The translations under genes and the position numbers were made by a program. Shown piece after piece: positions 1-64,000 of a stretch of DNA of 64,000 nt (within the stretch, counting starts at the first letter, position 1; every line of letters starts with the position of its first letter). The notes beneath the pieces are model-generated. The model saw nothing but the letters and a program-made list of their open reading frames with translations. It did no database searches and was not told the origin of the DNA. Source of the stretch: Allorhizobium borbori (GTDB taxonomy: Bacteria > Pseudomonadota > Alphaproteobacteria > Rhizobiales > Rhizobiaceae); contig NZ_JACIDU010000010.1 of NCBI RefSeq assembly GCF_014196535.1, positions 124,001-188,000 of the forward strand, given 5' to 3'.

Positions 1-21
1 CGCGCCATTGTCGCAAACGGT

Positions 22-681
22 TCAGTCCCTGCCAAGCCGGTAACCGACGCCACGTACCGTGACGATGTTTTCCTTGCCCAACTTCTTGCGCAGGCGGCTG
101 ACATAGACCTCGACAGTGTTGCTTTCGATTTCCGATCCGAAGGCGTAGAGCGCTTCCTCGATCTGGCTCTTGGAAACGACGGCGCCGGGGCGGGCCAGCA
201 GCATGTCGAGCACGGCCCACTCGCGGCCGGAAAGGGTCAGCGGCGCGCCGTCGAGCGTCACGAACCGGTCGGCTGCGTTGATGTCCAGTTGGCCGACGCG
301 GACATTGGCGGTGGCGCGGCCATTGGTGCGGCGGGCAACCGCCTGCATGCGGGCGGAAAGCTCGTCGAGATTGAAGGGCTTGACGAGATAGTCGTCCGCG
401 CCGAAGTTCAGGCCCTCGATGCGGTCGGAAATCTGGTCGTGCGCTGTCAGGATGATCACGGGTGTCGTGCCGCCCTCGTTGCGGTAGGTGCGCAGAAGGT
501 CGATGCCGCGGCCGTCGGGCAGGCGCAGATCGAGAAGAATCATGCCGTAGCTCGTGGTGTCGAGTGCGGCGTGCGCATCGGTAATGTTCGTCATCCAGTC
601 CACCGCGTGGCTCTGCAGGGTCACATGGTCACGCACGGCTTCGCCCAGAATGACGTCGTCTTCCACAAGAAGAATTCTCAA
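22..681 (-). CDS. OmpR/PhoB-family response regulator (PmrA/QseB-like)
   Basis: Two-component DNA-binding regulator of 219 residues. The receiver domain (about 1-115) shows the acidic pair E8-D9, phospho-acceptor D51 in LLDLRLPDG, T79 and K101 in the KPF motif. A winged-helix output domain (about 125-217) ends in VRGVGYRLG, typical of the OmpR family. The start appears to be TTG at 681, 4 bases after GGGAGG. An ATG at 8-6, 13 bases after the stop, could begin a partner histidine kinase, but the window ends there. It is divergent from the PepSY/cytochrome b pair, a layout known for envelope-sensing systems. A motif at 763-789 recurs before eptA and is its likely target. Sub-family placement is inference. 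Confidence 0.93.
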   Translation of the reverse strand: MRILLVEDDVILGEAVRDHVTLQSHAVDWMTNITDAHAALDTTSYGMILLDLRLPDGRGIDLLRTYRNEGGTTPVIILTAHDQISDRIEGLNFGADDYLVKPFNLDELSARMQAVARRTNGRATANVRVGQLDINAADRFVTLDGAPLTLSGREWAVLDMLLARPGAVVSKSQIEEALYAFGSEIESNTVEVYVSRLRKKLGKENIVTVRGVGYRLGRD

Positions 682-762
682 GCAACCTCCCAGCGTATCC
701 TTGTCGCCTTGCCGCTTTCGGGACCGGCGCAGAATACTTATCTCATTTTTCTTCTTAAATGA

Positions 763-789
763 CTGACAAAACTGTCAGGAACCTGAACG
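763..789. promoter_or_regulatory. Candidate operator of the response regulator (copy 1)
   Basis: The divergent intergenic region holds an inverted repeat CTGACA-AAAC-TGTCAG (763-778) that runs into CTGTCAGGAACCTGAACG (772-789). The latter can be read as two CTGnC/CTGAAC half-sites 11 bp apart, the spacing expected for head-to-tail OmpR-family binding. A copy matching at 16 of 18 bases lies before eptA at 3586-3603. It sits about 91 bp from both flanking start codons, so it could serve either gene. That the regulator binds it is inference. Confidence 0.5.
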
Positions 790-880
790 TCTTCGCCGCA
801 TCATTTTTCCAGCGTTCAGTCGTATGTCAGTGAGCCGGTGCAAAAACGGCCATCGTTATTTCATTCAAAGGAGAAATCGA

Positions 881-1147
881 ATGAAACTCGTTCTCAGCGC
901 CGTCCTTCTGTCCGTTGTCGCCTCGGGGGCGGCTCTTGCTGCCGACAAGTGCAAGGTCCCGGTCGGCGAGTGGCAGCCGCGTGAAAAGCTTCAGGGTCAG
1001 CTCGAGCAGAAGGGCTGGAAAGTCCGCTCGATCAAGACGGAAGACGGCTGCTACGAAGCCTATGCCATTGATGCCGCCGGCAAGAAGGTTGAAGCCTACT
1101 TCAACCCCAAGACGCTCGAAGCCGTCGACAAGAAGAGCAACGATTGA
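881..1147 (+). CDS. Small periplasmic PepSY-domain protein
   Basis: An 88-residue secreted protein. Residues 1-20 form a signal peptide ending in ALA-A. The mature part carries one PepSY-like unit (REKLQGQLEQKGWKVRSIKT, then CYEAYAIDAAGKKVEAYFNPKT). Two cysteines (mature DKCK and DGCY) could form a disulfide. The start at 881 is preceded by AAAGGAG 7 bases upstream; a longer reading frame from 824 lacks a ribosome site. The stop overlaps the next start as TGATG. PepSY proteins of this size commonly lie beside PmrAB/QseBC-like two-component systems; a sensing or inhibitory role is inference. Confidence 0.88.
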   Translation: MKLVLSAVLLSVVASGAALAADKCKVPVGEWQPREKLQGQLEQKGWKVRSIKTEDGCYEAYAIDAAGKKVEAYFNPKTLEAVDKKSND

Positions 1148-1689
1148 TGAGCGAACCGACCGTTCGCATCTGGGAGCCCTATGTCAGGGTCTTCCATTGG
1201 GGCCTCGTCGCCAGCATGGCGACGGCCTGGGCGACGGGCGATGAGATTCAGAGCGTTCATGAGTTCGCCGGCTACACCGCCGGCGCGCTCGTTGCCTCCC
1301 GTCTCGTCATGGGCTTCGTCGGCGGGCGCTATACCCGCTTCACCCAGTTCGTGAAGGGGCCGCGCACCGTGCTTTCCTATGCCTCGTCCCTGAGACGCGG
1401 CGAGGAACGACGTTATCTCGGCCACAATCCCCTTGGCGGCGCCATGGTGGTGTGCCTGCTGGGCCTCGTGTCCGGCATCGCCTTCACCGGCTGGCTCCAG
1501 ACCACCGATGCCTATTGGGGCATCGAATGGGTCGAGGAATTGCACGGCTTGCTGGTCGATATCGTTATTGGCTGCCTTGTCCTGCATGTTGGCGGTGTGA
1601 TCATGGAAAGCCGTCGTCACAAGGAAAACCTGGCCGTGGCCATGGTGACCGGTAACAAACGCGCACCTGAAGCGGGCGACATCGCCTGA
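1147..1689 (+). CDS. Cytochrome b/b561-like membrane protein
   Basis: A 180-residue membrane protein of the cytochrome b/b6 (Ni-hydrogenase b-type) family with about four hydrophobic segments. Candidate haem ligands are the His in the first helix (RVFHWGLV), the His after the second segment (SVHEFAGYTAG) and a His in the last helix (CLVLHVGGVIMES). The start at 1147 overlaps the PepSY stop by one base, so the two are translationally coupled. It likely moves electrons across the inner membrane with an unknown donor. A strong terminator follows at 1714. Confidence 0.88.
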   Translation: MSEPTVRIWEPYVRVFHWGLVASMATAWATGDEIQSVHEFAGYTAGALVASRLVMGFVGGRYTRFTQFVKGPRTVLSYASSLRRGEERRYLGHNPLGGAMVVCLLGLVSGIAFTGWLQTTDAYWGIEWVEELHGLLVDIVIGCLVLHVGGVIMESRRHKENLAVAMVTGNKRAPEAGDIA

Positions 1690-1713
1690 ACCTGCATCTG
1701 CCGTCCAGCCATT

Positions 1714-1750
1714 GAAAGAGGCCGCCCTGATCTTCAGGGCGGCCTCTTTC
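1714..1750 (+). terminator. Strong intrinsic terminator after the cytochrome b gene
   Basis: Perfect 17-bp stem (GAAAGAGGCCGCCCTGA with its complement) closing a 3-base TCT loop; the descending arm ends in CTCTTTC followed by GTTT. It lies 25 bp after the stop of the cytochrome b gene. Confidence 0.85.
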
Positions 1751-1799
1751 GTTTGGCCATGCAGGCGCTGGTGGTTGCATCCGGTGCCCCACAAACGAA

Positions 1800-1828
1800 A
1801 TCCGGCCCGGTGTCGGGCCGGGCCGGAT
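1800..1828 (-). terminator. Terminator of eptA
   Basis: Perfect 10-bp stem ATCCGGCCCG/CGGGCCGGAT with a 9-base loop. Read on the minus strand it is followed by TTCGTTTG. It lies 59 bp after the eptA stop, back to back with the terminator of the convergent cytochrome gene. Confidence 0.7.
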
Positions 1829-1886
1829 CTTCCATCAACGGTCGAGACAGCGTTTGGAGGCCGCTTTGAAAGTCTCCCGCCCGTGG

Positions 1887-3530
1887 TCAGGACTTCACAT
1901 CGCTGCGGCAGGCCGCAAGGACGTCGAGATCGTGTTTGTATTCCTTGGTCTGAACGTACATCAGGCCGAGAACCGTGCTGTAGAGGTTGTCGTGGGAAAC
2001 GTCCTCCGCGGTCTTGGCGGTCAGGCAGCCGGCATCCACGGTCTTCTTGGTGTCCTGACCAAGCCACAGAACGAAGGGGATGTGGGTCTGCTGCGAGGGG
2101 GCGACGAAGTAGGGCGCGCCATGGAGATAGAGACCCTTTTCACCGAGCGATTCGCCGTGGTCGGACATGTAGATCATGGAGCCGGCCAGATTGGCTTCAT
2201 GCGCCTTCAGCTTGCCGATGATCGCCGCCAGGAAATGATCGGTTTCGAGGATCGTATTGTCATAGGCGTTGACGATCTCCTCGCGCGAGCAGTTGCCGAG
2301 TTCATCGGTACGGCAGTCGGGCGTGAAATGGCGGCGTTCCTCGGCATAGCGCTGGTAGTAAGCGGGGCCGTGGCTGCCAAGCTGGTGAACAACCAGTACG
2401 GCATCGCCCTTCACGCTCTCCAGCCAGCTATCGAGATTGGCGAGGATAACCTCGTCGCGGCATTCACGGTTCACGCAGAAGCGCGGGTCGTTCTCGTTGG
2501 AAAAGGAGCGGGAAGTGATGCGGTCGGCCACACCCTTGGACCCGGTATTATTTTCCCACCATTCGGTGCGGATGCCGGCATGGGTGAGAATATCGACAAG
2601 GTTCTCCGTGCTCACGCCCTTTTCGAACGTATAGTCCTTGCGGCCGAATACCGAGAACATGCAGGGAATGGATACGGCGGTGGCGGTGCCGCAGCTTGTC
2701 GTTTTCGGAAAATAGGTGATGTCGAGCTTCGACAGTTCCGGGTTGGTATCGCGGCTGTAGCCGCCGAGTGCAAAGCTTTCGGCGCGGGCGGTCTCGCCGG
2801 CCACCACGACCAGCACGCGCGGCCGGCCACTGGCCGAAACGGGAGCATCGACTTGTGCATCGAGTCCGCGCTTTTCGACAACGACATTCGCAACCTTGGC
2901 CGTGCCGATGAAATAGCGTGCCACCTGCACGATGGGCGTAAAGGGGTTCAGCGTTGCCAGAAGATCGCGATGGGCGCGGCTGGTGGAGGACAGCGTGCGC
3001 GCTTCGGTAAGCCCGGCTGCGGCGGTGACGGCCAGCATCAGGGCAATCAGACCGAGATTGGTCTTCAGCTTGCGGCCGAACGTCTTGTGTTCGATCCGGA
3101 CCCACAGCAGCAGGCCGACGGGGATAACACCGAACAGAACCATGTGCTTGATGAAGCCGAAGGTGATGAGGTGCCCTGCTTCGGCGGGTGTCGTGGTCAC
3201 GGCATTGCGCACCATTTCCCTGTCGATGATCGTGCCGAAGCCGTCCATGAACCAGGAGGCCGAGGCCGCGGCGATGACCATGAAGATGAGGATCGGCTTG
3301 GTGATGTATTTGAACGAAAGGGCGATCAGGATAGCCGAGGCCAGCGCAATCAGACCGATGGCCAGCAGCACGACGGTGCGCGTATCATCGAAATAGGTCA
3401 GCGCCTTGGTCCAGAAGGTCCGGTTGGTGATGAGCAGAAGATAGGCGGCCGTCAATATGCTGACGGTCGCGCTGCCGAGCGCCGGGCGCTGGCTGCCGCG
3501 ATTGCCGTCGGTGCGGGTCCTGTTCGTCAT
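1887..3530 (-). CDS. eptA: Lipid A phosphoethanolamine transferase (EptA/MCR family)
   Basis: A 547-residue inner-membrane enzyme that transfers phosphoethanolamine from phosphatidylethanolamine to lipid A. The N-terminal ~180 residues hold five transmembrane segments, followed by a periplasmic sulfatase-fold domain. Visible catalytic features are GETARAES (zinc-binding Glu at about 246), SCGTATAVSIPC (nucleophile Thr at about 284 flanked by disulfide cysteines), and SDHGESLGE with the metal-binding Asp-His near the C terminus. Six cysteines in the soluble domain match the three disulfides of the family. It is transcribed alone, and an 18-bp motif 56 bp upstream copies one found beside the response regulator. 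A role in polymyxin resistance is known for the family, inferred here. Confidence 0.95.
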   Translation of the reverse strand: MTNRTRTDGNRGSQRPALGSATVSILTAAYLLLITNRTFWTKALTYFDDTRTVVLLAIGLIALASAILIALSFKYITKPILIFMVIAAASASWFMDGFGTIIDREMVRNAVTTTPAEAGHLITFGFIKHMVLFGVIPVGLLLWVRIEHKTFGRKLKTNLGLIALMLAVTAAAGLTEARTLSSTSRAHRDLLATLNPFTPIVQVARYFIGTAKVANVVVEKRGLDAQVDAPVSASGRPRVLVVVAGETARAESFALGGYSRDTNPELSKLDITYFPKTTSCGTATAVSIPCMFSVFGRKDYTFEKGVSTENLVDILTHAGIRTEWWENNTGSKGVADRITSRSFSNENDPRFCVNRECRDEVILANLDSWLESVKGDAVLVVHQLGSHGPAYYQRYAEERRHFTPDCRTDELGNCSREEIVNAYDNTILETDHFLAAIIGKLKAHEANLAGSMIYMSDHGESLGEKGLYLHGAPYFVAPSQQTHIPFVLWLGQDTKKTVDAGCLTAKTAEDVSHDNLYSTVLGLMYVQTKEYKHDLDVLAACRSDVKS

Positions 3531-3585
3531 TGCGTGTCGCTTCCTTCCGCGAAATCAAACGGAAAGTTGCGAATGGACCTGTTTC

Positions 3586-3603
3586 CTGACGGGAACCTGA
3601 ACG
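3586..3603. promoter_or_regulatory. Candidate operator of the response regulator (copy 2, upstream of eptA)
   Basis: CTGACGGGAACCTGAACG differs at only 2 of 18 positions from the motif at 772-789. It lies 56 bp before the eptA start and 5 bp after the nadD stop. The two CTGAC/CTGAAC half-sites are 11 bp apart. Regulation of eptA by the adjacent response regulator is inferred from this repeat. Confidence 0.5.
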
Positions 3604-3607
3604 TTCG

Positions 3608-4198
3608 TCAGCTTTGCTTGGCGGCAGCTCTCAGTGCCGTGGAACTCAGCGTCGAGCGGGGGCCGTGGATGAAGCTCCAGGCGGGCGCGCGGTGTTTCCA
3701 CAACACGCCGGCATCCTCCTCGTCGATGCGGGCATAATCATAGGTGCGCGCCATTTTCGAGGAGAGATAGGAAAGGGTGGAGCCGGGTCTGTCGATGACG
3801 GCAATCGGGAAGGTTTCCACGATTTTCCGCCAGTTCTGCCAGCGATCGAAGCTCTTGAGATTGTCCGCGCCCATGATCCAGATGAAGCGCACATGCGGAT
3901 TGCGCGCCTTCACGAAGGCAAGCGTGCGTGCCGTGTAGCTGGTGCCGAGGCTTTTTTCGAAGGCCGTCACCTTTACGGCGGGGTCGTGGACCAGCTTTTC
4001 CGAGAGCGCCAGCCGTTCGCACAAGGGCGCCAGATTACCGCGGCTTTTAAGCGGGTTGCCCGGCGTCACCATCCACCAGAGCTGGTCGAGGTTCAGCCGG
4101 CGCAGGGCAATTTCCGCCACCAGTGCATGACCGGCATGAGGGGGATTGAAGGAGCCGCCGAACAGGCCGATTATCATGCCGCGCGTGCTCTGCGGCAT
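3608..4198 (-). CDS. nadD: Nicotinate-nucleotide adenylyltransferase
   Basis: Adenylates nicotinate mononucleotide in NAD synthesis. It has the nucleotidyltransferase signature GLFGGSFNPPHAGH near the N terminus, WWMVTPGNPLK, the FIWIMGADNL motif and the closing STLSSTALR, equivalent to the (S/T)XXXXR signature. The chosen ATG at 4198 gives 196 residues beginning MPQSTRGMIIG, close to rhizobial relatives. An ATG at 4243, one base after the proA stop, would give 211 residues and remains possible; neither has a textbook ribosome site. It is last of the obgE-proB-proA-nadD series. The rsfS and rlmH genes that usually follow in Rhizobiaceae are absent here. Confidence 0.92.
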   Translation of the reverse strand: MPQSTRGMIIGLFGGSFNPPHAGHALVAEIALRRLNLDQLWWMVTPGNPLKSRGNLAPLCERLALSEKLVHDPAVKVTAFEKSLGTSYTARTLAFVKARNPHVRFIWIMGADNLKSFDRWQNWRKIVETFPIAVIDRPGSTLSYLSSKMARTYDYARIDEEDAGVLWKHRAPAWSFIHGPRSTLSSTALRAAAKQS

Positions 4199-4244
4199 GA
4201 TCAGGTGTCGGCGCTCGATCTTCTCCTCAACGGCTGCCGTCATG

Positions 4245-5511
4245 TCAGGGGCGAACCTGCCCGGTGCCGTGAACCCGGTAGTTGAAGGAGGTGAGCTGTT
4301 CGACACCCACCGGCCCGCGCGCATGCATCTTGCCGGTGGCGATGCCGATTTCCGCGCCCATGCCGAATTCTCCGCCATCCGCGAACTGGGTGGAGGCATT
4401 GTGCAGCAGGATGGCGGAATCGATCTCGTTGAAGAACCGCTCCACCACCTGCGGGTCTTCGGCGATGACCGCTTCGGTATGATGCGACGAATAGCGGGCA
4501 ATGTGATCGATGGCGCCGGAAATGCCGTCGACGATAGCGACCGAAATGATCGCATCGAGATATTCCGTGTGCCAGTCCTCTTCCGTTGCCGGCTTGAAGC
4601 CGGGATGCACCTTGAGAACGGCGGCCGAGGCGCGGATTTCGCAGCCAGCCTCCGTCAGCGCTTCCAGCAGCGGCATCAGATGCGTGCCGATGGCCGCGCT
4701 GTCGATCAGCAGGGTTTCGGCCGAGCCGCATACGCCGGTGCGGCGCATCTTGGCGTTGACGACGATCTTCTTCGCCATCTCCAGATCGGCGGAGGCATCG
4801 ACATAGACATGGCACAGACCCTCGAGATGCGCGAAGACCGGCACACGCGCTTCCGACTGAACGCGTCCGACAAGGCTTTTGCCGCCGCGCGGCACGATAA
4901 CGTCGATATTGCCGTCGAGCCCGGTCAGCATGGCGCCCACGGCGGCACGATCGGACACGGGCACGAGCTGGATTGCATCCTCGGGCAGGCCGGCAGCCCT
5001 CAGGCCCGCAACCAGGCAGGCATGGATGGCACGGGAGGAATGGAGCGAGTCCGAGCCGCCCCGCAGGATCACGGCATTGCCGGCCTTCAGGCAGAGCGCG
5101 CCGGCATCCGCCGTCACGTTCGGGCGGCTTTCATAGATCACCCCGATGACGCCGAGCGGCGTGCGCACGCGCTCGATCTTCAACCCGTTCGGGCGCTCCC
5201 AGGCGGCGATGGTTTCGCCCACCGGGTCCTTCAGCGCCGCAATGGCGCGGATGCCTTCGGAAATCCCGGCGAGACGGGTCTCGTTCAGCAGCAGGCGGTC
5301 AAGGAACGAGCCGGAAATGCCATTGGCCTCGGCGCGCTGCATGTCGAGCGTGTTGGCGGCGAGAATGTCGGTCCTGGCGGCATCGATGGCATCGGCCATG
5401 GCGAGCAGCGCATTATTCTTGGCGGCGGTGTCGGCGAAGGCGAGCGGACGGGCGGCGGCACGGGCGCGGCGGCCGATATCCAGCATCAGGGCTCCAATGT
5501 CGATCATGGTG

Positions 5512-5519
<8 letters not shown>
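4245..5519 (-). CDS. proA: Gamma-glutamyl phosphate reductase
   Basis: Second enzyme of proline biosynthesis: NADPH-dependent reduction of glutamyl-5-phosphate to the semialdehyde. It is 424 residues from the ATG at 5519, which overlaps the proB stop by 8 bases. Aldehyde-dehydrogenase fold; visible signatures are [32 protein letters not shown], the catalytic Cys in [15 protein letters not shown], and the C-terminal [24 protein letters not shown]. Overlap with proB supports a single operon and coupled translation. Confidence 0.97.
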
Positions 5520-7771
<2,252 letters not shown>

Positions 7772-7837
7772 TTAGTATTCAGTGTTTTCGCTTGCCGTTC
7801 TCGATACAGAGGCGGGCCCCGGAGGTCAAAGGTTATC

Positions 7838-8704
7838 GTGAAACTCGTCACTTACAATGTCCAGTTCGGCATGGGGCTGGATGGACGCTATGACCCAGCC
7901 CGCATCGCTTCCAATCTTGACGGTGCGGATGTCATTGCCCTTCAGGAAGTGACGCGCGGTTTCTTTCGCAACGGTCATGCCGATATGGTGGCCGATCTCG
8001 AGCCTCACTTTCCCTTCTATTACAAACGTTTTGCCGCAAGTTGCGATGTGCTTCTCGAGGCCGGTTTCAGTGCCGATGGCCGTGCTGTCGAACGCCGCTT
8101 CCAGTTCGGCAATATGATCCTGTCGCGCCACCCGATTCTTGCCGCCCGTACCCTGCTTCTGCCGCGCGGGCGCACCGTGGAGCGCATGAACATGCAGCGC
8201 TCGGCGCTGGAAGCCGTCATAGCAACACCCTCGGGCCCGCTTCGCGTCTACAGTCTGCATCTCGATCACGTCAGCGCCGACGAACGCCTTGCCCAGATCG
8301 CCTTCCTCAACGACCGCATCCGGCAGTTTACGCTGGAAGGCGGTGCGCTGACCGGCGCCCATGAATATGGTATGACCGACCCGCCACTGCCAGAGGATTA
8401 CGTGGTCCTCGGCGATTTCAACATGCTGCCGGAGAGCATCGAATATGACGCGATGGCCGGTCGCGCCACGCCCGGTTTCGGCCGTCCGCTACGCCATGAC
8501 CGCCCCGTCGATGCGCTGGCTCGCCTCGGTGGGCTGACGCCGGAGACCCATAGCTGGCTGCTGCCCACCGATGAGGGACCGATCACCGCGCTCTTCGACT
8601 ATGCCTTCCTGCATTGCAACCTCGTGCCGCGCATGAAGAACGTCTTCATCGATACGCAGGCCGAGGGCTCCGATCATTTTCCACTCTGGCTGGAGCTTGA
8701 ATGA
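7838..8704 (+). CDS. Endonuclease/exonuclease/phosphatase-family hydrolase
   Basis: A 288-residue Mg-dependent phosphodiesterase-fold protein (DNase I/sphingomyelinase superfamily). Motifs in order: TYNVQFG at the N terminus, ALQEV (metal-binding Glu), SLHLDHVS, LGDFNMLP (Asp/Asn pair) and SDHFPLW (catalytic His) at the C terminus. No signal peptide, so cytoplasmic. Start is GTG at 7838 behind GGAGG at 7821-7825; upstream in-frame ATGs lie antisense inside obgE. The substrate cannot be told from sequence. It is the only plus-strand gene in an otherwise minus-strand housekeeping block. Confidence 0.85.
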   Translation: MKLVTYNVQFGMGLDGRYDPARIASNLDGADVIALQEVTRGFFRNGHADMVADLEPHFPFYYKRFAASCDVLLEAGFSADGRAVERRFQFGNMILSRHPILAARTLLLPRGRTVERMNMQRSALEAVIATPSGPLRVYSLHLDHVSADERLAQIAFLNDRIRQFTLEGGALTGAHEYGMTDPPLPEDYVVLGDFNMLPESIEYDAMAGRATPGFGRPLRHDRPVDALARLGGLTPETHSWLLPTDEGPITALFDYAFLHCNLVPRMKNVFIDTQAEGSDHFPLWLELE

Positions 8705-8760
8705 CCGGACTGTCGGGAAGCCGCCTGTGCAGCGACTTCCCTTTTTCAAAGGCTGACGGC

Positions 8761-9396
8761 TTATTTGCCCTCACCCCAGCTTCTCAGCGACAGCCAGGTC
8801 TTGCGGTCCAGCCGGTACCATTCGACGGCAACCATGCCGCCAAGCGCCAGCGACGGCACCATGCCGGACCCCTGGAACTGGAAGCCGCACTTCTGGATGA
8901 CGCGCCGGGAGGCGACGTTCATGACCCGGCAACGCGCATCGATCTGGTCGATGTCACGCGAGCGGAAGGCCATGTCGACCAGCGCATGGGCGGCCTCGGT
9001 CGTATAGCCGGCGTTCCAGTAGGGTTCGCCCAGCCAGTAGCCGATTTCCAGTGTCTTGCTGTCATCGTCCTGCGGTTCAAGTCCGCAGCAGCCGAGGAAC
9101 TCGCCGTTGTCCGCGCGTGTAATGGCGTAGACGCATTTGCCGATCCCGCCTTCCTTCGTGCGTCGCACGAAGTCGGCAGCATCCGTTGCCGTGTAGGGAT
9201 GCGGCATACGGGAAACCATCGTGGCGATGGCGGCGTTATTGGCGAGATGGGCAAGTGCGTCGATATCGTCTTCGTGGGGTGCGCGCAGAACCAGTCTCCG
9301 CGACAACAAAACGGGGCAGAAGCGTCTGCTACTATCGGGCTTTTGCCGTTCCTCGGGGGGCCGGGATTGGCTCTCCCTTAAAAGTTCGCCTTGCAT
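8761..9396 (-). CDS. GNAT-family N-acetyltransferase (RimJ/RimL-like)
   Basis: A 211-residue acetyltransferase using acetyl-CoA. Visible are the RimJ-like entry (LLSRRLVLRAPHEDDIDALAHLANN), GYWLGEPYWNAGYTTEA (acetyl-CoA binding loop region), and ARCRVMNVASRRVIQKCGFQFQG, the Asn-x-x-S-x-x-V-x-x-K-x-G-F signature of the family. It follows rplU-rpmA on the same strand but behind their terminator. The first ~25 residues are poorly conserved-looking, so a later start is possible. Substrate unknown; protein N-termini or ribosomal proteins are family precedents. Confidence 0.85.
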   Translation of the reverse strand: MQGELLRESQSRPPEERQKPDSSRRFCPVLLSRRLVLRAPHEDDIDALAHLANNAAIATMVSRMPHPYTATDAADFVRRTKEGGIGKCVYAITRADNGEFLGCCGLEPQDDDSKTLEIGYWLGEPYWNAGYTTEAAHALVDMAFRSRDIDQIDARCRVMNVASRRVIQKCGFQFQGSGMVPSLALGGMVAVEWYRLDRKTWLSLRSWGEGK

Positions 9397-9427
9397 GGTC
9401 AGCTCTCCTGTTTGGCTGGAGTGAAAA

Positions 9428-9467
9428 GAAAAAGGGGAGGTGGGTGGCGCCCCATCTCCCCTTTTTT
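9428..9467 (-). terminator. Terminator of the rplU-rpmA operon
   Basis: Inverted repeat AAAAAGGGGAGGTGGG/CCCATCTCCCCTTTTT with one G-U pair; on the minus strand the stem is followed by TTTTTTCTTTTC. It lies about 70 bp after the rpmA stop. Confidence 0.8.
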
Positions 9468-9535
9468 CTTGCTGAACCTGCAGATGCGCTTCAGCCGGGT
9501 CGATGCGACGCCGGCTGTTTTAAAGCGCTACCGGC

Positions 9536-9808
9536 TTATTCCGCTGCTTCTGCGGCTTTCGGGGCCACAGACACGTAGACTCGGCCATTCGCTTTGCGGG
9601 CGAAGGACACGTTGCCATCCGTGAGTGCAAAAATCGTGTGGTCCTTGCCGAGGCCGACATTGGCGCCCGGATGCCACTTGGTGCCGCGCTGACGCACGAT
9701 GATGTTGCCCGGGATCACGGCTTCGCCGCCGAACTTCTTCACGCCAAGGCGCTTGGACTCGGAATCGCGACCGTTACGCGAGGAACCGCCAGCTTTTTTA
9801 TGTGCCAT
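9536..9808 (-). CDS. rpmA: 50S ribosomal protein L27
   Basis: A 90-residue large-subunit protein with the canonical start [24 protein letters not shown] and the core [24 protein letters not shown]27 sits at the peptidyl-transferase centre. It follows rplU after 35 bp in one operon. Confidence 0.98.
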
Positions 9809-9843
9809 TGGAGTTCTCCTTTAAATCTTGTTGCGATTCCGGA

Positions 9844-10155
9844 TCAGGCCGAGATGGCCGTGATGCGGACGACGGTGTGGTGCTGGCGGTGACCGCGAAT
9901 TCGCTTGGAATTCTGGCGGCGACGCTTCTTGAACGACAGAACCTTCTTGCCGCGGTTGTGTTCGACCACTTCGGCCTTCACGACGGCGCCGGCAACGAAG
10001 GGAGCGCCGATCTTGGCGTCAGCGCCTTCGCCGACCACGAGCACTTCGTTGAATTCGATGGTTGCACCGGCTTCGGCTTCCAGCTTTTCGATGGTCAGCA
10101 CGTCGTCGGCGCTCACGCGGTACTGCTTACCGCCGGTCTTGATGACTGCGAACAT
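9844..10155 (-). CDS. rplU: 50S ribosomal protein L21
   Basis: A 103-residue protein of usual family length. It starts [15 protein letters not shown] and ends with the L21 signature [21 protein letters not shown]. First gene of the rplU-rpmA operon. The 291 bp upstream (10156-10446) hold no gene I can support; the promoter must lie there. Confidence 0.98.
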
Positions 10156-10446
10156 TTTTTATCCTTTCATGTCCGTTATCCGGCTCTGCCCTCTTCAAGC
10201 GAATCAGGCGACCGTCTTTTTGTCAGTCGGAAAATCGGAAACCGTGTTTTCACACCATTTCCGGATGATCGCACCCTCAGGGGCACGCGAAGATACAGTG
10301 AGCCCATATCTACCGGTGTGGGCGATTACGCGAGCGCATATGAACTGTCAAGACGAAAGCGCTGAAAGAACGCATAAAGTCCCTTGCCAACCCTCTTTTT
10401 CATCGCTAAGAGACAGCCCGCGCTCCCAAGGAGCCAACCACGACGC

Positions 10447-10536
10447 GGAGAGGTGGCAGAGTGGTTGAATGCACCGCACTCGAAATGCGGCATACGGGCA
10501 ACCGTATCGGGGGTTCAAATCCCTCCCTCTCCGCCA
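10447..10536 (+). tRNA. tRNA-Ser (anticodon CGA)
   Basis: Class II tRNA of 90 bases with encoded CCA. The acceptor stem GGAGAGG pairs with CCTCTCC (10526-10532), with discriminator G10533 and CCA 10534-10536. The anticodon stem CCGCA/TGCGG encloses CTCGAAA, giving anticodon CGA for UCG codons. A long variable arm (ACGGGCAACCGT) and T arm GGGGGTTCAAATCCCTC follow. The 263 bp after it (10537-10799) contain no integrase, direct repeat of the tRNA 3' end, or gene I can support. Confidence 0.97.
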
Positions 10537-10799
10537 TATCTTCCTTGGATGGCAGGATTGTCCCGAAGCTTTTGGTTTTCGGCCGCTTGCGTTGGCCTGG
10601 CTTAGTGGCTTTCTGCTGTTAGGCGCGATGTAGGCGCATGGGAATAGAATGGATTGGGCTGTTCAGCCTTTCGCATTTTAGGGGAGACCTTGAGGCCATA
10701 GGTTTGGCTTCGACCCTGCGGTTCCTTCCACAGTTTCTGGCTTGTCAGGGGCAGACCAATCGCAGGATATGGCCCATATGCGTGATACCGGTCACGCCT

Positions 10800-11879
10800 T
10801 TATGCCGATAGGCCGTCATGACCCGTTTTCGCCGTGAAACGTTGCTGCAAATCCTGCCAGGAATGAACCCCGGTTGCGGTGAAGATCGCCATGAGATGCT
10901 TCTTCATCGCTTCCGGACTGGTGCCGGTCGCCTGTGTCGCTTGCGCGCGTGATACGCCGGAGACAGCCGCCAGCAGAATGGACTTCTGCCTGGGGGAGAG
11001 GTCGAGGTCGAGCACTTGTGTCACCAGCGCCAGCCGGTCCGGCACTTCGCTGACGAGCGTGACGAGGACTGCGGCCTGGCCGGTCTGCGGGCCGCTCAGA
11101 TATTCGGCGCTGACGCGCAGCCGTCCGTGGGCGGATGGCAGCAACTGTGATGGTCTCGCCTCGTCGACAAGGCGCTGGCAAAGGGCTCTGACGAACAGTG
11201 GAGGAACGATGAGGGGGCCGCTCGCGGGTACGCCCTGTGCAACCTGGTTGCCCTGTTGCAGCAGGAGATGGGCCGCTTCGGTGGCGAATTTCAGTGTTTC
11301 ACCGTTGCGGTCTGTAATGATGTAAGCGGGCGGGGCGGTTTCAGACCACCGGTCTGCGCCGGGTGGCTTGATGAAAGCCTTGCGCAGGCAAGGAAGCGCC
11401 ATTTGCAGGAGTATCTGATGTTCCTGCGTGAACGCGTCGGTGCGCCGCCTGAAGAGCATGATGATGGCGCGTGGTCGCCCTTCATGGTCCACGCGCAGAT
11501 CAAGCGTGTGACGGTGGCCGCTGGCGCGCACGAGAAGATTATAGGTATTGGAGCGCCAGTAGTGGTCGGGCGGTGCCAGAAGGTGACCGCAATTCGCTCC
11601 CTTGAATCGCACGAGCGTCGCGACATTCAGTTCCATGTCCCCGGTGAAAAGCGCCTCGAAGGCGTTGACGAACAGATCGCGGGCCTGAGCATTGGTGTCT
11701 TCGTGAAAGAAGCCGGCGGGAAGGCCGGTTTCATCGACCCAGAAGAGGGCGCCTGCATCGGCCCCGACGATTTCACGCAACAGCCGGCAAACCTGCGGCG
11801 CCAAGGCTTCAAGCCCGACCCCGGTGGAACAGACCAGATCGAGTTCGTTCCAGTATCGTTTCGCCACCCGTCGAACCAT
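10800..11879 (-). CDS. LuxR-type HTH orphan regulator with N-terminal sensor region
   Basis: A 359-residue protein. The N-terminal two thirds look like a GAF/PAS-type ligand or redox sensor (ALAPQVCRLLREIVGADAGALFWVDETGLP; later PAYIITDRNGETLKFATEAAHLLL). The last ~65 residues resemble a LuxR/GerE DNA-binding domain: LDLSPRQKSILLAAVSGVSRAQATQATGTSPEAMKKHLMAIFTATGVHS. The usual T-x-x-V-x-x-H recognition helix reads TSPEAMKKHLMAIF. No receiver domain and no adjacent kinase or autoinducer synthase. The ligand and targets are unknown. Confidence 0.75.
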   Translation of the reverse strand: MVRRVAKRYWNELDLVCSTGVGLEALAPQVCRLLREIVGADAGALFWVDETGLPAGFFHEDTNAQARDLFVNAFEALFTGDMELNVATLVRFKGANCGHLLAPPDHYWRSNTYNLLVRASGHRHTLDLRVDHEGRPRAIIMLFRRRTDAFTQEHQILLQMALPCLRKAFIKPPGADRWSETAPPAYIITDRNGETLKFATEAAHLLLQQGNQVAQGVPASGPLIVPPLFVRALCQRLVDEARPSQLLPSAHGRLRVSAEYLSGPQTGQAAVLVTLVSEVPDRLALVTQVLDLDLSPRQKSILLAAVSGVSRAQATQATGTSPEAMKKHLMAIFTATGVHSWQDLQQRFTAKTGHDGLSA

Positions 11880-12194
11880 AGGCGCCTCCGTCTACCGCAG
11901 GTTCATGCATGCGGTCGCCTGAATGCAGGTCATGGAGAAGCGGCATTTCCGCTGGGTGTGATCTCCCGATATGCCACACCGTTCACCCCGGATGACGCGT
12001 CCCCCTATCCCAGAAATAGTATGGCAAATAGGATCCGAGGGGGGAATAGGGTACGTGGACTTGCGCTGAAACAATTTCTGCCGCCGGGGCAGGCCTCCTG
12101 CCACTGCAAAGAACCCCGCCTTGCCTCCTGGAGGGAGAGGCAAGGCGGTAGCTGGCCGTTACCGGCGGGGACGCCTGTCGATGGTCTTGTCGGC
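11880..12194. other. Non-coding interval (315 bp)
   Basis: No credible gene on either strand. It holds an AT-richer patch around 12000-12050 (AATAGTATGGCAAATAGG) suitable for a promoter of the LuxR-type gene, and a terminator-like stem at 12116-12148 next to the lipoprotein gene. The one open frame (minus strand, 11892-12143) has no ribosome site and no recognisable composition. Confidence 0.5.
12116..12148 (-). terminator. Probable terminator of the lipoprotein gene
   Basis: Perfect 12-bp stem CCGCCTTGCCTC/GAGGCAAGGCGG with a 9-base loop. On the minus strand it is followed by GGTTCTTTG, a weak T tract. It lies 46 bp after the lipoprotein stop. Confidence 0.5.
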
Positions 12195-12524
12195 TCAGAT
12201 CTTGCCGTGGGTGTAACCGCCGCCGCCAGTCGAGGAGTTGTTGCCGCCGCTCGAGGGGCCGCCTCCGCCTCCGCCTTCGTGTTCGCTACTGATCGGCTCG
12301 CGCACGGGGACCTTCTTCACCGGACGCAGCAGCGGAGCGACCTTGCCATGGGTCAGAGGCGGCTTCGGTCGGCGCAGCAGGGGCGTCGCGTGGCCTTCGT
12401 TGCAGCTTCCGGTCATCATCGGCTTCTTCGGGTCCTTGCGCTCGCAATCGACCGGTCCGGTGGTCGAGCAGGCGGTTAGGGCGGCAAGCGGCATCAGTGC
12501 GGCGAGAAGGATCGGCAGTCTCAT
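12195..12524 (-). CDS. Small Gly-rich lipoprotein with repeated short motifs
   Basis: A 109-residue protein with a lipoprotein signal peptide: hydrophobic residues 3-17 and lipobox LTAC with the modified Cys at about 19. The mature part is low complexity and basic/Pro-rich. PLLRR and PLLRP occur about 18 residues apart, and PLTHGK recurs as YTHGK at the C terminus after a Gly/Ser run (GGGGGGPSSGGNN). A Cys pair (DCER and GSCN) could form a disulfide. I do not recognise a family. It is monocistronic between the orphan regulator and the divergent ABC-F gene. Confidence 0.7.
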   Translation of the reverse strand: MRLPILLAALMPLAALTACSTTGPVDCERKDPKKPMMTGSCNEGHATPLLRRPKPPLTHGKVAPLLRPVKKVPVREPISSEHEGGGGGGPSSGGNNSSTGGGGYTHGKI

Positions 12525-12714
12525 GGCGGATCTCCGTGGGCTGTCATGGGCCGGATTGCCTCAATCGCATCAACCCGGCCTGATGCAGTGAAACTACCGC
12601 CCGGTCCGCTTCCGTGCCATTCCCCGCGCGGGGAGCAAATTACCGGCTTCGCCGCTTTTGGTTTTCCGCGTTCCATGCCATAGGGAGGCGCTTGAACCAG
12701 AAGGCCGCCTCCCC

Positions 12715-14337
12715 ATGATCCGCATCGAGAATGTCAGCAAGTCCGCCAGTCATCGCATCCTCTATATCGAGGCCTCGGCGGCGTTGAACCGGGGTGAGAA
12801 GATCGGCCTCGTCGGGCCGAACGGGGCGGGCAAGACGACGCTTTTCCGCATGATTACCGGCGAGGAACTGCCTGACGAGGGGCAGGTGTCGGTCGAGAAG
12901 GGGGTGACCATCGGCTACTTCAACCAGGATGTCGGCGAAATGGCCGGCCGTTCGGTGGTCGAGGAAGTGATGGAAGGTGCAGGGCCGGTGAGCGAAGTCG
13001 CCGCCGAACTGCACGCTCTCGAAACCGCGATGTCCGATCCTGACCGCATGGACGAGATGGACCAGATCATCGAGCGTTACGGCGAGGTGCAGGCGCGCTA
13101 CGAGGAACTCGACGGCTATGCGCTGGAAGGCCGGGCGCGTGAGGTTCTCGCCGGTCTTTCCTTCAGCCAGGAGATGATGGACGGCGATGTGGGCCGCCTG
13201 TCCGGTGGCTGGAAGATGCGCGTGGCGCTTGCCCGCATTCTTCTGATGCGTCCCGATGTGATGCTGCTCGACGAACCGTCGAACCATCTCGATCTCGAAA
13301 GCCTGATCTGGCTTGAAGCTTTCCTGAAGAATTACGACGGCGCGCTTTTGATGACCTCGCACGACCGCGAGTTCATGAACCGCATCGTCAACAAGATCAT
13401 CGAGATCGATGCCGGTTCGCTCACCACCTATTCCGGCGATTATGGCTTCTACGAGGGCCAGCGGGCGATGGCGGAGAAGCAGCAGCAGGCGCAGTTCGAG
13501 CGCCAGCAGGCCATGCTTGCCAAGGAAATCAAGTTCATCGAACGCTTCAAGGCGCGTGCCTCGCATGCCTCGCAGGTGCAGAGCCGGGTGAAGAAGCTGG
13601 AAAAGATCGACCGGGTGGAGCCGCCGCGCCGCCGCCAGACGGTAGCCTTCGATTTTTTGCCCGCGCCGCGCTCGGGCGAGGATGTCGTGAACCTCAAGGG
13701 CGTGCACAAGGCCTATGGCAGCCGCACCATCTATGAGGGCCTGGACTTTATGGTTCGCCGCAAGGAACGCTGGTGCATCATGGGCGTGAACGGTGCCGGC
13801 AAATCGACGCTGCTCAAGCTCGTTACCGGCACTGCGGAACCGGATCAGGGGTCGGTCACGCTCGGCGCCTCGGTCAAGCTCGGCTATTTCGCCCAGCATG
13901 CCATGGACCTGCTCGATGGTGATCTGACCATCCTGCAGTGGTTGGAGGAGCGTTTCCCGAAGGCGGGGCAGGCGCCGCTGCGGGCGCTGTCCGGCTGCTT
14001 CGGCTTTACCGGCGACGATGTGGAAAAGCGCTGCCGCGTGCTGTCGGGCGGCGAAAAGGCGCGGCTGGTCATGGCCGCCATGCTGTTCGATCCGCCGAAC
14101 TTCCTCGTACTCGACGAGCCGACCAACCACCTCGATCTCGACACCAAGGAAATGCTCATCAAGGCGCTTTCGGCCTATGAGGGCACCATGCTGTTCGTCT
14201 CACACGATCGCCATTTCCTGGCGGAGCTTTCCAACCGCGTGCTGGAACTGACCCCGGAAGGCATTCACCAGTATGGCGGCGGCTATACCGAATATGTCGA
14301 GCGTACCGGTCAGGAAGCACCGGGTCTGCGGAGCTGA
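12715..14337 (+). CDS. ABC-F family ATPase (ribosome-associated, Uup/Ett-like)
   Basis: A 540-residue protein with two ABC ATPase domains in one chain and no transmembrane segments, the layout of ABC-F translation factors. Domain 1 has GPNGAGKTT, LSGGWKMR and LLDEPSNHLD; domain 2 has GVNGAGKST, LSGGEKAR and VLDEPTNHLD. They are joined by a charged linker of about 75 residues (EKQQQAQFERQQAMLAKEIKFIERFKARASHASQVQSR region) that contacts the ribosome in relatives. The start at 12715 (MIRIENVSKS) was chosen over an upstream in-frame ATG because homology begins there. It is convergent with the next gene. Which ABC-F subtype it is cannot be settled by eye. Confidence 0.92.
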   Translation: MIRIENVSKSASHRILYIEASAALNRGEKIGLVGPNGAGKTTLFRMITGEELPDEGQVSVEKGVTIGYFNQDVGEMAGRSVVEEVMEGAGPVSEVAAELHALETAMSDPDRMDEMDQIIERYGEVQARYEELDGYALEGRAREVLAGLSFSQEMMDGDVGRLSGGWKMRVALARILLMRPDVMLLDEPSNHLDLESLIWLEAFLKNYDGALLMTSHDREFMNRIVNKIIEIDAGSLTTYSGDYGFYEGQRAMAEKQQQAQFERQQAMLAKEIKFIERFKARASHASQVQSRVKKLEKIDRVEPPRRRQTVAFDFLPAPRSGEDVVNLKGVHKAYGSRTIYEGLDFMVRRKERWCIMGVNGAGKSTLLKLVTGTAEPDQGSVTLGASVKLGYFAQHAMDLLDGDLTILQWLEERFPKAGQAPLRALSGCFGFTGDDVEKRCRVLSGGEKARLVMAAMLFDPPNFLVLDEPTNHLDLDTKEMLIKALSAYEGTMLFVSHDRHFLAELSNRVLELTPEGIHQYGGGYTEYVERTGQEAPGLRS

Positions 14338-14377
14338 ATGGAGCGGTGGGGAGCGCTTGGCCCCCCCGCCTGTTGCC

Positions 14378-16330
14378 TCAGAATTCTTCCCAGTCGTTGA
14401 CGGCGGGTTTCAGTGCCAGGTTGCCACGGGTCTGCGGTCTCGTAACAGCCACCGGCCGTGCGGGTGCGGCTGGCGGCGTGGCGAAGACCCGCGGGCGCGC
14501 CGGGGCCTGCGCGGCATCCCTGAGCCGGAACTGGCAGACCAGTTCGCGAAGCTTTGCGGCCTCCGAGGCCAACGTTGCGCTGGCCGCGTTCGTCTGCTCC
14601 ACCATGGCGGCGTTCTGCTGGGTCATCTGGTCCATCTGCACCACCGCCGCATTGACCTCCTTCAGCGAGGTCGCCTGCTCGGAGGTTGCCGTGGCAATGG
14701 TCGCCATGCGTTCATTGATGGTCGAGATATAGCGACCGATCGCATTCAACGCATCGCCGGCATCGCGCACCAGGCGCACGCCATTGCCGACTTCCGTGGT
14801 TGAAGCGCTGATCAGACCCTTGATCTCCTTGGCCGCATTGGCCGAGCGCTGGGCGAGTTCGCGCACCTCCTGGGCGACGACGGCGAAACCCTTGCCGGCT
14901 TCCCCGGCGCGGGCGGCCTCGACGCCGGCATTGAGCGCCAGCAGGTTGGTCTGGAAGGCGATCTCGTCGATCACGCCGATGATGTTGCCGATCCTCGCCG
15001 AAGAGGTTTCGATGCGTTCCATCGCCACTTCGGCTTCGGAAACGATGGTGCCGGATTTGGTTGCGTCGCCATTGGCCTCGGAGGCGATCCGGCGCACTTC
15101 GTCGGTCAACCCGACGGAGCTTAGGACGGTCGCGGAGATTTCATCCACCGCGCTGGAGGTCTCGGTCAGCGAGGCCGCCTGCTGTTCGGTGCGCCGCGCC
15201 AGATCGTCGGTGCCGGCGAAGATTTCGCGCGTGCCGTTATCGATGATGTGGGCGCTGTGCAAAATGGTCGTCAGCGTTTCGCCGAGCTGCTTGACCGACT
15301 GGTTGAAATCGTGGCGCAGGCCCTCGAATTGCTGGGCGAAAGGTTCGGAAATCTCGAAGGCGAGATCACCGCGCGCCATGCGCTGCAGACCGCCGGCCAG
15401 ACCCGAGGTCGCCTCTTCCAGCCGGCGGGTCGCTTCCGCTTCGGCAATGCGCTGCGCCTCGACCCTTGTCCGCTCGGCGGCCTCCCGCTGGCGGTTGGCG
15501 TCGGCCTCGAGCGCGCGATTGCGGATGAAGGCTTCACGAAATACTTCAAGCGCCCTTGCCATGGCGCCGATCTCATCCTTGCGGTCGCTGGCGCCGCTTT
15601 CGGCGGTGATGTCGCCGCCGGCAAGCGCTTCGGTCACGGCGGCAAGGCGGCGTAGCGGACGGATTGCCGTGACGCGCAGCATGGCACTAAGGAGCAGAAG
15701 GGCCAGAATGAAGACGCCGACGGTGGCAATCGCCTTCTGGCGAATATCGGCATAGGCGGCGGCATATTCCGGTTTCAGATCGACCTTGGCGCTGTAAAGT
15801 CCGATAACTTCGCCCTTCTGCACATCCATTCGCGCGGTGTGACAGGCGGCACAGCTTTCATTGGATGCGGACCCCTGACCCAGAATGACCGGGCGCGTCA
15901 TGCGAAGCGTATCGTCGACGCGTGAAAGTTGCGGTACGGCGGCGGAAATCGCCGTGCTGTCGACGGCGTCCTGCGGCCCCTCGTAATCTTCCGCGCCACT
16001 TGCCTTCTGATAGGCGACAACCTTCGGCCCCATCACCAGCCACAGGGAAACGCCGTGGGACTGTTCGGAGAACTGCTCCATCGTGCCGTCCAGCGTGGCG
16101 ATGGCGGGGTCACCATCGGCCGTCTTGTCGCGGTTCAGCATGGCATTGGTGTGGACGGATTCCAGCATGTCCAGTGCGGCTTCGCCACGCTTGCGGGCGT
16201 TGTCTTCGATGGAAGTGCTGATCTGGGATACGTCGTAGAGAAAATTGCCGGCACCAATGCCGAGAAGTATGAATGCGACACCCCCGATGACCTGAACGGA
16301 CATCGGCAATCTGCTGACGAAGCGCAACAT
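14378..16330 (-). CDS. Methyl-accepting chemotaxis protein with a c-type haem motif in its sensor domain
   Basis: A 650-residue chemoreceptor. TM1 is at about 11-30, the periplasmic sensor at 31-199, TM2 at 200-220, then HAMP (about 221-280) and a coiled-coil signalling domain whose hairpin tip reads [36 protein letters not shown]. The sensor contains CAACH (C160, C163, H164), a covalent c-haem attachment motif exposed to the periplasm, preceded by a Ser/Asn-rich stretch as in Tll0287-like (DUF3365) haem sensors. The C terminus DWEEF matches the xWxxF tether for CheR/CheB. It probably senses redox, oxygen or NO, which is inference. No che genes are nearby. Confidence 0.93.
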
Positions 16331-16518
16331 GGAGCGACCTTGCTCAATCTATGAAGTCAATGAAAACAGGCGTCTGGCGAGACCATGAGGCGGAAGGCGT
16401 GCAGCGTCATGCTGCATGTCGCGATGCGCCGCGCAGCCGGGGAGACCGCAGGCCGAACCTTGAGGAGTGAAGTGGGCGCTTCATCTTCTCTGGTATGACT
16501 AAAATTATCGACTGTCCG

Positions 16519-17889
16519 TTAAGACTTCGTTTGCAACCCTGACAAACCCAGCAATTTCTGCGGGCTTTCCAGCCAGCCGCCGCCCTCGCCGTTTTCGGAG
16601 GATTTCGGCTGCGTAAGCAGGGCCCGCACCTGTTTCGAGGCGGCCACGGCCTTGCCGGCCATGTAGTTCTCGTTGTTTTCCTCCACCTTCGGCAGGTCGT
16701 AGAGATAGTTGACCATCGCGGTGCAGGACTGGCGAAACCCGTTTGCCGAGGTGTCGCCGAGAACGTGGATATCGTGCAGCAGCGCGCCGTTGCCCAGATG
16801 GAAACGGGCCACGGGGTCGGAAGGCAGACCGTCCGGGCGCTTGGCGTTGACGAGATAGTCGGCGGCCAGTTTCTTGAGGAGCGGCAGGTGCGGTGTCAGT
16901 GCGCTCGGGTCCTTGGCATCGGCGGCCTCCAGAAGGGCGGCGATCTCCGGCTTTTCATCGGCGATCTTCTTCAGATGGCGGGTCAGGCCCGGCACCGGCG
17001 AAAGCGTCACGAAGGTCTTCACCTGCGGCAGGTCGCGGCGCAGGTCCTCGACCACCTGCTTGATCAGCGAATTGCCGAAGGAAATGCCGCGCAGGCCCTC
17101 CTGGCAGTTGGAGATGGAATAGAAGACAGCGGTGTCGAATTCCGTATCCTTCACGGTCTCCCGCCCGTCGGCCAGAAGCCACTGGATCGAGCCCGGCACC
17201 CCCTTGCACAGCGCGACTTCCACGAAGATCAGCGGTTCTTCCGGCATGGCCGGGTGGAAGAAGCCGAAACAGCGCCGGTCGGTGGGGCGCAGGCGGCGTT
17301 GCAGGTCGTTCCAGTCGTTGATGGCGTGCACGGCCTCGTATTCGATGATCTTCTCGAGAATATTGGCCGGCGTGCCCCAGTCGATGTGGCGCAGCACGAG
17401 GAAGCCGCGGTTGAACCAGCTTACGAAGAGATGGATGAAGTCCTGATCAATGCGGGCAAGCTCGGGCGTATCCTTCATCAGGTTGAGAAGATCGAGGCGC
17501 ATGCGCACCAGTTCCTCGGTCGCGCCGGGCGCCTGGTTCAGGCGGCGCAGCAATTCCTGCCGCCGCGGCTCGGCCTCGCGCGAAAGCCGGGCGAATGCGG
17601 CGGGATCGCGGCTCTCGCGGTACAAGGTGGCCGCCTCGATCAGCTTTTCGGGGTCCACGTCGAGATCCTCAGCCAGATGGGTGAAGAACGCCTTCTTCTC
17701 GTCCACGGTCATCGCGCGGTACTGGGCGAGAATTTCGCGTGCGCGGGCCATGCCGGAGACTTCGCCCTGCGGCGAGAGCAGCGCCTCGCACAGCTCGGTC
17801 ACGGGCACGCGGCCGAGCGCTGGCGCCTTTCCGGTGGTGCGGGAAAAGATCGTTCCCATGAGATCGGCGAAAAAGGCCATTCTGCTCAA
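16519..17889 (-). CDS. Malonyl-CoA decarboxylase
   Basis: A 456-residue cytoplasmic enzyme converting malonyl-CoA to acetyl-CoA and CO2. It has the helical N-terminal region of the family and a C-terminal GNAT-like catalytic domain with EPLIFVEVALCKGVPGSIQWLL, FYSISNCQEGLRGISFGNSLIKQV, TLSPVPGLTRHL and, near the end, LHDIHVLGDTSANG. Start is TTG at 17889, 8 bases after GAGGAG; an ATG at 17880 would shorten it by three residues. No malonyl-CoA synthetase or transporter is adjacent, unlike the rhizobial mat operon. It is divergent from the LacI-type regulator. Confidence 0.93.
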   Translation of the reverse strand: MSRMAFFADLMGTIFSRTTGKAPALGRVPVTELCEALLSPQGEVSGMARAREILAQYRAMTVDEKKAFFTHLAEDLDVDPEKLIEAATLYRESRDPAAFARLSREAEPRRQELLRRLNQAPGATEELVRMRLDLLNLMKDTPELARIDQDFIHLFVSWFNRGFLVLRHIDWGTPANILEKIIEYEAVHAINDWNDLQRRLRPTDRRCFGFFHPAMPEEPLIFVEVALCKGVPGSIQWLLADGRETVKDTEFDTAVFYSISNCQEGLRGISFGNSLIKQVVEDLRRDLPQVKTFVTLSPVPGLTRHLKKIADEKPEIAALLEAADAKDPSALTPHLPLLKKLAADYLVNAKRPDGLPSDPVARFHLGNGALLHDIHVLGDTSANGFRQSCTAMVNYLYDLPKVEENNENYMAGKAVAASKQVRALLTQPKSSENGEGGGWLESPQKLLGLSGLQTKS

Positions 17890-18121
17890 GATACCTACTC
17901 CTCTTTCCGCTTTGTGCCGGCTTCATCCGCACCGCATAACGCCCTTGCGGAACAAGAGCTTGCCGCGCTGCATCATGGCGACTTGAGTGTAACCCCGTCC
18001 GGACTGCGAAGCCACACAACCATTTTCCAATCTTCTTCGTCCAATTGATGACACAAGTGTGCGTGGGTTTGCGGTCGGCCGGGCGTTGACAGGGGCGTAG
18101 CGAGCGCCTAGGAGAGTTTGC

Positions 18122-18133
18122 TTAAACGTTTAA
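18122..18133. promoter_or_regulatory. LacI/GalR-type operator
   Basis: Perfect 12-bp palindrome TTAAACGTTTAA with the central CG typical of LacI-family operators. It is placed 20 bp before the start codon of the LacI-type gene, so it would block its own transcription and that of the transport cassette downstream. Assignment to this regulator is inference from position. Confidence 0.7.
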
Positions 18134-18152
18134 TCGGCCGCAGGAACCGGAC

Positions 18153-19202
18153 ATGCCGCCCCAGAAACAGGTTGCCAATCTCGGTGACATCGCGCGTGCG
18201 CTCGGCGTATCGGTCGCAACCGTGTCGAACGCGCTGTCGGGCAAGGGCCGTGTTTCGGCCAGCCTCATTCCGCGCGTGCGGGAAATGGCCGATCGCATGG
18301 GCTATGTGCCTTCGCTTGCGGGCCGCGCGCTGCGCACCGGCCGCACCGGCGTTCTCGGCCTTGTTCTGCCCGATATCGCCAATCCGCTCTTTCCGCAAAT
18401 CGCCCAGGCCATCGAGTTTGCAGCCTCGTCAGCCGGCTACGGCATCCTGATCGGCGATTCGCGCGGGGATTCCTCCGTACAGACCGAGGCGATCCACCGG
18501 CTGGTGGAGCGCGGCGTCGATGGTCTCGTGGTCGTGCCCCGGCGTGGCACGCGCATTTCCGAATCCGATTGCCCGGTTGCCGTCATCGACAGCCCGTCGA
18601 CGCCCGGCAACACGGTTTCCGCCGATCACTGGCAGGGCGGAGCGCTCATCGGCGCGCATCTGGCGGCCTTCGGGCACCGGCGCGTTCTGTTGCTCGGCAA
18701 CAATCCGGCCTCTGCGGTGCAGAACGACCGCCTTGCCGGTATGCGCGATGCGCTTTCGGGGCATGCCGAAACCGAGACGTTGTGGATCGAGCCGCTCGAG
18801 GCCGAACGCGGCGTCGGCAGTGTACTGGGTCTCGCCGATTACGCGGCCCGCGGCTTCACCGCCATTGCCGCCGTTTCCGACCTGCATGCGCTGCGGGCCT
18901 TCACGGAACTCCACCGCGCCGGTTTCCGCGTGCCGGAGGATGTCAGCGTTACCGGCTTCGACGATTTCTCGTGGTCGGGTGTCATCACCCCGGCGTTGAC
19001 GACGGTGCGCGCAGACATGCAGCGCATCGCGGCGATTGCCGTCTCCTCGCTCGTTCGGGTCATCGAGGGCCGGGACAACGTGGACGAGGACGGGCTGGTC
19101 GTCTCCACCGAGGCGGCCCGCGTTCCCATGCAGCTCATCGCGCGGCAGACGAGCGGACCCGTCCGTCGCGCCTCCCCTGAAGATAACGATAAAACGGAGT
19201 AG
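18153..19202 (+). CDS. LacI-family transcriptional regulator of the purine/ABC cassette
   Basis: A 349-residue repressor. The N-terminal HTH is canonical (LGDIARALGVSVATVSNALSGKGRVS), with hinge helix SLAGRALRTGRTG. A periplasmic-binding-protein-like effector domain follows (VLGLVLPDIANPLFPQIAQAIE, DGLVVVPRRGT, VTGFDDFSWSGVITPALTTVRAD). AGGA precedes the start. The substrate-binding protein starts 4 bp after its stop, so regulator and transporter are one transcript. The effector is probably the imported ligand or its breakdown product. Confidence 0.95.
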   Translation: MPPQKQVANLGDIARALGVSVATVSNALSGKGRVSASLIPRVREMADRMGYVPSLAGRALRTGRTGVLGLVLPDIANPLFPQIAQAIEFAASSAGYGILIGDSRGDSSVQTEAIHRLVERGVDGLVVVPRRGTRISESDCPVAVIDSPSTPGNTVSADHWQGGALIGAHLAAFGHRRVLLLGNNPASAVQNDRLAGMRDALSGHAETETLWIEPLEAERGVGSVLGLADYAARGFTAIAAVSDLHALRAFTELHRAGFRVPEDVSVTGFDDFSWSGVITPALTTVRADMQRIAAIAVSSLVRVIEGRDNVDEDGLVVSTEAARVPMQLIARQTSGPVRRASPEDNDKTE

Positions 19203-19206
19203 GAAC

Positions 19207-20226
19207 ATGCTGAAGAAAGCAATCGCCGCATCGGTTCTGGCGCTTGTCGCCGATCAGGCCAGCGCTAAAGACAGGACGCTGACAATTTCCGTCTATGCCT
19301 TCGCGCAGGACGAATTCAAGGAACTGGTCTACACGCCGTTCGAACAGAAATGCGGTTGCAAGCTGGTGGTCGAGACCGGCAACAGCGTCGAGCGTCTGGC
19401 CAAGATAGAAGCCAACAAGGCGAACCCGGTGGTCGACATGGCCGTCGTCTCCATGGCCGATGCGCTGCAGGCCTCCCGCTCCGGTCTGATCGACAAGATC
19501 GATGCGTCGAAGCTCTCCAATTTCAACAAGCTCTACGACATTGCCAAGGACCCGAATGGCGATGGCATGAGCGTCGGCTACACCTTCTACGCCACCTCGA
19601 TCGTCTACCGCACCGACAAGATGAAGATCGAGAGCTGGGCCGATCTGCTGAAGCCCGAAAACGTCTCGCATGTCGCCTTCCCCAACGTCACCACCAATCA
19701 GGGCCCGCCGGTGCTCTTCATGCTGGGCAAGGCGCTCGGCAAGGAAACGCCGGACCTGAAGGATGCGATTGCCGCTGTCGGCGAGAAGAAGGAAGATATC
19801 GTCACCTTCTACGTGAAGTCCTCGCAGCTCGTGCAGCTCATGCAGCAGGAAGAGATCTGGGCCGCACCCATCGGCCGCTTCTCCTGGGCGCCGTTCGCCA
19901 AGCTCGGCCTGCCGCTTGCCTGGGCGACCCCGAAGGAAGGCCAGACCGGCGGCATGAATGTCATGGTGCTGGCCAAGGGTTCGAAGAACCAGGATCTGGC
20001 GCTTGAGTTCATGGATTTCTGGCTCTCGACCGAAGTGCAGACCAAGCTTGCCGAAAAGCTGGTCGACAGCCCCGCCAACAAGGAGGTCAAGGTCTCCGAC
20101 GAGGTGGCGAACAACATCACCTATGGCGAGGAAACCGCAAGGAACCTGTCGCTCATCCCGTCCGCCGTGGCGCTCGACAATCGCGACGCCTGGCTCAAGG
20201 AATGGAATGCCAAGGTCGGCCAGTAA
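19207..20226 (+). CDS. ABC transporter periplasmic binding protein (PotD/spermidine-putrescine type)
   Basis: A 339-residue secreted protein. The signal peptide is residues 1-20 (cleavage after DQASA), then a type II binding-protein fold: TLTISVYAFAQDEFKELVYTPFE, GNSVERLAKIEANKANPVVDMAVVS, LIDKIDASKLSNFNKLYD. This is the extracellular solute-binding family 1 layout shared with PotD and iron/thiamine binders. Start at 19207 behind GGAGTAGGAAC. Because hydrolytic purine enzymes follow in the same operon, the ligand may be a nucleoside or purine rather than a polyamine; this is inference. Confidence 0.9.
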   Translation: MLKKAIAASVLALVADQASAKDRTLTISVYAFAQDEFKELVYTPFEQKCGCKLVVETGNSVERLAKIEANKANPVVDMAVVSMADALQASRSGLIDKIDASKLSNFNKLYDIAKDPNGDGMSVGYTFYATSIVYRTDKMKIESWADLLKPENVSHVAFPNVTTNQGPPVLFMLGKALGKETPDLKDAIAAVGEKKEDIVTFYVKSSQLVQLMQQEEIWAAPIGRFSWAPFAKLGLPLAWATPKEGQTGGMNVMVLAKGSKNQDLALEFMDFWLSTEVQTKLAEKLVDSPANKEVKVSDEVANNITYGEETARNLSLIPSAVALDNRDAWLKEWNAKVGQ

Positions 20227-20238
20227 TGGCCTGAACGT

Positions 20239-20274
20239 CGCCCGGCGCGGTTTCCTGCAAGCCCGCGCCGGGCG
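20239..20274 (+). other. Intra-operon stem-loop after the binding-protein gene
   Basis: Perfect 12-bp stem CGCCCGGCGCGG/CCGCGCCGGGCG with a 12-base loop and no T tract. It lies between the binding protein and the first permease. Such stems commonly stabilise the upstream message so that the binding protein outnumbers the membrane parts. Confidence 0.65.
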
Positions 20275-20307
20275 ATGCGTTTCTTTCGTTTCCACCCGAG
20301 GCTAGCC

Positions 20308-21135
20308 ATGTTCCAGAACCGCATCGAAGCCATGATGCTGGCCCTGCCGGCGGCGCTGTTTGCCGCCGTTGTCTTTCTGATGCCGGTCGTCATCCTTCTG
20401 TCGGAAGGATTTCACGGCGGCGGCGAATGGAGCCTGTCGGCCTATACCACCTTCTTTTCCGAACCGCTGAATCGCACCGTCTTCTGGCGCACCTTGCGTC
20501 TCGGAGCCGAGGTCACGGTGGTCGCTGCGTTGATCGGCTATGCGGCGGCCTTTGCCATCGTCTCGCTGCCGGCAAATTCCAAGGGCCGCATGATCGGCCT
20601 CATCATGCTGCCGATGATGATCTCGCCGGTCGCCCGCACCTATGCGTGGATCGTCATTTTGGGCCGCACCGGCATCGTCAATCAGGCGTTTCAGGCCGTT
20701 GGCCTGTCGGATGCGCCGCTGCGGATCCTCTTCACGGAAACCGCCGTGTTCATCGGCCTGTTGCAGCTTTTCCTGCCGCTGATGATCATTTCGCTGATTT
20801 CGGCGCTCGAAAACCTGCCGAAGGATGTCATTCCCGCCGCCCGCGTGCTCGGCGCCAACTGGTTCCAGATTTTCTGGAAGGTGGTGCTGCCGTTGACGAA
20901 GGAGGGGTTGGTGATCGGTGGCACGCTGGTCTTCACCGGCTCGCTCACGGCCTACATCACACCGGCCATTCTCGGCGGCTCCAAGGTGCTTATGCTGGAA
21001 ACCCTGCTTTATCAGCGAGTCACCGTCGCCAATGATTTCGTGTCGGCCAGTGTCATCGCGCTCATCCTCGTCGCCATGAGTTTTGCCGCCAACCTGCTCC
21101 TGAAGCGCATTGCAACCGTGAAGGCGAAGGCATGA
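20308..21135 (+). CDS. ABC transporter permease (PotB-like)
   Basis: A 275-residue inner-membrane permease with about six transmembrane helices and the EAA loop (ALENLPKDVIPAARVLGANWFQIFWKVVLP). The start at 20308 (MFQNRIEAMML) has GAGG 6 bases upstream; an ATG at 20275 lies within the preceding stem region. It pairs with the next gene as a heterodimeric channel. ATGA overlap with that gene indicates coupled translation. Confidence 0.93.
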   Translation: MFQNRIEAMMLALPAALFAAVVFLMPVVILLSEGFHGGGEWSLSAYTTFFSEPLNRTVFWRTLRLGAEVTVVAALIGYAAAFAIVSLPANSKGRMIGLIMLPMMISPVARTYAWIVILGRTGIVNQAFQAVGLSDAPLRILFTETAVFIGLLQLFLPLMIISLISALENLPKDVIPAARVLGANWFQIFWKVVLPLTKEGLVIGGTLVFTGSLTAYITPAILGGSKVLMLETLLYQRVTVANDFVSASVIALILVAMSFAANLLLKRIATVKAKA

Positions 21136-21911
21136 GCACACGTTTTCCCCTCACCCTGGTTCTGTGGCTGGTCATCGTCTTCCTCATCGGCCCGTTCCTC
21201 ATTATTGTCGCCGCCTCGTTTTCGGCGGGTGAAACGCTGGCCTTTCCGCCGCAGGGGTTTTCGCTGCGCTGGATCTTCAAGGTCTTCACGGTGGAGAGCT
21301 TCCGCGAAAGCTTCGTCACCTCGATGATCCTCGCCGTCGGCGGCACGCTGGTGGCGCTGGTGCTGGGTATTCCTGCGGCTTATGCCATGTCGCGCTATCG
21401 CCTGCCGTTTTCGGAAACGGTGCGTACCGTCGTCTCCGCGCCGGTCATCGTGCCGGGCATCATCGTCGGTCTGGCGCTGCTGCGCTATTTCGTGGTGCCG
21501 GTCGGAATACCCATCACACTGGCGCTGTTCCTCGCCCATACCGCACTGGTCCTGCCCTATGCGGTGCGGGTGGTTTCGGCCAGCCTCGCCAATCTGCGCT
21601 CGGATATCGAGGAAGCCGCCGTGCTGCTCGGGTCTTCGCGGCTCGGTGCCTTCTTCCGCGTTGTGCTGCCCAATATTCGCGGCGGCATTCTCTCCGCCTT
21701 CATCCTCGGCTTCGTCACAAGCTTCAATCAGGTGCCGGTGTCGCTGTTCCTCTCCGGCCCCGGTATCCGCACCCTGCCTATCGACATGCTCGGCTATATG
21801 GAAATTGTCTTCGATCCTTCCATCGCTGCGCTGTCGGCGTTGCTCGCCTTTCTCTCCATGGGCATCGTGCTGATGGCCGAACGCTTCCTCGGATTTTCCC
21901 GCTATGTCTGA
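21132..21911 (+). CDS. ABC transporter permease (PotC-like)
   Basis: A 259-residue permease with six predicted helices and EAA loop SLANLRSDIEEAAVLLGSSRLGAFFRVVLPNIRGG. The start overlaps the previous stop by 4 bases (ATGA), and its 3' end overlaps the ATPase start by 8 bases. Second half of the channel. Confidence 0.94.
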   Translation: MSTRFPLTLVLWLVIVFLIGPFLIIVAASFSAGETLAFPPQGFSLRWIFKVFTVESFRESFVTSMILAVGGTLVALVLGIPAAYAMSRYRLPFSETVRTVVSAPVIVPGIIVGLALLRYFVVPVGIPITLALFLAHTALVLPYAVRVVSASLANLRSDIEEAAVLLGSSRLGAFFRVVLPNIRGGILSAFILGFVTSFNQVPVSLFLSGPGIRTLPIDMLGYMEIVFDPSIAALSALLAFLSMGIVLMAERFLGFSRYV

Positions 21912-22926
21912 TCCCGCCTATCTCTCCCTCGAAAAGCTGCGCCTGAGCTATGGCGATACGGTTGCGGTCGAAGGTCTCGATCTTGCCATCGGCAAGGGCG
22001 AACTCGTGGCGCTGCTCGGCCCGTCCGGCTGCGGCAAGACGACGACGATGCGCGCCATTGCCGGGCTTTTGAGCCCAATCGGCGGCACGATCCGGCTCGA
22101 TGGTGCGGACATTACCCGCGTGGCCGCCAACAAGCGCCAGATCGGTCTCGTCTTCCAGTCCTACGCGCTCTTTCCGCATCTCACCGTGTTCGACAATGTC
22201 GCCTTCGGCCTGAAACTCAAGGGCATCACGGGCAATGCGCTCCGCGAAAAGGTCGAGGCGGGACTGAAATCGGTCGGCCTTGCCAATTATGCCGCCCGCA
22301 AGCCGCCCGAACTGTCCGGTGGCCAGCAGCAGCGCGTGGCGCTTGCCCGTTCCATGGTCATGGAACCGAAGGTGCTCCTGCTCGACGAGCCGCTGTCCAA
22401 TCTCGATGCGCGCCTGCGCCTCGACATGCGCACCGAATTGCAGCGCGTTCAGGCCGAAACCGGCGTCACCATGATCTTCGTGACCCATGATCAGGCGGAA
22501 GCACTGGCGCTGGCCGACCGCATCGTCGTCATGCGGGATGGGCGCATCGAACAGATCGGCACGCCGGAGGATATCTATAACCGCCCGGTTTCGCGCTTCG
22601 TGGCCGATTTCGTCGGTTTCGAGAATGTCTATGCCGTGCGCGACGGCGCGCTGCATGCCGAAAAGGGCAGGGTGCCCTTCACCGGAACCCTGCCGCCGGT
22701 TGCCGGTCTTGCCTTTCGTCCGCGCCATGTGGAACTCGGTGCGGGGCCGCTGTCGGGCATCGTGCGCGGTGTGTCCTTTGCCGGCGGCACGCGCGAATAT
22801 GTGCTGGAAGCCGCGTTCGGCATGGTGAAGGCCGAGGCCGATGCAGCGCTTCCCGCCTGGAGCCTCGGTGAAGCCATCGCCTTCGATCTGCCGCTCGCGC
22901 ATGCCGCGCCTCTGGAAAGAGACTGA
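21904..22926 (+). CDS. ABC transporter ATP-binding protein (PotA-like)
   Basis: A 340-residue ATPase. Walker A is GPSGCGKTT, the Q-loop region QIGLVFQSYALFPHLTVFDNVAFGL, the signature LSGGQQQR, Walker B VLLLDEPLSNLD and the switch His in FVTHDQAEA. A C-terminal TOBE-like regulatory domain (about 240-340) follows, typical of PotA/MalK/FbpC ATPases. The stop lies 3 bp before the nucleoside hydrolase start. Confidence 0.95.
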   Translation: MSDPAYLSLEKLRLSYGDTVAVEGLDLAIGKGELVALLGPSGCGKTTTMRAIAGLLSPIGGTIRLDGADITRVAANKRQIGLVFQSYALFPHLTVFDNVAFGLKLKGITGNALREKVEAGLKSVGLANYAARKPPELSGGQQQRVALARSMVMEPKVLLLDEPLSNLDARLRLDMRTELQRVQAETGVTMIFVTHDQAEALALADRIVVMRDGRIEQIGTPEDIYNRPVSRFVADFVGFENVYAVRDGALHAEKGRVPFTGTLPPVAGLAFRPRHVELGAGPLSGIVRGVSFAGGTREYVLEAAFGMVKAEADAALPAWSLGEAIAFDLPLAHAAPLERD

Positions 22927-22929
22927 ACC

Positions 22930-23856
22930 GTGGGTGTGTGGATCGATACCGACATGGGCTTTGACGATCTCGCCGCCATTCTGGTGGTGATGCATCAGGG
23001 CCTTGCCGTGGACGGCATCTCGCTCGCTTTCGGCAATACGGATCTTGCGCAGGTGCGCCGCAATGCCGCCGGCGCGGCGCGTGCCTTCGGCTGGACCGTC
23101 CCGTTCCATACGGGCCGCGAAAAGCCGGTGTTTGGCGCGCTTGAAACCGCCACTGCCATTCTCGGCGATACCGGCATTCCCACGCTTGGGCGTAGCCTGC
23201 CTGCAACGGACGTGATGCCGCAAGGCAATGCCTTTCTCGCGCTCAGCGACTGGCTTGCGAAGGATGACGGCGAAAAGCGCCTTCTGGCGCTCGGTCCGCT
23301 CACCAATATCGCCGCGCTGACGCTTGCCCGGCCTGATCTCGCTGCAAAGGTCGATGAACTCGTGTGGATGGGCGGCGGGCTGACCTCCGGCAATCACACG
23401 GCCTCCGCCGAGTTCAATGCGCTGGCCGATCCCGAAGCGCTCGCGATCGTTCTCGCCCACGGCCTGCCGCTGAAAATGGTCGATCTCGATTTCTGCCGCA
23501 AGATCCTCGCGACGCCGGCTGATGCGGAGCCAATCCGGGCGGCGGGCGGGCGCAATGCCGATCTGCTCGCCGACATGACCGGCGGCTTCATCGACATCGC
23601 CATTTCGCGCGGTCGCCCGGCCATGGCGCTTTACGATCCCGCCGCTGCCGCCGCTTTCGTCCGGCCCGATGTCGTGACCTGGACGCCCGCCCATATCGCG
23701 GTGGAATGCGCGGGCACGCTGACGCGCGGGCGTACCGTGGTCGAAACGCGGGCGACGCACGCGACATTCAACGCACACTATGCATCCGGCTGCGATGCGG
23801 CTGCCGTCCGCCGCATCGTGCTCGGCGCTTTGGAAGCGGAGGCCGCCAAGCCTTGA
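22930..23856 (+). CDS. Nucleoside hydrolase
   Basis: A 308-residue inosine-uridine-preferring-type N-ribohydrolase that splits nucleosides into base and ribose. The N terminus IDTDMGFDDLAAILVV is the calcium-binding DTDxGxDD motif. Further family segments are LLALGPLTNIAALTLARPDL, ELVWMGGG and ALYDPAAAAAFVRPD (C-terminal metal-binding Asp). Start is GTG at 22930, 3 bp after the ATPase gene. No signal peptide, so it acts on imported nucleosides in the cytoplasm. Its stop overlaps the TTG start of the deaminase. Confidence 0.94.
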   Translation: MGVWIDTDMGFDDLAAILVVMHQGLAVDGISLAFGNTDLAQVRRNAAGAARAFGWTVPFHTGREKPVFGALETATAILGDTGIPTLGRSLPATDVMPQGNAFLALSDWLAKDDGEKRLLALGPLTNIAALTLARPDLAAKVDELVWMGGGLTSGNHTASAEFNALADPEALAIVLAHGLPLKMVDLDFCRKILATPADAEPIRAAGGRNADLLADMTGGFIDIAISRGRPAMALYDPAAAAAFVRPDVVTWTPAHIAVECAGTLTRGRTVVETRATHATFNAHYASGCDAAAVRRIVLGALEAEAAKP

Positions 23857-25640
23857 CCCAGCCCCTTCGCGAACCATTCGATCTTGCAGACCCGGAACTC
23901 CGGCTTCAGGCCGTTGCGGCGGCGCGGGGAGACGCACCCTTTGACCGGCTCATCACCGGCGGCATTCTGGTCGACATGGTCACGGGCGAACATCGCACCG
24001 CCGATATCGGTCTTACGGGCGCACTGATTGCCTCCGTGCATGCGCCGGGCACCCGCAGCGATGCCCGGGAGACCATCGACGTTGCGGGCGGCTTCCTTGT
24101 GCCCGGTCTCATCGACACGCACATGCATGTCGAAAGCTCCATGGTCACGCCCGCCACCTATGCCGATGCCGTCGTGCCGCGCGGTGTCACCACCGTGGTC
24201 TGGGACCCGCATGAATTCGGCAATGTCCACGGTGTTGCCGGCGTCGATTGGGCCATTGCCGCCACGCGTGACCTGCCTCTGCGTTTCGTGGTCCTGGCCC
24301 CCTCCTGCGTGCCCTCCGCGCCGGGGCTGGAGGGAGCGGGTGCTGATTTCGATGCGGCAACCGTTGCCGGGCTGCTCGCCCGGCCCGAGATCGGCGGCAT
24401 TGCCGAAGTCATGACCATGCGCAACGTCATAGATGGCGAACCGCGCATGAGCGGCATCGTGCAGGCGGGTCTGGCGGCGGGCAAGCCGGTCTGCGGCCAT
24501 GCGCGTGGTCTGGCCGGAGCTGATCTTCAGGCCTTCATGGCGGCGGGCGTCTCTTCCGATCATGAGCTTGTCTCCGGAGACGACCTTCTGGCGAAGCTTC
24601 GCGCCGGGCTTTCCATCGAACTGCGCGGCTCCCACGATCATCTCCTGCCGGACTTCGTCGCTGCGCTGAATGCGCTTGACCATCTGCCGCAGACCGTCAC
24701 GCTCTGCACCGATGATGTTTTCCCCGACGATCTGGTTCATGGCGGTGGTCTGGACGATGTGGTGCGTCGTCTGGTGCGCTACGGGCTGAAGCCGGAATGG
24801 GCGTTACAGGCGGCGACGCTGAATGCCGCCCGCAGGCTCGGCCGGGATGATCTCGGCCTGATGGCCGCCGGACGCCGCGCCGATCTCGTCGTCTTCGAAG
24901 ACCTGACGGATTTTCGCGCCCGGTTCGTCATCGTCAACGGTGAAACCGTGGCTGAAGACGGCGTTCTTCGCCAGCCCTCGCAGCAGACGTCCGCCGGTTC
25001 TTTCACCGCCTCGGTCAAGGTCGCACCGCTTTCGCCGGATGATTTTCGCGTGCGTTCGAACGGTACCCGCGTGCGGGTCGCCACCATCGACCGCCCGCGC
25101 TTCACCCGCTGGGGCGAAGCGGAAACGAGTGTGGTCGATGGCTTCGTGGTGCCGCCGCAAGGCTCGACGCTGATCGCCGTCACACACCGCCACGGGCTGG
25201 CGGAAACCTTGCCGCGCGTCGGCTTTCTGCGTGAATGGGGCGCGTGGAACGGCGCCTTCGCCACCACGGTTGCCCATGACAGCCACAACCTCACCGTTTT
25301 CGGTGGCAATGAGGCCGACATGGCCGCAGCTGCCAATGCCGTTATCGCTGCCGGCGGTGGCATGGCGGTGGCTCAGCACGGCAAGGTCATCGCGCTCCTG
25401 CCGCTGCCGGTGTCCGGCCTCGTGTCGGAAGCCCGCCTGCCGGAGGTTGCCGACGGTTTTGCCACGCTCAGGGCGGCAATGGACCGGGTTGTCGTCTGGC
25501 AGCCACCTTATCTGGTCTTCAAGGCCTGTTTCGGGGCGACGCTCGCCTGCAATGCCGGACCGCATCAGACCGATCGGGGCATCGCCGATGTCGAAACCGG
25601 CCGGGTGCTTCCCTCACCCGTGCTCGGCATTCTGGAGTGA
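23853..25640 (+). CDS. ade: Adenine deaminase
   Basis: A 595-residue metal-dependent hydrolase converting adenine to hypoxanthine and ammonia. Signatures: LITGGILVDMVTGEHRTADIGL, GLIDTHMHVESSMVTPATYADAVVPRG, VWDPHEFGNVHG, HARGLAG and, at the C terminus, YLVFKACFGATLACNAGPHQTD. The only start that fits the family length is TTG at 23853, behind GGAGG (23838-23842) and overlapping the hydrolase stop as TTGA. In-frame ATGs upstream lie deep inside the previous gene. It would process the base released by the nucleoside hydrolase. Confidence 0.93.
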   Translation: MTQPLREPFDLADPELRLQAVAAARGDAPFDRLITGGILVDMVTGEHRTADIGLTGALIASVHAPGTRSDARETIDVAGGFLVPGLIDTHMHVESSMVTPATYADAVVPRGVTTVVWDPHEFGNVHGVAGVDWAIAATRDLPLRFVVLAPSCVPSAPGLEGAGADFDAATVAGLLARPEIGGIAEVMTMRNVIDGEPRMSGIVQAGLAAGKPVCGHARGLAGADLQAFMAAGVSSDHELVSGDDLLAKLRAGLSIELRGSHDHLLPDFVAALNALDHLPQTVTLCTDDVFPDDLVHGGGLDDVVRRLVRYGLKPEWALQAATLNAARRLGRDDLGLMAAGRRADLVVFEDLTDFRARFVIVNGETVAEDGVLRQPSQQTSAGSFTASVKVAPLSPDDFRVRSNGTRVRVATIDRPRFTRWGEAETSVVDGFVVPPQGSTLIAVTHRHGLAETLPRVGFLREWGAWNGAFATTVAHDSHNLTVFGGNEADMAAAANAVIAAGGGMAVAQHGKVIALLPLPVSGLVSEARLPEVADGFATLRAAMDRVVVWQPPYLVFKACFGATLACNAGPHQTDRGIADVETGRVLPSPVLGILE

Positions 25641-25645
25641 GAGGA

Positions 25646-26824
25646 ATGACTGATTTCATAGCTGACGATCTTTCCTTCCTGACGGACCTTCGCCGCGATC
25701 TGCATGCCCATCCCGAACTCGGTTTCGAGGAGGAGCGCACCTCGGGCATTGTTGCCAAACTTCTGGAAGAGGCCGGCCTCGCCGTGCATCGAGGGCTCGG
25801 CGGCACCGGGGTCGTCGGCACGCTTCAGGTCGGTAACGGCACCCGCACCATCGGCCTGCGCGCCGATATGGATGCGCTCGCCATGCCGGAAAAGGCGGAG
25901 CGGCCCTATAAATCCAAGTTCGATGGCAAGATGCACGCCTGCGGCCATGATGGGCACACCACGCTGCTTCTCGGCGCGGCGCGGGCGCTGGCGAAAAGCC
26001 GCAATTTCTCCGGCACGGTGCATTTCATCTTCCAGCCGGCGGAAGAGGGCCGGGGCGGAGCACGGCGCATGGTGGAGGAGGGGCTGTTCCGGCTCTTTCC
26101 CTGCGATGCCGTCTATGGCCTGCATAACATGCCGGGGCTCGATCCCGACGAGATCGCCGTGGTCGAGGGGCCGCAACTCGCCTCTTCCGATAGCTGGCGG
26201 GTGACCTTCCGGGGCGTCGGCACCCATGGCGCCAAGCCGCATCTGGGGCGCGATCCCGTTACGGCCGCGGGCACGTTTCTCGCGGCGCTGCAAACCATTG
26301 TCGGGCGGGTGGTCGATCCTTTGCAGCCGGCGGTGGTCAGCGCCTGTTCGGTGCAGGCGGGTAATCCGCAGGCGCTCAATGTCATTCCCGATTTCGTGGA
26401 GATCGGCGGCACGGCGCGGGCCTATACGCCAGCGGTCCGCGACCAGCTCGAAACGGAGATCGGCCGGCTGGCCGACGGCACTGCCACCATGTTCGGCATT
26501 GCGGTGGATTACACCTTCGAGCGGCGTATTCCCCCCGTCGTCAATCACCCGGATGCGACGGCGCGGGCGCTTGCCGCAGCGCGCGATGTGTTCGGAGCGA
26601 AGGTGCGCACTGCCTTTCCGCCATCGACGGCGGGCGATGATTTCGCTTATTTCGGCATGGAAGCGCCGGGTTGTTATGTGTGGCTTGGCAATGGCCCGGC
26701 GGTGGATGGCGCGTTGCATCACAACACTGCCTATGACTTCAATGATGCGGCCATCGGTCCCGGCGTGCGCTTCTGGACGCGGCTTGTGGAGCGCGAGCTT
26801 GTCGGGGATCAGCCTGCGCGGTGA
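25646..26824 (+). CDS. M20-family amidohydrolase/peptidase
   Basis: A 392-residue zinc hydrolase of the hippurate/N-acyl-amino-acid amidohydrolase group. It has HAHPELGFEE, GLRADMDALAM, MHACGHDGHTTLLLGAA, FIFQPAEEGRGGARRMVEEG and the inserted dimerisation domain. ATG at 25646 has GGAG 8 bases upstream; the deaminase stop is 5 bp before it. It is the last gene of the cassette and ends in a 16-bp convergent overlap with the next gene. Its role beside purine enzymes is unclear; it may deacylate an imported conjugate (inference). Confidence 0.92.
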   Translation: MTDFIADDLSFLTDLRRDLHAHPELGFEEERTSGIVAKLLEEAGLAVHRGLGGTGVVGTLQVGNGTRTIGLRADMDALAMPEKAERPYKSKFDGKMHACGHDGHTTLLLGAARALAKSRNFSGTVHFIFQPAEEGRGGARRMVEEGLFRLFPCDAVYGLHNMPGLDPDEIAVVEGPQLASSDSWRVTFRGVGTHGAKPHLGRDPVTAAGTFLAALQTIVGRVVDPLQPAVVSACSVQAGNPQALNVIPDFVEIGGTARAYTPAVRDQLETEIGRLADGTATMFGIAVDYTFERRIPPVVNHPDATARALAAARDVFGAKVRTAFPPSTAGDDFAYFGMEAPGCYVWLGNGPAVDGALHHNTAYDFNDAAIGPGVRFWTRLVERELVGDQPAR

Positions 26825-27471
26825 CCAGCCTTCACGATTTCGGAGGGCAGGCCGGTGCTGGCGACAGCCACATGATAGAAGGCGCTGAGCAGGTTCTTCG
26901 TCTGGAAGGCGATGCCGTTGCTGCCAAGCGACTGGTTGAAGCCGAGCGGGTTGCCGGCGCGATCGACCTGGACATGCAGGCCGAAGAACATCTGGTCGTA
27001 ATTGCGGTTCATCGGCGTCAGGAAGCGGGCGGTCTTCGAGGTGTCGAGATGACCGGAGAAGTTGGCGAGAAAGACCTGCATCAGGTCGTATTTCTCGTGG
27101 TCGTAGTCGGTAATGATCTCGCCGAACTTGCAAGCGCCCAGATGCGGCGCGGCCTTGAGCGTCGAGGTGCGGACGGCCTGGTAGAGATTGTGGCCCTTGG
27201 GCAGCTTGGCGATGATCCGCTGGGCGGTTTCCGTGCCGATCAGTGCCAGGTTTTCCTTGGTCGCGGCCGCCACTTCCTCGTCGTTCATCTCGTTGGTGAT
27301 TGGCTTGAGCTTCTTGCGGGCTGCACTCTTTTCACCGTAGAACCATTCGCCATAGCGGGATGGTTCGGCCCTCGGCGCGTTCCTGACCTGCATGATGACG
27401 CCGCCGGGCATCGGTTTCCGGCCGGCCGGTTTCACGGAAGACTGCTCGGGAAGTGCCGCAACATCGTTCAT
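26809..27471 (-). CDS. Conserved-looking protein of unknown function
   Basis: A 220-residue soluble protein I do not recognise. Start at 27471 (MNDVAALPEQSS) behind GGAGACACC. No signal peptide or membrane segment. The N terminus is Pro/Lys-rich (about 15-60); the rest looks globular: ATKENLALIGTETAQRIIAKLP, ITDYDHEKYDLMQVFLANF, TPMNRNYDQMFFGLHVQVDRAGN, SNGIAFQTKNLLSAFYHVA. It converges on the M20 gene with a 16-bp overlap and is divergent from the phosphoribosyltransferase gene across 112 bp. Codon usage looks like its neighbours, so I regard it as a real gene. Confidence 0.75.
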   Translation of the reverse strand: MNDVAALPEQSSVKPAGRKPMPGGVIMQVRNAPRAEPSRYGEWFYGEKSAARKKLKPITNEMNDEEVAAATKENLALIGTETAQRIIAKLPKGHNLYQAVRTSTLKAAPHLGACKFGEIITDYDHEKYDLMQVFLANFSGHLDTSKTARFLTPMNRNYDQMFFGLHVQVDRAGNPLGFNQSLGSNGIAFQTKNLLSAFYHVAVASTGLPSEIVKAGHRAG

Positions 27472-27583
27472 GGTGTCTCCGACGGTTTTCGGGTTCTCGC
27501 GGAATTTTATCGCCTTTTGGTTAACGAGACGCAAAGGGGCGCCGCGTCTGATCGGCGCATGGGTGCGAAGGATGAGGACAGGC

Positions 27584-28267
27584 ATGCAGCCGCACGATTT
27601 CTGGCAGAAGGTTCATCCGGCCGGGGACATAGCCGTTACAAACGGCTTCGAGCGAGCTTTTCCGGCCACGCTGTCGGACGGGCGGCAATTGCTCCTGCCC
27701 ATCCGCCCGCTGTCGGATGGCGTCCACGCGCTCGCCTCGCTGATTGTCAATCAGGCGAGCTTCGCCGTGGTGGATGCGCTGGCTGAGGATCTGGCGGCAC
27801 GGCTTCGCCCGTTTTCGCCCGAGGTGGTCGTCGGTCTGCCGACGCTTGGCCTGACGCTGGCGGCGGAGGTTGCCCGCAAGCTTGGCCATGAACGCTATGT
27901 GCCGCTCGGCACCTCGCGCAAGTTCTGGTACGAGGACCGGCTGTCGATCCCGATGTCCTCGATCACCACGCCTGAACAGGCCAAGCGGCTTTATGTCGAT
28001 CCGCGCATGCTGCCGCTCATCGAGGGACGTCGGGTCGCGCTCATCGATGACGTGATTTCGTCGGGAACGTCCATCGTCGCCGGTCTGTCGCTGATGGACC
28101 TTCTAGGCGTGGAGCCGGTCGTGGTCGGGGCGGCCATGCTGCAATCGGAGCGCTGGCGTCCGGCGCTCCAGGCCTTCGGGCCGCAATGGCCGGGGCGGGT
28201 GCGCGGGGCCTTCGCCACGCCGTTGCTCGAAAAGGGCAAGGACGGGCGCTGGTATGCGCCCGCCTGA
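27584..28267 (+). CDS. Purine-type phosphoribosyltransferase
   Basis: A 227-residue PRT-fold protein. The 13-residue PRPP-binding motif VALIDDVISSGTS spans about 151-163, with VVGLPTLGLTLAAEVARKLGHERYVPLG before it, as in adenine/xanthine phosphoribosyltransferases. Start at 27584 follows GAGGACAGG; an ATG at 27572 is possible. It would join a free base with PRPP. Together with the deaminase cassette 2 kb away it points to purine salvage, but the exact base is unknown. It ends 12 bp from the convergent metal ATPase gene. Confidence 0.85.
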   Translation: MQPHDFWQKVHPAGDIAVTNGFERAFPATLSDGRQLLLPIRPLSDGVHALASLIVNQASFAVVDALAEDLAARLRPFSPEVVVGLPTLGLTLAAEVARKLGHERYVPLGTSRKFWYEDRLSIPMSSITTPEQAKRLYVDPRMLPLIEGRRVALIDDVISSGTSIVAGLSLMDLLGVEPVVVGAAMLQSERWRPALQAFGPQWPGRVRGAFATPLLEKGKDGRWYAPA

Positions 28268-28279
28268 TATGATCCGAGC

Positions 28280-30562
28280 TTACGCCTTTTCCCCGCGCAG
28301 CAGGCGAAGGGCGTTCGCCGTCACCAGAACCGTTGCGCCGGTATCGGCCAGAATGGCCGGCCACAGCCCGGTCACACCCAGCACGGTCGTCACGAGAAAC
28401 ACCGCCTTCAGCCCGAGCGCGATGGTGATGTTCTCGGCGATGTTGCGCATGGTGCGTTTCGAAAGTTCCACCATGCGGGCCACGTCACCAACGCGGCCAT
28501 GCAGGATGGCAGCGTCTGCCGTTTCCAGCGCCACATCCGTACCGCCGCCCATGGCGATGCCGATATTGGCGGCCGCCAGCGCCGGGGCGTCGTTGATTCC
28601 GTCGCCCACCTTGCCGACCTTGAGGCCCTCGGCCTGCCATTCGCCGACGATGCGCCGCTTGTCTTCCGGCATCAGTTCGGCCCGCACCTCGATGCCGAGC
28701 GCATCGCCGATGGCCTGTGCGGTGCGGGCATTGTCGCCAGTCAGCATCACGGTGCGGATACCCTTGTCGCGCAGCCGCTTCAAACCGGCGGCGGCATCGT
28801 CGCGCGGTTCGTCTCGCATGGCGATTGCGCCGGCGAGGATACCGTTTTCCACCAGCAGGGACACGGTCTTGCCCTCGCCGTTCAGCGTGTCGATGGCGGC
28901 GCGCACGGCGTCGGGCAGGATCGTGCGTTCGGCCGCCGCCTTCGGCGAACCGAGGAAGACCTCCGTCCCTCCAACCGTGGCGCTCACGCCCTTGCCGCCC
29001 AGAGCCCTGGCGTCGAAAGCTTCGGGAACCGCAATCCCGTCGGCTTTGGCCCTGTCGAGAATGGCGAGCGCTAGCGGGTGGCTGGAGCCCGTTTCCAGCG
29101 CGGCGGCCAGCGAGAGAACCTCTGCCTCCGACCGTCCGAAGGTCAGCACATCCGTCACTTTCGGCTTGCCTTCGGTCAGCGTGCCGGTCTTGTCGAAAGC
29201 AATGGCCGTCAATCCGCCGAAACTTTCCAGAACGGCGCCGCCTTTCAGCAGCAGGCCGCGCCGGGCACCGGCGGAAAGCGAGGCGGCAATGGCGGCGGGC
29301 GTCGAAATCACCAACGCGCAGGGGCAACCGATGAGCAGAACGGCAAGGCCCTTGTAGACCCATTCGCTCCAGTCGCCGCCGGCCACAAGCGGCGGCAGAA
29401 TGGCGATGAGCGCAGCCACCACCACGACACCCGGCGTGTAATAGCGCGAGAAACGGTCGATGAAGCGCTCCGTCGGGGCCTTCTTTTCCTGCGCTTCCTC
29501 CACCAGCTTCACCACGCGGGCAATGGTGTTGTCCTCCGCCGTTGCCGTCACGCGGATGGTCAGGGCGGCCTCACCGTTCACCGTGCCGGCAAACACGCTG
29601 TCGCCCATGCCCTTGCGCACCGGAATGCTTTCGCCGGAGACGGGGGATTCGTCGATGGCGCTTTCACCGGCGATGATCTCGCCATCGGCGGAAATGCGTT
29701 CGCCGGGGCGCACGAGAACGCTGGCGCCCAGCGCCAGTTCGCCGGCAGGCACCTCACGGGTCTGGCCGCCGGCCTCGACCAGCAAGGCCGTGCGCGGCAC
29801 GAGCGCGGAAAGGGAGCGGATGCTGTCACGCGCCTTTCCGGCGGCCACGCCTTCGAGCAGTTCACCGACGAGAAAGAGGAAGACCACAGCGGCGGCTTCC
29901 TCCGAAGCATCGATGATGACCGCTCCGATGGCGGCAATGGTCATCAGCATTTCGATGGAAAAGGGCGTGCCGTTGAGAGCGGCCATGATCGCACGCCGGG
30001 CAATCGGCACCAGACCCACCGCCATGGCAAGGGTGAAGGCATACGGCGCGATGGCGGGAAAGGCGAGGCCGGCTCCATAGGCAGCCGCCAGCGCCAGGCC
30101 GGAAACGATCGTCAACCGGCCCTTCCGGCTCTTCCACCACGGGCCTTGCGAGGGACCGTGATCGTGGCCATGCAGCCCTTCCACCGCAGCCTTGCCCGTA
30201 TCCTTGTCGTGATCGTGCCCCGCATGGGTGTGATCGTCATGGTTGTGACCATGGTCGTGATCGTGCCCGCCGCAGCAGGCGCCATGGTCGTGATCGTGGT
30301 CATGGACTGCGTGGCGTGTTGCCGGGCCGGCGTCTGTCGCTCCGGAAAGCGGCGTTGCCTTGTAGCCCAGCGCCTTCACCTTGCGGCCGACATCGGCGGC
30401 ATCGAGGTTGCCGTCATGGGTCACGGTCATGGTTCCGGCGGTTACGGAAACGGCAACGTCGCTCACACCGGCCATGCGGCTGACGGCGGTGTCGATCTTG
30501 GCGGCGCAGGAGGCGCAATCCATGCCCTCCACCCGGAATCGTATTTGCGGTGATATGTTCAT
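28280..30562 (-). CDS. zntA: Zn/Cd/Pb-exporting P1B-type ATPase
   Basis: A 760-residue inner-membrane pump. The N-terminal heavy-metal domain has GMDCASC (C16, C19). A His/Asp-rich linker (about 78-135, with repeated HDHDHGH-type runs plus CC) precedes eight helices with the CPC metal site (IGCPCALVIST), phosphorylation motif DKTGTLT, SSHPLA, and MLTGDNARTA/GDGINDAPALA. The CPC site and the ALETADAAIL stretch fit the ZntA/CadA zinc-cadmium-lead group rather than CopA. A MerR-type promoter lies upstream (30591-30621). Metal preference is inferred. Confidence 0.94.
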   Translation of the reverse strand: MNISPQIRFRVEGMDCASCAAKIDTAVSRMAGVSDVAVSVTAGTMTVTHDGNLDAADVGRKVKALGYKATPLSGATDAGPATRHAVHDHDHDHGACCGGHDHDHGHNHDDHTHAGHDHDKDTGKAAVEGLHGHDHGPSQGPWWKSRKGRLTIVSGLALAAAYGAGLAFPAIAPYAFTLAMAVGLVPIARRAIMAALNGTPFSIEMLMTIAAIGAVIIDASEEAAAVVFLFLVGELLEGVAAGKARDSIRSLSALVPRTALLVEAGGQTREVPAGELALGASVLVRPGERISADGEIIAGESAIDESPVSGESIPVRKGMGDSVFAGTVNGEAALTIRVTATAEDNTIARVVKLVEEAQEKKAPTERFIDRFSRYYTPGVVVVAALIAILPPLVAGGDWSEWVYKGLAVLLIGCPCALVISTPAAIAASLSAGARRGLLLKGGAVLESFGGLTAIAFDKTGTLTEGKPKVTDVLTFGRSEAEVLSLAAALETGSSHPLALAILDRAKADGIAVPEAFDARALGGKGVSATVGGTEVFLGSPKAAAERTILPDAVRAAIDTLNGEGKTVSLLVENGILAGAIAMRDEPRDDAAAGLKRLRDKGIRTVMLTGDNARTAQAIGDALGIEVRAELMPEDKRRIVGEWQAEGLKVGKVGDGINDAPALAAANIGIAMGGGTDVALETADAAILHGRVGDVARMVELSKRTMRNIAENITIALGLKAVFLVTTVLGVTGLWPAILADTGATVLVTANALRLLRGEKA

Positions 30563-30590
30563 CCGTCACTCCCGAAAGTCTACGGATGCC

Positions 30591-30621
30591 GTTCTAGAAC
30601 CTCTAGTCACTATAGCTGCAA
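30591..30621 (-). promoter_or_regulatory. MerR-family (ZntR/CadR/PbrR-type) promoter-operator
   Basis: On the minus strand: -35 TTGCAG, a 19-bp spacer CTATAGTGACTAGAGGTTC, then -10 TAGAAC. The spacer carries the near-dyad CTATAG-TGA-CTAGAG. A 19-bp rather than 17-bp spacer with an internal dyad is the hallmark of MerR-activated promoters, and CTATAGTNACTAGAGG closely resembles PbrR/ZntR/CadR sites. Transcription would start about 20 bp before the ATPase gene. No merR-like gene is in the window. Confidence 0.8.
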
Positions 30622-30724
30622 GTGCTTTTTTTACGTGAGACTAAAGTCGATCGAAATAGTCATGTCAAAGTGCTGTTTTCAAAACGATTTGGTATTTCCT
30701 ACTATGATTTCTGAGGGGAGGCTT

Positions 30725-30748
30725 ATTAGTGTTTTATAAACTACTAAT
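30725..30748. promoter_or_regulatory. AT-rich quasi-palindrome upstream of the soluble chemoreceptor
   Basis: ATTAGT...ACTAAT arms flanking TTTATAAA inside a markedly AT-richer stretch (about 30630-30760) of an otherwise GC-rich window, 104 bp before the chemoreceptor start. It could be an operator. Function unknown. Confidence 0.3.
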
Positions 30749-30851
30749 GGAGCAATTTAGGACAGTAGTCGCTGTGCGTGTGGTCCTGATGGAGGGTCGG
30801 TTCAGCGTTCCGTTATTTTTGTCTGGCCCCGTTTGAAGCGAAAGCAGTTCC

Positions 30852-32627
30852 ATGTTCTCAAAATTCACCGGTCATAACCGTGCAAGGCTGGACGCGCTTG
30901 AGGCTATCAAGGCGCGGGTCATGATTGCGGATGCGAAGCTCAACATCACCTATCTTAACGGGGCGGTGCGCGAGCTTCTCAGCGAGGCCGAGAGTGACCT
31001 GAGGGCGGAACTGCCGCGCTTCAGCATGGCGACGCTGGTCGGCTCGAACATCGATGTGTTCCACAAGAACCCCGCGCATCAGCGCAAGATGCTGGCCAGC
31101 CTCAAGGAGCCCTACAGCGCCACCATTCGTGTTGGTCATCATGTCTTCGATCTGATGGTATCGCCGCTGTTCGAGCGCGACAAGCTGACCGGTTATGTCG
31201 TGGAATGGGCGAATGCCAGCGAACGCCTTAAAAATCTGGATTTCGCCAATCGGTTGAGCGCGGTCGACAAGGTTCAGGCGATGATCGAATTCTCGCCGGA
31301 TGGCACGATCCTGACTGCCAATGCCAACTTCCTCAAGGCGACGGGATACGGGCTGGACGAGCTTGTCGGTCGCCACCATTCCATGCTGGTTGACCGGGAT
31401 CATGCCGCCAGCGCCGATTATACGGCTTTCTGGGCCGCTTTGAACCGGGGTGAAGCGCAGGTGGGCGAGTTCGCCCGCATCGGCCGCGATGGCCGCCGGG
31501 TGCTTCTCAATGCCTCCTACAATCCGATTGCCGACGAGCGCGGCCGTATCGTGCGGATCGTCAAGTTCGCCACCGACGTGACCGAGCGCTTCAACGCGGT
31601 GCACCGTCTGGGCGAAGGCCTGACGCGTTTGGCCGCCGGCGAACTGGACTGCCGTCTCGATGTACCCTTTGCGCCGGATTTCGAGCCGTTGCGTCAGAAC
31701 TTCAACACGGCGATCACGTCGCTTTCCCACACACTCGGCGCCGTCGCCAATGCCTCGGTGGAAATCGATCTTCATTCGAGCGAGGTCAGCAGCGGCGCCA
31801 GTGATCTGTCCCAGCGCACCGAACGTCAGGCTGCCTCGCTGGAAGAAACGGCCGCCGCGCTCGACGAGATTACAGTCAATGTGCAGAATGCCGCCGCCCG
31901 TTCGGACGAGGCGCGCAAGGCTGCCGAGCAGGCCAAGAGCAGCGCCAGCCACTCGGCCATGGTGATGGGTGAAGCTATCGATGCCATGGCGCGCATTGAG
32001 GATTCCTCCAACAAGATTTCCTCGATCATCGGCGTTATCGACGAGATTTCCTTCCAGACCAATCTTCTGGCGCTCAATGCCGGCGTCGAGGCCGCCCGTG
32101 CCGGTGAAGCCGGCAAGGGCTTTGCCGTGGTGGCGCAGGAAGTGCGCGAACTTGCGCAGCGTGCAGCCAGTGCCGCCCGCGAAATCAAGGAACTGATCGC
32201 GCATTCCTCTGGCGAGGTGAAAAGCGGCGTGAAGCTGGTCAGCGAGACCGGCGAAGCCCTGCGCAGCATCGAAGACAGCATTCTCGTCGTCAATACGCAG
32301 ATCCAGGCCATTGCCACCGCTGCCAAGGAGCAGGCCATCGGGCTTGATGAGGTCAATGCCGCCGTCAACCAGATGGATCAGGTCACGCAGCAGAATGCCG
32401 CCATGGTCGAAGAGACGAGTGCTGCAAGCGCCACGCTGGCCGGGCAGGCCGAGCAGTTGCGCCGGCTGATCGAGCATTTCCAGCTCGGCAATGATGCACC
32501 GCAGCGCCCCGTCACGCGACAGGCGCCGGCAAAGACCCAGCCTGCGGCTCGTCCGGTCCGCCGCGCCGCAGTCCCCGCAACACAAGGCAATGCCGCGCTG
32601 AAACAGGAAAGCTGGTCGGAATTCTGA
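30852..32627 (+). CDS. Soluble PAS-domain methyl-accepting chemotaxis protein
   Basis: A 591-residue receptor without any transmembrane segment, therefore cytoplasmic. PAS 1 (about 10-120; IADAKLNITYLNGAVRELL) and PAS 2 (about 130-250; IEFSPDGTILTANANFLKATGY; VRIVKFATDVTER) are followed by a coiled-coil signalling domain with tip [36 protein letters not shown]. It ends SWSEF, matching the xWxxF CheR/CheB tether. The PAS domains probably bind haem, flavin or a small metabolite; residues for none of these can be assigned by eye. Strong terminator at 32649. Confidence 0.94.
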   Translation: MFSKFTGHNRARLDALEAIKARVMIADAKLNITYLNGAVRELLSEAESDLRAELPRFSMATLVGSNIDVFHKNPAHQRKMLASLKEPYSATIRVGHHVFDLMVSPLFERDKLTGYVVEWANASERLKNLDFANRLSAVDKVQAMIEFSPDGTILTANANFLKATGYGLDELVGRHHSMLVDRDHAASADYTAFWAALNRGEAQVGEFARIGRDGRRVLLNASYNPIADERGRIVRIVKFATDVTERFNAVHRLGEGLTRLAAGELDCRLDVPFAPDFEPLRQNFNTAITSLSHTLGAVANASVEIDLHSSEVSSGASDLSQRTERQAASLEETAAALDEITVNVQNAAARSDEARKAAEQAKSSASHSAMVMGEAIDAMARIEDSSNKISSIIGVIDEISFQTNLLALNAGVEAARAGEAGKGFAVVAQEVRELAQRAASAAREIKELIAHSSGEVKSGVKLVSETGEALRSIEDSILVVNTQIQAIATAAKEQAIGLDEVNAAVNQMDQVTQQNAAMVEETSAASATLAGQAEQLRRLIEHFQLGNDAPQRPVTRQAPAKTQPAARPVRRAAVPATQGNAALKQESWSEF

Positions 32628-32648
32628 GCCGGCTCATGATCTTCCTGG

Positions 32649-32675
32649 TGCCCGGTTTCGACCGGGCATTTTCGT
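32649..32675 (+). terminator. Terminator of the soluble chemoreceptor gene
   Basis: 8-bp stem TGCCCGGT/ACCGGGCA with TTCG tetraloop, followed by TTTTCGT; 22 bp after the stop. Confidence 0.85.
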
Positions 32676-32693
32676 GTTCGCCATTCGCCGAGT

Positions 32694-33311
32694 TTACAGA
32701 ATGCCGGCCCAGAGGTCCGCATGGCTTCCGGTATGGTTTGCCATGCCGGGCTTTGTCAGGCAGCCCTTCGGGGGAATGAAGCTGTCGATGCGCCGTTTCG
32801 GACGCTCGTGCCAGGAGATGTTGAAGGCGAAATAGCGCGGAAAGAATTGCAGGTGGGAATAGGGCAGGTGATCATGGATCCACCAGGCCATCTTCTGCCA
32901 GTCGCCCGGCGCCTGAAACCGGTCCCAGACGGATGGCACGACAATGCAGGCCGTCGCTCCCATGCAGCCTTCCGCATCGCGCCGGTCCCAGATATGGCCG
33001 GCAAAATCGTCGCGGGCGCAATTATAAGCGCCCTTGCCCGCCCGCATAAGGGCGTTGCCGAGATTGTTGACCGTGGCCGAGCGGTAGGCGGAGCGGAGGG
33101 CGATGCGCCCGAAGGTATCCTGCAGCGGTTCCAGCAGGTCTTCGCAAAGCCGTGTTCCCGCGGCAATCGCAAGGTCGGGATCGTCCGGAATATTGGCGAT
33201 GCCGTGAATCACCGCGATTTCCGAATGCAGGAACTCGCGCAGGAAGAAGTTTTTCGAAAGCCGCACCCGGCCCAGTTCGGTGAGCGTCTGAACGGAGGCG
33301 GGCTTCTTCAT
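32694..33311 (-). CDS. Protein with peptidase M15A-like N-terminal region
   Basis: A 205-residue protein. Residues 15-85 (VRLSKNFFLREFLHSEIAVIHGIANIPDD ... EDLLEPLQDTFGRIALRSAYRSATVN) resemble the M15A D-Ala-D-Ala carboxypeptidase-like fold. The rest (SHLQFFPRYFAFNISWHERPKRRIDSFI) is not familiar, and the usual H-x(6)-D zinc motif is not evident, so activity is doubtful. No signal peptide. Start at 33311 lies 3 bp after the stop of a tiny membrane-protein gene, so the two form an operon. Confidence 0.7.
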   Translation of the reverse strand: MKKPASVQTLTELGRVRLSKNFFLREFLHSEIAVIHGIANIPDDPDLAIAAGTRLCEDLLEPLQDTFGRIALRSAYRSATVNNLGNALMRAGKGAYNCARDDFAGHIWDRRDAEGCMGATACIVVPSVWDRFQAPGDWQKMAWWIHDHLPYSHLQFFPRYFAFNISWHERPKRRIDSFIPPKGCLTKPGMANHTGSHADLWAGIL

Positions 33312-33314
33312 GAA

Positions 33315-33461
33315 TCAGCCGCCGGTCAGGTGGAAGAAGGCCCAGACTGCGATGAGCGCGGCAATGACCCCCAGCCAGATCAACCCCTTGCGCAGGGCGG
33401 GATTGGGCTTCTTCGGTTCCTTCGGCTTTGGCGGACGCTTGAACTCCACAACGTTGGACAC
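33315..33461 (-). CDS. 48-residue single-pass membrane protein
   Basis: A small gene starting at GTG 33461 behind AAGGGAGAGAG. The product has a Lys/Pro-rich cytoplasmic segment (VVEFKRPPKPKEPKKPNP, about 4-21) and one hydrophobic helix (GLIWLGVIAALIAVWAFFHL, about 26-45). It sits 3 bp before the M15A-like gene in the same direction, with the stop read as TGA-TTC-ATG. The ribosome site, helix and operon placement argue that it is real. Function unknown. Confidence 0.7.
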   Translation of the reverse strand: MSNVVEFKRPPKPKEPKKPNPALRKGLIWLGVIAALIAVWAFFHLTGG

Positions 33462-33586
33462 GGCTCTCTCCCTTCATTTCACGTGAATCGCTCCCTTCTC
33501 ATACCACCGGAAGATTGCTGAAATCCTGCGGTTTTTCCGCTCGTCACTTCCCGGCAAAGACTCCGGTTGACTCTTTTGCGGAATGA

Positions 33587-33601
33587 GAACAAATAAAGAA
33601 C
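33587..33601 (+). promoter_or_regulatory. LexA (SOS) box
   Basis: GAACAAATAAAGAAC, an exact GAAC-N7-GAAC direct repeat, the reverse complement of the alphaproteobacterial LexA site GTTC-N7-GTTC. It lies 61 bp before imuA, so the mutasome genes should be DNA-damage inducible. Confidence 0.88.
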
Positions 33602-33661
33602 AGACAGCCGATTGAACGGCCGCCTACCCGGAAACCAACAGCAAGCCTCAAGTGTTCACCC

Positions 33662-34435
33662 ATGTGTTCATCCATGCCGGAACCTGTGCATCGTACCGTC
33701 ATTTCCGAACTGCGAGAACGCATTGGCCGCCTCGAAGGCGGGCAGGGTGCGGCGCGTGGCGTCCTGCCCTTCGGTGTCGCTGAAATCGACCGGGTTCTCC
33801 CTGAAGGCGGGCTTGCGCGCGGCAGTCTGCATGAAGTGACGGGTGGCGGCAACGGTGCGGTGGATGGCGCAATCGCAGCGCTTTTTGCCGCCGGTATCGC
33901 GGCGCGCACGGCGGGGCCGGTGCTCTGGTGCCTTACCCGGCGCGATCTCTTTGCTCCGGCGCTGATGCAGGCGGGGCTTTCACCTGACCGGCTGATCTGC
34001 GTGGAAGCGGGCGACGACAAGCAGTTGCTCGCCTGTTTCGAGGAGGGGCTTCGCCATGGCGGTCTCGGTGCCGTCATCGCCGAGGTGGCGAAGCTCTCCA
34101 TGGTGGCGTCGCGCCGGCTGCAACTGGCCGCCGAATCGTCCGGTGTCATCGCGCTCGCCATCCGTCGGTTCCGGCGTGTGGCGGAAGCGGCGGCGTTCGG
34201 TCAGCCGACCGCTGCCGTTACCCGCTGGCGGGTGTCGGCGCTGCCATCCGCGCCGCTGCCGGTGCCGGGCGTTGGCCGGGCGCGCTGGCGGGTCGAACTC
34301 ACCCGCTGCCGGGCGGGGGAAGGTGCCGTTTTCGAAGTGGAGGCTTGCGATGCAAAGGGTCGTCTCTCTGTTCCTGCCCTTCTGGCCGGTGGACCGGCTG
34401 CGGCGCAGCCCGCAGAGCGCCGCGCCGCCTCCTGA
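33662..34435 (+). CDS. imuA: ImuA, translesion mutasome RecA-like protein
   Basis: A 257-residue protein distantly related to RecA/SulA. It has LPFGVAEIDRVLPEGGLARGSLHEVTG and VLWCLTRRDLFAPALMQAGLSPDRLICVEA, then LRHGGLGAVIAEVAKLSMVASRRLQLAAE. Start at 33662 or 33674 cannot be decided because neither has a strong ribosome site. Its 3' end overlaps imuB by 86 bp. In the family it assembles with ImuB and DnaE2 for damage-induced mutagenesis. A LexA box lies upstream. Confidence 0.93.
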   Translation: MCSSMPEPVHRTVISELRERIGRLEGGQGAARGVLPFGVAEIDRVLPEGGLARGSLHEVTGGGNGAVDGAIAALFAAGIAARTAGPVLWCLTRRDLFAPALMQAGLSPDRLICVEAGDDKQLLACFEEGLRHGGLGAVIAEVAKLSMVASRRLQLAAESSGVIALAIRRFRRVAEAAAFGQPTAAVTRWRVSALPSAPLPVPGVGRARWRVELTRCRAGEGAVFEVEACDAKGRLSVPALLAGGPAAAQPAERRAAS

Positions 34436-35894
34436 GGTGCCGCTGGCGCTCGTCCATCGTGAAGGCGGGCGGCGCGTGCTTTACGCCGTCGATCCCGCCG
34501 CCCGCCGTCTCGGCCTCGTGCGGGGCATGGCGGCGGCCAAGGCGCAGGCGCTGGTGCCGGGCCTCACCCTTCTTCCCGCCGATCCCGCTGCCGACCTTGA
34601 AGGTCTGTACAGGCTGGCGCTCTGGGCGCTGCGTCACCTTTCGCCCGTTGTGGCGCTCGATCCGCCGGATGGGCTGTTGATCGAAACCAGCGGCGCCGAC
34701 CATCTGCATGGCGGCGAAGCGGCTATGCTTGCCTTTCTCGTCGGTCGTTTTGCCGGGGCCGGTGTTACGGCGCGCGCCGCGGTGGCGGAAAGCCGGGGGG
34801 CTGCCCATGCCGCTGCCCGCTTTCTCGAAAGCGACAAGGCGGTCATTGCGCCGGGCGCGGTGGAGGCGCTGCTGAAACCTTTGCCGCTCAAGGCGCTCAG
34901 GCTGGCGCCGGCGCTGGTGCGGGACATGCGGGCGCTCGGCTTCGAGCGGGTCTGCGACATTTTCCATGAGCCGCGCGCGCCGCTTGCGCTCCGTTTCGGG
35001 CCGGAGCCCGGTCGCCGGCTCGATCAGGCGCTCGGGCGCATCGGTGACCCCTTCGATCCCGTTCGCCCGCCCGATCCGGTCGAGGCACGCCGTCTCTTCG
35101 GCGAACCCATCGGCGCGGCCGAAACCATCGCCCGCTATATTGCCAGACTCGTTGCCGCCCTCTGTCCGGCGCTGGAAAGGCGTGGCCTCGGCGCGCGCCG
35201 GCTCGATCTGTTGTTTCGCCGGGTGGATAGCGGCTTCCAGGCCATCCGCGTCGGCACGGCCACTCCTGTGCGTGATGAGAAGCGCCTGACACGTCTCCTG
35301 TGCGAGAAGATCGAAACCGTCGATCCCGGCTTCGGCATCGAGGAAATGATCCTCACCGCCACGCTGGCCGAGCCCTTCGTGGAAAGGCAGGCGCGTTCGT
35401 CGCTGTCGGGTGCGGTGGAAGCCGATCTTTCCGGCCTTGTCGACGTGCTCGCCAACCGGCTCGGTGCCGGACGGCTTTATCGCTTCGCTCCGGTCGAAAG
35501 CGATGTGCCGGAACGCGCCTTCATGCGGGTGCCGCCGCTTGCGCCGGGTGTGGAGGGAGGCATTCATGGTGCTGCCCCTGCCTGGTCAGGTGAATGGCCG
35601 CGACCGGCCCGGCTCCTGCCCCGTCCCGAACGCATCGAAACCATGGCGCTTCTGCCGGATCATCCGCCGGTGTGGTTTTCCTGGCGCGGCGTGCGCCGCC
35701 GCATCCGCGCGGCCGACGGGCCGGAGCGTATCTTTGGGGAATGGTGGAAACGGGCGGCGGAGCGCGCGGCGGTGCGCGATTATTTCCGCATCGAGGACGA
35801 GGCCGGCGAGCGCTTCTGGATCTTCCGTTCCGGCAATGGCGAAGACCCGGAGACCGGCAGTCACGACTGGTTCCTGCACGGGATATTCGGATGA
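34350..35894 (+). CDS. imuB: ImuB, Y-family polymerase-like mutasome scaffold
   Basis: A 514-residue DinB/UmuC-related protein. Start at 34350 ([19 protein letters not shown]) has GGAGG at 34338-34342. The Y-family fold is visible ([55 protein letters not shown]), but the acidic catalytic pattern is replaced, as in other ImuB proteins, which are inactive scaffolds that bind the beta clamp. It overlaps imuA by 86 bp and dnaE2 by 4 bp (ATGA), giving tight translational coupling. Confidence 0.94.
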
Positions 35895-38800
35895 GCGACG
35901 CCCCTTACGCAGAACTGCAGGTCACCTCGCATTTTTCCTTCCTGCGCGGGGCATCCTCCTGCGAGGCCCTGTTCGAGCGGGCGCGTGACCTCGGGCTGCC
36001 GGCGCTTGGCATTGCCGACCGCAACACGCTCGCCGGCATCGTTCGGGCCCATCAGGCCGCGAAGGAAACGGGCGTGCGCCTTGTTGTCGGCTGCCGTCTC
36101 GATCTCGCTGACGGCATGTCGGTGCTGGTCTATCCCATGGACCGGCCGGCCTATGCCCGGCTGTGCCGGCTGCTGTCGCTCGGCAAGGGGCGGGCGGGCA
36201 AGGGAAAATGCCTGCTGCATTTCGAGGATCTCGCCGCCTATGGCGAAGGTTTCATGGCCATTCTCGTGCCGGACCGGGCGGATGAGACGACGAGGTTCTA
36301 TCTCGCCCGCATGGCCGCCACCTTCGGCCCGCGCGCCTCCATGGCTCTCACCCTCAGGCGTCGCCCGAACGATCAGCTTCGCCTGCACGAACTCGCCGCC
36401 ATGGCGGCGGAAGCCGGCGTCGCGCCGGTCGTTACCAATGATGTGCTCTATGCCGATCCCGCGCAGCGCATGCTGCAGGATGTCGTCACCTGCATTCGCC
36501 ACACCACCACCATCGATGCCGCCGGCTTTCGCCGCGAGCGCCATGCCGATCGTTACCTGAAACCGCCGGAAGAAATGCAGCGGCTCTTTCTCCGCTACCC
36601 GCAAGCGCTCGCCCGTTCGGTGGAGATCCTGCAGCGCTGCCGCTTCTCGATGGATGAACTGGCCTATCAGTATCCGGAGGAGAAGCTCTTTCCCGATCTT
36701 TCCCCGCAGGAAGCGCTGGAAAAGCTCGTCGCCGCAGGTGTCGTGTGGCGTTATCCGAATGGCGCTCCGGCAAAGGTCCAGGCCGCCCTTGCCCATGAAC
36801 TGGCCCTCGTCCGCAAACTCGAATACGCGCCCTATTTCCTGACCGTGAATTCCATCGTGCGCTATGCGAAGTCGAAGGACATTCTCTGTCAGGGGCGTGG
36901 CTCGGCGGCCAATTCCGCCATCTGCTACGTGCTCGGCATCACCGCCATCGATCCCGCCGAAAGCAGCCTTCTGTTCGAACGCTTCATTTCGGAAGACCGA
37001 CGAGAGCCGCCCGATATCGATGTGGATTTCGAACATCAGCGCCGGGAAGAAGTGATCCAGTGGGTTTACGAAACCTACGGGCGCGAGCGGGCGGCGCTGT
37101 GCGCCACCGTTACCCGCTACCGGGCCAAGGGCGCGCTGCGTGATGTCGGCAAGGCGCTCGGCCTTCCGGAAGACGTGATCCGGCAATTGTCGTCACAGAT
37201 GTGGGGCTGGTCCTCGAAACTCGGTGCGGCGGAAGCGCAGGAAAGCGGCCTCAACCTTGCCGATCCGCGCATTGCGTTGACGCTGGAGCTTGCCGGCCAG
37301 TTGGCGGGCGCGCCACGGCATCTGTCACAGCATCCGGGTGGTTTCGTCCTGACCCGCGACCGGCTGGACGAACTCGTGCCCATCGAACCCGCCGCCATGG
37401 CCGACCGGCAGGTTATCGAATGGGACAAGGATGACATCGACATCCTGAAATTCATGAAGGTGGATGTGCTGGCGCTCGGCATGCTCTCGTGCATGAAGCG
37501 CGGCTTCGATCTTCTGGCCGCGCACAAGGGCATATCCGTGGATCTGGCTTCCATAAAACAGGATGACCAGCCCACCTATGCGATGATTCGCAAGGCCGAT
37601 ACGATCGGCGTATTCCAGATCGAGAGCCGGGCTCAGATGTCGATGCTGCCGCGCCTCAGGCCCCGGAAATTTTACGATCTCGTCATTCAGGTCGCCATCG
37701 TCCGTCCCGGTCCCATTCAGGGCGATATGGTTCATCCCTATCTGCGCCGGCGCGACGGCAAGGAAAAACCGGATTATCCCCGGCCGGAATTCGAAGCGGT
37801 TCTAGAGCGCACGCTTGGTGTGCCGATCTTCCAGGAACAGGCCATGCAGGTGGCGATTGCCTGTGCCGGTTTCACCGCCAACGAAGCCGATCAGCTTCGC
37901 CGTGCCATGGCCACGTTCAAGAATGTCGGCACCATTCAGGCCTTTCACGAAAAGCTGGTCGGCGGCATGGTGAAGAACGGCTACGACCGGGACTTTGCCG
38001 AACGCACCTTCAAGCAGTTGGAAGGCTTCGGTTCCTATGGTTTTCCCGAAAGCCACGCCGCCTCCTTCGCCAAGATCGCCTATGCCTCTTCCTGGCTCAA
38101 ATGCCATCACCCGGATGTGTTCTGCGCCGCCCTTCTCAATGCACAGCCCATGGGTTTCTACGCCCCGGCCCAGATCGTGCGCGATGCGCAAGCGCATGGG
38201 GTGGAAGTGCGCCCGGTCTCCATCAACAAAAGCCGCTGGGATTGCACGCTGGAACCGTCATCGAAGGGCGGCGGGCTTTTTGCCGTGCGGTTGGGGTTTC
38301 GCATGGTGCGGGGGCTTTCGAATGAGGCCGCTGCCGCTCTCGTCAATGCCCGCGTGATCGGCCCCTATCGTTCCATCGACGATCTCTGGCGGCGGGTGCG
38401 GCTTGCCGCCGGCGCCATGGAGGCACTGGCCAGTGCCGATGCCTTCCAGCCGGCGTTCAACCTTTCGCGGCGGGAGGCGCTCTGGGCGCTGAAGGGGCTG
38501 CGGGATGAGCCGTTACCGCTCTTTGCCGCCGCAACCGAACGGGAAGCTTCAGCCTTTCCCGAGCAGGACGAGCCCGAGATTGCGCTGCGTCCGATGACGG
38601 CGGGCGGTGAGGTGGTCGAGGATTACGGTCATGTCGGGCTGACATTGCGCGCCCATCCACTGACCTTCCTGCGTGAAGACCTGCGCCAGCGGCGGTTTGT
38701 TCCCTGCGCCGATGCCGTTTCCAGTCCCGACCGCCGCTGGGTCAAGACGGCGGGCCTCGTTCTGGTGCGCCAGCGTCCGGGTTCGGCCAAAGGGGTGATC

Positions 38801-39148
38801 TTCGTCACCATCGAGGATGAAACAGGCATCGCCAATCTCGTGGTCTGGCCGAAGATTTTCGAAAAATTCCGCCGCATCGTGCTGGGTTCGGGCATGCTCG
38901 GTGTTTCTGGCCGTCTCCAGCGGGAGGGCGAGGTGGTCCACATCGTCGCCCGCGAACTCTTCGATCTCTCCGCCGATCTCCTCAGCGTCGGCCAGCGCGA
39001 TACGCCCTTCCGCCAGCCTTTCGCCCGGGCCGACGAATTCCGCAACGGCCCGCCGCGCGACGATCCGCGCGGTCTTGCCAGATATGCGCGGCCGGCGGCA
39101 CCGGCATCGGAGGAGGCGATCCGGGTCCGCTCGCGCGACTTCCACTAG
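35891..39148 (+). CDS. dnaE2: Error-prone DNA polymerase III alpha subunit (DnaE2/ImuC)
   Basis: A 1085-residue translesion polymerase. PHP domain 1-~210 begins [17 protein letters not shown]; the usual H-x-H metal site is degenerate, as is common in DnaE2. The polymerase core shows [18 protein letters not shown] and [18 protein letters not shown] (catalytic Asp pair), GGFVLTRD, and [17 protein letters not shown]-terminal OB fold follows ([20 protein letters not shown]). Its start overlaps the imuB stop by 4 bases. Last gene of the SOS operon; performs mutagenic bypass in the family. Confidence 0.97.
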
Positions 39149-39267
39149 AGAAGCTTCTCGACCTTACCCGCGGTCCGAACCTTGTTTTTGCCATGAGGCG
39201 CGCTATGGTCTGGACCAAAGTCGATTTCGATGTCCGATCCTCCTGTCGGCAAGCCACCGGATTTCCC

Positions 39268-40461
39268 ATGACAGAACCGAAGATGACTGCGCGCCGCACC
39301 GCCTTTCTGGGCGCGCTCCTGACGGCGGTCGGTCCGCTGTCCATGGCGATCTATGCGCCCGCCATGCCGGAACTGGTCACGGTGTTTTCCTCCACCGATG
39401 CGGCGATCAAGGCGAGCCTGTCCTTCTATTTCGGCGGTTTTGCCGTGGCCCAGCTTGCGGCGGGGGCGGCCTCCGATGCGTTTGGCCGCCGTCCGGCAAG
39501 CCTTGCCTTTTTCGGCGTCTACCTTCTCGGCGGGCTCATGGCCTGTTTCGCGCCGTCGGTGGAATGGCTGCTGGCCGGGCGGCTGGTGCAGGGCATCGGG
39601 GCCTCGGTCGGGATCACAGTGGCGCGGGCGGTGGTGCGCGATCAGTTCGCCGGCGCGGATGCCGCCCGCATCATGAATATCATGGGCATCATTCTCGGCG
39701 TCGGTCCGGCGCTCGGGCCGATCGTCGGCGGCATCGTGCTGCAGTTGTTCGGCTGGCAGGCGGTGTTCCTCGTCATGATCGCGCTTGGATTCCTGGCGAT
39801 TGTCGCCGTGGTGACCATGCCGGAAACCACTGTGCCGGACCGCACTCGCGCCCGCCCGGGCATGATTGCCAGTACCTATGGCCGGCTGATCGTCGATCCG
39901 CGCTTCGTGCTGCCCTCGCTGGTCACGGGCGGGGCGGTGGGGGCGCTTTACACGCAAGCGACCATGCTGCCCTTCATCCTTATCCAGATGGTCGGTCTGT
40001 CACCGTCGCAATACGGCTTTGCCATGATCTTGCAGACCGGCTTCTATTTTCTCGGCTCGGTCACGCTCAGGCTCGTGTCGCCGCGCATTGGCGGTCACAG
40101 GGCAGTCGTTGCAGGGCTCGTTTTCTGCGGCATCGGCGCGACGCTGATGGTTACGTTCTCGCGCTTCGTCGAACCGACACTGCTCTCCGTCATGGTGCCG
40201 ATCTCGTTCACCACCTTCGGCATCGCGCTGCTCACGCCGCACATCATCACCGTGGCGCTTGCGCCCTTCGCCACCGTTGCCGGCTCGGCTTCGGCCATGA
40301 TGGGTTTCATCCAGATGGGGGCGGGCTTTGCCATGGGGCTTGCCGGTGCGCTGTTTGCCTCGCCGCTTCTGGCCTATGGCACGCTTCTGCCTGCCATGCA
40401 GGCCACCGCCATCCTCTCCTATCTCGGTTATCTCAAGCTCTGTTCCGCCCGCGCGAACTAA
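39268..40461 (+). CDS. Bcr/CflA-family MFS drug exporter
   Basis: A 397-residue transporter with 12 predicted helices. The loop 2-3 motif reads DAFGRRPASLAFFGVYLLGG, with RLVQGIGASVGITVARAVVRD (helix 4) and GPALGPIVGGIVLQLFGWQAVF (helix 5 antiporter motif), typical of the Bcr/CflA group. Start at 39268 (MTEPKMTARRTAFLG); an upstream in-frame ATG at 39193 would add an unlikely 25-residue tail. Substrate unknown. Confidence 0.92.
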   Translation: MTEPKMTARRTAFLGALLTAVGPLSMAIYAPAMPELVTVFSSTDAAIKASLSFYFGGFAVAQLAAGAASDAFGRRPASLAFFGVYLLGGLMACFAPSVEWLLAGRLVQGIGASVGITVARAVVRDQFAGADAARIMNIMGIILGVGPALGPIVGGIVLQLFGWQAVFLVMIALGFLAIVAVVTMPETTVPDRTRARPGMIASTYGRLIVDPRFVLPSLVTGGAVGALYTQATMLPFILIQMVGLSPSQYGFAMILQTGFYFLGSVTLRLVSPRIGGHRAVVAGLVFCGIGATLMVTFSRFVEPTLLSVMVPISFTTFGIALLTPHIITVALAPFATVAGSASAMMGFIQMGAGFAMGLAGALFASPLLAYGTLLPAMQATAILSYLGYLKLCSARAN

Positions 40462-40463
40462 CG

Positions 40464-40498
40464 AAAAAAGCCGCCCCGGTGTTCCGGAGCGGCCTTTT
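40464..40498. terminator. Bidirectional terminator between the exporter and argG
   Basis: 10-bp stem GCCGCCCCGG/CCGGAGCGGC (one C-A mismatch on plus, a wobble on minus) with a 4-base loop. It has TTTT on the plus side and TTTTTT on the minus side, midway between convergent stops. Confidence 0.85.
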
Positions 40499-40521
40499 GC
40501 AATCGTTCGAACGTGGTTCGA

Positions 40522-41745
<1,224 letters not shown>

Positions 41746-41879
41746 GGTCAAAACGTCCGTTTGCATGCGGCGGTGCAAAACCCGGTCATCGGGGCCGCCA
41801 TTTCCGGCTGTCTCATTAGCGGGATTGTGACCGCCTGCCAAGGAAAACCGCGCGGCATTTCAGCGCAAGCGGTGCCTTT

Positions 41880-42257
41880 TCAGGCCGCGGTCGGGCGTGA
41901 CAGCACGTAGGCCGCGCCTGCCAGCATGAAGCCGGCGACGAGAGCGGCGAGGATAAACGAGGGGTGGGCGGTCAGCAGAAACAGCGGGAAGCTCACCGAC
42001 ATCATGGAAACGGAGAGGATTTTCGCCCGTTTCGGAATGGCGCCCTTTTCCCGCCAGGCCCGCAGCACCGGACCGAAATGCGCGTGATCCAGAAGATAGC
42101 GCTCGAAACGTTCGGAAGAACGGGCAAAGCACCAGGCGGCGACGATCAGGAACGGTGTGGTCGGCAAACCGGGCAACACCACCCCCACCGCGCCGATGGC
42201 GACCATCAGCCAGCCGAAGGTGAGATATGTCCATCGCAAAAGCGGGTTCATGGTCAT
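41880..42257 (-). CDS. DUF454 (YbaN-like) inner-membrane protein
   Basis: A 125-residue membrane protein. Residues 8-30 (YLTFGWLMVAIGAVGVVLPGLPTTPFLIVAAWCFARSS region) carry the signature GVVLPGLPTTPFLI; two more hydrophobic helices follow near the C terminus. The intervening segment FERYLLDHAHFGPVLRAWREKGAIPKRAKI is cytoplasmic and highly typical. Start at 42257 has GGAG about 8 bases upstream. Function of the family is unknown; in other genomes it often neighbours haem or iron genes, as here. Confidence 0.92.
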   Translation of the reverse strand: MTMNPLLRWTYLTFGWLMVAIGAVGVVLPGLPTTPFLIVAAWCFARSSERFERYLLDHAHFGPVLRAWREKGAIPKRAKILSVSMMSVSFPLFLLTAHPSFILAALVAGFMLAGAAYVLSRPTAA

Positions 42258-42306
42258 AATTCTACTCCATCCCCTGCGGTTTTCCTAATGCAATGTGGCG
42301 GGCGGG

Positions 42307-42332
42307 TTCCCTCTCCCGGCGGGGAGAGGGAA
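42307..42332. repeat. Palindromic intergenic element downstream of hutX
   Basis: TTCCCTCTCCC-GGC(G)-GGGAGAGGGAA, an 11-bp stem, followed by GGGGTGAGGGGG. It resembles the short CCCTCTCCC/GGGAGAGGG palindromes scattered between rhizobial genes and could also terminate hutX. Only one copy is seen in this window, so repeat status is inference. Confidence 0.45.
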
Positions 42333-42345
42333 GGGGTGAGGGGGA

Positions 42346-42861
42346 TCACCCCGCATAGCGCGCCTTCAGCGCCTCGAACTTCGCCAGTTGTTCCGTATCC
42401 AGTTCGCGGGCCGCGTCCCGGCGCACGAAGATCTTGAACATGGCCGCACCTTCGGCGTTCATGAACCAGATGGAACAGGAGCGTCGGCCGTGGAAGGGTC
42501 GGTCAATAAAGGCGATGGACTGGCAGTTGGCCTTTTTGATGTGACCACCGATCGGGCTGTCGCCGTGGATGTTGAACCAGCCATGGCCTTCGGAGCCTTC
42601 CGGCAGGCTGCCCGTCACTTCGGCGACGATATCGGCGGTGTGAACGATCAGGAGAACGTCGCCCCAGCCGGTCATTTCGCTCCAGATGGCGGCAAACTCT
42701 TCCGCCGGCACCACGGTTGCGGCTCCCTTCGGCAGAAGGGCGAGGATTTCGGCGGGCGTCACGTCAGCGGCGGAAGCGATGGCTTCCACCACGCCATCCG
42801 GCTTTTCGGCCAGTGCCTGCCCGGCACGGGCTCTGCGGTCTTCGGCGGCAGGCGCGCTCAC
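42346..42861 (-). CDS. hutX: Haem utilisation protein HutX/ChuX
   Basis: A 171-residue cytoplasmic protein of the ChuX/HutX family (EEFAAIWSEMTGWGDVLLIVHTADIVAEVTGSLPEGSEGHGWFNIHGDSPIGGHIKKANCQSIAFIDRPF region, cited by its segments GWFNIHGDSPIGGHIK and FIDRPFHGRRSCSIWF). Family members bind haem and hand it to degradation enzymes. Start is GTG at 42861, overlapping the stop of the upstream monooxygenase gene as GTGA. Divergent from hmuTUV. Confidence 0.92.
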   Translation of the reverse strand: MSAPAAEDRRARAGQALAEKPDGVVEAIASAADVTPAEILALLPKGAATVVPAEEFAAIWSEMTGWGDVLLIVHTADIVAEVTGSLPEGSEGHGWFNIHGDSPIGGHIKKANCQSIAFIDRPFHGRRSCSIWFMNAEGAAMFKIFVRRDAARELDTEQLAKFEALKARYAG

Positions 42862-43202
42862 TCGGCGGCTTCCTTCTTCGCTTCCGGTGCGTCGTGAATG
42901 AACACTTCGAAGCCTTCGAACTGGGGCGGGCCGAGATATTCCACCTTGCCGCGGTTTTCGCCGGCCTTGGCATGGGCGGCGCGGAACTGCTCGGATTGCG
43001 TCCAGGCCTTGAAGTCCTCATAGCTTTCCCAGACCGTGTGGGAAGCGTAGAGCGTGTGATCCTCGGCCTTCGGGCCCTTCAGCATGTGAAATTCGACATA
43101 GCCCTTCATCTCGTTCAGCCGGCGTTCGCGGCTTTTCCAGATGTTTTCGAAGGCTTCCTCGGACCCCGGAGCGATCCGGAAACGGTTCATGGCGATGTAC
43201 AT
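42858..43202 (-). CDS. hmuQ: Haem-degrading monooxygenase (IsdG/HmuQ-like, ABM fold)
   Basis: A 114-residue antibiotic-biosynthesis-monooxygenase-fold protein. MYIAMNRFRIAPGSEEAFE gives the conserved Asn at residue 6. HTVWESYEDFKAWTQSEQFRAAH supplies the Trp and His that complete the N-W-H catalytic triad of IsdG-type haem oxygenases. Start at 43202 behind GAGGAAG; an upstream in-frame ATG would add six residues. First gene of a two-gene unit with hutX and divergent from the haem importer, so it likely opens haem to release iron. Naming as HmuQ rests on this context. Confidence 0.85.
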   Translation of the reverse strand: MYIAMNRFRIAPGSEEAFENIWKSRERRLNEMKGYVEFHMLKGPKAEDHTLYASHTVWESYEDFKAWTQSEQFRAAHAKAGENRGKVEYLGPPQFEGFEVFIHDAPEAKKEAAE

Positions 43203-43270
43203 TCGCGTCTTCCTCTTCATTGGCCAGGCAGTATCCGCCGCCTCTTCCTGCTTGCCTTCCTACTTAAAGA

Positions 43271-43285
43271 TGTCTATTTCAGTCA
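43271..43285. promoter_or_regulatory. IRO-box-like iron regulatory site
   Basis: TGTCTATTTCAGTCA fits the rhizobial RirA-responsive IRO consensus TGA-N9-TCA with one mismatch (TGT). It lies in the 142-bp divergent region, 69 bp from hmuQ and 60 bp from hmuT, where one site could repress both directions under iron sufficiency. Regulator assignment is inference. Confidence 0.45.
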
Positions 43286-43344
43286 AGTTAAATCGGGCCG
43301 CCCGCCGGGGCTGTCGCCCGGCCCTTTTACGTGAGGAAATGCGT

Positions 43345-44223
43345 ATGTTCGCCACCGGTTCCCTGCTGCGGCCGCTTGCCGCCGTCCTCGTTTTCACCGC
43401 CCTGCCGGCGTTGGCCGCCGAGCGCTATCCGCAGGCGCAGCGCATCGTCTCGGTGGGGGGAACGGTCACGGAAATCCTCTATGCGCTCGGCGCGGGCGAT
43501 CGCATCGTGGCGCGCGACAGCACCAGCTATTACCCGGCCGAGGCCAATGCCAAGCCGGATGTGGGCTACATGCGTGCGCTTTCGCCCGAAGGTATTTTTG
43601 CACAGAAGCCGGATCTGATCCTTGCCGAAGACGGCGCCGGCCCGGCGGATGCGATTGCGGTTCTCAAAGCCGGCCAGGTGCCCTTCGTCATGGTGGATAC
43701 GCCGCCCTCCGGCGATGCCATTGCGCAGAAGATCCGTGACACCGGTGCCGCTGTCGGTCTCGATGACAAGGCCGATGCACTGGCCAAGGATGTCACGGCG
43801 GCGCTGGACAGGCTGAAGGCCGAGATCGCCACCATCGAACCGGCCGGGAAGAAGCGCGTGCTGTTCGTTCTCTCACTTGCCAATGGTCGCGTCATGGCCG
43901 CGGGCAAGGAAACGGAAGCCGGGGCACTGATCGAAATGGCCGGCGGCATCAATGCAGCCGGTGAAATCGCCGGCTACAAGCCGCTGTCGGATGAGGCGGT
44001 TATCGCCGGCAAGCCCGATCTTGTCCTCGTCATGAACACGGGGCAGCACCAGATGACGGCGGAACAGGTCTTTGCCGTTCCCGCCCTGGCCGCCACGCCC
44101 GCCGCCGCCAACAAGGCGCTGCTCACCATGGACGGGCTTTATCTCGTCGGTTTCGGCCCGCGCACACCCGCCGCCGCCCGCGATCTCGCCATTGCCCTTT
44201 ATCCGGAAAAGGTGAAGCCGTGA
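43345..44223 (+). CDS. hmuT: Haem ABC transporter periplasmic binding protein
   Basis: A 292-residue secreted haem-binding protein. Signal peptide about 1-22 (cleaved after ALA), then a class III binding fold: RIVSVGGTVTEILYALGAGDRIVARDSTSYYP and GYMRALSPEGIFAQKPDLIL, with the conserved haem-ligand Tyr expected in these loops. Start at 43345 has GAGG 8 bases upstream; an ATG 6 bases earlier is too close to it. Overlaps hmuU by 4 bases. Confidence 0.94.
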   Translation: MFATGSLLRPLAAVLVFTALPALAAERYPQAQRIVSVGGTVTEILYALGAGDRIVARDSTSYYPAEANAKPDVGYMRALSPEGIFAQKPDLILAEDGAGPADAIAVLKAGQVPFVMVDTPPSGDAIAQKIRDTGAAVGLDDKADALAKDVTAALDRLKAEIATIEPAGKKRVLFVLSLANGRVMAAGKETEAGALIEMAGGINAAGEIAGYKPLSDEAVIAGKPDLVLVMNTGQHQMTAEQVFAVPALAATPAAANKALLTMDGLYLVGFGPRTPAAARDLAIALYPEKVKP

Positions 44224-45308
44224 GCACCGGTGTCATGGCGGCGGAAGGTTTCCGCGAAACCGGCGACCGCTCGCGTCGCGCCACCCTCGTCATCGCCGCG
44301 CTGGCCGTGCTGCTTGCTGTCGCCATCCTCGTGTCCCTCACCACCGGGCCGACCGCCGTCGGTTTCCACGACCTCGTTGCCTATGTCACGGGCGGGGCGG
44401 ACGCCATGGCGGCGCAGGACCGGGTGATCCTTGAATCCGTGCGTCTGCCGCGCACCCTGCTCGGGTTGCTGGCCGGGGCGGGGCTTGCCGTTTCCGGTGC
44501 CATGATGCAGGGCCTGTTTCGCAACCCGCTGGCCGATCCCGGCATTGTCGGCGTCACCTCGGGCGCGGCCCTTGCTGCCGTCGTCGCCATCGTGCTCGGC
44601 GGTTCGGTTCTGGCGCCGGTCGCGGCCTTCTTCGGGCCTTGGTTCCTGCCCGCCTTCGCTTTTGCCGGCGGCCTCATCAACACGCTGCTGCTCTACGCCA
44701 TCGCCACGGAAAAGGGCGAGACCTCCACCACCATGCTGGTGCTGGCCGGCATCGCCATCGCCGCGCTGACGGGGGCGGCCACGGGTCTTCTCATCTTCAT
44801 CGCCGATGACCGCGCCCTGCGTGACATCACCTTCTGGTCGCTCGGTTCGCTGGGCGGGGCCACCTATGCCAAAATCCTCTCCGTCCTGCCTTTCATCACG
44901 GTGGTGCTGGCGCTCATTCCGTTTCTGGCGCGCGGGCTCGATGCGTTGATTCTGGGCGATGCCGCCGCCTTCCACATGGGCATTCCCGTGCAGCGGGTGA
45001 AACGGCTTGCCATTCTGGCCGTCGCCGCGGCCTGTGGCGCGACGGTTGCGGCCGCCGGCTCCATTGGCTTCGTCGGCATCATCGTGCCGCATCTGCTGCG
45101 CCTGGCCATGGGGCCTTCACATCGCTTCCTGCTGCCGGGGTCAGCGCTCGGAGGCGCGGCGCTCCTCATTCTGGCGGATAGCATCGCCCGCACGGTGGCT
45201 TCGCCCGCAGAACTGCCCATCGGCATCGTCACCGCGCTCATCGGCACGCCGGTTTTCCTGTTCCTGCTGCTCGGACGCAACGGCAGTTCCGGCCTGAGGG
45301 GGCTTTGA
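44220..45308 (+). CDS. hmuU: Haem ABC transporter permease
   Basis: A 362-residue FecCD/BtuC-type permease with about ten helices. Motifs include RLPRTLLGLLAGAGLAVSGAMMQGLFRNPLADPGIVGVTSGA and AAAGSIGFVGIIVPHLLRLAMGPSHRFLLPGSALGGA. Start is GTG at 44220 in a GTGA overlap with hmuT; an ATG at 44235 is possible. Ends in a TGATG overlap with hmuV. Confidence 0.95.
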   Translation: MSTGVMAAEGFRETGDRSRRATLVIAALAVLLAVAILVSLTTGPTAVGFHDLVAYVTGGADAMAAQDRVILESVRLPRTLLGLLAGAGLAVSGAMMQGLFRNPLADPGIVGVTSGAALAAVVAIVLGGSVLAPVAAFFGPWFLPAFAFAGGLINTLLLYAIATEKGETSTTMLVLAGIAIAALTGAATGLLIFIADDRALRDITFWSLGSLGGATYAKILSVLPFITVVLALIPFLARGLDALILGDAAAFHMGIPVQRVKRLAILAVAAACGATVAAAGSIGFVGIIVPHLLRLAMGPSHRFLLPGSALGGAALLILADSIARTVASPAELPIGIVTALIGTPVFLFLLLGRNGSSGLRGL

Positions 45309-46090
45309 TGATTTCGGCAAACGAACTCACCTTCATTCGCGGCGGCCGTCGCCTTGTCGATGCGGTCAATCTGGACCTGAAGCCCGCGACCATGACGGTC
45401 GTCATCGGCCCGAACGGTGCGGGCAAATCGACACTGCTCAAGCTCATGACCGGTGAAATCCGGCCCGATGGCGGTTCGGTTCTGCTGGATGGCGCGGATG
45501 TCACCACGCTCTCGGCCCGTGAACTCGCCGCCCGCCGCGCGGTGCTGCCGCAATCGCTGGCGCTTTCCTTCCCCTTTACGGCGCTCGAAATCGTTCGCAT
45601 GGGGGCGATTGCGCATGGCTCATTGACGCCGGAGCGCGATGCCCGCGCCGCGCTTCACCGTGTCGGCCTCGCCGGCTTCGAAGGCCGATCCTATCAGGCG
45701 TTGTCGGGCGGCGAACAGCAGCGCGTGCAGTTTGCCCGTGTGCTGGCGCAGGCGCCGCAGCCGGTGGAAAACGGGGTGGCCAAGGCGCTTTTCCTCGATG
45801 AGCCGACGTCGAGCCTCGATATTGGCCACCAGATCGCCGTTCTGGAAATCGCCCGCGATTTCGCCCGCGCCGGCGGCGCGGTGCTTGCCATCCTGCACGA
45901 CCTGAACCTTGCCGCCGAATTCGCCGACCGGCTTGTGGTGCTGCATCGGGGCCGGGTCGTTGCCAGCGGTACGTCAGTCGAAACCTTGTCCGACCGCACG
46001 ATTTCGGAGGTTTACGGCATTTCCGGCGCTGTCGGTCGTGTGCCGCCCGCGCATATCCCGTTCATCCTGCCGCAGGCCCGTCACGGATAG
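45308..46090 (+). CDS. hmuV: Haem ABC transporter ATP-binding protein
   Basis: A 260-residue ATPase. Walker A GPNGAGKST, Q-loop PQSLALSFPFTALEIV, signature LSGGEQQRVQFARVLAQ, Walker B ALFLDEPTSSLD and switch ILHDLNLAAEFAD, as in HmuV. Start at 45308 overlaps the hmuU stop by one base. Third gene of hmuTUV; the usual hmuS gene is not present in the window, its job perhaps taken by the divergent monooxygenase. Confidence 0.95.
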   Translation: MISANELTFIRGGRRLVDAVNLDLKPATMTVVIGPNGAGKSTLLKLMTGEIRPDGGSVLLDGADVTTLSARELAARRAVLPQSLALSFPFTALEIVRMGAIAHGSLTPERDARAALHRVGLAGFEGRSYQALSGGEQQRVQFARVLAQAPQPVENGVAKALFLDEPTSSLDIGHQIAVLEIARDFARAGGAVLAILHDLNLAAEFADRLVVLHRGRVVASGTSVETLSDRTISEVYGISGAVGRVPPAHIPFILPQARHG

Positions 46091-46164
46091 GCTGCAAACC
46101 TGCCTTGCACTCTCGCCTGTTTTCCCTAGATTTGCCGCACACGTTTTGCGCAGGAGGAGAAAGC

Positions 46165-47250
46165 ATGGCGGATCAGGCAGCGATTGCGACCCCGGAACCG
46201 GTTCTGGGGGAAAAGGCAGGTTCGGCGGGGCTCATCCGCCTCAATCGTCCCAAGGCGCTGAACAGCCTCAACCTGCCAATGGTGCGGCTGATGCAGGGCC
46301 TGCTCGATGATTACGCGGCGGATGCCAGTGTCGGCAGCGTGATCGTCTCCGGCGAGGGGGAGCGTGGCCTGTGCGCGGGTGGCGATATCCGCGCCATGCA
46401 TGACAGCGGCAGGGCCGACGGGCAGGAGGCGAAGGACTTCTGGCGGGAGGAATTCCGCATGAATCATTTCATAGCCCACTATCCGAAGCCCTATGTGGCG
46501 ATCATGGACGGTATCGTCATGGGTGGCGGCGCCGGCATTTCCGTGCATGGTAGCCATCGCATCGTCACGGAGCGCACCCGTCTCGCCATGCCGGAAACCG
46601 GCATCGGCTATTTCCCGGATGTCGGCGCAAGCTGGTTCCTGCCGCGTCTTTCCGGCCGGGTGGGCTACTGGATGGGCCTGACGGGCCATGAGATTGGCGC
46701 GGCGGATGCGCTGGCCAGCGGCCTTGCGGATTATTGCGTGCCTTCCGCCATGCTGCCGCGGCTGACGGAAGCACTTTTTGCCATCCCGGCATCGGCGGGC
46801 ACCGGGGATGTCGGCTCGGTTATCGAACGTTTCTCATTGACGCCTCCCACCGGGCCGCTGGCTGCCAATCGCGATCAGATCGACCGCATCTTTGCGCTCC
46901 AGACCGTGGAAGAGATCGTTGCCGCGCTCACGCGGGAGGATGACGATTTCGCCCGCGAAACACTCGGCCTTATCGCGAAGCGGTCGCCGCGCAGCCTCAA
47001 ATTGTCCTTGCGGCTGCTCCAGCTCGGTGAAGCGAGCGGCAGCCTCGCCGAGTGCCTCGAGCGGGAATATGCGGCGGGTATCGGCATGCTCTCCAATCCG
47101 GATTTCTACGAAGGCGTGCGCGCCGCCGTGATCGACAAGGACCGCAATCCGAAATGGAACCCGGCGACACTGGCCGGCGTGAGCGAGGATGACCTTGCGC
47201 CCTTCTTCCCGAAGGGGCACCCGCCGGTCTTTCCGGAACACAGGCTGTAA
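46165..47250 (+). CDS. 3-hydroxyisobutyryl-CoA hydrolase
   Basis: A 361-residue crotonase-fold enzyme of valine breakdown, releasing 3-hydroxyisobutyrate from its CoA ester. Visible are IRLNRPKALNSLNLPMVRLMQ, GLCAGGDIRAMHDSG (oxyanion hole), GIVMGGGAGISVHGSHRIVTERTRLAMPETGIGYFPDVGASWFLPRL, and the long hydrolase-specific C-terminal half. Start at 46165 behind AGGAGGAG. It sits beside the propionyl-CoA genes, which take the downstream valine carbon. Confidence 0.93.
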   Translation: MADQAAIATPEPVLGEKAGSAGLIRLNRPKALNSLNLPMVRLMQGLLDDYAADASVGSVIVSGEGERGLCAGGDIRAMHDSGRADGQEAKDFWREEFRMNHFIAHYPKPYVAIMDGIVMGGGAGISVHGSHRIVTERTRLAMPETGIGYFPDVGASWFLPRLSGRVGYWMGLTGHEIGAADALASGLADYCVPSAMLPRLTEALFAIPASAGTGDVGSVIERFSLTPPTGPLAANRDQIDRIFALQTVEEIVAALTREDDDFARETLGLIAKRSPRSLKLSLRLLQLGEASGSLAECLEREYAAGIGMLSNPDFYEGVRAAVIDKDRNPKWNPATLAGVSEDDLAPFFPKGHPPVFPEHRL

Positions 47251-47287
47251 GAACGGGCGGGCAGGCTGCTTCCCTCGGCCTGAACCT

Positions 47288-48700
47288 TCAATCGACGATG
47301 CGATAGGGCACGGTGCGGCGAACGTCGTGCTGCACCACCAGCTTGCGTTTCAGCGGCGGCACGGCGCGCTGCACGCAACTCGTGCGTTCGCAGATACGGC
47401 AGGAAATGCCGATCGGGTCGAAGGCGCGGCGGTTGTCGAGGTCGAGATCGTCGGCATAGATGAACTCGCCGGCATAGGAAATCTCGCAGCCGAGTGAAAT
47501 GGCATAGCGCGGCTGGGCGTTGCGGAAGCCGCCGCCGAGCGAAACCTGTGTGGCGAGGCAGAGATAGCGCACGCCATCCGGCGTTTCGGCAAGCTGGCGA
47601 ATAATGCGACCCGGCATTTCGAAGGCCTGATGCACGTTCCACAGCGGGCAGGCCGCGCCGAAACGGGCGAATTGCAGCTTGGCGGCGGAGTGGCGCTTGG
47701 TGATGTTGCCGGCGCGGTCGATGCGGGCGAAGAAGATCGGCACGCCCTTCAGCCCCGGCCGCTGCAGCGTCGAAAGCCTGTGGCACACCTGTTCCAGGCT
47801 GGCGCCGAAGCGGGCGGTCAGCAGTTCCAGATCGTGGCGCAGTTCGCGTGCCGCCTTGAGGAAGGACTGGTAGGGCATCATCAGCGCCCCGGCATAGTAG
47901 TTATGCAGGCCCATGCGACAGATCTCGAAGGCCTCGTCGCTGCGGAAGCCGGCATTGGCGACGATGGCGTCGATCAGGTCGCCGGCGTTCAACTGGGCAA
48001 TCAGCAACGCGATCTGGAAGGCCCGCGTCGGGGCCGGCGCATAGGCGTTGAGCGAAAGGATGCGGGTTGCCGGATCATAACGGCGAATGAAGTCGGCCTC
48101 GGGGTCGGCGGTCACGACGCGCACCCGGTAGCGTTTTTCGAGGAACTGCGTCAGGGCGATCTGGCTGTCGACACCCTTGAGGTTCAGCTCGCCCGCCAGC
48201 CGCTCGGCGGCGAGATCGACCTCGTGGATGTAGTTGTCGACGAAATGGAAGAAGTCGCGCACCTCTTCATAGGGCGTGGTTTCCGTCGTCGCCAGCGCGC
48301 CGGTCATCGAATGGTCGAAGCTTGCAAGCTGCTCGGAATTGCGGCGATAGGCCTGATGGCAGGTAATCAGCGCGTGCGCCAGACCCGGCGCATTCTGGGT
48401 CACGAGCTTCAGTTCCTGAAGGCTCGGCGAGTAATGTTCGAACAGGGGATCGGCCAAAGCCTCGGAAAGCGCGGAGAGCAGGCGGTCGCCTTCACCCGAC
48501 GAAAGTTCAGCAATGTCGATGGCGAACTTTTCCGCAAGAGCCAGAAGCACCGCGGCCGAGACCGGGCGCTGGTTGTTCTCGATCTGGTTCAGGTAGGAGG
48601 CGGAAATCCCTATGCGCTGGGCGAATTGGGCCTGTGTGGCCTTGTTCGCCTCACGCAGTTCGCGCACCTTTCGCCCGATAAAAAGCTTGCCGATCGCCAT
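47288..48700 (-). CDS. pccR: Short-chain fatty acyl-CoA-type regulator PccR (XRE + ImmA/IrrE-like)
   Basis: A 470-residue regulator. XRE HTH is at about 8-65 (RKVRELREANKATQAQFAQRIGISASYLNQIENNQRP region). An ImmA/IrrE-like middle domain follows, and a C-terminal DUF2083 domain with a Cys cluster (SCRICERTSC). This architecture is the ScfR family, where PccR controls propionyl-CoA carboxylase in Rhodobacter. It is divergent from pccB across 153 bp that contain TTGCA repeats. The effector is presumably an acyl-CoA of the pathway. Confidence 0.9.
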   Translation of the reverse strand: MAIGKLFIGRKVRELREANKATQAQFAQRIGISASYLNQIENNQRPVSAAVLLALAEKFAIDIAELSSGEGDRLLSALSEALADPLFEHYSPSLQELKLVTQNAPGLAHALITCHQAYRRNSEQLASFDHSMTGALATTETTPYEEVRDFFHFVDNYIHEVDLAAERLAGELNLKGVDSQIALTQFLEKRYRVRVVTADPEADFIRRYDPATRILSLNAYAPAPTRAFQIALLIAQLNAGDLIDAIVANAGFRSDEAFEICRMGLHNYYAGALMMPYQSFLKAARELRHDLELLTARFGASLEQVCHRLSTLQRPGLKGVPIFFARIDRAGNITKRHSAAKLQFARFGAACPLWNVHQAFEMPGRIIRQLAETPDGVRYLCLATQVSLGGGFRNAQPRYAISLGCEISYAGEFIYADDLDLDNRRAFDPIGISCRICERTSCVQRAVPPLKRKLVVQHDVRRTVPYRIVD

Positions 48701-48709
48701 GTTCGCAAC

Positions 48710-48730
48710 TTTGCAATTTACTCATTGCAG
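48710..48730. promoter_or_regulatory. Candidate PccR binding site
   Basis: TTTGCAATTTACTCATTGCAG, with two TTGCA elements whose starts are 14 bp apart and TCGCAA just before (48703). It lies 10-30 bp upstream of pccR in the divergent pccR-pccB region. TTTGCAA-type repeats are, from memory, the motif reported for ScfR regulators; the match is by eye. Confidence 0.4.
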
Positions 48731-48853
48731 TTTTGTTATCTCCACATTCGCACATCATCAAGCGTTTTGTTCGGGTGTCGCGAGCGCTATGCGAAAACCC
48801 GCGTAGCCTTTTGAAATAAGGCAATTCAGTTCCAAAGGGAGGAGAGTTAAGAG

Positions 48854-50386
48854 ATGCGCGCGATTCTCGAACAGGTTGAGGCGCGGCGCGCCCAGGCTCG
48901 GCTCGGAGGCGGTCAGCGCCGCATCGACGCCCAGCACGCCAAGGGCAAGCTGACCGCTCGCGAGCGTATCGAGGTTCTCCTCGATGAAGGCTCCTTCGAA
49001 GAGTACGATATGTATGTCAGCCACCGCTGCACCGAATTCGGCATGGCCGAACAGAAGGTGCCGGGCGATGGTGTCGTCACCGGCTGGGGCACGATCAACG
49101 GCCGTCAGGTTTACGTCTTTTCGCAGGACTTCACGGTGCTTGGCGGTTCGCTCTCCGAAACCCACGCCCAGAAGATCTGCAAGATCATGGATATGGCCGT
49201 CAAGAACGGCGCGCCGGTCATCGGTCTGAACGACTCGGGCGGCGCCCGCATTCAGGAAGGCGTCGACTCGCTTGCCGGTTACGCGGAAGTGTTCAAGCGC
49301 AATGTCGATGCCTCGGGCGTCGTGCCGCAGATCTCGGTCATCATGGGCCCCTGCGCCGGTGGCGCGGTTTACTCGCCGGCCATGACCGACTTCATCTTCA
49401 TGGTGCGCGACTCGTCCTATATGTTCGTGACCGGTCCGGACGTCGTGAAGACGGTGACGAACGAAATCGTCACGGCTGAAGAGCTGGGCGGTGCGACCAC
49501 CCACACCAAGAAGTCCTCCGTCGCCGATGGCGCCTATGAGAACGACATCGAGGCGCTGGAACAGGTTCGCCTGCTGTTCGATTTCCTGCCGCTCAACAAC
49601 CGCGAAAAGCCGCCGATCCGTCCGTTCCACGACAATCCGGCCCGCTACGAGGAGCAGCTCAATTCGCTGATCCCGGATTCGTCGACGAAGCCCTACGACA
49701 TGAAGGAGCTGATCCTGGCTCTGGCTGACGAAGGCGACTTCTTCGAAATCCAGGAAGCCTTCGCGAAGAACATCATCACCGGCTTCATCCGCATGGAAGG
49801 CCAGACGGTCGGCGTCGTCGCCAACCAGCCGCTGGTTCTCGCCGGCTGCCTCGACATCGACTCGTCGCGCAAGGCTGCCCGCTTCGTGCGCTTCTGCGAT
49901 GCCTTCAACATTCCGATCCTGACGCTGGTCGACGTTCCCGGCTTCCTGCCCGGCACGGCGCAGGAATATGGCGGCGTCATCAAGCACGGCGCGAAGCTGC
50001 TGTTTGCCTATTCGCAGGCAACGGTGCCGATGGTCACGCTCATCACCCGCAAGGCTTACGGCGGCGCGTATGACGTCATGGCCTCCAAGCACATCGGCGC
50101 GGACATCAACTACGCCTGGCCGACGGCTGAAATCGCCGTCATGGGCGCCAAGGGTGCAACGGAAATCCTCTATCGCTCGGAACTGGGCGATGCGGAAAAG
50201 ATTGCCGCGCGCACCAAGGAATATGAAGAACGCTTCGCCAACCCCTTCGTGGCGGCGGAACGCGGCTTCATCGATGAAGTCATCATGCCCTTCGGCTCGC
50301 GCAAGCGCATCGCCCGGGCGTTCGCATCGCTGCGCAACAAGCGCACCGATACGCTCTGGAAGAAGCACGACACGATTCCGCTCTGA
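48854..50386 (+). CDS. pccB: Propionyl-CoA carboxylase carboxyltransferase (beta) subunit
   Basis: A 510-residue subunit that moves the carboxyl group from biotin to propionyl-CoA. Crotonase-like double domain: [51 protein letters not shown] (acyl-CoA oxyanion site), [20 protein letters not shown], and in the C half [29 protein letters not shown]. The Asp of the second domain that selects propionyl over acetyl lies in this region. Start at 48854 follows GGGAGGAG. First gene of pccB-pccA. Confidence 0.97.
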
Positions 50387-50401
50387 GGGGGGAGAGAGAC
50401 A

Positions 50402-52411
50402 ATGTCTATCAAGAAGATCCTGATCGCCAACCGAGGCGAAATTGCCTGCCGCGTCATCAAGACGGCGAAGAAGATGGGCATCAAGACGGTGGCTGTCTAT
50501 TCCGACGCTGACCGCGATGCGCTGCACGTCAAGATGGCCGACGAGGCCGTTCACATTGGTCCGGCACCGTCCAACCAGTCCTACATCGTGATCGACAAGA
50601 TCATGGATGCCATCCGTCAGACGGGCGCCGACGCCGTTCATCCCGGCTACGGCTTCCTGTCGGAAAACCCGCTCTTTGCAGCGGCGCTGGAAAAGGAAGG
50701 CGTCACCTTCATCGGCCCGCCGGTCAACGCCGTTGAAGCCATGGGTGACAAGATCACCTCGAAGAAGCTCGCTGCCGAAGCCGGCGTGTCCACCGTTCCG
50801 GGCCACATGGGTCTGATCGAGGATGCCGACGAAGCCGTGAAGATTTCCGACCAGATCGGCTATCCGGTCATGATCAAGGCGTCCGCTGGCGGCGGCGGCA
50901 AGGGCATGCGTATCGCCTGGAACGCCCAGGAAGCCCGCGAAGGCTTCCAGGCGTCGAAGAACGAAGCCAAGAACTCCTTCGGCGACGACCGCATCTTCAT
51001 CGAGAAGTTCGTCACCGAGCCGCGCCACATCGAAATCCAGGTTCTCGGCGACAAGCACGGCACCGTGCTTTACCTCGGCGAACGCGAATGCTCGATCCAG
51101 CGCCGTAACCAGAAAGTCATCGAAGAGGCGCCGTCTCCCTTCCTCGACGAAGCCACCCGCAAGGCCATGGGCGAACAGGCTGTCGCTCTCGCCAAGGCCG
51201 TGGGTTACCACTCGGCCGGCACGGTGGAATTCATCGTCGATGGCAAGGAGAAGAAGTTCTACTTCCTCGAAATGAACACCCGCCTGCAGGTGGAACACCC
51301 GGTCACGGAACTCATCACCGGTCTCGACCTCGTCGAGCAGATGATCCGCGTCGCCGGTGGCGAAAAGCTCTCTTTCGGTCAGTCCGATGTGAAGCTGAAC
51401 GGCTGGGCCGTCGAAAGCCGCCTCTACGCCGAAGATCCTTACCGCAACTTCCTGCCGTCCATCGGCCGCCTGACGCGTTACCGTCCGCCGGCAGAAGGCA
51501 CGAAGGCCGACGGTACGGTCGTCCGTAACGATACCGGCGTCTTCGAAGGCGGCGAAATCTCGATGTATTACGACCCGATGGTCGCCAAGCTCTGCACCTG
51601 GGCTCCGACGCGTATCGAAGCCATCGACGCCATGAGTGCTGCGCTGGACGATTTCGAAGTCGAAGGCATCGGCCACAACCTGCCGTTCCTGTCGGCCGTG
51701 ATGGAGCATGAGCGCTTCCGCGATGGCCGTCTCACGACCGCCTTCATCGCCGAAGAGTTCCCGGAAGGCTTCACCGGCGTGGCGGCGGATGCCGATCAGG
51801 CCCGCAAGCTGGCCGCGATTGCCGCCATCATCAACCAGACGCTCCAGGCCCGCGCGGTGCAGATCACCGGTACGATGGACAACCATCGCCGCGTCGTCCG
51901 CAACGACTGGGTGGCCACCATTGCCGGCCATTCCTTCGCTCTGGAACTCGGCACTTCGGCTGATGGCGCCTTCGTGAAGTTCGCCGATGGTGCGGTCTCG
52001 CCGGTCAATGGCGGCTGGGTTCCCGGTCAGACGCATGCGACCTTCGTGGTCGATGGTCTCACCATGGGCGTCAAGGTCAACCTGTCGGGCACGGGCATCC
52101 GCCTGCGCTGGCGCGGTATCGATGCGGTCGCCCGCGTCCGTTCGCCGCGTGCCGCACAGCTCGCCCTGCTGATGCCGGAAAAGGCACCGCCGGATACCTC
52201 GAAGATGCTGCTGTGCCCGATGCCGGGCGTGGTGACGAACATCCTCGTCGCCGTCGGCGATCAGGTCGAGTCCGGTCAGGCGCTTGCCACCGTCGAAGCC
52301 ATGAAGATGGAAAACACGCTGCGCGCGGAAAAGCGCGCCATCGTCAAGTCCATCCCCGTCAAGGCCGGCCAGAGCCTCGCCGTCGACGAAGTCATCATGG
52401 ACTTCGAATAA
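50402..52411 (+). CDS. pccA: Propionyl-CoA carboxylase biotin-containing (alpha) subunit
   Basis: A 669-residue biotin carboxylase plus carrier. ATP-grasp carboxylase domain 1-~450 (IANRGEIACRVIKTAKKMGIKTVAVYSD; KASAGGGGKGMRI; EMNTRLQVEHPVTE), a BT linker domain, and a C-terminal biotinyl domain with EAMKMEN, biotinylated Lys at about 635. Start at 50402 behind GGGGGGAGAGAG, 15 bp after pccB. Makes methylmalonyl-CoA for the mutase that follows after a 527-bp gap. Confidence 0.97.
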   Translation: MSIKKILIANRGEIACRVIKTAKKMGIKTVAVYSDADRDALHVKMADEAVHIGPAPSNQSYIVIDKIMDAIRQTGADAVHPGYGFLSENPLFAAALEKEGVTFIGPPVNAVEAMGDKITSKKLAAEAGVSTVPGHMGLIEDADEAVKISDQIGYPVMIKASAGGGGKGMRIAWNAQEAREGFQASKNEAKNSFGDDRIFIEKFVTEPRHIEIQVLGDKHGTVLYLGERECSIQRRNQKVIEEAPSPFLDEATRKAMGEQAVALAKAVGYHSAGTVEFIVDGKEKKFYFLEMNTRLQVEHPVTELITGLDLVEQMIRVAGGEKLSFGQSDVKLNGWAVESRLYAEDPYRNFLPSIGRLTRYRPPAEGTKADGTVVRNDTGVFEGGEISMYYDPMVAKLCTWAPTRIEAIDAMSAALDDFEVEGIGHNLPFLSAVMEHERFRDGRLTTAFIAEEFPEGFTGVAADADQARKLAAIAAIINQTLQARAVQITGTMDNHRRVVRNDWVATIAGHSFALELGTSADGAFVKFADGAVSPVNGGWVPGQTHATFVVDGLTMGVKVNLSGTGIRLRWRGIDAVARVRSPRAAQLALLMPEKAPPDTSKMLLCPMPGVVTNILVAVGDQVESGQALATVEAMKMENTLRAEKRAIVKSIPVKAGQSLAVDEVIMDFE

Positions 52412-52419
52412 AAAATGCC

Positions 52420-52450
52420 GAAAACGGGCGGAATTTTTCCGCCCGTTTTC
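52420..52450 (+). terminator. Terminator or attenuator after pccA
   Basis: 12-bp stem GAAAACGGGCGG/CCGCCCGTTTTC with an AATTTTT loop, 8 bp after the pccA stop; the descending arm ends in GTTTTC then C-rich sequence, so termination may be partial. Confidence 0.65.
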
Positions 52451-52938
52451 CCCCGTCTTCCGGCCCGTGTCATCATGGCGCCGTTCCGTATCGGAGACAC
52501 CGCGAGGCGTCGCGGCGAAGCGGAACCGGCGCCCGAGACGGTGAAAAGACGCAGAAGCCGGATCGGGGGCGTGCAGGACGTGCCTTCAGCCGCCATTGCC
52601 TTTGGGCAGGGCGGGCATATCCCGCAAGGATATGTGAAGCGGGCGGCGACGGGCGAAACACCGTCGTCCTTCGAAACCGGGCAGCACAAACATCCCGCCA
52701 ACGGGAGTTGTCCGGCGCGTTACCGGGTGGAGCCGGTATCTGCCCGTGGAATCGAAGTCGCGATCAGGTGCGCAAAAACCGCTGAACGGGGCGCTGGAAG
52801 GCGCAACTTTTTAAATTTCTACGAGGCGTTTCCTGCGCCCCGTCCGAACAGGCCGCAGCAGCCCTGCGGAACAACAAGGTCAAAACCACGGTGTCCGGCT
52901 TCCGGCGCGCGTGGACAAAGCCATATGAGGAGACAGGC
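52451..52938. other. Gene-free, inverted-repeat-rich leader before methylmalonyl-CoA mutase
   Basis: 488 bp with no gene I can support. Stems by eye: GCGGG/CCCGC (52611-52625), which competes with GCATATCC/GGATATGT (52615-52635) and with CCCGC/GCGGG (52621-52643); CGACGG/CCGTCG near 52647-52666; TACCGG/CCGGTA (52721-52738); and a distant 9-bp pair ACGGGGCGC/GCGCCCCGT (52786-52794 with 52835-52843) around TTTTTAAATTTC. AGCCGGTATCTGCC (52731-52744) partly resembles a B12 box. It may be a structured 5' leader. A plus-strand open frame runs through it but has no ribosome site and odd composition. Confidence 0.45.
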
Positions 52939-55080
<2,142 letters not shown>

Positions 55081-55104
55081 TCCCCACTGGGGGATCATAA
55101 CGGG

Positions 55105-55142
55105 AACGCCGCGCACCGGGGGGCTGGAGCGCGGCGTTTTCA
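55105..55142 (+). terminator. Terminator of methylmalonyl-CoA mutase
   Basis: 10-bp stem AACGCCGCGC/GCGCGGCGTT with a 14-base loop, followed by TTCATTT. A second short palindrome GATCCCC/GGGGATC lies just upstream around the stop. Confidence 0.75.
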
Positions 55143-55173
55143 TTTGCGGAAATGGGAAGGAAAGGCTGAGGCG

Positions 55174-56355
55174 TCAGGCGGTGCCGAGCAGCGAGAGGGC
55201 TTCCTCGGCGATCACCTGTTCCTCGTCCGTGCGGATGACCATCACCTTGACCGCACTGTCTGGTGCCGAAATCACGCCTTCGTTGCGGGCATTGGCCTCG
55301 GGGTCGATGCGAACACCAAGGAAGCCGAGGCGGTTCATCACTGCAGCACGAATGATCGGCTGGTTCTCGCCGATACCGGCGGTAAAGACGAGGCCGTCGA
55401 GCCCGCCGAGCGATGCGGTCTGGCGGGCCACTTCGCCGGCAATGCGGAAGGTGAAGAGATCGAGCGCCTCCTTCGCCTCCTTCGCGTCGGAGGCGATCAG
55501 GGCGCGGGTATCGGCGCTGATGCCGGATACGCCGAGCAGGCCGGAGCGGCGATAGAGCAGGTCCTCCACCGCTGGCCGGCTCATGCTACGCTCGGTCAGG
55601 AGGTGCAGCAGCACGCCGGGATCGATGGCACCGCAACGCGTCGCCATGGGAATGCCGTCCAGCGTGGTGAAGCTCATGGAAGTGTCGCGGCTCTTGCCGT
55701 CTTCCATGGCGCAGAGGCTGGCGCCGGAGCCGAGATGGGCGGTGATGACGCGGCCCTTCGCCAGCTCGGGATCGCGCCGCGCCAGTTCGGCGGTGATGAA
55801 CTTGTAGGAGAGGCCGTGGAAACCGTAGCGCCGTATGCCTTCATCGAACATGCCGCGCGGCAGGGCGAAGCGCTGCGTCGTTTCGCTCATGGTGCGGTGG
55901 AAGGCGGTGTCGAAGGAGGCCGTCTGCGGCAGGTGCGGCTTCAGTTCGCGAATGGCGTTGATGAGACGCACGATCTGCGGCTGGTGCAGCGGCGCCAGCA
56001 CGGTCAGCGCCTCGATCTCGGCAAGGCTGGCTTCATCGATCCGCACCGGTCCGTTAAAGTCGCGGCCACCATGCACGACGCGGTGCGCCACCGCGCCGAT
56101 GGAGGAAAGGTCGAAGTGCTCACCCAGCCACTCGAAGGTTTCCTCGAGAACCTCGGTCATCACTTCGCTGCTTTCCGCCTTCAGCGGCACATCGAAGATA
56201 TGCGGCCCCTCGGTCAGGTGGAAGGTCAGCGGACGATTGTTGAAATCCAGCATGCCCTTGCCGATCCGCCGCAGGTGGCCCGAACCGTATTCGAACAGGC
56301 CGACCTTCACCGTGGAAGAGCCCGTGTTGAAAGTGAGCAGCAGTTTTCCGTCCAT
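55174..56355 (-). CDS. ackA: Acetate/propionate kinase
   Basis: A 393-residue ASKHA-fold kinase. Signatures: LTFNTGSSTVKVGLFEY at the N terminus, AVAHRVVHGG, ASFDTAFHRTM, YGFHGLSYKFI, TAHLGSGASLCAM and VFTAGIGENQPIIRAA. Start at 56355 behind GGGAGG; in-frame codons upstream are not family sequence. No phosphotransacetylase or phosphoketolase is adjacent. Location next to propionyl-CoA genes leaves acetate or propionate as the substrate. Divergent from the cation ATPase. Confidence 0.95.
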   Translation of the reverse strand: MDGKLLLTFNTGSSTVKVGLFEYGSGHLRRIGKGMLDFNNRPLTFHLTEGPHIFDVPLKAESSEVMTEVLEETFEWLGEHFDLSSIGAVAHRVVHGGRDFNGPVRIDEASLAEIEALTVLAPLHQPQIVRLINAIRELKPHLPQTASFDTAFHRTMSETTQRFALPRGMFDEGIRRYGFHGLSYKFITAELARRDPELAKGRVITAHLGSGASLCAMEDGKSRDTSMSFTTLDGIPMATRCGAIDPGVLLHLLTERSMSRPAVEDLLYRRSGLLGVSGISADTRALIASDAKEAKEALDLFTFRIAGEVARQTASLGGLDGLVFTAGIGENQPIIRAAVMNRLGFLGVRIDPEANARNEGVISAPDSAVKVMVIRTDEEQVIAEEALSLLGTA

Positions 56356-56476
56356 ATGTCGTCCTCCCGGAGACTTGGCATAGGGCAAGATCACATTCAT
56401 GTCATCCACCCTGATGTCATTGTTTGTTACATTACACGACAAGGTTACGGTTTCGGACAGCAAGGCAGGCCATTTC

Positions 56477-59200
56477 ATGAATCACAATGTCGTTTCGCCA
56501 CGGGAAACCCCTGAAACGACAGTGGATCGACAAGCCTGGCATGCGTTGAGCCGCGAGGCGGTTTTCTCGCATCTGGAAACCGGCGAAGCGGGGCTCACGA
56601 CCCGCTCGGTGCAGGAACGGCTTGCAACCCACGGTGAAAATCGCCTGCCGGAACCACCGCGCCCGCATCCGTTGACGCGCTTTTTGTCGCAGTTCAACAA
56701 TACGCTGATCTATTTCCTGATTTCCGCCTCCGTCGCTTCCGCCGTGCTGGGTCATGTGGTGGATGCCGTCGTCATTCTCGGCGTGGTGGTGGTGAATGCC
56801 GTCGTCGGTTTCGTGCAGGAGGGCAAGGCGGAAAAGGCGCTGGACGCCATCCGCGACATGATTTCCCCGCAAGCCCATGTGGTGCGCGATGGCGAACGCC
56901 AGATCATTGATGCCCGCCATGTGGTGCCGGGCGATCTGGTGGTGGTCGAGGCGGGCGACAAGGTGCCCGCCGACCTCCGGCTGGTGCGCGCCTCAAGCCT
57001 TCTGGCCGACGAGGCGATCCTGACGGGCGAATCCGTGCCCGCCGAAAAGCACACCGGCACGGTCGCGCCGGAAGCCCCCGTCGCCGAGCGCGCCTCCATG
57101 CTTTTTTCGGGCACCATACTGGCGGCGGGGCAGGGCACCGGCGTTGTGGTGGAAACCGGCGCCCGCACCGAAATCGGGCGCATTTCCGCCCTTATCGGCA
57201 CGGTGCAGCAACTCACCACGCCGCTTCTCATGCAGATCGATCGCTTCGGGCGGCTCATTACCTGGTTCGCGCTGTCGGCGGCGGTGGCACTGTTCTTTTT
57301 CGCGCATTTCATCCGCGATTATCACTGGGTCGATGCGCTCATGGTGGTCGTGGCGCTGGCCGTCGGTGTGGTGCCGGAGGGCCTTCCCGCCGTTATCACC
57401 ATCACGCTCGCCATCGGCGTGCGCCGCATGGCGGCGCGCAATGCCGTGGTGCGCCGTCTGCCGGCGGTGGAAACGCTGGGCTCCACCTCGGTCATCTGCT
57501 CGGACAAGACCGGCACGCTGACGAAAAACGAAATGACCGTGGGCCGCATCGCCACGGCCACGGCGATGGCCAGCGTCTCCGGCGCTGGCTATGCGCCGTC
57601 GGGCAAGGTCGAGGGGCCGGAAGACCCGGTGCGCGACCGCCTCGTTCTCGCCGGTCTGCTCTGCGGCGATGCCCATCTGAAGCGGGAGGACGATGGCCAT
57701 TACGCCGTTTTCGGCGATCCCATGGAAGGCGCGCTGGTCACGCTGGCGCTGAAGGCCGGGCTTGACCCGGCCGGGAGCCGGGAAAACTGGCCGCGCCACG
57801 CTGACATTCCCTTCGATGCCGCCCACCGTTTCATGGCAACGCTTCATGCCGGCCCCGATGGCGGGCGAATTGTCTTTCTCAAGGGGGCGCCGGAACGTCT
57901 TCTGGCCATGTGCGATCGCCAGAAAACCGCAGCGGGTGATGCCCCGGTCGATCCGGTCTATTGGGACGAACGCATCGAGGAAGCGGCCGAAAGCGGCGAG
58001 CGCGTGCTGGGTTTTGCCGAACTTGTGCTGCCGCCTGAAACGGATAGCCTGTCGATGGACATGCTGGCGCATGGCCTCGTTTTCCTCGGCGTCGCCGGCT
58101 TCATCGATCCGCCGCGTCCGGAGGCGATGAAGGCGGTGGCCGAATGCTGTTCGGCGGGCATCGCCGTCAAGATGATTACCGGCGATCACGGTGCCACGGC
58201 GGCGGCGATTGCCCGCATGCTCGGCATCGCCGAAAACCCGGTGGTGGTCACCGGCGTCGAGGTCGACGGGTTGTCCGATGCGGAACTGGAGGCAGTCGCG
58301 CTCAAAACCAGCGTCTTTGCCCGCACCAGCCCGGAACACAAGCTGCGCATCGTGCGCGCCCTTCAGGCCAACGGGCTGGTCGTCGCCATGACCGGCGATG
58401 GCGTCAACGACGCGCCTTCGCTCAAGCAGGCGGATGTCGGCATCGCCATGGGCCGCAAGGGCACGGAAGCTGCCAAGCAAGCGGCGGAAATGGTGCTGGT
58501 GGACGATAATTTCGCCTCCATCGTCGCCGCCGTGCATGAGGGTCGCACGGTCTATGACAATATCCGCAAGGTCATCGGCTGGACGTTGCCCACCAATGGC
58601 GGCGAGTTCCTGGCGGTGGTCTTCGCCATCCTCTTCGGCCTTGCCCTGCCGATGACGCCGGTGCAGATCCTCTGGGTCAACATGATCATCACCGTCACGC
58701 TCGGGCTGGTGCTGGCCTTCGAGCCGCCGGAACCGGGCGTCATGGCGCGTCGCCCGCGCCGGCGCGATGCCTCGCTCGTCACGCCCTTCCTGCTCTGGCG
58801 CATCGTCTTCGTGTCGTTCCTATTCATGCTCGGCGTCTTCGGCGTCTATTTCTACGCGCTCGGCAATGGCGACAGCGAGGCGGTGGCGCGCACGCTCGTC
58901 GTCAACGCCATCGCCGCCATGGAAATCTTCTACCTGTTCAACGTCCGTTACCTGCACATGACATCGTTCACGCTGACCGGCCTCAAGGGCACGCGCGCCG
59001 TGCTTCTGGCCGTCGGGGGGCTGGTGGTCGCGCAGTTCGGCTTCACCTACCTGCCCTTCATGAACGATCTCTTCGGCAGTGCCCCGGTTTCCTTCACGGA
59101 TGGCGTCGTCACCGTCGCGGTTGGCGTCGCCATGCTCGCCGTGCTTGAGGTGGAAAAATGGCTGGTCCGGAGGCTCGGCTGGTTTGCCGACGAGGTGTAG
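56477..59200 (+). CDS. P2-type cation-transporting ATPase (Ca2+/Na+-pump-like)
   Basis: A 907-residue pump. It has the N-terminal cation-ATPase domain (about 15-85), actuator TGESVPAEK, helix 4 ion site VVPEGLPAV, phosphorylation motif CSDKTGTLTKNEMTV, nucleotide domain with KGAPERLL, hinge MTGDGVNDAPSLKQADVGIAMG and a C-terminal helical domain. PEGLP in helix 4 is that of PMR1/SERCA-like P2A ATPases. Start at 56477 (MNHNVVSPRE); earlier in-frame ATGs extend into the ackA promoter region. Ion not determinable by eye. Convergent with the peptidase gene (7-bp gap). Confidence 0.92.
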   Translation: MNHNVVSPRETPETTVDRQAWHALSREAVFSHLETGEAGLTTRSVQERLATHGENRLPEPPRPHPLTRFLSQFNNTLIYFLISASVASAVLGHVVDAVVILGVVVVNAVVGFVQEGKAEKALDAIRDMISPQAHVVRDGERQIIDARHVVPGDLVVVEAGDKVPADLRLVRASSLLADEAILTGESVPAEKHTGTVAPEAPVAERASMLFSGTILAAGQGTGVVVETGARTEIGRISALIGTVQQLTTPLLMQIDRFGRLITWFALSAAVALFFFAHFIRDYHWVDALMVVVALAVGVVPEGLPAVITITLAIGVRRMAARNAVVRRLPAVETLGSTSVICSDKTGTLTKNEMTVGRIATATAMASVSGAGYAPSGKVEGPEDPVRDRLVLAGLLCGDAHLKREDDGHYAVFGDPMEGALVTLALKAGLDPAGSRENWPRHADIPFDAAHRFMATLHAGPDGGRIVFLKGAPERLLAMCDRQKTAAGDAPVDPVYWDERIEEAAESGERVLGFAELVLPPETDSLSMDMLAHGLVFLGVAGFIDPPRPEAMKAVAECCSAGIAVKMITGDHGATAAAIARMLGIAENPVVVTGVEVDGLSDAELEAVALKTSVFARTSPEHKLRIVRALQANGLVVAMTGDGVNDAPSLKQADVGIAMGRKGTEAAKQAAEMVLVDDNFASIVAAVHEGRTVYDNIRKVIGWTLPTNGGEFLAVVFAILFGLALPMTPVQILWVNMIITVTLGLVLAFEPPEPGVMARRPRRRDASLVTPFLLWRIVFVSFLFMLGVFGVYFYALGNGDSEAVARTLVVNAIAAMEIFYLFNVRYLHMTSFTLTGLKGTRAVLLAVGGLVVAQFGFTYLPFMNDLFGSAPVSFTDGVVTVAVGVAMLAVLEVEKWLVRRLGWFADEV

Positions 59201-59207
59201 CGGCGGG

Positions 59208-60206
59208 TTAGCCGCCCTCCTGTCCGAACCGGTCGCGCCAGGCCTTTTGCGCGCCCGCCACCGGCAGAGCCGTTGCCTCGAACACGCCGCGCGCCACGGC
59301 CCGCGCCATCACCATTGTCGCGAGATGGCAAAGTTCCATGAAGGCGGCGGGCTGGGCAAGTGGCACCTTGCCGGTGGCTGCGGCAAAGATCGTGTCACCA
59401 TCGGCGGGCAGGTGCGCGGGCAGCAGGGCGCGGGCCAGTCCGTCATGGGCCATGATGGACAGCCGGTGCGCTTCGGCCTTGGTCAGCACGGCATCGGTCA
59501 CGATGGCGCCGATGGTGGTGGCCTTCAAGTTCACGCCCTTCAGCCGCATGGCATAATGGTCCGGTGAAAGCCGTTGGGGCTGGCCGAGCCCGCCGAATTC
59601 CTTTTCCTGCTCGAAAGGGGCGGACCAGAAATGCGGACCGTCACCCACCGTTGCCGAGCCCAGCGCATTCACCGCAACGATGGCGGCGATCTTCGCGCCA
59701 CCGGAAGCGGCAGCGCTTGCCGAACCCAGCCCGCCCTTGAAGGTCGCGGTCGTCGCGCCGGTTCCGGCACCGACGCTGCCCAGTGCGAAGGGGGCCTTGC
59801 CCGCCGCGCGGAAGGCCTCATAGCCCATGTCGCGATAGGGCGAGTGCAGACCCCAGTCCTTGTCGCCGCCGTTCAGCAGATCCATCAGGATTGCCTGCGG
59901 CACGATGGGCACGCGGGTCGTGCCGACCGGCAGGCCCCGGCCGATGGCGCGCAGACCCGCCTGCACGCCGCCCGCCGCATCCAGCCCGAAGGCCGAACCG
60001 CCGGAGAGCACGAAGGCATCGGCCACCTGCACGGTCATGGCGGGGTCGAGCAGGGCCGTATCGCGCCCGCCCGGTGCGCCGCCCAGCACGGAACCCGAGG
60101 CAATGGCGGGTTCATCGAACACGATCACCGTCACGCCGGAGCCGAGTTTCAGGTCGGTGGCATGGCCAACGGCGACGCCTTCGATGTCGGTCAGAAGGTT
60201 GTGCAT
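59208..60206 (-). CDS. P1-family peptidase (DmpA-like aminopeptidase)
   Basis: A 332-residue self-processing Ntn-type hydrolase. Typical segments: TDIEGVAVGHATDLKLGSGVTVIVFDEPAIASG, VLGGAPGGRDTALLDP, FVLSGGSAFGLDAAGGVQAGL, GSVGAGTGATTATFKGG and AAIVAVNALGSATVGDG. Start at 60206 (MHNLLTDIEGV) fits the family; an open frame upstream lacks family sequence. No signal peptide, so cytoplasmic. Substrates of the family are N-terminal residues of small peptides, including beta- or D-amino acids. Confidence 0.93.
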   Translation of the reverse strand: MHNLLTDIEGVAVGHATDLKLGSGVTVIVFDEPAIASGSVLGGAPGGRDTALLDPAMTVQVADAFVLSGGSAFGLDAAGGVQAGLRAIGRGLPVGTTRVPIVPQAILMDLLNGGDKDWGLHSPYRDMGYEAFRAAGKAPFALGSVGAGTGATTATFKGGLGSASAAASGGAKIAAIVAVNALGSATVGDGPHFWSAPFEQEKEFGGLGQPQRLSPDHYAMRLKGVNLKATTIGAIVTDAVLTKAEAHRLSIMAHDGLARALLPAHLPADGDTIFAAATGKVPLAQPAAFMELCHLATMVMARAVARGVFEATALPVAGAQKAWRDRFGQEGG

Positions 60207-60303
60207 TGCGGTTTTCCCCTGCACACCGGTCTTATGCTTCAGTCGAATTCCGTTTTCCCGGCGTGTCTGTATTCTGTGCCACGGGAGAAGAGGAGGTTCC
60301 ACC

Positions 60304-60417
60304 ATGAATTTCAGCCAGATTCTGGGCGTCGTTGCCAACAACAAGACGCGCACCGTGTGCGGTTTCGCACTTGCCGGTGTGCTCAGCACCTACGTTTACA
60401 TGCTGGCCAGCTACTAA
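60304..60417 (+). CDS. 37-residue membrane-type small protein
   Basis: A tiny gene with an excellent ribosome site (AGAGGAGG 7 bases before the ATG). The product MNFSQILGVVANNKTRT... continues into one hydrophobic helix (VCGFALAGVLSTYVYMLASY). It lies in the gap between the divergent peptidase gene and the convergent kinase-fusion gene, overlapping the latter's stop by 4 bases (TAA against TAG). The ribosome site plus the amphipathic-then-hydrophobic layout make it credible. Function unknown. Confidence 0.7.
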   Translation: MNFSQILGVVANNKTRTVCGFALAGVLSTYVYMLASY

Positions 60418-61928
60418 ACGGCTTCCATTCGTTCCGTCACCTGCGCCGTCAATTCCTGAAGGGAACTGGCGGCGTTCAGCCGTGTCCAGTTCACAGGGCC
60501 CGGATCGCGGCAAAGCTGCCTGTCGAGAACGTCGGGCGTCGCATCGGAATCGCCCTGGCCGCGCGCCAGAATGCGGGCTTTCAGCACATCCGCCGGCGCT
60601 TTCAGCCAGAAGCCGGTGAAGGATACGCCGAGATCCGCCGCCATGGCTTCCATCGCCGTGCGGTCCTCGGCCCGGTCGAACACGGCATCAACCACCGCCA
60701 CCCCGCCGCCCTCGAGAATGGTGCGGGCGCGGTCGGCCAATTCGCCATAGACCAGCTCCGAAACCTCGGGCCTGTAGGCTTCCAGCGGCAGCCGTTCGCA
60801 GGGACCGGCGCGAAACAGCGCCTTGCGCAGCCGGTCGCTTTCCAGAAGCCGCGCGCCGGGCGGCGTGCCGAATGTCGGGGCCAGCGCCATGGCGAGCGTC
60901 GATTTGCCGGAGCCGGAGAGGCCGCCTATGGCGATCAGGCGCGGTTTTGTGTCGGTCAGAAGATCGTTAGCCAGCTTAAAATATTCCCGCGCACTCGCCA
61001 TCAGCGCCGTCGCGCCACGGTCCGCGTGTTCGGCCTGCGTGGCAATCACATGGGCGCGCACCTCGGCGCGGATCGCCATCATGAGCGGCAGAAGGCGAAA
61101 GCCCCCGTCGTCAGCGCTGCGGTCGAGATAGCGGTTGACGGTGGCATTGGCGAGGTCTGGCAGGCCGCGATGCCAGAGGTCCATCAGCAGATAGGCGAGG
61201 TCGTAGAGAACGTCGATGGAGGCGATCTGGTCGTTGAACTCGATGCAGTCGAACAGGCGCGGGCCATCCGCCGTGCGGTAGATGTTGCGCAGGTGAAGAT
61301 CGCCATGGCAGAGCTTCAGCCTGCCGGCACGTTCGCGGGCATCGAGCAGGGCGGCGTGGCGGGCAAGCGCCTTGCGCAGCGCCGCATCGAGCCTGGCGAC
61401 CTCGTCCGCCGCAAAGCCGTGCGAAGTGGCGAAGCCGGCGCGGTTGATGTCGAGCACGCCCTGGATATTGGCGGCTCCGCCGCCGCTGTGCAGCACTTGC
61501 GCCTTCTCGTGAAAGCCGGCAATGGCGATTGCCGTCTCTTCCATCAGCGCGGTGTCGAGCGCATGGCGTTCGGCCAGCCGGTCGAACAATTCGGCCTCGT
61601 CGAAGCGGTGCATTTCCACCACCGCATCCACCAGCGCGCCCGGACCGTCGAACTCGAGGCCGCCGTCTTCGCTGCGGGTAATGCGCCGTGTGCCGAGATA
61701 GAGATCAGGTGCTGTGCGGCGGTTCAGCATCACCTCGTTTTCGCAGGCCGCAAGGCGCAGTTCCGGCGTGGAAAAATCGGCATAGGGCAGCTTTACCGCT
61801 TTCTTCAGTTTGAACACCCTTTCGCCGGAAAGCAGCACGATGGAAATGTGTGTTTCCACCCGCTTGCGGTCGCCCTGCGCCATCTGCCCTTCGATGAAGG
61901 CAATCGTTCCGGTCTGGCTGTCGGTCAT
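60414..61928 (-). CDS. Fusion of aminoglycoside-phosphotransferase-like kinase and P-loop kinase
   Basis: A 504-residue cytoplasmic protein. The N-terminal kinase fold (about 20-320) contains VFKLKKAVKLPYADFSTPELR (ATP-binding Lys region), LKLCHGDLHLRNIY (catalytic loop Asp/Asn) and LFDCIEFND (metal Asp). The C-terminal AAA_33-type P-loop domain (about 335-504) begins IAIGGLSGSGKST and holds ARLLESDRLRKALF. This two-domain family is widespread in proteobacteria but its substrate is not established. Resistance to aminoglycosides should not be assumed. Transcribed alone. Confidence 0.9.
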   Translation of the reverse strand: MTDSQTGTIAFIEGQMAQGDRKRVETHISIVLLSGERVFKLKKAVKLPYADFSTPELRLAACENEVMLNRRTAPDLYLGTRRITRSEDGGLEFDGPGALVDAVVEMHRFDEAELFDRLAERHALDTALMEETAIAIAGFHEKAQVLHSGGGAANIQGVLDINRAGFATSHGFAADEVARLDAALRKALARHAALLDARERAGRLKLCHGDLHLRNIYRTADGPRLFDCIEFNDQIASIDVLYDLAYLLMDLWHRGLPDLANATVNRYLDRSADDGGFRLLPLMMAIRAEVRAHVIATQAEHADRGATALMASAREYFKLANDLLTDTKPRLIAIGGLSGSGKSTLAMALAPTFGTPPGARLLESDRLRKALFRAGPCERLPLEAYRPEVSELVYGELADRARTILEGGGVAVVDAVFDRAEDRTAMEAMAADLGVSFTGFWLKAPADVLKARILARGQGDSDATPDVLDRQLCRDPGPVNWTRLNAASSLQELTAQVTERMEAV

Positions 61929-61993
61929 GGCACGGCTCTCCCTCTCGCAAGCGAGTCTAGGCCGTTTTCATGTCAGGACAAAATGCGAAAGAT

Positions 61994-62022
61994 CAAAAAG
62001 CCGGGGTTTTCGCCCCGGCTTC
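61994..62022 (-). terminator. Terminator of the aminotransferase gene
   Basis: 8-bp stem AGCCGGGG/CCCCGGCT with a 6-base loop, followed on the minus strand by TTTTTGATC; 9 bp after the aminotransferase stop. Confidence 0.85.
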
Positions 62023-62030
62023 CAATTGCC

Positions 62031-63260
62031 TCAAACCAGCGCCGCGCAGGCCTTGGCCATGCGCGCCAGCGCTTCCTTCAGTTCCGCTTCCGAGGTGGCG
62101 TAGGAAATGCGGAAATAGGGCGAAAGGCCGAAGGCAGCGCCCGGCACGAGGGCGACATGGACGCTTTCCAGCAGATAGCTGGCGAAATCGCGGTCGGTCT
62201 CGATCACCTTGCCATCCGGCGTCTTCTTGCCGATCAGGCCGGCGCAGGAGGCGAAGGTGTAGAAGGCGCCTTCGGGTTTCGGGCAGACGATGCCGGGAAT
62301 GGCGTTGAGGCCCTCGACCACGAGATCGCGGCGCTTCTCGAAGGATTTGCAGCGCTCCAGAACGATGTCCTGCGGGCCGTTCAGCGCTTCAACCGCAGCC
62401 GCCTGGCCGACGGAAGACGGGCAGGACGTGGCCTGTCCCTGCACCACGGCCATGGCCTTGATGAGCGCCTTCGGGCCGCCGGCATAGCCGATGCGCCAGC
62501 CGGTCATGGCATAGGCCTTGGAAACGCCGTTCATGGTCAGCGTCCGGTCCTTCAGGCGCGGCTCAAGCTGGGCCGGGGTCACGAATTCAAGCCCGTCATA
62601 GAGGATGTGCTCATACATGTCGTCGACCATCAGCCAGACATGGGGATGCCTGAGCAGCACGTCGAGGATCGGGCGATAGTGGCCGGCGGTATAGGCAGCG
62701 CCCGTCGGGTTCGACGGCGAGTTCAGCATCAGCCAGCGGGTCTTCGGCGTGATGGCGGCCTCAAGGTCTTCCGGCGTCAGGCGGAAGCCGTTCGCTTCGA
62801 GGCAGGGCACCAGCACCGGCACGCCGCCGGCGATCTGGACGATATCCGAATAGGAGGTCCAGTAGGGGGTGGGAATGATAACTTCGTCGCCGGGGTTCAC
62901 CGTCGCCATGATGGCGTTGAAGATGACCTGCTTGGCTCCGGTCGAAACCGTGATTTCGTCAAGCGCATAATCCAGCCCGTTGTCGCGCTTGAACTTGGCG
63001 GCAATGGCCTTCTTCAGTTCCACCGTACCATCCAGCGCGGTATATTTGGTCTGGCCCGCCTTGATGGCGGCCCAGGCACCTTCCTTGATGTTGTCGGGCG
63101 TGTCGAAGTCAGGCTCGCCGGCGCCGAGAATGATGACGTCGAGCCCTTCCTTCTTCATGCCCTGCGCGCGGGCGGTGATGCGTACTATTTCCGAAACGGC
63201 AATCGAGGTTACACGCTCGGCGGGGCGGAAGTCCGCCCCGATGGTTTCGATGACGGACAT
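62031..63260 (-). CDS. Aspartate aminotransferase (AatA/AatB-type, class Ib)
   Basis: A 409-residue PLP enzyme. Motifs: VIILGAGEPDFDTPDNIKEGA, TKYTALDGTVELKKAIA, VNPGDEVIIPTPYWTSYSD, NSPSNPTGAAY, VDDMYEHILYDG and the PLP Lys in NGVSKAYAMTGWRIGY. The closing FGLSPYFRISYATSEAELKEAL is typical of the rhizobial AatA group. Start at 63260 has AAGGAG upstream. It follows the dehydrogenase gene by 12 bp on the same strand, so it may work with lysine/pipecolate breakdown as the 2-oxoglutarate-linked step, though a general aspartate role is equally likely. Confidence 0.93.
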   Translation of the reverse strand: MSVIETIGADFRPAERVTSIAVSEIVRITARAQGMKKEGLDVIILGAGEPDFDTPDNIKEGAWAAIKAGQTKYTALDGTVELKKAIAAKFKRDNGLDYALDEITVSTGAKQVIFNAIMATVNPGDEVIIPTPYWTSYSDIVQIAGGVPVLVPCLEANGFRLTPEDLEAAITPKTRWLMLNSPSNPTGAAYTAGHYRPILDVLLRHPHVWLMVDDMYEHILYDGLEFVTPAQLEPRLKDRTLTMNGVSKAYAMTGWRIGYAGGPKALIKAMAVVQGQATSCPSSVGQAAAVEALNGPQDIVLERCKSFEKRRDLVVEGLNAIPGIVCPKPEGAFYTFASCAGLIGKKTPDGKVIETDRDFASYLLESVHVALVPGAAFGLSPYFRISYATSEAELKEALARMAKACAALV

Positions 63261-63272
63261 GGTTTCCGCTCC

Positions 63273-64000
63273 TTATTCGACGTCGAACTTGACGCCCTGC
63301 GCCAGCGGCAGCGAGGAGCCATAGTTGATGGTGTTGGTGGCGCGGCGCATATAGGCCTTCCACGCATCCGAACCCGATTCACGGCCGCCGCCGGTTTCCT
63401 TCTCGCCACCGAAAGCGCCGCCGATTTCAGCGCCCGAGGGGCCGATATTGACGTTGGCAATGCCGCAATCCGAACCGCGGGCCGAGGTGAAGGCTTCCGC
63501 CTCGCGCACGTCGTTGGTGAAGATGGAGGACGACAGGCCCTGCGGCACGGCGTTGTTGAGTTCCAGAGCGTCATCGAAGTTCGAATACTTGATGACGTAG
63601 AGGATCGGCGCGAAGGTTTCCTCGACCACCGGGCCCACCTGTTCAGGCATCTCGACGATGGCCGGGCGCACGTAGAAGGCGTTGGCGGCTTCGTTGGCCA
63701 GCAGGCGTTCGCCGCCCGAGACACTGCCGCCGGCGGCCTTGGCCTCTTCCAGCGCCTTCTGCATGCCGTTGAAGGCGGCTTCGTCGATCAGCGGGCCGAC
63801 CAGCGTGCCGGCTTCCAGCGGATTGCCGACCGGAACCGAACCGTAGGCCTTCTTCAGGCGCGGCACGAGCGTGTCGTAAACGCTTTCATGCACGAAGAGG
63901 CGGCGCAGCGAGGTGCAGCGCTGACCGGCGGTGCCCATGGCAGCGAAGGCAACGCCACGCAGCGTAAGATCGAGATTGGCAGAAGGCGTGACGATGGCGG
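63273..64000 (-). CDS. amaB: Piperideine-6-carboxylate / aminoadipate semialdehyde dehydrogenase, C-terminal part (cut by window edge)
   Basis: The reading frame runs off the window end, so the start lies beyond 64000. The visible ~242 residues are the C-terminal half of an ALDH7-type dehydrogenase: [23 protein letters not shown] with the catalytic Cys, [79 protein letters not shown] and [17 protein letters not shown]. This matches antiquitin/AmaB closely. It oxidises the lysine-derived semialdehyde to aminoadipate. The internal Met at 63938 is not the start. Confidence 0.9.

Follow-up and report, generated by a model that had tools for sequence, protein, structure and literature searches.

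Two 18-bp sequences in the window (the entire 64,000-nucleotide stretch of DNA analyzed), one in front of a response regulator/PepSY gene pair and the other between nadD and eptA, raise the question of whether a single regulator recognizes both. The sequence-only reading had noted this pair, parsed each member as two half-sites 11 bp apart, and taken both to be exclusive to these two transcription units among the intergenic regions it had read. Both sequences are present with the reported identity of 16/18 bases. The genes and sites of the locus are listed in Table 1. EptA exceeds the cutoff of the domain-level NCBIfam family NF028537 (558.3 bits, cutoff 500) and falls below that of the EptA equivalog (517.3 bits versus 660). 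The small PepSY protein gene lies within four genes of the kinase/regulator pair, as in DbfQRS-like modules.

Table 1. Genes, boxes, and predicted -10 elements of the locus (window positions unless a contig or locus is given).
Feature	Position	Strand	Details
OmpR/PhoB-family response regulator, PmrA/BasR-like, TTG start (ORF list)	22..681	-	Pfam Response_reg PF00072 and Trans_reg_C PF00486 (REC and winged helix)
Predicted -10 of response regulator promoter, CATTTA	756..761	-	Inferred from the fixed N10 spacing after the box
Box A (site 1 of the sequence-only reading), response regulator promoter	772..789	+	Gene direction TTCAG-N6-GACAG (1 mismatch), then N10-CA
Box B, PepSY-cytochrome b promoter, overlooked earlier	813..830	-	TTCAG-TCGTAT-GTCAG-N10-CA
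Predicted -10 of PepSY promoter, CAAAAA	841..846	+	Predicted
Small PepSY_2 protein, 88 aa, apparent secretion signal (by eye)	881..1147	+	Pfam PF13670, 100.3 bits
Prokaryotic cytochrome b561	1147..1689	+	Pfam PF01292
EptA-type lipid A phosphoethanolamine transferase	1887..3530	-	Pfam Sulfatase and EptA_B_N; nearest PDB 5fgn
Predicted -10 of eptA promoter, CATTCG	3570..3575	-	Predicted
Box C (site 2 of the sequence-only reading), eptA promoter, between nadD and eptA	3586..3603	+	Gene direction TTCAG-GTTCCC-GTCAG-N10-CA
Histidine kinase, just outside the window	G000:C10:122629-123969 = L020:8629-9969		Pfam HATPase_c, HisKA, 2CSK_N

Taken alone, the 16/18 pair is within chance expectation, and it is conservation that supports the earlier reading. 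With up to three mismatches, CTGWCRGGAACCTGAACG matches only these two sites within the window; 100 shuffles of the window gave a mean of 0.24 matches at this tolerance, and 3 of them reached two. Across the 4.81-Mb genome, the same two sites are the sole matches at zero or one mismatch, with two more at two mismatches and 15 at three (19 in total versus 12 for a reversed control pattern). Another, unrelated direct pair of 18-mers also agrees at 16/18 bases in the approximately 6.6 kb of crudely delimited non-coding sequence of the window, where there are also 21 inverted matches at that level, each counted twice. The claimed exclusivity holds for the strict motif but not for the same half-sites with another spacer, which recur as CTGACATACGACTGAACG (Box B). 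When the spacer was left free and one mismatch was allowed, three matches were found in the window, a number reached in 0/100 shuffles. The genome contains four exact matches to CTGACNNNNNNCTGAACG, three of which belong to the present locus, including one that lies 1.4 kb left of the window; with up to one mismatch, there are 38 matches genome-wide versus 15 for the control.

A scan of the family with the fixed-spacer 18-bp form yielded 33 matches in 31/297 genomes, versus 11 control matches. Among the 30 loci kept, 13 sites precede eptA, one (L001) is the window's own site, 12 loci lack any query gene, and L022, L024, L036, and L040 contain other genes of the system. This form of the motif was abandoned as too strict: the PepSY box and most orthologs escape it. 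Further near-matches in the genome, to which we attach no claim, lie at C8:203574 (beside two acyltransferase genes), C3:215238, C16:128443, C20:80599, C24:3876, and C32:18413.

Read in the direction of the gene, the conserved unit is TTCAG-N6-GTCAG-N10 followed by the -10 element, that is, two pentamers 11 bp apart that cover the -35 position. The parsing into two half-sites fits, and the box is conserved with this geometry in relatives. Box A, which had been assigned to the PepSY/regulator region as a whole, suits the response regulator promoter by position and orientation, and the PepSY-cytochrome b operon has its own Box B. The comparison of orthologous intergenic regions that the sequence-only reading had proposed bears it out: many relatives have the box in front of eptA and of the PepSY/regulator pair, and its occurrence follows that of the regulator. 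In the family of the window's genome, a box with a 6-bp spacer was found upstream of 45 of 104 EptA genes; spacers of 0-5 and 7-13 bp were found in 0/104 of these regions, and an A stands at one fixed offset downstream of the box in 98%. In the intergenic region between regulator and PepSY genes, all ten half-site positions match in 24/28 cases and at least nine in 27/28.

The box is also associated with a particular class of regulator. With up to 10 regulator candidates scored per genome, a boxed eptA was found in 40 of the 52 genomes whose regulator shares at least 57% identity with the one studied here and in 0/38 of the remaining genomes. By identity class and with the same candidates, the counts were 35/37 at 63% or above, 5/15 at 57-62%, and 0/3 at 53-56%; among genomes with no regulator at threshold, the count was 0/35. 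The exact eptA box was not found in 12 of the 52 regulator-bearing genomes, two of them among the 37 in the closest class. In 23/70 EptA loci, eptA is followed directly by the regulator and kinase genes on one strand, and all 23 are boxed. The boxed eptA genes come from 40 genomes in 18 genera, and the counts are not independent, because the genomes are related. That the similarity is accidental, or stems from a duplication without regulatory function, is extremely improbable: direct pairs agreeing at 16/18 bases are not unusual in 6.6 kb of non-coding DNA, but the fixed spacing and -10 position are kept across these genomes and the box is absent before eptA where a close regulator is lacking. 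We therefore rejected this reading on the conservation upstream of EptA genes and on the association of the box with the regulator.

We consider it highly probable, judging from sequence comparison, that the boxes are binding sites of the PmrA-like regulator, paired with the kinase just outside the window and activating its targets; this would place lipid A modification, the PepSY protein, and cytochrome b under one two-component system. Another regulator might instead act at some or all of these OmpR-family boxes, most likely a paralog encoded at C27:11539-12192, alone or through cross-regulation. This paralog is 55% identical and adjoins its own PepSY gene, forming a second pair of this kind, and the intergenic region between the two contains the near-boxes CTTACGGGAAGCTGAAGC and GTCAGGTCGCCGTCAG; cross-binding is therefore possible. 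Loci L168, L169, L171-L174, and L176 share the half-sites, mostly ending in CTGAAGC or CTGAAGG, and the S-R residues of the recognition helix are identical in 86/86 regulator rows (at least 53% identity), boxed and unboxed alike. However, where eptA directly precedes a regulator-kinase pair, the obvious candidate is the neighboring regulator, and boxed eptA tracks the closer regulators rather than the 53-56% class (a small sample). We thus regard control by the paralog as unlikely.

The local, PmrA-like regulator scores best against the NCBIfam PmrA model (217 bits, cutoff 330) and reaches 215.7 bits with QseB (cutoff 345); since both scores are below the curated cutoffs, we refer to it as a PmrA relative rather than an equivalog. 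Its nearest solved structures are BasR/PmrA (8jo2 and 4s04, E 3e-46; next best 2e-34). As in the PmrA/BasR type, an 11-bp repeat lies over the predicted -35 position. The half-site CTTAA of that type is absent from the boxed loci, which have CTGAC/CTGAA instead, compared with CTTAAG/XTTAAT given for PmrA in PMC3973317. The helix residues also differ, being S-R here and His195-Asn196 in Klebsiella pneumoniae PmrA. Among 15 PepSY loci without this type of regulator, 8 contain TTAAG-N6-TTAAG (exact or with one mismatch), and 6 of the 8 have TANNNT 10 bp downstream, which backs the -10 position. Because these TTAAG-type loci show the same geometry, the box here looks like a PmrA/BqsR-type box with altered bases, which suggests that such a box may change its bases while the promoter geometry stays constant.

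In the mechanism that we propose, the phosphorylated regulator would bind TTCAG-N6-GTCAG as a head-to-tail dimer, sit over the -35 position, and recruit RNA polymerase to the -10 element 10 bp downstream. Its predicted targets are its own gene pair, the PepSY-cytochrome b operon, eptA, and genes for a small single-pass membrane protein and a DSP/tyrosine phosphatase-like protein; the outcome would be phosphoethanolamine addition to lipid A, with PepSY providing feedback. A protein bound over the -35 position could equally block polymerase, but repression is very unlikely given that the geometry agrees with that of BqsR, which PMC4682146 presents as an activator that recognizes TTAAG-N6-TTAAG with the downstream pentamer overlapping the -35 position. 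We did not adopt low pH as the signal, because the two acid comparisons in PMC5936775 give log2 changes of no more than 0.45 and -0.28 for R. tropici eptA.

The proposed activation system has three counterparts. With PmrCAB of enterobacteria it shares the OmpR/PhoB-type regulator, eptA as a likely target, the eptA-regulator-kinase order, and the 11-bp repeat of half-sites; unlike PmrCAB, its likely regulon includes PepSY and cytochrome b561 genes. With BqsR/BqsS (CarRS) of Pseudomonas aeruginosa it shares the box geometry and, according to PMC12714742, adjoining PepSY genes, whereas TTCAG and GTCAG are the pentamers, and eptA and the small protein likely targets, only here. The same paper describes PepSY-two-component modules of the DbfQRS type as widespread, also on opposite strands. 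As in Vibrio cholerae DbfQRS, a small periplasmic PepSY protein gene lies beside the kinase and regulator, but the domain here is PepSY_2, linked to cytochrome b561 and eptA. Our guess is that this link between PepSY, a b-type cytochrome, and lipid A modification suggests joint sensing of the charge of the envelope and of redox or metal state. For rhizobia and their relatives, the box provides a concrete predicted binding rule for lipid A modification; the papers listed in searches of one open-licence library describe no PmrA-like control of eptA there in their titles or abstract openings.

The regulon put forward earlier (eptA, PepSY, and cytochrome b) consists of likely members but is probably too small. 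The DSP/tyrosine phosphatase-like gene in this genome is preceded by a box with one mismatch, and just beyond the window, directly after the kinase gene, a 45-aa membrane-protein ORF has a box in front; 14 other surveyed genomes contain box-linked relatives of this ORF. All 15 strong members lie behind a box: 10 are back to back with eptA, one with the regulator, and one (in the window's own genome) follows the kinase, while the remaining three (G054, G262, and G145) are located elsewhere. Weak homologs from one genus and from G269 (E 5e-8 to 8e-7) are box-less and were excluded. The family thus brought to light comprises predicted single-pass membrane proteins of 42-58 aa (majority consensus MKxRRxNLGxxxVAALVxxIxxIPL), and the members tested matched no family in Pfam (at its cutoffs) or NCBIfam. 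Searches behind boxes recovered such ORFs at 15/201 in the true direction, 12/201 in the mirror direction, and 191/40000 at random positions; the mirror direction thus yielded nearly as many. We read this control as uninformative, because eptA and the small gene are often back to back, but it falls short of a clean negative control. The search script demanded an I/V-P-L/I motif, so conservation of this motif is a product of the search itself; codon-position bias provides independent evidence for the ORFs.

In enterobacteria, MgrB is a small feedback regulator, and PmrR is a small membrane inhibitor of LpxT. The system may be a rewired PmrA system, in which pentamer bases and helix reading residues shifted in concert and a small-protein family joined the regulon, giving PmrR/MgrB-like feedback on the kinase or on a lipid A enzyme, a scenario that we find plausible but, on balance, lean slightly against. 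The likeness to E. coli PmrR, a small membrane protein according to PMC8129183, is one of gene context, as the box-linked small protein is encoded near eptA, regulator, or kinase genes.

Other genes that follow a box in a single genome or genus were not counted as core members: an outer-membrane barrel in G235, a GT2 cluster at L071, cytochrome b561 in G175 and G233 (in G233 by sequence only), and a gene at L274, L278, and L280.

The sequence-only reading had paired two 18-bp sites, at 772-789 and 3586-3603, and placed the genes behind them under one two-component system. Both sites are where they were said to be and are identical at 16 of 18 positions, and a scan of the whole genome (4.81 Mb) found no other match with zero or one mismatch, in keeping with the rarity claimed for them. 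The genome yielded 2 matches with two mismatches and 15 with three, for a total of 19 vs 12 in the reversed control; within the window, nothing matched beyond the two sites at up to three mismatches. On its own, the 16/18 pair proves little, because the non-coding sequence of the window (~6.6 kb, crudely defined) also holds one unrelated direct pair at 16/18 and 21 inverted matches (counted twice).

In gene direction, the unit reads TTCAG-N6-GTCAG (here termed the box), followed by ten bases and then C-A; the form CTGAC-N6-CTGAA is the box on the strand opposite to the target gene. In relatives, the half-sites are constant and the spacer is variable with preferences, a T preceding GTCAG in 88% of eptA boxes. 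Among 104 EptA upstream regions (106 rows minus the fragment match G272:C4 and one half of a split gene in genome G044), a spacer of 6 was found in 45 and spacers of 0-5 and 7-13 in none. The 28 regions between the response regulator and PepSY genes (our genome and 27 others) carry the box at 10/10 positions in 24 cases and at 9/10 or better in 27, the sole exception being locus L065, where this region has no box; conservation in relatives was thus borne out at both places. Although the distance from box to start codon ranges from 34 to 160 bp in eptA, the A keeps a fixed offset in 98% of 49 eptA, 100% of 37 PepSY, and 96% of 26 regulator promoters (exact boxes, de-duplicated). One assignment has to be revised: the site at 772-789 is not placed for the PepSY and cytochrome b genes, which have an exact box of their own at 813-830. 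Read toward the regulator gene, 772-789 shows one half-site mismatch and then N10-CA, and by its orientation and spacing it would serve that gene.

Genes of the locus and box-associated genes elsewhere
Feature	Position	Strand	Remark
Response regulator	22-681	-	kinase partner just beyond the window
PepSY_2 protein	881-1147		divergent from the response regulator
Cytochrome b561	1147-1689		divergent from the response regulator, with PepSY_2
EptA	1887-3530	-
nadD			upstream of eptA
45-aa single-pass membrane protein ORF	G000:C10:122432-122569 (L092:1327-1464)	-	~1.4 kb left of the window
Phosphatase-like loci	L022, L051, L054, L249-L252, L257, L258, L265, L268, L270, L273, L276

The closest solved structures to the regulator are PmrA/BasR, and its score lies under both curated cutoffs, PmrA and QseB. 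With at most 10 regulator candidates scored per genome, EptA was boxed in 35 of 37 genomes whose regulator is at least 63% identical, in 5 of 15 at 57-62%, in 0 of 3 at 53-56%, and in 0 of 35 with no regulator at threshold. Overall this gives 40/52 vs 0/38 (Fisher p 4e-15; 90 genomes with an examined EptA, relatedness ignored), and the 40 boxed genomes span 18 genera by the labels used. The eptA, regulator, and kinase genes follow one another in this order on one strand in 23 of 70 EptA loci, all 23 of them boxed. At the positions of PmrA His195-Asn196, residues whose roles have been described (PMC4660055, PMC3973317), S-R is present in 86 of 86 regulator rows at least 53% identical (rows rather than genomes, as loci overlap); because paralogs without a boxed eptA have S-R too, these residues alone would not predict a boxed eptA. 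All these results are sequence comparisons among related genomes, with named loci and handles that partly overlap; the loci were oriented and trimmed manually, and in one step they were also selected manually. Our genome also has a second EptA-type gene, without a box (G000:C5:142714-144297, L177), and a paralogous regulator and PepSY pair with near-boxes in between (G000:C27:11539-12572, L179), a pair that could share sites or engage in cross-talk. Two other genomes, G165 and G270 (L253-L256, L283-L285), contain several regulator-like or PepSY-like ORFs (by eye), each with its own box, which suggests local expansion of the system.

A set of 42 PepSY loci, taken from named records of which many are metagenome-assembled, divides into 27 with an adjacent regulator more than 50% identical and 15 without one. 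None of these 15 has an exact TTCAG-N6-GTCAG; TTAAG-N6-TTAAG is exact in 4 (two identical in sequence) and has one mismatch in 4 more. The eight TTAAG-type loci are from the gammaproteobacteria Marinobacter, Marinobacterium, and Onishia, hence from few lineages. In six of the eight, a TANNNT hexamer starts exactly 10 bp past the box (CAGAGT and GAGAGT stand in its place in the other two), and because of this spacing the C-A kept by the other promoters is probably the start of a -10 element, which would probably put the box over -35. For BqsR, TTAAG-N6-TTAAG is reported in this same arrangement (PMC4682146); the PmrA half-sites are given as CTTAAG and XTTAAT, separated by five bases (PMC3973317).

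The kinase gene of our genome is followed, 5 bases beyond its stop codon, by an exact box, and the small membrane protein ORF starts 36 bp after this box, with a TTG start and a strong GGAGG ribosome site. Relatives of 42-58 aa are found downstream of boxes in other genomes. A model built from 14 such ORFs and searched against 297 genomes gave 15 strong matches (E 1.2e-11 or better) in 7 genera, our genome included: the back-to-back neighbor is eptA for 10 and the regulator for 1, with 1 located after the kinase and 3 elsewhere. All 15 are preceded by a box (that of L296 was seen as L042), and a regulator at least 63% identical is present in each of the genomes. This test is not independent, since 14 of these genomes supplied the model and G157 alone lies outside it. 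The same-genus genomes G097 and G171 gave no match to the model, and the members tested match neither an NCBIfam family nor, at the Pfam cutoff, a Pfam family. Counted at codon positions 1/2/3, the closest pair differs by 5/2/22 and two further pairs from that genus by 14/7/28 and 10/7/28, a pattern consistent with a translated protein; the differences are less clear in another genus (14/11/20, 9/6/14, and 16/10/19) and are 5/2/5 over 33 codons between L267 and L269. A further member (AYD03567.1, annotated hypothetical) stands beside eptA-dgkA and the regulator and kinase genes in Neorhizobium NCHU2750, with a box. Weak homologs in one genus and one further genome (L304-L308) come without a box and without a close regulator.

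The system would best be read as a PmrA-like activator of envelope modification. Its PepSY protein may tune the kinase in the manner of DbfQ, which does so in Vibrio cholerae (PMC12714742), and the small membrane protein may act as a feedback element on the model of PmrR (PMC8129183).

A scan with the extended pattern CNTTCAGN5YGTCAGN10CA returned 112 matches in 66 of 297 genomes vs 11 for the reversed control, from which 39 regions, most away from eptA, regulator, and PepSY genes, were picked by eye and inspected, along with one match from a scan of our genome. A DSP/tyrosine phosphatase-like gene recurs downstream of the box in 14 loci, assigned by Pfam in L022, L051, and L258 and by eye in the others, from an N-terminal stretch that they have in common around GNF and YRS; in Agrobacterium CFBP6624, the gene after a box carries the annotation dual specificity phosphatase. 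Our genome has a phosphatase-like gene (Pfam) on contig C7, 51% identical, with a one-mismatch box 59 bp upstream of the likelier ATG and a second in-frame ATG 11 bp past the box. On its own such a box is weak, because our genome holds 34 of them, with 15 in the control at up to one mismatch. In L071 (1590-3835) and L260, a glycosyltransferase family 2 gene (Pfam) follows a box downstream of the kinase, with GtrA-like and YdjC-like ORFs as neighbors (by eye); they may constitute a second pathway for modifying lipid or LPS that shares this control. In a single genome (G235), an outer-membrane beta-barrel gene follows a box beside the kinase (L036:769-1437, L286:3580-4245).
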